Source: an uncultured Succinivibrionaceae bacterium
GTDB lineage: Bacteria > Pseudomonadota > Gammaproteobacteria > Enterobacterales > Succinivibrionaceae
Assembly: GCA_949286015.1 (NCBI GenBank)
Contig: CASEBB010000013.1
Coordinates: 1-32,838, forward strand
Direction of reading: 5' to 3'
DNA: 32,838 nucleotides
Part shown: positions 1-32,838 of the stretch, piece after piece
Layout: the number at the start of each line of letters is the position of its first letter
How positions within the stretch are numbered: position 1 is the first letter of the stretch
Notes under the pieces: model-generated
Seen by the model: only the letters and a program-made list of their open reading frames with translations
Told to the model about the DNA's origin: nothing
Databases searched by the model: none
Translations under genes and position numbers: made by a program

Positions 1-120
1 GTGGACTATCAAGGGCACGCAAGTGTCACGCCTACTTTTGCCGAAAAGGCTTCTTCTGGTCCAGGAGAATCCCCAGTCGTAAGACTGGGGAGGCTTCAAA
101 ACAAGCATTGCTCTGCGTAG
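1..120 (+). CDS. tnpB: Partial C-terminal tail of IS200/IS605-type TnpB (OrfB), cut by window edge
   Basis: A reading frame is open from the first base to a TAG at 118-120, giving 39 residues that end in ...GESPVVRLG and a short basic tail. The residues ESPVVRLG are encoded by a perfect hairpin (arms 71-78 and 83-90, GTAA loop). This layout, GAATCCCC-hairpin-GGGGAGG overlapping the last codons, is typical of the right end and omega-RNA scaffold of IS200/IS605 tnpB elements. The RuvC and zinc-finger parts would lie to the left of the window, so the family cannot be confirmed from catalytic residues. It is convergent with the GH31 gene that ends at 130. The call rests on the end structure and the tail, so it is moderate. 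Confidence 0.5.
   Translation: MDYQGHASVTPTFAEKASSGPGESPVVRLGRLQNKHCSA
67..100 (+). mobile_element. IS200/IS605-like right-end hairpin
   Basis: CCCCAGTC (71-78) and GACTGGGG (83-90) form a perfect 8-bp stem with a GTAA loop. It is preceded by GAAT and followed by AGGCTTCAA. A near-identical hairpin with a compensatory change (CCCCACTC/GAGTGGGG) sits at 32768-32787. The hairpin may also end transcription of the GH31 gene arriving from the right. Confidence 0.5.
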
Positions 121-129
121 AACCAGAGC
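110..129 (-). terminator. Possible weak terminator of the first GH31 gene
   Basis: GCTCTG (110-115) and CAGAGC (124-129) pair around an 8-nt loop directly after the GH31 stop codon. On the minus strand the stem is followed by a broken T tract (AATGCTTGTTTTG). The T run is poor, so this is tentative. Confidence 0.3.
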
Positions 130-2751
130 TTAGCCGTTATTCTCCATGCCAATCAGGTCAAAGTGCTTAGTGCTCACCACCAGCGTAAACTTATCCTGCT
201 GTGGCTTGCGGCACTTAATCTCAATCACCCGTGAGGACATGTTGTAGTACCAGCCACTGTCAGCAGCGGCAAAGTCATCCGGAACCAGATAGCGCGTCAG
301 CTCCTCACCCTCACAGCTGACAAAGAGCGCGCCTTTAAGCTTGCTCACCACCTGTACGTACAGCTGCTCATAGGAGTGCTCATACGAGCCTGTCTTGTCA
401 AACTTAAGCTCCAGATGCTCGCCAGGAGTTACCGTAATCCTAGTCTGAGCGTACACTCCCTGCTCAAAGTCCTTACTGTGGCCATCATCTTCGTAATAAT
501 CAAAGCTAAATGGCTCCGTAGCGGACGAAGCTGCCACCAACACCTGTAAGGTCTTGACCTGATCAAAGACAATGCGCTTGATGTCGTCTGAGGTGATAAC
601 AATGGAGTTATCACGCAGGAACATTGGTATGGTCGTGCTCGTCACTGGGTAGTTAACGACCTGACCGCCCTCATAGGCCTTAAAGTTGTCATTGAGGTCA
701 TACCAAGTCACACCTGCAGGCAGGTACAGTGGACGCTGGGTCTGACCCTTTTCCAGCACCGTCGCCACTAAGAGTGATGGGCCAAACATAAAGCTCAGGC
801 TCTGGTCAGTTAAGCAGCGCGCATCCTGTTCAAACTCCATAAACAGTGGGCGCCACACTGGTAAGCCCTCAGTTGCCGCCACGCGCATCAGAGAATAGAG
901 GTAAATGAGATGGCGATAGCGTAAGGCATATGCCGCCTTAATCTCCTCCATGTACTCTGGGTACATAAAAGGCTGCGTCACGGTGTTGTCGTTATTGGCG
1001 GAGTTCATGGTAAAGCGCGGCTGGAAGACACCATTTTGCACCCAGCGCAGCATCAGCTCCGCCTCAGGGGCGGGGCCTGCAAAGCCACCAATATCGCAGC
1101 CCATATTGGCCACACCGCTCACGCCCATGCCTAAGATGGTCGCGACATTAAACTTTAAGGTGCGCCATGAAGTGAGGTTATCGCCACCCCACACTTGGGC
1201 ATAACGCTGCACACCGGCAAAGCCCGCACGGTTAATGATGTAAGGGCGCTCATTAGGGTAGACCGCCGCAATGGCTTTTTTCGCGGTATAGGCCATCATA
1301 TTGGACTGAATACTCTTGTACTCCGCCATGGTGCCGCCCTTACCTTCGGCTGCCACCACCGCCTCGCGATCTTCTACACCATCAAACTCGTTATTGTCAT
1401 TCCAGACGGTCTTGGTGCCCATCTTGAGAATGCGCTCTTGCAGCAGGTGTGACCACGCCTCACGACCTTGGGGGCCGGTAAAGTCCACAAAGTAGCCAGG
1501 GCCGCCCCACCATCTGCCCACGTAGTAAGGATCGCCTGCCACCTGCTTCTGCTGTGACTCAAGCTCCGCTTGTGGCTTTTTCACAAGGGCATCGCGCTCT
1601 AAGTAGTACTCCTTGTAAGGGTGGCCCATGAGCACGCCTGGCTTTAAGTTCGGGATAACGTTAATGCCCATGCCATTGAGCTTGGCAAAGAACTCCTCTG
1701 GCTTAGGGAAGCGGCGTAAATTCCAATTAAAGGTGTAGCGCAACTTGTCTTTTTCGCCTGCACTATAGCCACTGGCCAGCCAGAAGTTGTCTACTAAGAT
1801 GCCGCTGTCGCGCATCTTATTAAGCACCTTGTAGATTTCCTGATCGCAGTCCTTATCCAGCTCGGCGTAGTACATGGTCGAGGCCGTAAAGCCCATCTCC
1901 TGCAGCGTTGGCATGGCGCTCTTACCGGTAAGATCGGTATAATGGCGGACTACGTCCTTAAGGTGAGGGCCATTGATGAGGAAGAGGTCAATATCGCCAC
2001 CATCAACCTGATAGTAGCTGTAAGGCTCCCAGTAACCGCTGCGCTCGTTGCCCATGTCAAAGACCGCATCGTAGGAGTTGTTATAGAAGAGGCCGACGTA
2101 GTGGTTTTGCTGGTCGTTAACGCGCACATAAAATGGGATGTGCTTGTAAAGTGGCTCGCCACATTCAGGATCGTGGCCAATAGCATCCTTAGGGCAGAGG
2201 CGCATGTGACGGCCGCGCTTGTCTAAATAGCCCGTCTTTTCACCAAAGCCAAAGAAGTGATCATGCTGCTGATCGATGAGGTTGTAGTGGGTGAGGCGTC
2301 CTAAGTGATCCTTATCAAAAGCACGCTCGGTGAGGTCTGAATAGACCACTGCACCGCTTAACTTATCGCGCAGCTTAAAGGACAGTGGGTGCTTGCGCAT
2401 GATGAGCTCGACGTGCTCAGTGGCAAAAACCACCTCTTTCTCAGTATCGGCGGAGATCTCGGCCATAACGCCGCTGACGCGCTGGCGCTCATCAGCAAAG
2501 AGCTCATCGAGGTCATCGGCCCATGCGGTACGCACTAAGGCATAGGAGTGCTCGACCATGCCCTCACGCCACAACTGTTCTAAGCTCATGGCACTGTAGT
2601 CGGTGCCACGCGGATCAAAATGCACGCGCACTCTTAAGATGTCTGCACTGAGGCATTGGATTTTGACGCGGGCACCGGCGGCTAAGACAATATAACCGCA
2701 TTCACCATCTTGCGTGAAAGCACGCACTTGCTGGACGTCTTTAACAAACAT
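130..2751 (-). CDS. GH31 family alpha-glycosidase, copy A (cytoplasmic)
   Basis: An 873-residue retaining alpha-glycosidase of family GH31. An N-terminal beta-sandwich region (about 1-270) carries GFGEK at 168-172. The barrel (about 280-640) has MYYAELDKDCDQ at 293-304, the nucleophile motif WNDNNEF with D452, and the acid/base motif WGGDN with D524; GCDIGGF lies at 551-557. C-terminal beta domains follow. There is no signal peptide, so it should act on an imported substrate in the cytoplasm. The start is preceded by AAAGG at a usable distance. Its paralogue lies at 7406-9913, with a TRAP transporter between them. A terminator at 3470-3510 separates it from that transporter, so it probably has its own promoter. 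GH31 covers alpha-glucosidase, xylosidase, galactosidase and other activities. The exact substrate cannot be read from the sequence. Confidence 0.92.
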   Translation of the reverse strand: MFVKDVQQVRAFTQDGECGYIVLAAGARVKIQCLSADILRVRVHFDPRGTDYSAMSLEQLWREGMVEHSYALVRTAWADDLDELFADERQRVSGVMAEISADTEKEVVFATEHVELIMRKHPLSFKLRDKLSGAVVYSDLTERAFDKDHLGRLTHYNLIDQQHDHFFGFGEKTGYLDKRGRHMRLCPKDAIGHDPECGEPLYKHIPFYVRVNDQQNHYVGLFYNNSYDAVFDMGNERSGYWEPYSYYQVDGGDIDLFLINGPHLKDVVRHYTDLTGKSAMPTLQEMGFTASTMYYAELDKDCDQEIYKVLNKMRDSGILVDNFWLASGYSAGEKDKLRYTFNWNLRRFPKPEEFFAKLNGMGINVIPNLKPGVLMGHPYKEYYLERDALVKKPQAELESQQKQVAGDPYYVGRWWGGPGYFVDFTGPQGREAWSHLLQERILKMGTKTVWNDNNEFDGVEDREAVVAAEGKGGTMAEYKSIQSNMMAYTAKKAIAAVYPNERPYIINRAGFAGVQRYAQVWGGDNLTSWRTLKFNVATILGMGVSGVANMGCDIGGFAGPAPEAELMLRWVQNGVFQPRFTMNSANNDNTVTQPFMYPEYMEEIKAAYALRYRHLIYLYSLMRVAATEGLPVWRPLFMEFEQDARCLTDQSLSFMFGPSLLVATVLEKGQTQRPLYLPAGVTWYDLNDNFKAYEGGQVVNYPVTSTTIPMFLRDNSIVITSDDIKRIVFDQVKTLQVLVAASSATEPFSFDYYEDDGHSKDFEQGVYAQTRITVTPGEHLELKFDKTGSYEHSYEQLYVQVVSKLKGALFVSCEGEELTRYLVPDDFAAADSGWYYNMSSRVIEIKCRKPQQDKFTLVVSTKHFDLIGMENNG

Positions 2752-3678
2752 GACGCACTGCCTTTATTGGTTACGAGCAAACAAAAAGCGGCTCTACTCC
2801 CAGTTTGGTGGAGAAGGCACCCAGCCTACTCTGCGCACACTACTCTGCGGTGGCTAACACTAAGCGCCATAACCACCATGCAGGTGCTGGCCTCAAGGTG
2901 GGTGGCGACGTGGCGTGGTGGTATCCACCAAACACTCTGAGTAGAGCCCAAAAATCGAGGAAAGATTGAGGAGAGATTGAGGAAAGGCTGACACAGCCTA
3001 TATGGAGCTAAAAACAGCAACAGCCGCAGCGGAGCACACTTTTAAGAGCGGGGCAGGTATGTGGTGAGCCACTGCTCCGAGGTCGCTACTACAAGGTACA
3101 AGTTAGCTACTTTGAGGCAGCAACAGTACCTCTGCACCTGCGACTACTCTGGACTTAAAACCGATCACCGTGCGCTCTGCTGCGCTCTTGCGTAGGGTTA
3201 CACCTTGAGGTCAGTCCTGTGCCCCTAACACCTATTTCCCACCAAAAGTATGCACCCCCACTTTGCAGCGCCGTCGCTGCTTCATGGTGTCTCTAGGATA
3301 AAAGCGTTAACGCCCTTATCTCAAGGTAGCAAAGAGCGGCTGCGGACAAACAGACCTTACTGCCAACAGGCCTTGCTTTAGGACTTTGTAGGTGAGGAGA
3401 ACTTTTGGTAAGAAAATCCACCTTAGTGAACTCTTGCTGTAGCAGCAGCTGCTGCTGCCAGCTCTGCTGAAAAAGAAAGCCGTGATGCGAATCACTCCAC
3501 ATCGCGGCTTGAGCTAATGTGAGATTACTCAGAAACCGAAGCAGCCGCCCACAATGGCGCCACCACACCACTCCACACCACTGATGCGTTTTATGCGGGC
3601 GGTAGCTGAGGCCCTGCCCCAGCAGAGCCTATACTCAGGAAGGCTGCATCTTTTCTGCTTCTCTGCGAGAGGATGCCC
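2752..3678. other. 927-bp intergenic region with repeats and hairpins
   Basis: No convincing gene. It must hold the promoter of the GH31 gene that starts at 2751. A perfect small hairpin (GCAGCG 3265-3270, CGCTGC 3275-3280) is visible. At about 3310-3410 there is a diverged relative of the repeat found at 16884-17705: CTTATCTCAAGG, then AGAACTTTTGGTAA. A palindromic triplet stretch GCAGCAGCTGCTGC lies near 3434. The transporter's terminator is listed separately. Confidence 0.55.
3470..3510 (-). terminator. Rho-independent terminator of the dctPQM operon
   Basis: Read on the minus strand, AAGCCGCGATG pairs with CATCACGGCTT around a 12-nt loop with a single A-C mismatch, and is followed by TCTTTTTC. 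It lies about 170 bp after the dctM stop and points the right way to end the TRAP operon before the next GH31 gene. Confidence 0.7.
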
Positions 3679-4980
3679 TTAGACTAAGCCCATCATCTCA
3701 GGAATAAAGAGCGAAATCGCTGGCACATAAGTCAGCACTAACAGGATCGCAATCAGCACCGCAAAGTATGGCAGCAGCATCATCGACACACGCTCGATCG
3801 AAATCTTGTTAATACCGCAGCCCACAAACAGCACCGAACCTACTGGTGGTGTCATCGAGCCAATGCACATGTTGAAGATCAGCACCACACCAAAGTGCAC
3901 TGGAGACATGCCTAACGACACGCAAATTGGCAGGAAGATTGGGGTAAAGATCAGGATAGCTGGGGTGATATCCATGAACATGCCCACAATCAGTAAGATG
4001 AGGTTGATGAGGAAGAAGATCACGTACTTGTTGTCACTTAAGGACAGCAAGCCCTCAGCGATGGCATCAGGAATACCAGAGTAAGCCATTACCCACGACA
4101 TCGCCGACGAGGTCGAGATTAAGAACAGAATGATGCCACTGGTGCAAGCACTGTCCACTAAGATCTTGGTGAACTTCTCCATGGTAATGGAGCGATAGAG
4201 CACCGATAAGAACAAGCAGTACACCACGCAGACCGCAGCACCCTCAGTAGCCGTGAACACGCCCGAAACAATACCACCGATTACGATGATAATGAGCAGG
4301 AAGCTTGGCATGGCATCTAAGGTGATCTTTAACGCCGTCTTTAAAGGCACCACACCAGTGGTTGGGTACTTGTGAGCACGGGCATAGAGGTAGGCCACCA
4401 CCATTACACCCAGACCCATTAAAATGCCTGGAATGTAACCGGCCATAAACAGCGCCGAAATCGAGACGCCACCCACCACCGTGGAGTACACAATGAAGGC
4501 CGAGGTTGGAGGAATGAGCAGACCCGTAGGCGCCGAAGCGATGTTCACGGCCGTGGCATAGGCCATGTCATACTTCTCTTCCTTTTGGATTGGGTTGATA
4601 CTGCCCCCCATAGCCGAAGCAGCGGCCACGGCAGAGCCCGCCAGCGCACCAAAAAGCATGTTACCTAAGACATTGGCCTGCGCTAAGGAACCAGGGATAA
4701 AGCCGCAGAAGAGCTTGGCAAAGTTAATCATGCGGCGGGCAATACCACCGTTATTCATGATGTTACCGGCCAAAATGAACAGCGGCACGGCCAAAAGCGA
4801 GAAGCTCTCCACACCGGAATTCATTTTCTGCATGCAGATGAACACGACCTGATCCCACGATAAGGTGGTAAGTGCAGTCACCACCGAGGAGATCAGAATA
4901 CTGACGCTAATTGGCACGCTGAGCGCCAAAAGGCAGAAGAAGACGGCAAAAAGTACTACCGTCGTTAAGGCAATAGACAT
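3679..4980 (-). CDS. dctM: TRAP transporter large permease, DctM family
   Basis: A 433-residue protein that is hydrophobic throughout, with about 12 membrane segments, the usual size and character of the DctM subunit that couples sodium to solute import. Family hallmarks are VPLFILAGNIMNNGG near residue 64, GLLIPPTSAFIVYS in the middle, GVFTATEGAAV in the second half and MDITPAILIFTPIFLP later on. The start codon sits three bases after the dctQ stop, with GGAG nine bases upstream inside the end of dctQ, so the two are translationally coupled. It is the last gene of dctPQM and a terminator follows at 3470-3510. The two GH31 glycosidases on either side suggest the cargo is a glycoside or a sugar acid (inference). 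Confidence 0.95.
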   Translation of the reverse strand: MSIALTTVVLFAVFFCLLALSVPISVSILISSVVTALTTLSWDQVVFICMQKMNSGVESFSLLAVPLFILAGNIMNNGGIARRMINFAKLFCGFIPGSLAQANVLGNMLFGALAGSAVAAASAMGGSINPIQKEEKYDMAYATAVNIASAPTGLLIPPTSAFIVYSTVVGGVSISALFMAGYIPGILMGLGVMVVAYLYARAHKYPTTGVVPLKTALKITLDAMPSFLLIIIVIGGIVSGVFTATEGAAVCVVYCLFLSVLYRSITMEKFTKILVDSACTSGIILFLISTSSAMSWVMAYSGIPDAIAEGLLSLSDNKYVIFFLINLILLIVGMFMDITPAILIFTPIFLPICVSLGMSPVHFGVVLIFNMCIGSMTPPVGSVLFVGCGINKISIERVSMMLLPYFAVLIAILLVLTYVPAISLFIPEMMGLV

Positions 4981-4983
4981 CGC

Positions 4984-5568
4984 TTATTTCTCCTGTGGCT
5001 TATCCGTATCGCTGCTCGTGCCAGAAGACTCAGAAAGCTCCTTGGCATCCACTACGACCTGCTCCATTTGCACCGCTGGCGCGCTTAAATCTACGCCCGT
5101 GATGTCCTCATAGAGGTTGATAATCTGGGCAATGATGATAAACACGCCAGAAATTGGCGCCATGCAGTACACCAACGAACGTGGGATACCTAACAGCGCG
5201 GAGTACTCCATGGAAGCGGAGATGGCCAGCTTGGTACCACCGTAGACGATGACGAGCAGCGCCACTAACAGGATCAGCACATCCACCGCAATGGTAATAG
5301 TGCGGCGCGGGCCCTCAGAGAAGCGGTCACGGACAAAGGTCAGCGCCATGTGCTCTCGTGAGGAGAATGCGTAGGCAGCACCAATAAAGCCTGTCCAGAT
5401 CAGGCAGTCACGCACCAGCTCCTCAGTAAAGGAGGCGGGGTCATTCATGACGTAGCGGGTAAACACCTGCCACAGCACCAGCAAGGTCATAACGACCAAG
5501 AGCACGGTGCATAAGCGGGCTAAGACGTAAGTCATGCCGCGCTTTAACTTCCAGAAAAAGTAATACAT
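4984..5568 (-). CDS. dctQ: TRAP transporter small permease, DctQ family
   Basis: A 194-residue protein with four predicted membrane segments (about 14-38, 50-70, 89-112 and 130-155). It contains FTEELVRDCLIWTGFIGAAYA, the usual DctQ signature around the second segment. The tail after residue 160 is hydrophilic and acidic (SESSGTSSDTDKPQEK) and somewhat longer than typical. It lies 17 bp after dctP and 3 bp before dctM, in the canonical order P-Q-M. It pairs with DctM to form the membrane part of the transporter. Confidence 0.93.
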   Translation of the reverse strand: MYYFFWKLKRGMTYVLARLCTVLLVVMTLLVLWQVFTRYVMNDPASFTEELVRDCLIWTGFIGAAYAFSSREHMALTFVRDRFSEGPRRTITIAVDVLILLVALLVIVYGGTKLAISASMEYSALLGIPRSLVYCMAPISGVFIIIAQIINLYEDITGVDLSAPAVQMEQVVVDAKELSESSGTSSDTDKPQEK

Positions 5569-5585
5569 AAACTCAGCGCTCCGTC

Positions 5586-6641
5586 TTAGATCTGATCAGC
5601 CTCTGCTTTGGTGGCGGTACCAGCACGGATATCGTCGATAAGCTGTAACAGGTGCTTTACGCCAGGATACTCCTCAGAGTACTTGCTGAGCATTGGCTCC
5701 GTAGCCTTGCGGAAAGCCTCTTTATCCACGTCGTAGACAAAGGTCACCCCCATTTGGTCACGTGCCTCGACCACCGCATCTTCGATGGCTTGATCCCACA
5801 TATCTTGGTGCGCTACTGTGGAGTGACGTGCGGCCTCTTCCATAATCTGCTGATCCTCAGGACTTAAGTTATCCCAAGAGCGGCTGGAGATCACCAGCGC
5901 ATCAGGAATCATGGCGTGCTGGTCGACAGAGTAGACCTTGCAGATTTCACCGTGCTTACCTAAGGTTAAGGCGGTCTCGTTGTTCTCGGTACCATCGATC
6001 ACACCGGTTTGCAGCGAGGTAAAGACGTCACCATAGGACATAGCCACTGGGGTACCGCCCATCATCGATACCATCTCCGTTTGCGAGGCCATGTCTTGCA
6101 CACGGATCTTTAAGCCGTGTAAGTCCTCAGGCTTACGGATTGGCTTGTCTACGGTGTAGAAGGAGCGAGCACCGGAGGTGTAGTAGGTTAAGGTCACAAA
6201 GCCCTTATCGTGGCTGGTCTTGAAGAACTCGTACATGGCATCGCTGTCCATGACGTTGTAGAAGTCTTCAGTGTCCTTAAAGACGTAAGGCAGACCAAAG
6301 GTGTGATAGGCATCCTGATAGGTCGCCAGCATTGGTGAGGAGACCTTAGTCATAGCAATCACACCGGCCATCACCTGCTCCATTTGCTCAAGCTCAGAGC
6401 CCAGCTGGCCGTTAGGGAAGATCTTGATCTTGATGCGCCCATTAGTGCGCTCAGCGACCTCATCGGCAAATTGCTGAATAGCGATGTGCACCGTGTGGGT
6501 TTCACTCAGACTGTGCGCAAGGGTCAACACCATTGGCTTTTCAGGCGTAGCCTCTTGGCTATTGGTGGCGCTTTGCTCACTACAGGAGCAGAGGCCGACC
6601 ATGGCCATAGCGACCAGCGCCGCTTTGATTAGAGCTTTCAT
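5586..6641 (-). CDS. dctP: TRAP transporter solute-binding protein, DctP family
   Basis: A 351-residue binding protein. The N-terminus is a signal sequence ending LCSC (C20), which reads as a lipobox, so it may be lipid-anchored rather than freely periplasmic. The mature part has the DctP core: FGLPYVFKDTEDF at 115-127, GARSFYT at 157-163, LKIRVQD at 177-183 whose R180 is the family's carboxylate-binding arginine, and GVIDGTENNETAL at 213-225. The last segment resembles sugar-acid binders such as those for uronates or diketogulonate, so an acidic carbohydrate is the likely ligand (inference). GAGAGGA lies about 13 bases before the ATG, which is somewhat far. It is the first gene of dctPQM. 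Confidence 0.94.
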   Translation of the reverse strand: MKALIKAALVAMAMVGLCSCSEQSATNSQEATPEKPMVLTLAHSLSETHTVHIAIQQFADEVAERTNGRIKIKIFPNGQLGSELEQMEQVMAGVIAMTKVSSPMLATYQDAYHTFGLPYVFKDTEDFYNVMDSDAMYEFFKTSHDKGFVTLTYYTSGARSFYTVDKPIRKPEDLHGLKIRVQDMASQTEMVSMMGGTPVAMSYGDVFTSLQTGVIDGTENNETALTLGKHGEICKVYSVDQHAMIPDALVISSRSWDNLSPEDQQIMEEAARHSTVAHQDMWDQAIEDAVVEARDQMGVTFVYDVDKEAFRKATEPMLSKYSEEYPGVKHLLQLIDDIRAGTATKAEADQI

Positions 6642-7405
6642 AGAAAAACTGACATCCTCTCACATTGCAACAACAACAAGACGCTGTATGGCCTCCACCA
6701 CACAGCCTGTGGCCATCAGCAGAGCAGATGGCAATGGCTCTTTGCTCGTAAGCCCCAAGCTCACCGCCCCCACTCTCCTATCCACTATCAGGAATAACAA
6801 GACAGGAAAAGCAGAGGCTCAGCTGTGGCTACCAAATACCAGCAAACAGCCTTTTTGGCAGTGACACAGTCACTACTGTTCTGGATGGGAAAAGTCCGCA
6901 GCAGCACCTCCCAAACAGGTGCTATTGCGAGGCGCTTGCACCAAACACTACCGCGAGGCGCTAAGCTCAGCGCGGCGCTACCGAAAGGCGCTGCCGCTAA
7001 GGAACGACTGACTTAAGAGATGACGAGATTTAGGACAAGAGAACATGCCCATCTAAAAGTAGGCTCAGGCTAAGCTGCACCCTTTATCTCGAGGTGTAGG
7101 TTGTTGCCTGCACTCACCCCTGCCGCCGTCCGTTATGAGATCACTCACTCATCAGCGTTACGCCATACACTCGCACTACTGCGCAAACACTCTTCCCACA
7201 AAACCATTTCCCAGCAAACGCCAGCACTACTGACCATTACCACAAATCTTACCCCCTCAAGTGCTCCCTAAGCTCTGCTCAATTGAGCCCTGTAAGCAGC
7301 ATAAAGAGCTTATGCAGCGCTGTTCTCAAGAGGTCATCTCAGATGATGATGATGACAACCGGCACAAGAAGCAACTCAGGGTGGTAAAACTTGCGGCAAA
7401 AGTCC
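6642..7405. other. 764-bp intergenic region upstream of dctP, with repeat fragments
   Basis: No credible gene. It should contain the promoter of dctPQM, but I cannot fix its -10 and -35. GCGAGGCGCT occurs twice and a variant once in 6927-6985. A 16-bp sequence at about 6996-7012 recurs inverted at about 21793-21808. CTTTATCTCGAGGTG near 7081 is a member of the dispersed CTCGAGATAA family. A (GAT)4 run lies near 7342. Confidence 0.5.
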
Positions 7406-9913
7406 TTACATGCCGATCATGTCAAATGGGGCAAAAGAGATCGTGACCTCGTAGTCCTGCTTGATCGCTGGGTACTTAATCTCCACGCACTTACGGCTCT
7501 GCGAGTAGTACCACGCGGCCGTAGCCTGCTCAAAGTCAGGACGGTGCAGCAGGTGCTCTAAGCGCTGACCATTAAGCTCCACATAGAATGGGCACTTCTC
7601 GTGGTGAATGACGTAGAGCTTGACCGCCTCAATCGGACTGACGAAGTCACCCTCATAGTGGAAGTTAAACTTGGTGAGGGTGCCAGCGTGCATGTCGATC
7701 GTGGTCTTTAAGAACTTGCCCTGCTCGTAATCGTAGGAGACGCCGTCATCCTCATAGAGGGTAAAGGAGCCATCCTTATCTGGAGCGGCAATGATCTCAA
7801 GGTGCTTGACCTGATCACGTTGCAGATTGCGGATCTTGTCCTCAGCCCCCGCCATAACCACCAGCGCACCCGAGCGCAGGAACATTGGAATCGAGGCTAA
7901 GTCTACAGGGAAGGTCACACTCTGCCCACCCTCGTAACGGGCAAAGGTCTTAAAGTCGTAGAAGACCTCACCTGAAGGGAAGTAGACCTCACGCTCAGTT
8001 TGGCCTTGGTGCAAGACGTTAGCGATCAAGAGCGAGGAGCCCAGCATAAAGGTCTCGGCCTCGTCATAGACCTGTGGATCCTGCTGGAACTCAAGGAGCA
8101 TTGGGCTAAAGTAAGGTAATCCCGTCTCATGGGCGCGGTACATCAGCGAGTAAAGGTAAGGCGAGAGACGGTAGCGCAGGTTGATGGCATCGTGAATCAG
8201 ATGCTTGCTGCCGGAGTACATCCATGGCTCAGTTACGGAGTTATCCACATTGACCGAGTGGATAGAGAAGCGTGGCTGGAAGATACCATTTTGTACCCAG
8301 CGCACAAAGAGCTCCTCCGTTGGGGCTGGGCCGTAGAAGCCACCGATATCCGAGCCTTGGTTGGCCACACCTGACAGCGACATGCCCAGCATGGTGCCCA
8401 CGTTGTACTGTAAGGTCTCGTAGCAGGTTAAGTTATCACCAGACCACGTTTGGGCATAACGCTGAATGCCCGCGTGACCCGAGCGGCAGACCACAAATGG
8501 GCGGCGGTTTGGATAGTACTCGCGCAGGGCCTCGACCGTGATCTGGCACATGATGCTGCTGACCACCGACTTCATCTCAAGGACGGTCTTATCTAAGCCC
8601 TCAACCCACATGCGGCAATCTTTGTTGACGATGCTGTCAAGCTCACAGTTGTCATTCCACACACTGTAGCAGCCGTAAGCAAAGAGGTGATCCTTCAGCT
8701 GTTGCTTCCAGTAATCGCGGGTCTCAGGCTTCGTCAAATCAGCAAAATAGCCCTTACCACCCCACCACGTACCGATAGCTGGCTCATCGGACTTCTCTTC
8801 ACGCACAAAGATGTGGTGCGCAAGCATGTCATCCATGTTAGGGTGCACGCAGAGAATGCCTGGCTTGACGTTAGGCGAGACTACAATGCCTAAGTCATCC
8901 ATAGCCTTGAAGTAAGCGGCTGGATCAGGGAAGCGCTCATCGTTCCAGGTAAAGACGCAGCGCTTTAAGCCCGCAGTGGTGTTAGCGGTGCAGTAGCCAG
9001 AAGAGAGCTGGAAGCCGTCAATACCGATATCTTCGGCCTTGGCCGTCTCAATAAACTTGCAGATAGCCTGATCGCAATCCTTATCAAGCTCGGCGTAGTA
9101 CATCGACGAGCCTAAGTAGCCTAAAGCAGCCTTTGGTAAGAGGATGCTCTTGCCAGTAAGGTCGGTGTAACGCTCGATGACCTCTTTGACCGATGGGCCC
9201 TTGATGAAGAAGAGATCGAGATCGCCCTTGCTCACACGCACAGTGGAGTGACGGTGCCAGTAATTGCTCTTACGACGGCCCATGTCGAAATCACACTCCG
9301 AGGAGGTGTGATAGAAGTAGCCGGAGGCAATTTTGGTGTGGTGGTTGAGCTTAATGTAGAAAGGGATGTGCTTGTAGAGGGAATCGGTGTACTGTGGGTC
9401 GTAGCCCATAGCGTCAGTTGGGCACATGGTCATAAAGGCCTGCGCCTTATTGAACTTGCCACCCTTTTCACCAAAGCCGTAGAAACCGTCGTCAGCCTCA
9501 ATTTCGGAGGTGTGCACACGGCGGAAGTTGCTGTCTTCTTGTAAGGCTAAGTCCACACAGTCGCGGTGCAGCACGTTACCCTCAAGGTCTTGAATCTCGA
9601 TCTGATATGGATCCTTGTGCACCATCACCTTTAAGGCGGAGCTTTGCAGGACAAAGCAGTCACCGTTATCGACTAAGGTGCTTGGTGCAACCTCGACCTT
9701 GTGGCGATAAGCGCGCATCATGTCGTCAGTGACGCTGTCCCATGCAGTCATGACCAGCGAGTAGGAGTACTCCTTAAAATCGCCATCGAAACCAGCGCGC
9801 ATACGCACGATTTCTGGGGTCAAAAAGTAAAGGCGCACTGGGCAGGCATCAGTCTGAAGCTCGTAGTAGTTATCTTGAGCCTCACAGCTCAGAGCTTTGG
9901 TGCAAACGCGCAT
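7406..9913 (-). CDS. GH31 family alpha-glycosidase, copy B (cytoplasmic)
   Basis: An 835-residue paralogue of the gene at 130-2751, collinear along its length. GFGEK is at 146-150, MYYAELDKDCDQ at 271-282, the nucleophile motif WNDNCEL has D421, and SGDN has the acid/base D493. There is no signal peptide, so it is a cytoplasmic enzyme. GAGGG lies about five bases before the ATG, a good ribosome binding site. It is divergent from the AraC-type gene across a 950-bp region and lies upstream of dctPQM on the same strand. The second motif residue differs from copy A (NDNC against NDNN), as do neighbouring loop residues, so the two enzymes may prefer different linkages or chain ends. Substrate unknown. 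Confidence 0.92.
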   Translation of the reverse strand: MRVCTKALSCEAQDNYYELQTDACPVRLYFLTPEIVRMRAGFDGDFKEYSYSLVMTAWDSVTDDMMRAYRHKVEVAPSTLVDNGDCFVLQSSALKVMVHKDPYQIEIQDLEGNVLHRDCVDLALQEDSNFRRVHTSEIEADDGFYGFGEKGGKFNKAQAFMTMCPTDAMGYDPQYTDSLYKHIPFYIKLNHHTKIASGYFYHTSSECDFDMGRRKSNYWHRHSTVRVSKGDLDLFFIKGPSVKEVIERYTDLTGKSILLPKAALGYLGSSMYYAELDKDCDQAICKFIETAKAEDIGIDGFQLSSGYCTANTTAGLKRCVFTWNDERFPDPAAYFKAMDDLGIVVSPNVKPGILCVHPNMDDMLAHHIFVREEKSDEPAIGTWWGGKGYFADLTKPETRDYWKQQLKDHLFAYGCYSVWNDNCELDSIVNKDCRMWVEGLDKTVLEMKSVVSSIMCQITVEALREYYPNRRPFVVCRSGHAGIQRYAQTWSGDNLTCYETLQYNVGTMLGMSLSGVANQGSDIGGFYGPAPTEELFVRWVQNGIFQPRFSIHSVNVDNSVTEPWMYSGSKHLIHDAINLRYRLSPYLYSLMYRAHETGLPYFSPMLLEFQQDPQVYDEAETFMLGSSLLIANVLHQGQTEREVYFPSGEVFYDFKTFARYEGGQSVTFPVDLASIPMFLRSGALVVMAGAEDKIRNLQRDQVKHLEIIAAPDKDGSFTLYEDDGVSYDYEQGKFLKTTIDMHAGTLTKFNFHYEGDFVSPIEAVKLYVIHHEKCPFYVELNGQRLEHLLHRPDFEQATAAWYYSQSRKCVEIKYPAIKQDYEVTISFAPFDMIGM

Positions 9914-10865
9914 TTTTCCCTCATCCTTACGGCTAAATAAGAGCTTGACGCTAGCAGCGCCCGCCCACAGACATCGCCCTATCTGGGGTGAAAAGAGGAC
10001 ACTGGGCCACTACCATTTCAGCTGCGTACATAGTAAGGATTTTGCGGGGGCAAAAACTCCATAAAGATTGCGTGAGGCTAGCAAATTTTCAACATTTCTT
10101 GCACTTGTAGCAAAAACAAGATTAAGCTCACATTTCAGAACTTATCTGTAACGAAGCGCATGAACATCAGCTTTGCGCGGGAGAAAAGAGCGTATACTAA
10201 CGGCCAAAGGTGAGGCTGACACGCACTACGATGTGCAATATATGCTTAGTCTGGTGAGCACATTCAAGTGGTGTCAAACACAGTTACAATCAAGCTTTAA
10301 GGCAAACTGACATACCAGTTTGACGCGACAATTGCAAAAGTCTCTGGTAGCAACTTTTGCGGCCACACCTAACGCGTAAAAGCTGATATTTAAGCCGTGG
10401 TGTGCTATCGAGGTGGAGCTGACAACTCAAAGCCTACAACGAGCGCAGTCACGACTAATGCCAACAGTCAGTATGGCGCATGCTCTCTCCTAAGATGCGG
10501 GTCTGACACAGCCGCACCAAAGTAAGCAAAAGCACTCACCTTACAGATTTCACCGGCTGCTTTAGCCGCAAGGTTAAAGCAGCTTGAGCGTCCCTGCTTG
10601 GCGCAGAGTTGGTTTCAACTATGCCCTACTGTGCTCAAGCACTGGTGCGCTGATGATTGGTACCACTGGCCATAAGAGGAATGCTGGTGGTATGGAGGTG
10701 TAGCTCCTGTTATGTGAGGTGACAAGGGCCACATATGGAGGAAAAGCAGTCCCGAGGCGCTTGAGTGCGCCCGTCGTGGCTGTGCTTTTATCTGCTTGAG
10801 CTCTAGCTACGCGGAGGAGGTGTAGTCAGGGAGGAAGAGCGAGGCAGAGTCATGAGGTGGGTTTT
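9914..10865. promoter_or_regulatory. Long divergent control region between GH31 copy B and the AraC-type gene
   Basis: About 950 bp with no credible gene. It contains TAGCAAAAA near 10108 (TTTTTGCTA on the GH31 strand), which recurs upstream of urtA and the acetyltransferase. A plus-strand TATACT near 10193 with CTTTGC 16 bases upstream is a possible promoter towards the regulator. A perfect 9-bp hairpin (GCTGCTTTA 10556-10564, TAAAGCAGC 10575-10583) lies about 280 bp before the regulator. The length leaves room for several AraC sites or a leader RNA. Confidence 0.45.
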
Positions 10866-11795
10866 ATGATCGACAACGCCGCCATCTTTATGCAGACCGG
10901 CTCTTCCATTGCTGCCGAGCGGATCAGCAGTGTGAACGACAACACGATGCAGAGTCACTTTCACCCTTACTATGAGCTCTTTTACCTAGAAAAGGGCACA
11001 CGTGAGGTGGTGATTGGTGACCACTCTTTTAGTCTGCAACCACACGACTTTATTATCTTCCCCCCTTACACCATGCATCACTCCTTTTCTGGGCATGACA
11101 TCGAGTTCTCCCGTGTGGTGCTGTACTTTAAGCCGGAGGTACTGCCCCCTGAGATTGATGCGATGCTGCAGCAGAATCTGCAGCCGCATACGCTGGTCTC
11201 GCCTGAGCAGAAATTGGACTTCTACCACCAGCTGTGTCAGCTCATCTCCGAGCAAGAGCATCCTGATTCGCTCTTTCATGATCAGGTGCTGTTCTTGCGC
11301 TTAGAGCTCTTGTTAATGTCAGGCCTGCGCTACCAGCGCACCGCGATTGAACCGCACACGAAGGCACGTATTGCCAAGATTGTGAAGTACATTCACAACC
11401 ACTATGACGAGGACTTGGGGCTGGAGGCCTTGGCGACGCGCTTTTTCGTGAACAAGTACCACTTATGCCGCGAGTTTAAGCGCTTTACCATGTGCAACTT
11501 CGTGGAGTACGTTAACAAGATCCGCGTGCTGCATGCGCAGCGCTTGTTTGTGGAGAGCGACAAGACAATTACGCAGATTGCGATGGATGTGGGCTTTGGC
11601 AGCTTGACACACTTTGAGCGTGTCTTTTTCCAGCACACGGGGCAGAAGCCAAAGAAGATGTGCACCTTTATGCGGGAGCAACGTGACCACAATGGCATCA
11701 AGTCACTGCGGGTGCCACCTCTGCCATTAAGTGAGGCGCCAGTGACTGCTGATGTGCGCGCTCTGAATCGCGACAGCGCCACACTTGTGGTCTAA
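10866..11795 (+). CDS. AraC-family transcriptional regulator
   Basis: A 309-residue regulator. The N-terminal cupin-type sensing domain (about 15-90) contains HFHPYYELFYLEKG and FIIFPPYTMHHSF, typical of carbohydrate-responsive AraC proteins. The C-terminal DNA-binding domain (about 165-265) has two helix-turn-helix units, around LGLEALATRFFVNKYHLCREF and ITQIAMDVGFGSLTHFERVF, the most conserved part of the family. I prefer the ATG at 10866, because GAGGTGG ends six bases before it, over an in-frame GTG at 10857. It is divergent from a GH31 gene and close to dctPQM, so it most likely controls those genes in response to an imported sugar (inference). A tail after about residue 275 looks disordered. 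Confidence 0.93.
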   Translation: MIDNAAIFMQTGSSIAAERISSVNDNTMQSHFHPYYELFYLEKGTREVVIGDHSFSLQPHDFIIFPPYTMHHSFSGHDIEFSRVVLYFKPEVLPPEIDAMLQQNLQPHTLVSPEQKLDFYHQLCQLISEQEHPDSLFHDQVLFLRLELLLMSGLRYQRTAIEPHTKARIAKIVKYIHNHYDEDLGLEALATRFFVNKYHLCREFKRFTMCNFVEYVNKIRVLHAQRLFVESDKTITQIAMDVGFGSLTHFERVFFQHTGQKPKKMCTFMREQRDHNGIKSLRVPPLPLSEAPVTADVRALNRDSATLVV

Positions 11796-12388
11796 GAAAA
11801 GCCCAGCGCCAAGAGCTGAGCCCCTACCAGCATGCAGCGGAGCCAGATGCTGTGGTGCATCTGCCTCTGCTGCCACAGCACAAGGTCAACTTGTGACGCT
11901 TGCAAGTGCCAGCGCTGAAGACGGCGCGACCCTCTAAGTAAGTGGATCGAGGCGCCACTCCCGATCTTTTCCTGCCATAACCACAGGAGACGGCGCCCTC
12001 ATACGTGACGGCTTTTCCGGAGCTCAGGTTAGAGCGCTGTGGCGTCTACACCCTCCAAATCAAAGACGCTGATGATCCTAAGCGTAGCTGGAGATTATGG
12101 AGCATGATAGCCACGTCTGTGCTGCTCAGCACTACCACTACCCGCAAGCTCTCACGTGGCTGCTATAGGGAGAGCCACCAACACTACGCGGGTACAGCCA
12201 CTACTCTGGGTAGTGCTACTGCTACGACTGACAGAAGCTACCCCCGCTCAACGCCCTTGCCTGTGCCTACGCTCTGTCCCACCGGCTATCTGTCCTTAAG
12301 ACGCGCCCGCGCATCCTTACCGGCCTCTTGTCTGCCTTTCCCCACCATACAAGCGCGACTTATACGTAGTGCCTCTCGGGGCTGGCTC
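11796..12388. other. 593-bp intergenic region holding a dispersed repeat copy
   Basis: No supported gene. An open frame crossing it (12005-12589) has unusual composition and overlaps the real minus-strand gene, so I treat it as chance. The segment 12005-12095 matches 21835-21927 along its length (GTGACGGCTTTT, GAGCTC, then a hairpin CTCCA...TGGAG). No clear terminator for the AraC-type gene is visible. Confidence 0.5.
12049..12093 (+). repeat. Structured dispersed repeat, copy 1
   Basis: CTCCA (12053-12057) pairs with TGGAG (12089-12093), and inside it ACGCT (12066-12070) pairs with AGCGT (12081-12085). The related copy at 21885-21925 keeps the same nested folding with different bases in the inner stem. 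Confidence 0.5.
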
Positions 12389-12793
12389 TTAGCGGCTATT
12401 GCCAAAATCTCTGACTGCTTGGTAGATACCCTTAAAGGCGGCGACGACAGCACAGGCCAGAATGAGGTACTTAAAGCTCTGGTAGATGAACACCGCATGC
12501 GCCAAGTTCTGCTCAAAGACCTCATCACTGATGCCGTCACGATGGCCGTAGATGTACCACAGCTCACCGTAGAAAGCCCATGGCACTAAGGCCATGGCCA
12601 AAAAGAACATGGAAGAAGGGCGGCGTCTCTGCTTTTGCATGAGATAGGTGGCATAAACCAGCCACATTGAAGCCAGAGCTAAGACCACATACTCAAGGAT
12701 ATTGGCTGGTGTGAGCGGCGCGGAGATATAGGCTATGGCATACAAAGCCACTAAGTGCGCGCAGTTGATAAATATGTGGCGATACTCTTCCAT
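12389..12793 (-). CDS. Small integral membrane protein of unknown function
   Basis: A 134-residue protein with about four hydrophobic segments (roughly 8-27, 32-52, 62-82 and 102-125). A basic loop QKQRRRP follows the second segment and a short charged loop HRDGISDE follows the third. I do not recognise the family. The even hydrophobic pattern, positive inside loop and a GGGATGAG site about six bases before the ATG support it as real. It stands alone, divergent from the first small RNA promoter at 12929. Nothing in the context gives a function. Confidence 0.6.
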   Translation of the reverse strand: MEEYRHIFINCAHLVALYAIAYISAPLTPANILEYVVLALASMWLVYATYLMQKQRRRPSSMFFLAMALVPWAFYGELWYIYGHRDGISDEVFEQNLAHAVFIYQSFKYLILACAVVAAFKGIYQAVRDFGNSR

Positions 12794-12928
12794 GATGGCT
12801 CATCCCTGTGCTTGGCCTTTAGCTTACAGCGCCCGCCCCTGTAAAGTAGGCAGCGAGCGGTGCGTGCGCTTAGTGTAACGCATTTGTGAGCTGTGACCGT
12901 AGTTTTACGCGCTGCTGAGGCGCGCTAA

Positions 12929-12937
12929 TGCTACAAT
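12929..12937 (+). promoter_or_regulatory. Extended -10 promoter of structured RNA copy 1
   Basis: TGCTACAAT, a TGN-extended -10 element, with no good -35 at 16-18 bp. Exactly the same nine bases precede RNA copies 2 and 3 and the tRNA-Thr leader. Confidence 0.65.
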
Positions 12938-12943
12938 GAGATT

Positions 12944-13128
12944 GCCTGTACTGCTGAGTACAGGGAGGCATCATGCCTAAACTTGGCTCTTTTGATCAAA
13001 TCAACAAGTTAATTTGATAAGAATCAAAGAGCTTGGTACGAGTTATCTGCTGGCTATGTCTAATGCTCGAGCCTTACTTACGAGGGACGCCAGCGCCCAT
13101 TGGTAAGGCTCCGTGTAAGCAATCTTTT
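12944..13128 (+). ncRNA. Candidate structured small RNA, copy 1 of 3
   Basis: A putative transcript of about 185 nt. Hairpin 1 is 12943-12970, with arms CCTGTACT and AGTACAGG and a GCTG loop. Hairpin 2 joins GCTCTTTTGAT (12986-12996) to ATCAAAGAGC (13023-13032). A conserved linker contains GCTGGC (13049-13054). Hairpin 3 joins GAGCCTTAC (13069-13077) to GTAAGGCTC (13103-13111) and has an inner stem GGG/CCC whose loop is GCCAGC (13089-13094), which can pair with the linker. A conserved tail CCGTGTAAGC and a TTTT run follow. Sequences between copies drift while the stems are kept. I do not recognise a known RNA family, and no protein-coding reading fits all three copies. Confidence 0.72.
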
Positions 13129-13334
13129 CCGCCTTTCTTCCTGTCCTTGTCCTGCCTCTGCTCTTCTGCTTTCCCCTCAAGCGCAGCACAGTGCAGCTGA
13201 TCGCCCTATTGCCATTATTCCAACCATTATTGGTCCCTACCATGCCCTGCAAACCGCTGCTGCCAGTGTTTTAGCCTGCGAGTGCGCTTGTGCGCATGAG
13301 GCCACTACGGTTTTGTGCACTACTCATGTGGTGA

Positions 13335-13343
13335 TGCTACAAT
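13335..13343 (+). promoter_or_regulatory. Extended -10 promoter of structured RNA copy 2
   Basis: TGCTACAAT, identical to the element before copies 1 and 3. The upstream sequence differs between copies and has no clear -35. Confidence 0.65.
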
Positions 13344-13348
13344 GATAA

Positions 13349-13508
13349 TGCCTGTACTGCTGAGTACAGGGCAGCATCAAGCTGGGATCGCGACCTTTAA
13401 GATTTAGTTAAAGGTCTTATACGAGCCATTGCTGGCTATGTCAAATACTCGGGCCTTACTCTTAGGGATGCCAGTACCCGTAAGTGAGGCCCCGCGTAAG
13501 CGCTTTTT
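13349..13508 (+). ncRNA. Candidate structured small RNA, copy 2 of 3
   Basis: About 160 nt. Hairpin 1 (13349-13373) has the same CCTGTACT/AGTACAGG stem. Hairpin 2 is a perfect 9-bp stem, GACCTTTAA (13392-13400) with TTAAAGGTC (13408-13416), unrelated in sequence to that of copy 1. The linker GCTGGCTATGTC contains GCTGGC at 13431-13436. Hairpin 3 joins GGGCCTTAC (13451-13459) to GTGAGGCCC (13484-13492) with loop GCCAGT at 13470-13475. The tail CCGCGTAAGC is followed by TTTTT at 13504-13508, the best end signal of the three. Confidence 0.74.
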
Positions 13509-13679
13509 CTCGCTTTTCTTTATCCTTTCCTTCTTCTTCATACGCACAGCGCCTTGCTGCCTGCGTTCCTCTGTTTCCCTCTTGGTTTCCATTGTTCTTC
13601 TCAGTAGAGCCACTCTGCAAGGCAGACGCTGCCACCTTTAGCGTGCGCACTTTACCCCTTAGCAACCACTAAGTGAACG

Positions 13680-13688
13680 TGCTACAAT
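13680..13688 (+). promoter_or_regulatory. Extended -10 promoter of structured RNA copy 3
   Basis: TGCTACAAT again. The bases after it (GAGATTGCCTG) match copy 1, so the start point is probably conserved. Confidence 0.65.
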
Positions 13689-13693
13689 GAGAT

Positions 13694-13866
13694 TGCCTGC
13701 GCTACCGAGTGCAGGGGGTATTACGCCGCGACTTCGCTATTTACTGGATGTCTACTGCGTAGACTAGATGTAAATAGCTGGTACAAGTTCATGCTGGCAA
13801 TGTTGAAAGCTCGGGCCTTGCTCTTAGGGATGCCAGTACCCATGAGTGAGGCCCCGTGTAAGCTTC
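13694..13866 (+). ncRNA. Candidate structured small RNA, copy 3 of 3
   Basis: About 170 nt. Hairpin 1 (13694-13720) has changed to CCTGCGCT/AGTGCAGG with loop ACCG and still pairs fully, with one G-T. Hairpin 2 joins GCTATTTAC (13736-13744) to GTAAATAGC (13770-13778), with a second stem TCTAC/GTAGA inside. The linker has GCTGGCA from 13793. Hairpin 3 is the longest, GGGCCTTGCTC (13813-13823) with GAGTGAGGCCC (13844-13854), loop TGCCAGT from 13831. The tail CCGTGTAAGC is conserved, but no T run follows, so the 3' end is uncertain. Confidence 0.72.
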
Positions 13867-14076
13867 TATCCTACCTTTACCCCACCTGCCACAGCATCGA
13901 AAGCATCCCCCTCTCCTGCTTCCTCTCATAGAACGCTGTAACCACCTCTATACTCACGACCTCTCTACCACAACCATTCGCACCTACCACCACAGCTACC
14001 AAAAGCTCTTACCACCTCTGCCTTTACCCCTCTTACTCCTGCGCAAACGGCTTATTTATCAGCAAAAACAGACTTT

Positions 14077-14092
14077 TGTGATATTTTTCACA
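14077..14092. promoter_or_regulatory. Perfect CRP-type palindrome
   Basis: TGTGA-TATTTT-TCACA matches the CRP consensus TGTGA-N6-TCACA exactly and extends outward with T and A runs. It lies just upstream of the -35 of the tRNA-Thr promoter, centred near -50 from the expected start. Confidence 0.6.
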
Positions 14093-14098
14093 AAAAGC

Positions 14099-14127
14099 TT
14101 TACGCTCCTAATTCATTCTGCTACAAT
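14099..14127 (+). promoter_or_regulatory. Promoter of tRNA-Thr
   Basis: TTTACG (14099-14104), 17 bp, TACAAT (14122-14127), with the TG extension just before it. Start expected near 14134, giving a leader of about 74 nt that contains the hairpin CACTAA/TTAGTG. Confidence 0.7.
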
Positions 14128-14207
14128 AGCCGCCGTTCGATGCTCAGGGGCAAACGCCACTGCGTCAAACCCGCACTAATATCAGCTTAGTGTGGCCTCA
14201 TCTCTGT

Positions 14208-14283
14208 GCTGGATTAGCTCAGTCGGTAGAGCAGTTGATTCGTAATCAAAAGGTCGCAAGTTCGATTCTTGTATCCAGCACCA
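14208..14283 (+). tRNA. tRNA-Thr (anticodon CGT)
   Basis: A 76-nt cloverleaf including the encoded CCA. The acceptor arms GCTGGAT and ATCCAGC pair fully, the D arm is GCTC...GAGC, the anticodon loop is TTCGTAA, and the T arm carries GTTCGATTC. The anticodon CGT reads ACG (Thr). The top pair of the anticodon stem is a G-A mismatch. Discriminator base A. No second tRNA follows. Confidence 0.95.
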
Positions 14284-14507
14284 CTTCTCTTCTTTCTCTC
14301 TTTCCTCTCTTTCCTGATCCTGCTGCAAAGCTTCTTTACGCCCTTTCTGTCGCGCTATTCTTACCTACAAGTGTCTTGTTGTGCCTATTCTGCATGTGCT
14401 CTGGCTTCGTCAGTTACACTGCTTAGGCTGGTGTTGTGACCACAGCTCCTGCAAAAGAGCTCCTACCTGATCCTTCGCGTGTCCACACAAGCCTACAAAG
14501 CCAGCGA

Positions 14508-14552
14508 GGGTAGCAACATGTGACTTGAGGAAAGGATATGTTGCCGCTACCC
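14508..14552 (-). terminator. Stem-loop downstream of ureG
   Basis: GGGTAGCAACAT (14508-14519) pairs with ATGTTG-CCG-CTACCC (14538-14552), a 12-bp stem with a 3-nt bulge, directly after the ureG stop. No T tract follows on the minus strand, so it may be an mRNA end stabiliser rather than an intrinsic terminator. Confidence 0.4.
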
Positions 14553-14564
14553 CCGTGGCACTCT

Positions 14565-15185
14565 TTACCCCCGCTCTGGCAGTAAGCCCTTGGTCTTGAT
14601 AAAGGAAATCACTGTGTCTAAGCCTTCTTTGGTGAGCATATTGGCAAAGACAAAGGGTCTCTCCCCGCGCATCTTCTTCGCATCACGCTCCATCACCTCT
14701 AACGAGGCATGAACATACGGTGCTAAGTCGATCTTGTTAATCACCAACAGATCAGAGCGCGTAATACCAGGGCCGCCCTTACGTGGAATCTTATCGCCCT
14801 CAGCCACATCGATCACGTAGATGGTGAGGTCAGCTAACTCGGGACTAAAGGTGGCAGCTAAGTTATCGCCACCACTCTCAATGAAGATCACATCCAGATG
14901 CGGATGGCGCTGATGCAAAACCTCAATCGCCTCTAAGTTCATTGATGCGTCTTCACGAATGGCTGTATGGGGGCAGCCACCAGTCTCCACACCAATAATG
15001 CGGTCAGCGTCTAAGGCCTCGTGTCGCAGCAGAAATTCGGCGTCTTCTTTGGTGTAGATATCATTGGTGATTGCAGCCACCTCGTAATGGTGGCGCATCG
15101 CTTGGCAGAGGTTTAACAGCAGTGCCGTTTTACCTGAGCCAACAGGGCCACTAATGCCCACTCGCAGGCAATCAGCTGTCGCCAT
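14565..15185 (-). CDS. ureG: Urease accessory GTPase UreG
   Basis: A 206-residue SIMIBI-class GTPase that powers nickel delivery to urease with UreD, UreF and UreE. The P-loop is GPVGSGKT at 13-20. The metal-binding CPH is at 71-73, within [14 protein letters not shown]. The effector region is [17 protein letters not shown] at about 103-119, and the guanine-specificity motif is NKID at 150-153. Length is as in other UreG proteins. GAGGA lies about ten bases before the ATG. It is the last gene of ureEFG and about 75 bp after ureF. Confidence 0.98.
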
Positions 15186-15260
15186 AATCGTGATGTCCTC
15201 TTTTTCTCTCTTACCGTTTTGTACTCTGACCCCTGCTGCGCTTGTTGCCTAAACTACCAA

Positions 15261-16124
15261 TTAACTGCGGAAAATACGCGCATACTGCGTCTCGTGGCAG
15301 GCGCTGGCGATAGCCGTTAAAGGCAGAGCACAGCCCATGTCCTCATCAGCGACATGAAGCGCCGTATTAATCGCTGGCGGTAGCAGCGGCAGTAGCTGTA
15401 AGAGCACCTCTTGTCCGGCGTTTTGTCCTAAAGGCATGGCCTTACAGGCAGTGCAGATCGCGCCCTGCACTAAGGCAAAGGTGTAAGCCTGCAATAGCGC
15501 GGCGCTGTTTACCGCCACCGGCCTCTGCACCGCGCATGGCGGCACAGCAACACGCTGCGCTTCTCCCTGTTGCGGCAGGCTACTGCCCACCTGCTGCGGC
15601 ATAAAGGCCGCAAAGAGCGCCCAGCCTAACACCGCACCACAACTGCTATAAGCTTGCAGCTCTGTACTGATAGCCTCAGGTAAGACCTTAAGGTGCAACA
15701 GGAGGCGTTTTAAAGCATTGCCCACCGAGAGCTCCTCTTGCAGCAGCTCTTTGCTCTCTCGCCCTGAGAGCAAGAGCTCATTGAGCCGCTGGCACTCTTG
15801 CCAGTGCGCCGCTGTCAATTGTGCCGCTGGCACCGAGGCAAGCGTCTCATACATGCGCTTTAGCAGTGGTAAGTCCCAATAAGGCCACACCAGATTGAGC
15901 TCGTCTGCCAAATACGCCTGCAAGTCTGCAGCAGTGTTAATGAGCCCTGCACTAAAGCAGTACTCCAGTCCTTGGGAAAAGGCAAAGGCACCGGTAGGCA
16001 AAGTGGGAGAGCTCAGCCACAGCAAACTTAGAAGCTGGGGTGAGGTTGCAGGCCACAGCAGCGCTGCAGCGCTGTTTACGGCTACTGCGGTGGTACTGTC
16101 ATCTGCCATCAAAGCCGTATCCAT
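15261..16124 (-). CDS. ureF: Urease accessory protein UreF
   Basis: A 287-residue helical accessory protein that binds the UreD-apourease complex and gates nickel insertion. Family features are LPTGAFAFSQGLEY at 42-55 and the C-terminal IASACHETQYARIFRS. It is longer than the usual 225 or so residues, because of an extra N-terminus (about 1-30) and an Ala/Gln-rich insertion (about 175-205). The hexapeptide AVNSAA occurs in both additions (15-20 and 204-209), and the underlying DNA is similar too. GAGGG lies before the ATG. It is 24 bp after ureE. Confidence 0.95.
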   Translation of the reverse strand: MDTALMADDSTTAVAVNSAAALLWPATSPQLLSLLWLSSPTLPTGAFAFSQGLEYCFSAGLINTAADLQAYLADELNLVWPYWDLPLLKRMYETLASVPAAQLTAAHWQECQRLNELLLSGRESKELLQEELSVGNALKRLLLHLKVLPEAISTELQAYSSCGAVLGWALFAAFMPQQVGSSLPQQGEAQRVAVPPCAVQRPVAVNSAALLQAYTFALVQGAICTACKAMPLGQNAGQEVLLQLLPLLPPAINTALHVADEDMGCALPLTAIASACHETQYARIFRS

Positions 16125-16148
16125 AGCCCTACCCTCAAGACTACCTAA

Positions 16149-16751
16149 TTACAAACGCACCGGTTCAATGGCAGCGGATGCTGCCACAATCTTGGTGATC
16201 GCAGCTGGCTCTGCTGCACCATGATCTGCCGCCCCATGCCCATGTTCATGATGACGGGCGTGCTCGTGGCGGTGCTCTTGGGCGTGGTCATGCTCGTGGC
16301 TATGCCCGTGCTCATGGCTGTGACCGGCATAAGCACCAGACTCAGGGCGAAATGGCATGTGCACTGTGCGTGTGGTCAAACCTAACTTGTGGCACAGCTC
16401 CTCAATTACAGGATCGGGTAAAAAGCGCACCTTGCACAGCTCGAGCTCCAGTGGCAAATGGCGGTTGCCTAAGTGGTAGCATGCCTGCCCCCAGCAAAAG
16501 ACATTAGGGGCGGTAGCCTCAATCAGCTCCTCTAAAGCGCAATGCACCACCACCTGTTCACCATTGCTGGTTGCCAGCACGTCACCCTCATGGAGCACCG
16601 TACCCCGTGGCAGCATTAAGCCTGCAACCTGCCCATCGGCCAGCTCTACAGCCTGACGGCACACAGAGCGCTGATGCGCGTTAAGAAAAACGTTGGCGGC
16701 ATCACCTTGCGGTGGCACTTGGCCGAGGAACTGAGAAAAAGTGAGCATCAC
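16149..16751 (-). CDS. ureE: Urease nickel metallochaperone UreE with His-rich tail
   Basis: A 200-residue nickel chaperone. The C-terminal metal-binding domain has ACYHLGNRHLPLEL at 90-103 and HMPFRPESGAY at 131-141, matching the family's metal-site region. Residues 144-177 are almost entirely His, Glu, Gly and Ala (repeats of HEHGH), a tail able to hold several nickel ions. The listed start is a GTG with AGGAGA nine bases upstream. An ATG one codon later is equally possible. It begins an accessory block ureEFG, separated from ureC by about 990 bp of tandem repeats. Confidence 0.96.
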   Translation of the reverse strand: MMLTFSQFLGQVPPQGDAANVFLNAHQRSVCRQAVELADGQVAGLMLPRGTVLHEGDVLATSNGEQVVVHCALEELIEATAPNVFCWGQACYHLGNRHLPLELELCKVRFLPDPVIEELCHKLGLTTRTVHMPFRPESGAYAGHSHEHGHSHEHDHAQEHRHEHARHHEHGHGAADHGAAEPAAITKIVAASAAIEPVRL

Positions 16752-16883
16752 CTTAGAGGATCTCCTGCCGTGAGCGGCTGCTGAGCTTATGAGTTCAGGT
16801 TAAGAATTAGTGAAGAAGTGCTAATGGGCAACGAGTGCAAGCAAAAGCAAAACGATACTGCTGGCGCGCAAGTGAATGTTGCT

Positions 16884-17705
16884 AAAAGTTCTCACCCTCT
16901 TTTAGGGGGCTATACCCATCAATAAGCTGGGTTACGCCACCACGTCCCTTTACGTTAAGAGTACCGCTCTTCAGCGTTACTTACGCTGAGGATTACAGCC
17001 ACCCCTAGCGCTGCTGAGGCACCTGCTAAGAAGCCTGTAAAGCCACCTTATCTCGAGGGGGGGCATGAGGTTAAATTATCCTACCTAAGAGAGGGTCAGA
17101 ACTTTTGGCAATTATCACTACAGCAGTGCAGGTTCCTTACAGCGCAATCTCAGCATAAGCACGGTGGTACTTACTGGTAAGTTTAACCTTAAGTTCTCAC
17201 CCTCTTTTAGGAGGCTATGCCCATAAATAAGCTGAGGTACGCCACCACGTCCCTTTACGTTAAGAGTACCGCTCTTCAGCATTACTTACACTGAGGACTA
17301 CAGCCCACCCCTAGCGCTGCTGAGGCACCTGCTAAGAAGCCTGTAAAGCCACCTTATCTCGAGGGGGGCCTGAGGTTAAATTATCCTACCTAAGAGAGGG
17401 TCAGAACTTTTGGCAATTATATCTACAACACTGAGGGTTACTTAATTGGCAACCTCAAAGTAAAACAGTGGTACTTACCAGTAAGTTTAACCATAAGTTC
17501 TCACCCTCTTTATCAACACCTTTAGCAGAGGGTGTTTGCACGTTCCTCTACGTTAAGGGTACCGTCACTTTAGCGTTACTTACCACGTGGCAGTTCGCCA
17601 CCTAAGCGACACTTAAGCACCTGCTAAGAAGCCCGCCAAGGCACCTTATCTCGAGGGTGGGTGTGGGTGTAATCACACCCACATCAAAAAGGGTTAGAAC
17701 GTTTG
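16884..17705. repeat. Three tandem ~305-bp repeat units between ureE and ureC
   Basis: Units begin at 16884, 17191 and 17495. Each starts with AAGTTCTCACCCTCTTT, and in units 1 and 2 ends with an imperfect inverted copy (CCTAAGAGAGGGTCAGAAC, right ends 17084-17106 and 17389-17411), so each resembles a 220-bp miniature element with terminal inverted repeats. Spacers of about 84 bp are also repeated and end in the palindrome ACTTAC-NN-GTAAGT. All units share GCACCTGCTAAGAAGCC and CACCTTATCTCGAGGG. Units 1 and 2 are close to each other and unit 3 is diverged. No transposase is encoded. Confidence 0.85.
17663..17682. other. Perfect 8-bp hairpin in repeat unit 3
   Basis: GTGGGTGT (17663-17670) and ACACCCAC (17675-17682) with an AATC loop, about 60 bp after the ureC stop. 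No T tract follows on the ureC strand, so it may stabilise the ureABC mRNA or pause transcription. It is absent from units 1 and 2. Confidence 0.5.
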
Positions 17706-17739
17706 GTAATAATCACTAAAAGTTACCACCCTACCCTGC

Positions 17740-19455
17740 TTAAAACAGGAAGTAACGCTGCGCCAGTGGCAGCTCCTGAGCAGGCTCGCAAGTTAAGAGC
17801 TCGCCATTGGCCCGCACCTCGTAAGTCTCAGGATCCACCTCAATCTGCGGCATGGCGTCATTAAGCACCATGTTGGTCTTAAAGATATTGCGCGTGCCCT
17901 GTACCGGCACTAAGGTGCGATGTGAGCCTAAGCCCTGTAGGTGCTCCTTTCCACCCTTATCAAGGAAAGCCTGCGACACAAAAGTGCAGCTGTTGTAAGC
18001 TGGCGCTAAGCCCAAAGCACCAAACATTGGGCGGGCATACACCGGCTGTGGCGTTGGAATCGAGGCATTGATATCGCCCATTAAGGCCGAGGCAATGATG
18101 CCGCCCTTAATCACCATGGATGGCTTCACCCCAAAGAACGCAGGCCGCCACAAAACTAAGTCCGCCAGCTTGCCTACCGTCACCGAGCCAATCTCACGGC
18201 TTAAGCCGTGGGTAATAGCAGGATTGATGGTGACCTTAGCAATGTAGCGCCGCGCACGGATGTTGTCGTTACCCTTACCCGCATCCTCAGGTAAAGCACC
18301 ACGTTGCACCTTCATCTTGTGCGCAGTTTGCCACGTGCGGGTAATGACCTCACCTACACGTCCCATCGCCTGCGAATCTGAGGAGATCATGGATAAGGCG
18401 CCCATGTCCTGCAAGATATCCTCAGCCGCAATGGTCTCTTTGCGAATACGCGAATCAGCAAAGGCCACATCCTCAGGCAAGCGTGGGTTTAAGTGGTGGC
18501 AGACCATCAACATGTCTAAATGCTCATCAATGGTATTGACGGTGTAAGGACGTGTTGGATTGGTGGATGATGGCAGCACAAAAGGCAGGCTGCAAGCCTT
18601 AATGATGTCTGGCGCGTGGCCACCACCGGCACCTTCAGTGTGATAGGTATGGATGGTACGACCGCCAAATGCCGCAATCGTGCTCTCCACAAAGCCAGCC
18701 TCATTGAGGGTGTCTGTGTGAATAGCCACCTGCACATCGTACTGGTCAGCTACCCCTAAGCAGCAGTTAATCGCCGCTGGCGTCGAGCCCCAATCCTCAT
18801 GTAGCTTTAAGCCACACGCCCCCGCCTCAATTTGCTCAGCTAAAGCTGCAGGCGCCGCACTATTGCCCTTGCCTAAAAAGCCAATGTTCACCGGCAGGTA
18901 TTCAGAAGCTAACATCATCTGCTCTAAGTACCAAGGGCCTGGGGTGCAGGTGGTAGCATTGGTGCCCGTTGCTGGGCCGGTACCACCGCCAATTAAGGTA
19001 GTAACACCCGAGCACAGCGCTTCTGCCGCCTGTTGTGGCGAAATGAGGTGCACATGGGAGTCAATGGCACCTGCGGTCACGATTAAGCCCTCACCGGCAA
19101 TGATCTCCGTGCTGGGGCCAATGATCATGGTGACATGGGGCTGCACTTGGGGGTTACCCGCCTTACCTAAGGCGGCAATGCGGCCGTTCTTGATGCCGAT
19201 GTCGCACTTAAAGATACCCGCTGCATCCAGCACCACGGCATTGGTAATCACCGTGTCCATGCTGATTTCAGCCAGCGCTTGGCTTTGGCCCATACCATCA
19301 CGAATAGTCTTGCCACCACCAAAAGCCACTTCCTCACCATAGACGGTGGCATCGTGGTCAATCTCAATAATGAGGTCGGTATCGGCTAAGCGAATCTTAT
19401 CGCCCACGGTTGGGCCGTAGAGCTCGGCGTATTGCGCCCGCGAAATAGTCTGCAT
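17740..19455 (-). CDS. ureC: Urease alpha subunit (catalytic)
   Basis: A 571-residue urea amidohydrolase that splits urea to ammonia and carbamate at a two-nickel centre. All ligands are present at the positions known from Klebsiella urease: H134 and H136 (DSHVHL), the lysine to be carbamylated K217 (GLKLHEDWG), H219, H246 (VAIHTDTLN), H272, and D360 (SSDSQAMGR). The flap residues C319 and H320 are also intact (MVCHHLNP). Length is normal. Its ATG overlaps the ureB stop (TGATG), so ureABC is translationally coupled. The tandem repeats start right after the stop. Confidence 0.99.
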
Positions 19456-19799
19456 CAGTGCTCTCCTAAATGGGCCTCTTTAAGCTCTTTGGCATCGAGT
19501 AAGCCTTGCACTTGGCCTCTAAAGCCCATCACAAAGCGCTGGCCACTGTAAGGAATGAGTTTGACGGTGCGCGTCATCCCTGGCTCAAAGCGCACCGCCG
19601 TGCCTGAGGGGATATCGAGGCGCATGCCGTAAGCCTGCTCCCGCTCAAAGCTCAAAGCGGGATTAACCTCATAGAAGTGGTAATGAGAGCCCACCTGCAC
19701 TGGACGGTCACCGGTGTTGGTGACCTCAAGGCTAATCGCCTCACGATCGGCATTAAGCACAATGTCTTCGTGACGCAGAATATACTCGCCAGGGATCAT
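19455..19799 (-). CDS. ureB: Urease beta subunit
   Basis: A 114-residue structural subunit with the typical start [29 protein letters not shown] at about 26-46 and the end [10 protein letters not shown]. It packs with UreA and UreC in the trimeric enzyme. The start overlaps the ureA stop as ATGA and the stop overlaps the ureC start. It is a separate gene from ureA, as in most Proteobacteria and unlike the fused Helicobacter form. Confidence 0.98.
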
Positions 19800-20116
19800 G
19801 ATTGTGGCCCCTCCAAGACAATAGGATCGTGCACCGTGACTAACTTGGTGCCATCAGGAAAAGTAGCCTCAATTTGCACTTCGTGCAGCATCTCAGGGAT
19901 GCCGTCCATCACATCAGCGCGCGTTAAGAGGGTGCGGCCATAACTCATCAGCTCAGCTACGCTTTTACCGTCGCGAGCGGCCTCTAAGAGGTAAAAGGAA
20001 ATGTAGGCTACGGCCTCAGGGTAGTTGAGCTTGAGGCCGCGATTTTTGCGGCGCTCGGCTAACAGGCCCGCTGTGACCAGCAAGAGCTTGTCTTTTTCCC
20101 GTGGTAGAAGATCCAT
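19796..20116 (-). CDS. ureA: Urease gamma subunit
   Basis: A 106-residue structural subunit with the standard opening [35 protein letters not shown] and the segment [34 protein letters not shown]. Slightly longer than the usual 100 residues. A strong ribosome site, GAGGAG, lies six bases before the ATG. A 287-bp gap separates it from ureD upstream, so an internal promoter or processing site may lie there. Confidence 0.98.
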
Positions 20117-20403
20117 ATGTGCTCCTCACAAAAGCAAATCAGTCTCATCTAGACGCCCAGTCAGCCACATCAAGCAGACAGGCAAGCAAGCACTCTAAAG
20201 AGCTACTGTCTTCATCGATGACGGACTTTAGGGTAATCACAGTGCACCGTCTTAATAGGCTTAGGCGCCCCCGCACCATTCATCTCGAAGAGAGACGTTG
20301 TCATCCACCCTTCATCCCTCCTACCTTCGAGATCATTCCCTCTGAGGTCGTAAGTGGTTATGATGATGATGATGCTACTGGTGTCCCTTGCGGTGACTTA
20401 CCT
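20117..20403. other. 287-bp gap between ureD and ureA
   Basis: No gene. ATCTCGAA (20282-20289) is matched by an inverted TTCGAGAT (20326-20333), a relative of the dispersed CTCGAGAT motif. A (ATG/GAT) triplet run lies near 20358. It holds the ureA ribosome site and perhaps a promoter that I cannot resolve. Confidence 0.4.
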
Positions 20404-21369
20404 TTAGGTCTGCCAAATACGCGGTGCCTGCCATGGGCGTCCCAGTAACGCCGGATAAAGCAACGCCAGCGCTTCATTGATTAAGGCCCGTGCCTGCTCC
20501 ACACTGTCTCCCAGATAGCGCACTGTCAGCACGCCGCGCCGATAAGTGCTGCCATACAGGCAAGCCCTAGCAGCATCAGCACTGCCCCTACTCTCTGGTA
20601 AACGTAGCTCTTGCAGCTTAGCTGTCAGCTCCGCCATTAGACTCTCTTGCTCCACAGTCGGCACCACATAAAGAACCCCATGGCAGGAAGCACCATGCAG
20701 CGTCGTCCACGCTCTAGGATCAAAGCCGTTACCGACACGCAGGATCTCACTTAAAAGTGGCTGCCCCTGACGGCTCAGGCGCAGCGTCGACTGCACCCAG
20801 CCCGAGGAGAAGTCTTCACCACGTCCGATACGACCAAAGCAGCAGATATCCGCGCCCATAAAGATGGCCGTGGGTGCAACTTCGACCTCTTGACGTAACT
20901 TAGCCTGACACGAGGCAAAGAAAATGGTTTCCTGCGGCAAATACATGAGCGCGCTGTGATCAGCCACAGAGAGCGTCACCTGCTGGATTTGCGTGCTGTG
21001 ACTGCGGTAAAACTTGCCTGCTGCGGGTGTGGTCACCACCACTTGCGCGCCTTTAGCGGCCCGCATGTGCTGATAGAGAGCATCACCACCGACCATACCC
21101 CCAGGTGGGTGTAAGACGTAGCAATGTGCCTCAGCCACCGAGTTTGGGGCCGTAGCAGCGTTGGCCGCACTTGGTCTTTGTGCCGTGGGATAAAAGAGCT
21201 GCTGTACCCGCAAGGGGCCCTCTTGCTCATACGAGGTCAGAGCAGTACGTCCCGCTACCGGCGTAAACTCTAATTTGAGCTGTGCGCGCCACTGAGGAGT
21301 GGCGGGAATGGCAGGAGTGGCAGGAGAGGCGGAAGTGGCGGAAGTAGCGGGAATGGCAGCAACGGACAT
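20404..21369 (-). CDS. ureD: Urease accessory protein UreD
   Basis: A 321-residue scaffold protein that docks on apourease and receives nickel with UreF and UreG. Family features are QEGPLRVQQLFYP near the N-terminus, YVLHPPGGMVGGD, SHSTQIQQVTL, and MGADICCFGRIGRGEDFSSGWVQSTLRL in the middle. I prefer the ATG at 21369. The same frame extends to a TTG at 21387. The first 25 residues are a low-complexity Ala/Thr/Pro run encoded by short GGCGGAAGT/GGCAGGAGT-like repeats at about 21299-21358, which looks like repeat expansion in front of the true domain. It lies upstream of ureA, the order common in enteric operons. Confidence 0.94.
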   Translation of the reverse strand: MSVAAIPATSATSASPATPAIPATPQWRAQLKLEFTPVAGRTALTSYEQEGPLRVQQLFYPTAQRPSAANAATAPNSVAEAHCYVLHPPGGMVGGDALYQHMRAAKGAQVVVTTPAAGKFYRSHSTQIQQVTLSVADHSALMYLPQETIFFASCQAKLRQEVEVAPTAIFMGADICCFGRIGRGEDFSSGWVQSTLRLSRQGQPLLSEILRVGNGFDPRAWTTLHGASCHGVLYVVPTVEQESLMAELTAKLQELRLPESRGSADAARACLYGSTYRRGVLTVRYLGDSVEQARALINEALALLYPALLGRPWQAPRIWQT

Positions 21370-21986
21370 AACAGAAAACCACAGCAACGACCATCAAAGA
21401 CCAGCAGGCAGGCTGGAGGAAGCACGCAACACAGAGTCAGCACTACTACTACCAGTGGTATCAGCCTCTGTAGCTGACACTGCGGCATAAGTGCTCTCAT
21501 AAGTGACGCATTCAGAGGAAAGTATTGGTAACGTCCAACACCTCGAGATAAATGCGCACGGTGCGGTCGCGTGCCACCTTGGAGTAACAACTACCATCGG
21601 CAGCCTCTTGACGTGGTAACTGCCAATAGGCTCAAGATCTCTGTGGTAATTTCGCCTTACCAACGACGTACACAGAGCAGAAAGCATGATGACAGTTGTG
21701 GTGCTTAAACCAACTACCTCTAAGTGGTAGTCGACCGCACTGCTCGGATAAGCAAGGGCACCATGATTCACCTCAAGACCGTCAGCTCTGCGGTCAGTCG
21801 TTCCTTAGTGTTAAGGAATGAGTGATCTCATAAGTGATGGCTTTTTCCTGAGCTCGGATGTATAGCCACGATGGCATCACTCACCTCCAGATAAAAGGCT
21901 CAGATAAGCCAAAGCCTATCTGGAGACAAGGGCTGCCTGCATGCCTGCATGCCCAAGATTTCATCACTTATTAAGAGAGTCGTTAC
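21370..21986. other. ~617-bp intergenic region between urtE and ureD, rich in structured repeats
   Basis: No supported gene. It holds CACCTCGAGATAA near 21538 with an inner GC-rich hairpin, a perfect hairpin TTCCTTA/TAAGGAA (21801-21807, 21812-21818), the structured repeat at 21885-21925, and a tandem GCATGCCT run at about 21936-21955. A ureD promoter must lie here if ureD is transcribed apart from urtE; I cannot place it. Confidence 0.5.
21885..21925. repeat. Structured dispersed repeat, copy 2
   Basis: CTCCAGATA (21885-21893) pairs perfectly with TATCTGGAG (21917-21925). Inside it, AGGCT pairs with AGCC. The flanking 50 bp upstream (GTGATGGCTTTTTCC, GAGCTCGG) matches the region before copy 1 at 12005. 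Confidence 0.55.
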
Positions 21987-22682
21987 CTACACCGAGAGGT
22001 AGCGCTTAATGGTGTCATCATCAAGCGCGCTCATGGGGCCACCTGCCACAATATGACCACGCTCCATCACCGCAAAGCTCTGTGCCGCCTTACGAGCAAA
22101 TGGCACCTTTTGCTCCACCAACAGCACCGTCAGCCCCATGGTCTCATTGAGCTTACGAATCGCCGCTGCAATATCACTCACGATATTTGGTTGGATACCC
22201 TCAGTCGGCTCATCTAACACTAAGACCTGAGGATCAGCTACCAGCGCCCGCCCAATAGCCAACTGCTGTTGCTGGCCACCAGATAAGTCACCGCCACGAC
22301 GCTTGCGCATCTCGTAGAGCACAGGAAAGAAGTCGTAGATAAACTCAGGGATATGGCGTTCACCTGCGGCGCGCAGCGGCAAGCAAATACGCAGATTCTC
22401 CTCTACCGTGAGCAGAGGAAAGATCTGACGGCCCTGCGGCACATAACCCAAGCCCTTTTTGGCGCGCTGCTCAGGGGAGAGACGGGAGATATCCTCACCG
22501 TTAAAGGTGATGCTGCCGGACTTTATAGGCAGCAAGCCCATGAGGCACTTTAAGAGGGTGGTCTTACCCTCACCATTACGCCCCATGATGCAAGTGCACT
22601 GGCCCTCAGGTACCGTTAAATCTACATCCCAGAGAATGTGGGATTGCGAGTAAAACTGATTGATGCCTTTGAAATCGAGCAT
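21987..22682 (-). CDS. urtE: Urea ABC transporter ATP-binding protein UrtE
   Basis: A 231-residue ATPase of the branched-chain amino acid/urea type (LivF-like). Walker A is GRNGEGKTT at about 34-42, the signature is LSGGQQQQLAIGRAL, and Walker B is VLVLDEPTEG followed by IQPNIV. The GRNGEGKTT variant with Glu is typical of UrtE. The start shares a base with the urtD stop (TAATG), so they are coupled. It is the last urt gene and pairs with UrtD to energise urea import. The urease genes follow after about 600 bp. Confidence 0.96.
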   Translation of the reverse strand: MLDFKGINQFYSQSHILWDVDLTVPEGQCTCIMGRNGEGKTTLLKCLMGLLPIKSGSITFNGEDISRLSPEQRAKKGLGYVPQGRQIFPLLTVEENLRICLPLRAAGERHIPEFIYDFFPVLYEMRKRRGGDLSGGQQQQLAIGRALVADPQVLVLDEPTEGIQPNIVSDIAAAIRKLNETMGLTVLLVEQKVPFARKAAQSFAVMERGHIVAGGPMSALDDDTIKRYLSV

Positions 22683-23590
22683 TACGCACTCCCCAGATAA
22701 GCCGTAATCACTTGTGGATCAGAGGACACCTCATCAATGGTGCCCTCACACAAGACCGAGCCTGCATTGAGCACGGTCACTAAGGACGAAATGGCGCGAA
22801 TAAAGGCCATATCGTGCTCAATCACCATAATGGTGTGCTTACCCTCAAGATCGTGCAAGAGATCAATGGTCATCTCGATCTCCTCTGGGGTCATACCCGC
22901 CACTGGCTCATCGAGCATGATTAAGCGCGGCCGCTGCATCAGCAGCATGCCAATCTCTAACCACTGCTTTTGCCCATGAGACAGGATTCCCGCCAGCACA
23001 TTGCGCTTGGAGCTTAAGCGAATGCGCTCAAGGATCTCCTCCATAAACTCCCGCTCATGGGGATGGAGCTTGGCCGTAAGCGCATGGAAAACGCCCTTAT
23101 TGTGCTCTTGGGCCAGTTCAAGATTCTGCGCTACCGTTAAGGATTCAATCACGCTTGGCTTTTGAAACTTACGGCCGATACCAGCCTGTACCACGTCTAC
23201 CTCGTCCATTTCGAGGAGGTTAAACATGTTGTCGGCACTCTCATGCACAGGGTCAGAGCAGAAGTAGGCACTGCCACTATCAGGACGAGTCTTACCTGTA
23301 AGCACGTCCATCATCGTGGTCTTACCAGCACCATTAGGGCCGATAAAGCAGCGCAGTTCACCGGCTCGCAGGTAAAAGGTGAGGTTGTTTAAGGCCTTAA
23401 AGCCATCAAAGCTCACCGTGAGATCTTCCACGTAGAGCATCATGCCTCGGCCCTGTGGCGCTTGCTGCTGCTCTTTGTGGTGATGGCGGGGCAAAACTTT
23501 ATGGCCAAGCTTACTGACAGCTCCGCCCAAAGCTGCGCTGGGGTGGCGTAAAGCCGCGCCTGATTGGCGTAAGGTATTAAGCGGTGACAT
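22682..23590 (-). CDS. urtD: Urea ABC transporter ATP-binding protein UrtD
   Basis: A 302-residue ATPase (LivG-like). Walker A is GPNGAGKTT at 84-92, the signature is LSHGQKQWLEIGMLL, and Walker B is LIMLDEPVAGMTPEE. The first 50 residues, with a His/Gln-rich patch HHHKEQQQ at 36-43, are additional to the usual domain, which begins near MMLYVEDLTVSFDG. The true start could therefore be later (M50 or M51), but the frame starts inside the end of urtC with a 14-bp overlap, as expected for coupled genes. Confidence 0.95.
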   Translation of the reverse strand: MSPLNTLRQSGAALRHPSAALGGAVSKLGHKVLPRHHHKEQQQAPQGRGMMLYVEDLTVSFDGFKALNNLTFYLRAGELRCFIGPNGAGKTTMMDVLTGKTRPDSGSAYFCSDPVHESADNMFNLLEMDEVDVVQAGIGRKFQKPSVIESLTVAQNLELAQEHNKGVFHALTAKLHPHEREFMEEILERIRLSSKRNVLAGILSHGQKQWLEIGMLLMQRPRLIMLDEPVAGMTPEEIEMTIDLLHDLEGKHTIMVIEHDMAFIRAISSLVTVLNAGSVLCEGTIDEVSSDPQVITAYLGSA

Positions 23591-25154
23591 GGTGCCGTAC
23601 CTCCTGTACCTGCACTAAGCTCTGCTGCAACTCATGGCGGGAGGCCTGATAAGCAGCATCCTTGTACGCCTTGCTGCTCCCCGAGTGCGGCTTACTTGTG
23701 GTGGCCGCTTGGCGCGCAAAGAGCGCGTCATCTTCAGCTTGTGCGCGTTGCTCCAGTGCAGCCTCATGAGCTGCGACCGCAGCGGCACTGGCTTGCGCCT
23801 CACTGTCGCCATCGGCCATAGCCGCAGCCACGGCCATGGCAGCAGCGGCTGTGCTATTGACGGGCGTGGTAACAGCAGAGGACTCCTGCACTGAAGTGCT
23901 AGGGGCGCTGGCACTAACAGCAGAAGCAGCTGGCGTCTGTGGCGCAGGAGCTTGCTCCTGTGGCTCTGGCTCTAACGTACCGGTGCTATCGCTGTCATCA
24001 CTTCCCTTTTTGCCAGCGAGCAGCGAGCGGAACAGACCGCATAAGCCGTAAGGTAAGAACACGGTCACCACCACAAAGAGCGCACCTAAGACAAAGAGCC
24101 AGCCCTCTGGCCACACCGCCGTAAAGATGGTCTTAACGAGGTTTAAAACAATGGCCCCGACAATCGCGCCATAGAGGTAACCACGACCACCTAAAGCCAC
24201 GCAAATCACCAACTCAATCGAATTCAAAGGCGAGAACTCGCCTGGGTTGATGATGCCCACCTGCGGCACAAAGAGCGCTCCGGCTAAGCCAGCCATAGCG
24301 GCGGCCAGCACAAAGATCACCAGCTTTACGTTTTCTGGGCGATAGCCGATAAAGCGCATGCGGCTCTCACTGTCACGCACCGCAATCATGAGACGGCCTA
24401 AGCGCGAGCACATGAGATAGCGCGCACCGATAAAGCAACCTACCAGCACCAAGGAAGTGAGGCTAAAGAGCACAATACGGGTGCTATCGGCGGTGACATC
24501 AAAAGTGGCAATGGTCTTAAAGTCGGTGAGGCCGTTATTGCCACCAAAGCCCAGCTCGTTTAAGAAAAACGCCAGCATCAGGGCATAGGTGAGCGCCTGC
24601 GTGATAATGGACAGGTACACGCCCGAGACACGCGACTTAAAGGTGATATAGCCAAAGCCTAAGGCCAAAAGAGCAGGGACAAGGAGCGCGAGCAGCAAGC
24701 TCGGCACTAAGTAGTGCGAGCCCTGCCAATACCATGGCAAGTGATTCCAGTTAAGGAAGACCATGAAATCAGGCAAGGTCGAGCCATAGACGCCCTGTGT
24801 ACCGATCTGTAAGGTCAGATACATACCCATGGCGTAACCGCCTAAGGCAAAGAAGGCACAGTGACCTAAACTTAAGATACCGAGGTAACCCCAAATGAGG
24901 TCTAAGGACAGCGCCATAATGGCGTAGCACAGGTACTTGCCTAATAAGGTCACGGTGTACATCGACACTAAGCCTACAGAGGCGCCAATGCTGACCACGG
25001 CCATAGCGATCAGCAGCACGCTGGTGCAAACTTGGGTGGATTTGCTCCACAGCCTTTCTTGCTTGAGCGGCTGCTTACAGGCCTCACCTAAGGCATGCAA
25101 TTTAGCCTGCCGAGCGACGGTTAAATCGTTGTGCAAAGGATGCTTAGCTACCAT
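23577..25154 (-). CDS. urtC: Urea ABC transporter permease UrtC with long low-complexity tail
   Basis: A 525-residue inner-membrane permease. Residues about 40-380 form the LivM-type permease, including YLGILSLGHCAFFALGGYAMGMY at 90-112, the coupling region SRLGRLMIAVRDSESRMRFIGY at 250-271, and LGGRGYLYGA near 321-330. Residues about 382-525 are an extra tail rich in Ala, Ser, Thr, Pro and Glu, ending in a more basic stretch. A normal UrtC stops near 360-380. The tail should be cytoplasmic or disordered, and it is unusual. The first 40 residues are also hydrophilic. The stop overlaps urtD. Confidence 0.95.
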   Translation of the reverse strand: MVAKHPLHNDLTVARQAKLHALGEACKQPLKQERLWSKSTQVCTSVLLIAMAVVSIGASVGLVSMYTVTLLGKYLCYAIMALSLDLIWGYLGILSLGHCAFFALGGYAMGMYLTLQIGTQGVYGSTLPDFMVFLNWNHLPWYWQGSHYLVPSLLLALLVPALLALGFGYITFKSRVSGVYLSIITQALTYALMLAFFLNELGFGGNNGLTDFKTIATFDVTADSTRIVLFSLTSLVLVGCFIGARYLMCSRLGRLMIAVRDSESRMRFIGYRPENVKLVIFVLAAAMAGLAGALFVPQVGIINPGEFSPLNSIELVICVALGGRGYLYGAIVGAIVLNLVKTIFTAVWPEGWLFVLGALFVVVTVFLPYGLCGLFRSLLAGKKGSDDSDSTGTLEPEPQEQAPAPQTPAASAVSASAPSTSVQESSAVTTPVNSTAAAAMAVAAAMADGDSEAQASAAAVAAHEAALEQRAQAEDDALFARQAATTSKPHSGSSKAYKDAAYQASRHELQQSLVQVQEVRHHVTA

Positions 25155-25160
25155 AGTCTA

Positions 25161-27230
25161 CTAGGCCTCCACCGCACGACCACGCTGTGGGAATAAGCCC
25201 CGAGGTCGCTTTTGGATAAAGAAGATTAAGGCCACCAAGATGATGATCTTGGAGAGCATGGCACCCGAGATTGGCTCTAAGAACTTCGAGGCTAAGCCCA
25301 TAATGAGACCACCGGTTAAGGTGCCCCATAGATTGCCCACACCACCGAAGACCACCACCATAAAGGTGTCCACAATGTAGTTCTGGCCTAAGTTTGGACC
25401 GACGTTGGTGATCTGGCTTAAGGCCACACCCGCCATACCCGCCACGCCTGAACCTAAACCAAAGGTCAGCGCATCCACCCGTGAGGAATGGATGCCTAAA
25501 GCGCGCGCAATAGGACGGTTTTGCGAAACCGCACGCACCTCAAGGCCTAAGCGGGTCTTATTCATGGTTATGAGAATTAAGGCAAAGATCACGGCACAGA
25601 AGGCAATGATGTACAGACGGGTTAAGGTAACTGAGAGGTTTTCCGTAAGCTGAATCGAACCCTGCATAAACTCTGGGGTGACCACCGCGCGGTTTAAAGG
25701 CGAGAAGATGGTACGCACCGCCTGTTGCAGCACGAGGCTGATACCAAAGGTGGCCAGCAAGGTCTCAAGGGGACGGCCATAGAGGCGGCTAATCACCACA
25801 CGCTCAATGACGATACCCACCGCTCCACTGACGATAAAGGCCATAGGAATCGAGAGCAGCAAAGCAAGGCCTGGTGAGTTTGGCAGCAATTGCTGTAAAC
25901 CCCAGACGCAGTAAGCGCCGATCATGATGAGCTCACCATGGGCCATGTTAATGACTCCCATTACACCAAAGGTAATGGCTAGACCAATAGCGGCTAAGAC
26001 CAGCACCGAACCTAAGCTCAGGCCAAAGAAGAGGTTCTCGGCAAAGGCAGCTGCGCCTTGGGAGAATTCAACGGAGTTAACAGCTTTGTTTGCGGCAGAG
26101 CGCACCGCTGCTGAGGCCCGATCATTGTTGGCTACGGCTTGTAAAGCACTTAAGGCGGTGTTGTTACCCTTTGCGGCTAAAAGCTCGATGGCAGAGATTA
26201 AGGTCTGATCACCACCTTGCATGTCCTCTAAGGCGGCAAAGGCCCATGCCGTGCGTAAAGCGGCGTACACTTCAGGATCGCTCTCAGTAAAGAGCAATTG
26301 CTCGAGCGTGGTACGCTCTGGCAAATTGGCTCCCGAGTCAGCTAAGGCCGTGGCGGCGCGGAGGCGATCCGCGCTACTTACGCTGTATAAAGCCGCCTCG
26401 CGCAGGAGATCATTAATTTGCTGACGCTGCACGGTAGAAACAGCCACACGGCGCAGCTTTAAAGGCTTACTCTCAGCAGAGGAAAGCGTACTGCCGGTAA
26501 ATAACTCGTTATAGCCTGCGCTGGCGCTGCTGCCGCTTTGCACGTAAAAAAGCTGATTTTGGCGGCTGTAGTAGAGCTGATTGCCCTCTAAAGCTTGCAG
26601 CAGGCGCATGGAAGTGGGGTTAATGTTGCGGCCTAAAGCCGTAATTACCGTGTTGCGATCTTTAACGCGGGAAGAGGACAGCGCCTTGATGAGATCAGGA
26701 GATAATTGCAGTTGCGCTCCCCACCAGCCGTCGGCTGTCACCTGCGGTGCAGAGTATGACGCCGTAGCAGCGGCGGTATTAGAGGTAGTAGAGGTAGTAG
26801 ACTGCACTTGAGCGACGCTGGCAAGTGTTGCGGGAGCTGAAGCCTCGGCAAGCAAGGTCGCTTGCTCATCAGGCGCAGCAGTTAAGGTGGCTGGAACAGA
26901 AGCAGAGGCAGCAGCTGCTGTAAAAGCAGCGGCAGCGGCAGTAGCAGTGGAAACTGCGGCAGTGGAGACAGCAGCTGTGGAGGAAACAGCAGTAGCTGGA
27001 GCAGCACTAAAAGTCACGCTCGCAAACGAAAGCAAGCGTGTCGCGATGTCAGCAGACTTTACCGCACTTACTGACAAAGCGTTTACAGGGTTAGCACTGG
27101 CTGTGGCCAGCGGCGCCAAGCTAAAAGCACCCGCGATGGCCACAACTGTACAGAGGTGCAGGCCACGCCGCGTGGCCTTACCCAGCCCTGCTTTTAAGCT
27201 GCACAGGCGTAACTTAAGCGTTTTGGCCAT
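25161..27230 (-). CDS. urtB: Urea ABC transporter permease UrtB with extended N-terminus
   Basis: A 689-residue protein. A signal sequence (about 22-47, ending TASANP) is followed by an Ala/Ser/Thr-rich linker at about 75-165, then a helical periplasmic domain with HEAT-like character (about 170-390), then the LivH-type permease (about 398-689) with GVMGVINMAHGELIMIGAY and LGIHSSRVDALTFGLGSGVAGMAGVALS. Urea-type UrtB proteins often carry the periplasmic domain and are about 520-540 residues. Here the low-complexity linker makes up most of the excess. It lies 6 bp before urtC. GGGATGA lies before the ATG, not strong. Confidence 0.95.
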   Translation of the reverse strand: MAKTLKLRLCSLKAGLGKATRRGLHLCTVVAIAGAFSLAPLATASANPVNALSVSAVKSADIATRLLSFASVTFSAAPATAVSSTAAVSTAAVSTATAAAAAFTAAAASASVPATLTAAPDEQATLLAEASAPATLASVAQVQSTTSTTSNTAAATASYSAPQVTADGWWGAQLQLSPDLIKALSSSRVKDRNTVITALGRNINPTSMRLLQALEGNQLYYSRQNQLFYVQSGSSASAGYNELFTGSTLSSAESKPLKLRRVAVSTVQRQQINDLLREAALYSVSSADRLRAATALADSGANLPERTTLEQLLFTESDPEVYAALRTAWAFAALEDMQGGDQTLISAIELLAAKGNNTALSALQAVANNDRASAAVRSAANKAVNSVEFSQGAAAFAENLFFGLSLGSVLVLAAIGLAITFGVMGVINMAHGELIMIGAYCVWGLQQLLPNSPGLALLLSIPMAFIVSGAVGIVIERVVISRLYGRPLETLLATFGISLVLQQAVRTIFSPLNRAVVTPEFMQGSIQLTENLSVTLTRLYIIAFCAVIFALILITMNKTRLGLEVRAVSQNRPIARALGIHSSRVDALTFGLGSGVAGMAGVALSQITNVGPNLGQNYIVDTFMVVVFGGVGNLWGTLTGGLIMGLASKFLEPISGAMLSKIIILVALIFFIQKRPRGLFPQRGRAVEA

Positions 27231-27415
27231 GTGCGATCATCCCAAAAAGAGGCTATGACTAATGTAAGAAAGGCGTGAGCTCATAACTGACGACAGAAGA
27301 GTTGCGTGCTGGCAACGTCACCTACCTAAGATGAATGTGCAATGAGCCTGCGACTCTCTTAGGCAGGGGCACCATGCTTACCCAACGTTACGTCAGCTAT
27401 GAAGTCAGTTATTCC

Positions 27416-28732
27416 TTAATGCGCAGCGGCACTCTGCGCGGTGGCACCTAAGCACTTCTTAGTCTTAGTGTTGTAGTTGCCACAGTTGATTGGGTCAGTC
27501 CAATCAGCCTCTAAATCCGCCGAACCTGGAAGATAGTCGCTCCATGCGTCACCGGCAACTTCGCCCTCAGACTCCCAGACCACTTGGAATTGGCCGTCGT
27601 CTTGAATCTCACCGATGTAGACTGGCTTCGTGATGTGGTGGTTTGGTAAGACCTTAGCGGTACCGCCGGTGAGGTTAGGCGTCTCGACACCCACGATGTT
27701 CTCAAGCACGTCATCGACATCGGTGGATTGCGCCTTTTCTACCGCCTTTACCCAGAGGTTAAAGCCGATGTAAGTCGCTTCCATAGGGTCGTTAGTGACG
27801 CGGTCAGGGTTCTTGGTGTACTCGTGCCACTTTTGGATGAAGTCAGTGTTTTCTGGGGTCTCGATGCTCTCAAAGTAGTTCCATGCTGCCATGTGGCCTA
27901 CTAAGGGGGCGGTATCGATACCGGAGAGCTCTTCCTCACCGACCGAGAAGGCCATGACAGGGATGTCGGTAGCCTGTACGTTTTGGTTGGCTAACTCGCG
28001 GTAGAAAGGCACGTTAGCATCACCGTTTAAAGTGGAGATCACGGCCGTCTTCTTGCCGGTGCTACCAAAGTCCTTGATCTGCGAAACGATGCTCTGCCAA
28101 TCGGAGTGACCAAAAGGCGTGTAATTGATCATGATGTCGTCAGCAGCAACACCATGGGCCTTGAGGTAGGCTTCGATGATCTTGTTAGCGGTACGTGGGA
28201 AGACGTAGTCGGTACCAGCAAGGACAAAGCGCTCGACGCCTAAGTCGTTAAGCAGGTAGTCCACGGCTGGGATGGCTTGCTGGTTAGGAGCGGCGCCGGT
28301 ATAAATGATGTTACGGGAAGACTCCTCACCTTCGTATTGCACAGGATAGAAAAGCAGGCCATCTAACTCCTCAACCACTGGCAGCACGGCCTTACGCGAG
28401 ACGGAAGTCCAGCAACCGAAGATGACAGCGACCTTATCCTGAGCCAGTATTTGGCGGGTCTTTTCAGCAAAGACAGGCCAATCGGAGGCCGGATCGACCA
28501 CGACGGCTTCTAACTTCTTGCCAAGAAGGCCGCCCTTTTGGTTTTGCTCATCGATCAGCATTTGGACGGTTTGCGAGAGGGTACTCTCGGAAATGGCCAT
28601 GGTGCCAGACAGGGAGTGCATTACACCGACTTTGATGGTGTCGGCGTCATTATCTGCTGCCACAGCAGGGCAGAAAGCGATCACAGAGGAGAGAGCTCCG
28701 GCGCAGCAGATTCTAAAGAGAGGCTTAAACAT
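27416..28732 (-). CDS. urtA: Urea ABC transporter substrate-binding protein UrtA
   Basis: A 438-residue periplasmic binding protein. The signal peptide is about 1-25, cleaved after AVA. The family region VIFGCWTSVSRKAVLPV, then ELDGLLFYPVQYEGEESS and IIYTGAAPNQQ, is highly characteristic of UrtA rather than of amino acid binders. GGAG lies ten bases before the ATG. It is followed by urtB after 185 bp, which contains a hairpin (GTTGC/GCAAC) that may help make more of UrtA than of the membrane parts. Upstream lie a 61-nt inverted repeat and a CRP-like site. Confidence 0.97.
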   Translation of the reverse strand: MFKPLFRICCAGALSSVIAFCPAVAADNDADTIKVGVMHSLSGTMAISESTLSQTVQMLIDEQNQKGGLLGKKLEAVVVDPASDWPVFAEKTRQILAQDKVAVIFGCWTSVSRKAVLPVVEELDGLLFYPVQYEGEESSRNIIYTGAAPNQQAIPAVDYLLNDLGVERFVLAGTDYVFPRTANKIIEAYLKAHGVAADDIMINYTPFGHSDWQSIVSQIKDFGSTGKKTAVISTLNGDANVPFYRELANQNVQATDIPVMAFSVGEEELSGIDTAPLVGHMAAWNYFESIETPENTDFIQKWHEYTKNPDRVTNDPMEATYIGFNLWVKAVEKAQSTDVDDVLENIVGVETPNLTGGTAKVLPNHHITKPVYIGEIQDDGQFQVVWESEGEVAGDAWSDYLPGSADLEADWTDPINCGNYNTKTKKCLGATAQSAAAH

Positions 28733-28765
28733 CCTCAGATTTCTCCATGGGATTAGGACTCACAG

Positions 28766-28826
28766 AGCATGATGGTTTCCGTTTTAGAGCGTAGTAATCC
28801 CTGCTACGAGCCCTAACCATCATGCT
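28766..28826. promoter_or_regulatory. 61-nt nested inverted repeat in the urtA leader
   Basis: AGCATGATGGTT (28766-28777) is the exact inverse of AACCATCATGCT (28815-28826). Inside, CGTAG (28790-28794) is the inverse of CTACG (28804-28808). On the urtA strand this would fold in the 5' leader about 35-95 nt before the start codon. It could be a regulatory RNA fold or a pair of operator half-sites. Confidence 0.6.
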
Positions 28827-28897
28827 TGAGGTCATCATAAGGAGAAAATACAGAGAGGCTTTGCGATGCACTAGCAAAAAGCGCATATCCCAGAACG

Positions 28898-28913
28898 TGT
28901 GCGCAATATCACA
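28898..28913. promoter_or_regulatory. CRP-like site upstream of urtA
   Basis: TGTGC-GCAATA-TCACA differs from the CRP consensus TGTGA-N6-TCACA at one conserved base. It would link urea uptake to carbon status if CRP binds. Confidence 0.4.
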
Positions 28914-29089
28914 AAATTTGCCCCAAAAGAGTCAGTTTTGTGAGGCAAGGAGAGGAAAAGGCGGGTTGCTGGCGGCAGCAAACGGGGGCAAAGCAGGCAA
29001 GAAAAGCAAAGCGTGGTGGGCGGGAAGAAGCGCAAGGCAAAAGGAGAGCAAGGATTGAAGAAGAAGAAGAAGAAGAAGCGCGGGGCGGG

Positions 29090-29290
29090 GCTATCTCGAA
29101 GTAGACATATGGTAGGAGCCTACTTTCAAGGTACATGCGGCGCGGGGCGCCGCTATCTCAAGGGAGACAGAGGCGGTGCCTACTCTCAAGGCACATGCGG
29201 TGCAGGGCGCCGCTATCTCGAGGTAGACAAAGACGGTCTATACTCTCAAAGTTACATGCGGCGCTGGAGCGCCGCTATCTCGAGGTAGAC
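29090..29290. repeat. 60-62-bp tandem repeat array with GC hairpins
   Basis: GCTATCTC starts units at 29090, 29152, 29212 and 29274 (the last is partial). Each full unit has GTAGACA-like sequence, CTACTCTCAAGG-like sequence, ACATGCGG, and a GC-rich hairpin (GCGGCGC/GCGCCGC or a wobble variant). Read on the minus strand each unit holds CTCGAGATAGC, the dispersed motif of this window. The array lies just after the stop of the KAP NTPase gene. Confidence 0.8.
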
Positions 29291-29312
29291 AGAGAGCAGC
29301 TCATGCTTACGC

Positions 29313-30992
29313 TTACAGTGATGACAGCGGCATATCCTGTAACGCCGCGCCCTTGACGTGCGTCAGCTGCGCCATCGCAAACAGCGGCCCCAATACCTCC
29401 GCCGCCCCAAAGCGATAATGCTCCACCAACGTGCGCGCCAGCGTATCCAGCAAACTCAACAGCTGGCACGACTGCCCTACCGTCAGATTGTGCGACAGCG
29501 CCACCCGTGCCACCACTTCTTTCCAGCCATTAAGCTCACCATTAATCTGTCGCGACAGCACCTCACGGGTCTTAGCATTAAGCTGTGGCAAGTACTCCTT
29601 AGCCGCAAACTCCTCATCCCAATGCAAGAAGTCAGGATGGTTGGCCATGAGGTTAAAGAGCGCAGGGCAGTTAAACTGCAAGCCCACCACTGCCGCCAAT
29701 AGTACCTTATCCCACGCATTGAGATTGACCTGCTCCGTGGCATACTGCATCTCATTTGTGATGAGAATCAGCGACATGGTGTTCAGGAGGTTCTTAATCT
29801 TACGGACATTGTGATCGGTGGTGGCCGCAACGCAGACCTCTAACGTGGCGTAGAGCTTCTGCGTCATCTCGTTATCCATGAGCTCTTCTTCAGAGAAGAG
29901 GCCGATCTCATTGGCCATGTGGGCAATAAAGTCCCTGATACCGGCACTGTAGCGTGGCATCTTAAAGGACAGCTGTACCAAGCGGTCAAAGAACGAGCGG
30001 AAGTAGCGCTCAGGCAGCGCATGGTCAGTGCTTAAGCCCCACTTCTTTACCAGCCCCCGCACTACCGTATCGTAGTTGATAGCCACCATGAGCACACAGT
30101 GAGGCAGCGCCACTAAGTTCTTGAGCAGCACTAAGAGGTCGACGGCCAACTCCGATGGCAAGAGATCAAAGTCATCAAGGAAAAAGAGCAAGCCACGCTT
30201 TTGTGGGTTGTAAGAGAGGATCTCTTCTACCAAGGAACTCAGCTCAGCACGCAGCTGCGTAATGTCCCCGTGCACCTCGGAGCCATCGACGGCAATGGTG
30301 CCCTGTTCATTAACCGGCACTTGTAAGGTGGCTGCGCGCTCCGTGTCTTGATCAGGGTTAATCGCAGCAGAGTCAGCACCGCTTTCCACAGCTGCGACCT
30401 CAGCATCCCAATTAGGGACGTTATCGAGGTTGATCGGCTCGTCATCCGCAATCGGCTGATGGTGCTCATGCGCTTGCGACCAGTTAAGCTCCACTGCTTT
30501 GATGTCTGCATCAGGCATGGTCGCGCCTGCTGCTGTCTTATTATGGGCAGAATCTGGCTCTTTATCTTTTAGAGTCTCGACATTGGCGCTGGTAGCCAGC
30601 TGCGGCTCATTTTGATTGACAGCAAAAACGGAGGAGATTAAGGCGCGGCAACGGGCTACTTGGGGCGAATTAGCCTTGGTAAGAGAGGCGAGCTGATTGA
30701 CGATGCCTTGCAAGATGCCAATTTGCGTTTGGCTGGAGTCTTTTAGCAGCGCAAATTGCCACGCGCTGATCCAAACACCAAAGTACGGGTCGTCTTCTTT
30801 AGCGCAGAGATGGTGGCGCATGGCGGTCATAAGCGAGGTACGACCGGAGCCACTGCTACCTTGCAGCGAGATGGCAAAAGGCGTGTCTGTGAGCTGGACA
30901 AAGTAGATTAGTGCGTCTTGATAGACGCTGAGCGAAAACAGATCGCCCTGATCCATTTTGCGCGGTTCGTCACCGATGCTGGAACGCAACAC
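29313..30992 (-). CDS. KAP-family P-loop NTPase
   Basis: About 559 residues. Walker A is GSSGSGRTS (about 45-53), and Walker B is GLLFFLDDFD (about 267-276), followed by VLMVAINYDTVVRGLVKKWG and LPERYFRSFFDRLVQLSFKMP, the usual KAP pattern. Between the Walker motifs, about residues 136-240 form an acidic low-complexity insertion. I see none of the membrane helices found inserted in some KAP proteins. I choose the GTG at 30992, because AGGAGA sits six bases before it. A GTG at 31007 would start inside that site. KAP NTPases include phage-exclusion and membrane-associated proteins; the role here is unknown. It is a single gene, not in an operon. Confidence 0.85.
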   Translation of the reverse strand: MLRSSIGDEPRKMDQGDLFSLSVYQDALIYFVQLTDTPFAISLQGSSGSGRTSLMTAMRHHLCAKEDDPYFGVWISAWQFALLKDSSQTQIGILQGIVNQLASLTKANSPQVARCRALISSVFAVNQNEPQLATSANVETLKDKEPDSAHNKTAAGATMPDADIKAVELNWSQAHEHHQPIADDEPINLDNVPNWDAEVAAVESGADSAAINPDQDTERAATLQVPVNEQGTIAVDGSEVHGDITQLRAELSSLVEEILSYNPQKRGLLFFLDDFDLLPSELAVDLLVLLKNLVALPHCVLMVAINYDTVVRGLVKKWGLSTDHALPERYFRSFFDRLVQLSFKMPRYSAGIRDFIAHMANEIGLFSEEELMDNEMTQKLYATLEVCVAATTDHNVRKIKNLLNTMSLILITNEMQYATEQVNLNAWDKVLLAAVVGLQFNCPALFNLMANHPDFLHWDEEFAAKEYLPQLNAKTREVLSRQINGELNGWKEVVARVALSHNLTVGQSCQLLSLLDTLARTLVEHYRFGAAEVLGPLFAMAQLTHVKGAALQDMPLSSL

Positions 30993-31586
30993 TCTTTGTC
31001 TCCTCACTCTGCTGCTTGCGCCTCTGACCTGTTAAGCATAACAGCAGTTAAGCTTAACTGGGGACAGTCGTACAGGGTACAGTCTATCTGTCTGGCTGAC
31101 TGTGGGCATGATACTCATTATAACCACGCTCAGTTCAGACGCACCAACAAAGGCAAGAAACAAGCTATGCGGTGAGCACAAGGGCACAGACCAGTAATGG
31201 CAAAGCACTCTGCTCCAGATCAAGACCAGAGTAAGAACAAGGCCGAAGGAGGTACTTGCCTGCAAGCAAGTGTTTACCCTGAGAGCATGTGTGCTGAGGC
31301 ACTACTCTCGAGATAAGGCGCCATTAGTAGCTTGTGCGGTTAACTACGGCCTACTCACCAACATCACCCCATCGCCACCAGTAAACACCACGCCCCAGAA
31401 ACTAAAAAGGCCGTCCGGAGACAGCCTTGAGGAAACAAAAATGATGATGATTGCAAAAGCTCAGGCTAACGCCTGCGCTCCCTTGCAAGTGCTACTATCC
31501 TACCCCTAAATGACCTCATGCGCCATAGCTTTTTGACAAAAATGTAAACGTTTACAGAGCTTAAGCCATGGGCATGACCGTAGGAC
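30993..31586. other. ~590-bp intergenic region upstream of the KAP gene
   Basis: No supported gene. It has ACTTGC/GCAAGT hairpin arms near 31255-31272, like the ACTTAC palindromes of the urease repeat. CTCTCGAGATAAGG near 31306 is a dispersed-motif copy. CAGGC/GCCTG forms a hairpin near 31465. A short ATGATGATG run lies near 31440. The KAP promoter is not resolved. Confidence 0.4.
31543..31556. promoter_or_regulatory. Perfect palindrome TGTAAACGTTTACA
   Basis: This 14-bp palindrome fits operators of LacI/GalR-type regulators, with the central CG. On the minus strand it is followed by ATTTTTG and lies about 30 bp after the acetyltransferase stop, so it may instead be a short terminator (5-bp stem, ACGT loop). 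Confidence 0.4.
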
Positions 31587-32210
31587 TTACTGCTTTTGTT
31601 GCTCGCAGCACTTTGGTGGCACTAAGTACTTGTACTTATCGGCCTCAGTAATCTCACGGATTGGACGGCATGGGTTACCCGCAGCCACCACACCCGATGG
31701 GATGTCCTTATTGACCACCGAGCCTGCACCAATCACGACATTGGAGCCAATGGTCACACCTGGCAGTACGCAGACGTTAGCACCAATCCAGACATCATCG
31801 CCAATGGTAATTGGGTAAGCGTACTCAATGCCCTTGTTACGGGTCTCGGCATCAGTTGGGTGGCCAGCAGTGGTAAGGGTCACGTTGCAGGCAATAAAGA
31901 CGTTATTGCCAATGCGCACTTTGGCTGGATCGAGCACCACCAGATTGTGGTTGGCGTAGAAGTTATCGCCCACCTCGATCTGATAGCCATAGTCGACATA
32001 GAACGGGGCCGTGATGCCCGTGTTCTTGCCGTGCTTGCCTAAGATCTTGTCAAGGAGCTCTTGCTGACGCTTCGTGTCGCTTGGGCGCGTTAAGCAGTTG
32101 AACTCAAAGCACAGATCCTTAGCGCGATTGCGATCTTCTGTCAGCTCTGGCTCACCGGAGGTACCGTCGTAGAGGTAACCGGCGTCACGTAATTCACGAT
32201 TCTTCCCCAT
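31587..32210 (-). CDS. Maltose/galactoside-type O-acetyltransferase (left-handed beta-helix)
   Basis: A 207-residue acetyl-CoA dependent sugar O-acetyltransferase of the Maa/LacA/NodL group. The N-terminal cap is about 5-60. Hexapeptide repeats from about 65 to 185 form the left-handed beta-helix (IGNNVFIACNVTL, IGDDVWIGANVCVLPGVTIGSNVVIGAGSVV). The catalytic histidine is H117 in TTAGHPTD. AGGAGA lies six bases before the ATG. The members acetylate sugars, often non-metabolisable ones for export; the acceptor cannot be told from sequence. It is a single gene with an AT-rich upstream region. Confidence 0.93.
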   Translation of the reverse strand: MGKNRELRDAGYLYDGTSGEPELTEDRNRAKDLCFEFNCLTRPSDTKRQQELLDKILGKHGKNTGITAPFYVDYGYQIEVGDNFYANHNLVVLDPAKVRIGNNVFIACNVTLTTAGHPTDAETRNKGIEYAYPITIGDDVWIGANVCVLPGVTIGSNVVIGAGSVVNKDIPSGVVAAGNPCRPIREITEADKYKYLVPPKCCEQQKQ

Positions 32211-32756
32211 GATCTTCTCCTAAAAGTGATGCAGTACCAACGGTACTACTAAGTGCAGTCCTACCAAAGCGATGTCATACGGAGCTGAGCTAAGCTTAGT
32301 TAAGCGTAGCTAAGCTCTACTCCACCTCATCTTCACACAGAAGCGCCAGCTGTAAGCGCTTATCCGTCATAAATTGCAGGCCAGCTCACAGTCATGACCA
32401 GATCACAGACGCTGCAATCAGCACCTGTGTCTGCACTTTTTCGTAGTGTAGCAAAAAAAGATAAAATGACAGAGCTTTACCCCGCAAAAAGTCACTTTTA
32501 TCTAGCAAAAAGAGCAAAATAGTGTATAAAACGCCAGTTGGGCCTGAGCGTTTATCTTTTTAGAGCGCACGCTATGGCCAGCTACGCTCTATGCCATGCA
32601 GCAGCGCTCTCTTAGCAGCAGGCACTGCACCTTTAAGCCAAACCTCACTTCTTCTTCTTCTTCTTCTTCGGCCTTTTATGAGCTACGCTGCCACCACAAG
32701 TGCAGCCAAGAGCACAACCACAGCGCAGAGCGCACAAAAGCTTTTGACCTAGAGTT
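32211..32756. promoter_or_regulatory. Upstream region of the acetyltransferase gene
   Basis: No gene. The stretch 32440-32545 is AT-rich and has four GCAAAA motifs (32451, 32484, 32505, 32513) and the imperfect dyad AGATAAAATGAC (32459-32470) / GTCACTTTTATCT (32491-32503). A (TTC)7 run lies near 32648. The dyad could be an operator. The exact promoter is not resolved. Confidence 0.45.
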
Positions 32757-32796
32757 GTCGGCGCATGCCCCACTCGTAAGAGTGGGGTTAGCCGAC
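32757..32796. mobile_element. Hairpin resembling the IS200/IS605-type end at the left edge
   Basis: CCCCACTC (32768-32775) and GAGTGGGG (32780-32787) with a GTAA loop lie within a longer stem GTCGGC (32757-32762)/GCCGAC (32791-32796). Only the middle pair differs from the hairpin at 71-90, and it differs in both arms. Confidence 0.4.
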
Positions 32797-32838
32797 ATTT
32801 AGTATTGGGGCTTTAGCCAAGCACAGCGTACACACATC
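32788..32838 (-). CDS. Possible C-terminal tail of a second tnpB-like gene, cut by window edge
   Basis: On the minus strand a frame is open from the window edge to TAA at 32788-32790 (tail ...LAKAPILNVG). It stops at the edge of the hairpin, as a tnpB tail would. Only 16 residues are visible, so this rests on the position next to the hairpin and is weak. Confidence 0.25.
   Translation of the reverse strand, partial: DVCTLCLAKAPILNVG

Follow-up and report, generated by a model that had tools for sequence, protein, structure and literature searches.

Tandem copies of a structured, apparently noncoding RNA family upstream of tRNA-Thr in a probable Anaerobiospirillum genome

Results

The stretch of DNA analysed here (hereafter, the window) is 32,838 nucleotides long and is one contig (C13) of a 4.47-Mb draft genome (G000) with a completeness of 93.72%. 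Given that the neighbouring ureG had its best match, among at least 80 loci, in Candidatus Anaerobiospirillum merdipullorum (78% identity), the host is read as a species of Anaerobiospirillum, which is probably its genus. Two similar long proteins, which resemble by eye glycoside hydrolases of family 31, are encoded at positions 130–2751 and 7406–9913, and a TRAP-type transporter look-alike sits between their genes. At 19023–19307, furthermore, Rfam gave a match to 5_ureB_sRNA (62.8 bits, gathering threshold 40) on the strand opposite to what appears by eye to be the gene for the urease alpha subunit; this match may reflect conserved coding sequence and not an antisense RNA.

The subject of this study is an array of three neighbouring units on the plus strand, just upstream of tRNA-Thr(CGT) on the same strand, and adjoined by a gene for a 134-aa protein (12389–12793, minus strand) that is present in 10 of 10 genus genomes and has no Pfam match. 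The units measure 157–182 nt in the coordinates used here; their 5' and 3' ends are the limits of the alignment, and the true RNA ends may differ. Each unit is preceded by an extended −10 promoter-like site, TGCTACAAT, which was located by motif search at 12929–12937, 13335–13343 and 13680–13688 (the last also by a promoter scan), exactly where a first-pass annotation of this DNA had put a shared extended −10. Unit 1 RNA spans 12940–13121 by alignment (a full-unit covariance model, R1, in which unit 1 itself is included, matched 12940–13125 with an E value of 6.6e-46), and its predicted pairings comprise hairpin P1 (12945–12964), a small hairpin P1c (12967–12977), a variable hairpin P2 (12986–13032), the left strand of a pseudoknot, UGCUGGC (13048–13054), and hairpin P3 (13069–13111), whose loop strand GCCAGCG lies at 13089–13095. 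For unit 2, the RNA was placed by alignment and R1 at 13346–13502, with P1 predicted at 13351–13370, P1c at 13372–13384, P2 at 13392–13416, UGCUGGC at 13430–13436 and P3 at 13451–13492 (loop strand GCCAGUA, 13470–13476). Unit 3 RNA was placed in the same way at 13691–13864, and its P1 (13696–13715), P1c (13717–13727), P2 (13736–13778), UGCUGGC (13792–13798) and P3 (13813–13854; loop strand GCCAGUA, 13832–13838) are again predicted pairings.

The three units align into one common architecture, namely, P1, P1c and the variable P2 followed by a conserved 3' domain with P3 and the pseudoknot. In each, TGCTACAAT ends 8 nt before P1 begins, and in all three copies the conserved part extends to GYGUAAGC. 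Direct repeats within 12400–14300 fall inside the units or slightly beyond them, except for two short families (D5 and D6). The first-pass annotation had described three tandem copies with three hairpins in a common order; the copies do align in that way and all three hairpins are predicted, but a fourth (P1c, between its hairpins 1 and 2) and the pseudoknot had been overlooked. The P1c stems are GGCA/UGCC, CAGC/GCUG and GGU/GCC in copies 1, 2 and 3, respectively, each 5' of P2. Whole units fold better than their dinucleotide shuffles, with z-scores of −3.28, −2.95 and −2.77 for units 1, 2 and 3, and with 0, 2 and 1 of 200 shuffles folding as well.

At the corresponding locus of a genus-mate (G002) there are four units, likewise just upstream of its tRNA-Thr(CGT) and on the strand of that tRNA, and this recurrence supports the earlier proposal of an RNA that is structured, apparently noncoding and present in several copies, each with a promoter-like site of its own. 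By similarity, its copies a, b and d correspond to units 1, 2 and 3, and copy c is an extra one; three of the four are 88–93% identical to the window copies. The spacer upstream of copy c matches that of unit 3 (143/155 identical), which suggests that recombination between copies has probably added or removed units. Between P1 and P2, copy c (L093 3234–3022, minus strand) also contains a run of 14 A residues and additional predicted hairpins. In another genus genome, G001, about 370 bases separate the genes on either side of the window array, with the tRNA present and no units between them. The flanking 134-aa protein is 96% identical in G002 and 77% in G001, the next closest. Such close spacing of the flanking genes was not seen in the other genus genomes, and no empty site is therefore shown there.

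Homologues were searched for with R1 and with a model of the 3' domain, R2, both built from the same seven units. Convincing R1 matches came from two of 195 relatives (G000 included) and from two of 10 genus genomes, and convincing R2 matches from two of 56 family genomes; on G000, R2 gave the three units and one match at E 9.8. A covariance-model search of relatives had been set beforehand as a check on the proposal, which withstood it, the homologues being found solely in one sister species. As the first pass of these searches scores few candidates (13 per genome for R1 in the 195 relatives, at most 79 for R2 in the 56 family genomes), divergent relatives may be missed. The extra R1 matches in the 195 relatives (G067, E 0.048) and in the 10 genus genomes (three, E 0.055–0.86) were aligned and judged to be chance, and the best one (G001:C19) lies over the beginning of a 509-aa frame. 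An extra R2 match in the 56 family genomes (G022, E 0.084) was also judged to be chance, and unit 2 searched by blastn against 116 genomes gave, beyond G000 and G002, two short matches (G091 and G104) that look protein-coding by eye. An unfiltered R1 scan of ten stretches, drawn from eight further genomes of the genus, reached at best an unconvincing E of 0.035, and R2 had no match at E ≤ 1 in the same ten stretches or in L013. In a direct-repeat scan of seven tRNA-side loci of other genomes, no unit-like array was evident by eye, and short direct repeats were present in four (L125, L127, L130 and L132). Unit 2, the one unit used as a query, had no match in phages or plasmids, and neither of two exact patterns matched viral contigs; divergent relatives could escape both searches.

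With respect to known families, Rfam 15 gave no match over the units at the gathering thresholds, in agreement with the earlier statement that no known family was recognised. At E ≤ 10, one chance-level match was returned on the other strand (sR52, 13479–13548, E 4, 14.7 bits against a threshold of 50). Searches for tmRNA and tRNA gave no match over the units above chance, and 6S RNA (RF00013) had no match at the array locus. No earlier description of the RNA family was found in the literature searched, of which subscription material was a small part; by title, the same literature contained no small RNA paper on the genus Anaerobiospirillum and none relating Succinivibrionaceae to Hfq.

The units are, furthermore, apparently noncoding, as judged from sequence. 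Among frames of at least 14 aa, judged by eye, we saw none on either strand that is common to all seven units, and no shared hydrophobic one; neither a coding gene at that size limit nor an Rfam family, either of which had been named in advance as counting against the proposal, was thus found over the units. The earlier claim that no shared protein frame exists holds for copy 1, which is shifted by one base, but not for copies 2 and 3, where an open frame (MLA...RALLLGMPVP) runs through the 3' domain as it does in G002 copies b and c. A 14-codon frame is present in P1c/P2 of copy 1 and G002 copy a. The C-termini of the unit frames extend into the spacer, and the changes have no third-codon-position bias by eye.

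P1, P3 and the loop pairing are common to all seven units in the two genomes and the aligned P2 to six; copy c, as aligned, breaks five of six P2 pairs, and an alternative stem is possible there. P2 had been described as pairing well in every copy with a completely different sequence. Good pairing is again predicted, the P2 region folding with z-scores of −2.7 to −3.8 in all seven units, but the sequence is not wholly different: the basal stems of window copies 1, 2 and 3 (GCTCTTT, GACCTTT and GCTATTT with their complements) are alike at their ends and hence have a G...TTT frame in common. Folded without the pseudoknot, the 3' domain is not clearly better than shuffles in five of the seven (z −0.4 to −1.5), and its z-score is −2.6 in unit 2 and −2.4 in G002 copy b.

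Covariation was evaluated on the seven-unit alignment (A2) for P1, the basal six pairs of P2, P3, the GGG/CCC inner stem and the loop pairing. Paired cells amount to 97.5% of 238, compared with 93.1% in shuffles and 37–55% when the helices are slid, and the covariation score is 0.244, compared with 0.167 in shuffles, none of 500 reaching it. The number of pairs with two-sided changes (5, against 3.3 in shuffles) is no standout, being reached by 57/500, and neither are further pair types, reached by 482/500. The two-sided changes are located in P1 (UA/CG), P2 (three pairs) and P3 (GC/AU). Between window copies, the changes that had been reported in hairpin 1 are seen as a two-sided UA to CG and a one-sided AU to GU, and the second pair of hairpin 3 is indeed A-U in the first copy and G-C in the other two. 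For the 3' domain alone (alignment A3), covariation was not significant (the score was reached by 25/500 shuffles and the paired fraction by 141/500), because this domain is too uniform. A closing helix of five pairs around the 3' domain was considered and left unsupported, with 82.9% of its cells paired. Since homologues come solely from one sister species, the covariation rests on seven related sequences.

Comparison of the three orthologous pairs, i.e., without G002 copy c, which has no partner, revealed 37 substitutions: of 272 paired positions, 9 are substituted, and of 241 unpaired positions, 28 (Fisher p 0.00028). The paired positions had been set by hand from these very sequences, a choice that biases the comparison towards this outcome. 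Eight pairs have changed between orthologues: in the register used, pairing is lost at one in P1c and at one in P3, one regains pairing from a mismatch, four remain paired through a one-sided change, and one is a compensatory UA to CG in the inner stem of P2, between unit 3 and G002 copy d. Over whole units, identity to G002 (184/210, 177/190 and 184/205) does not exceed that of most flanks (143/155, 110/122 and 203/241), so the constraint is seen in the placement of substitutions and in the paralog comparisons, not in the overall rate. The unit 1–unit 2 spacer is far less similar than the other flanks (81/177) and may have been swapped out instead of drifted. The compensatory changes in P1, P2 and P3 and the avoidance of paired bases support an RNA product, and on these seven related sequences the earlier suggestion of selection on RNA structure is upheld.

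UGCUGGC, between P2 and P3, is invariant in all seven units and complementary to the P3 loop GCCAGYR, whose two variable bases switch solely among pairing letters. For each of the seven (non-independent) units, no more than 0.7% of shuffled upstream strands reach the energy of this duplex, and 0.3–6.0% of shuffles match the longest run of pairing alone. Unit 2 and G002 copy b differ at just two positions in the 3' domain, and these differences extend the loop pairing from 7 to 9. Changes in the pseudoknot pairing are one-sided only. Support for the predicted pseudoknot is, in sum, moderate and not decisive.

As for promoters, the pattern TGNTANAAT, searched on both strands, occurs four times in the window, always on the plus strand, with three occurrences ahead of the units and one ahead of tRNA-Thr; its chance expectation in the window is 2.98, so that the count alone is unremarkable, and the notable point is that every occurrence sits ahead of an RNA gene on a single strand. 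On the unit strand of the 6.5-kb G002 stretch, all five occurrences precede the four units and the tRNA. The pattern is kept ahead of seven of seven units in the two genomes, with C, A, T or G as the third base of the hexamer. A common −35 element was not evident ahead of the units. The promoter scan gave plus-strand sites at unit 3 and the tRNA and one more on the minus strand. Upstream of the tRNA-Thr promoter, a perfect CRP-type palindrome, TGTGATATTTTTCACA (14077–14092), was matched once against 0.04 expected; its surroundings are identical in G002, and the site is missing from the G001 interval.

At the 3' side, the longest T-run within 30 nt past the unit is 4, 5 and 3 for units 1, 2 and 3 and 4, 5, 3 and 3 for G002 copies a, b, c and d, hence at most 4 in five of seven. 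A terminator scan of the window stretch found one terminator-like site on the forward strand, not above chance. By T-runs, terminator scan and the alignment-based ends, an intrinsic terminator with a short 3' U tail was not seen in most units. The DNA past six of the seven copies (the exception being copy a) and past the tRNA is C-rich and G-poor, in the top 2.4% of the C-minus-G values of the window. Together with the few T-runs, such flanks suggest that most copies end by Rho-dependent termination or processing.

Possible protein partners were also searched for in G000. Hfq (PF17209) had no match among five candidates scored (controls matched in 5/14), and a single genome that is 93.72% complete cannot prove its absence. 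Two ProQ-domain matches were over the cut-off, in frames of 363 aa (L157 1336–2427) and 646 aa (L158 937–2877, minus strand); both proteins have long low-complexity parts, and the larger carries RTRRTKAQIEADN and GGYRPQG repeats. In a search for antisense targets, four short blast matches were obtained in G000, none of them convincing.

Discussion

The family appears to be new, while tandem sibling small RNAs are already known as a kind; according to PMC4211561, paralogous small RNA genes in tandem are thought to be born by duplication, some being redundant and some not. With at least two related genes per genome (three in G000 and four in G002), the units agree with this kind and resemble OmrA/OmrB, PrrF1/PrrF2 and AbcR1/AbcR2, which in the same source are paralogous genes side by side. 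Unlike those pairs, the present array has three or four copies, a P2 that is largely replaced and a 3' domain capable of a pseudoknot, and most units have no clear terminator in a genome without an Hfq match.

We consider it possible, albeit short of probable, that the units are lineage-specific tandem sibling genes for one structured noncoding RNA family, each with its own promoter, which act with a ProQ-type protein and pair with mRNAs through the P3 loop or UGCUGGC. The extended −10 promoter ahead of each unit would drive its transcription, and the RNA is predicted to be bound by a ProQ-type protein and to pair with target mRNAs through either the P3 loop or the matching UGCUGGC strand. The pseudoknot could then be a switch between a closed state, with the loop on UGCUGGC, and an open one with the seed exposed; the siblings would be partly redundant, and the fast-changing P2 may be a structural spacer or a copy-specific part. 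ProQ prefers structured RNAs and many ProQ-mediated sRNA–mRNA pairings use stem-loops from both partners (PMC9977716), and ProQ/FinO domains recognise terminator hairpins with a 3' tail and 3' nucleotide (PMC9674577). The units are like RocR and other ProQ/FinO-bound RNAs in their predicted structure, in their long 3' hairpin and in the ProQ-domain proteins of the genome; they differ in that most have no evident U-tailed terminator and that the hairpin loop can, by prediction, pair internally. It is this fit to ProQ, set against the lack of an obvious terminator, that makes our preference for ProQ-dependent loop pairing tentative.

The main rival is a protein-binding role, in which the RNAs titrate or scaffold a protein without mRNA pairing, as 6S RNA or CsrB do. 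A high degree of structure is predicted for the core, and the mutual complementarity of loop and UGCUGGC would hide a seed. One AGGGA (ANGGA), which resembles the CsrA motif, is kept in P3 of all seven units; it overlaps, however, the GGG/CCC inner stem. CsrB-type sponges carry many GGA motifs in loops, whereas each unit has one or two and just the stem-overlapping one is shared, even though the units are like CsrB/RsmZ in being multi-copy structured RNAs with drifting sequence. The units are also comparable to 6S RNA in length and structure, but the 6S match over the cut-off in G000 sits elsewhere, on contig C144. Taken together, these points leave a protein-binding role unlikely, though it deserves to be kept in mind.

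It is rather improbable that the array is a leftover of duplication or a drifting repeat that has little function today. Its occurrence in two sister species only, the difference in copy number (3 versus 4), the A-run and extra hairpins of G002 copy c, and a whole-unit identity no higher than that of most flanks would all suit such decay; substitutions nonetheless avoid paired positions, compensatory changes are present, and the promoter-like motif is kept in seven of seven units.

The units might instead pair with mRNAs by single-stranded seeds, with another chaperone than ProQ or with none, a possibility to which we give little weight. The P2–P3 stretch does contain the invariant UGCUGGC, but this is complementary to the P3 loop of the same RNA. 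More speculative, and in our view doubtful, is an extension of the preferred reading of ProQ-dependent siblings, in which the RNA family arose within this lineage, in a bacterium without Hfq and with two ProQ-domain proteins; its members would combine a constant pseudoknot switch with a hypervariable hairpin that is exchanged as a copy-specific specificity cassette, the array being a small, evolvable bank of regulatory RNAs that acquires and drops units through recombination.

That the units are merely leader or spacer of a tRNA-Thr precursor, relevant to tRNA expression alone, is very unlikely: in both genomes they do closely precede tRNA-Thr(CGT) and share its strand, but this tRNA has its own TGCTACAAT and −35-like hexamer, G001 has the tRNA and no units, and the C-rich, G-poor tract past most units would favour termination. 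Hardly credible at all is a role as genes for small proteins, e.g., a type I toxin, or as RNAs antisense to one, for although the units share tandem repeats with Sib/Ibs and Ldr/Rdl (which express structured RNAs, those of the units being predicted) and have the 3'-domain and 14-codon frames in some copies, copy 1 is frame-shifted, the C-termini enter the spacer, third-position bias is lacking by eye, and no small hydrophobic frame was seen in all units on either strand.

In conclusion, the array represents a structured RNA family without an Rfam match whose origin can be dated, as it is found in two sister species and not between the flanking genes in G001. It would hence serve as a test case for the birth and multiplication of small RNA families and, furthermore, for how mRNAs are regulated when a genome yields two large ProQ-domain proteins and no Hfq match.
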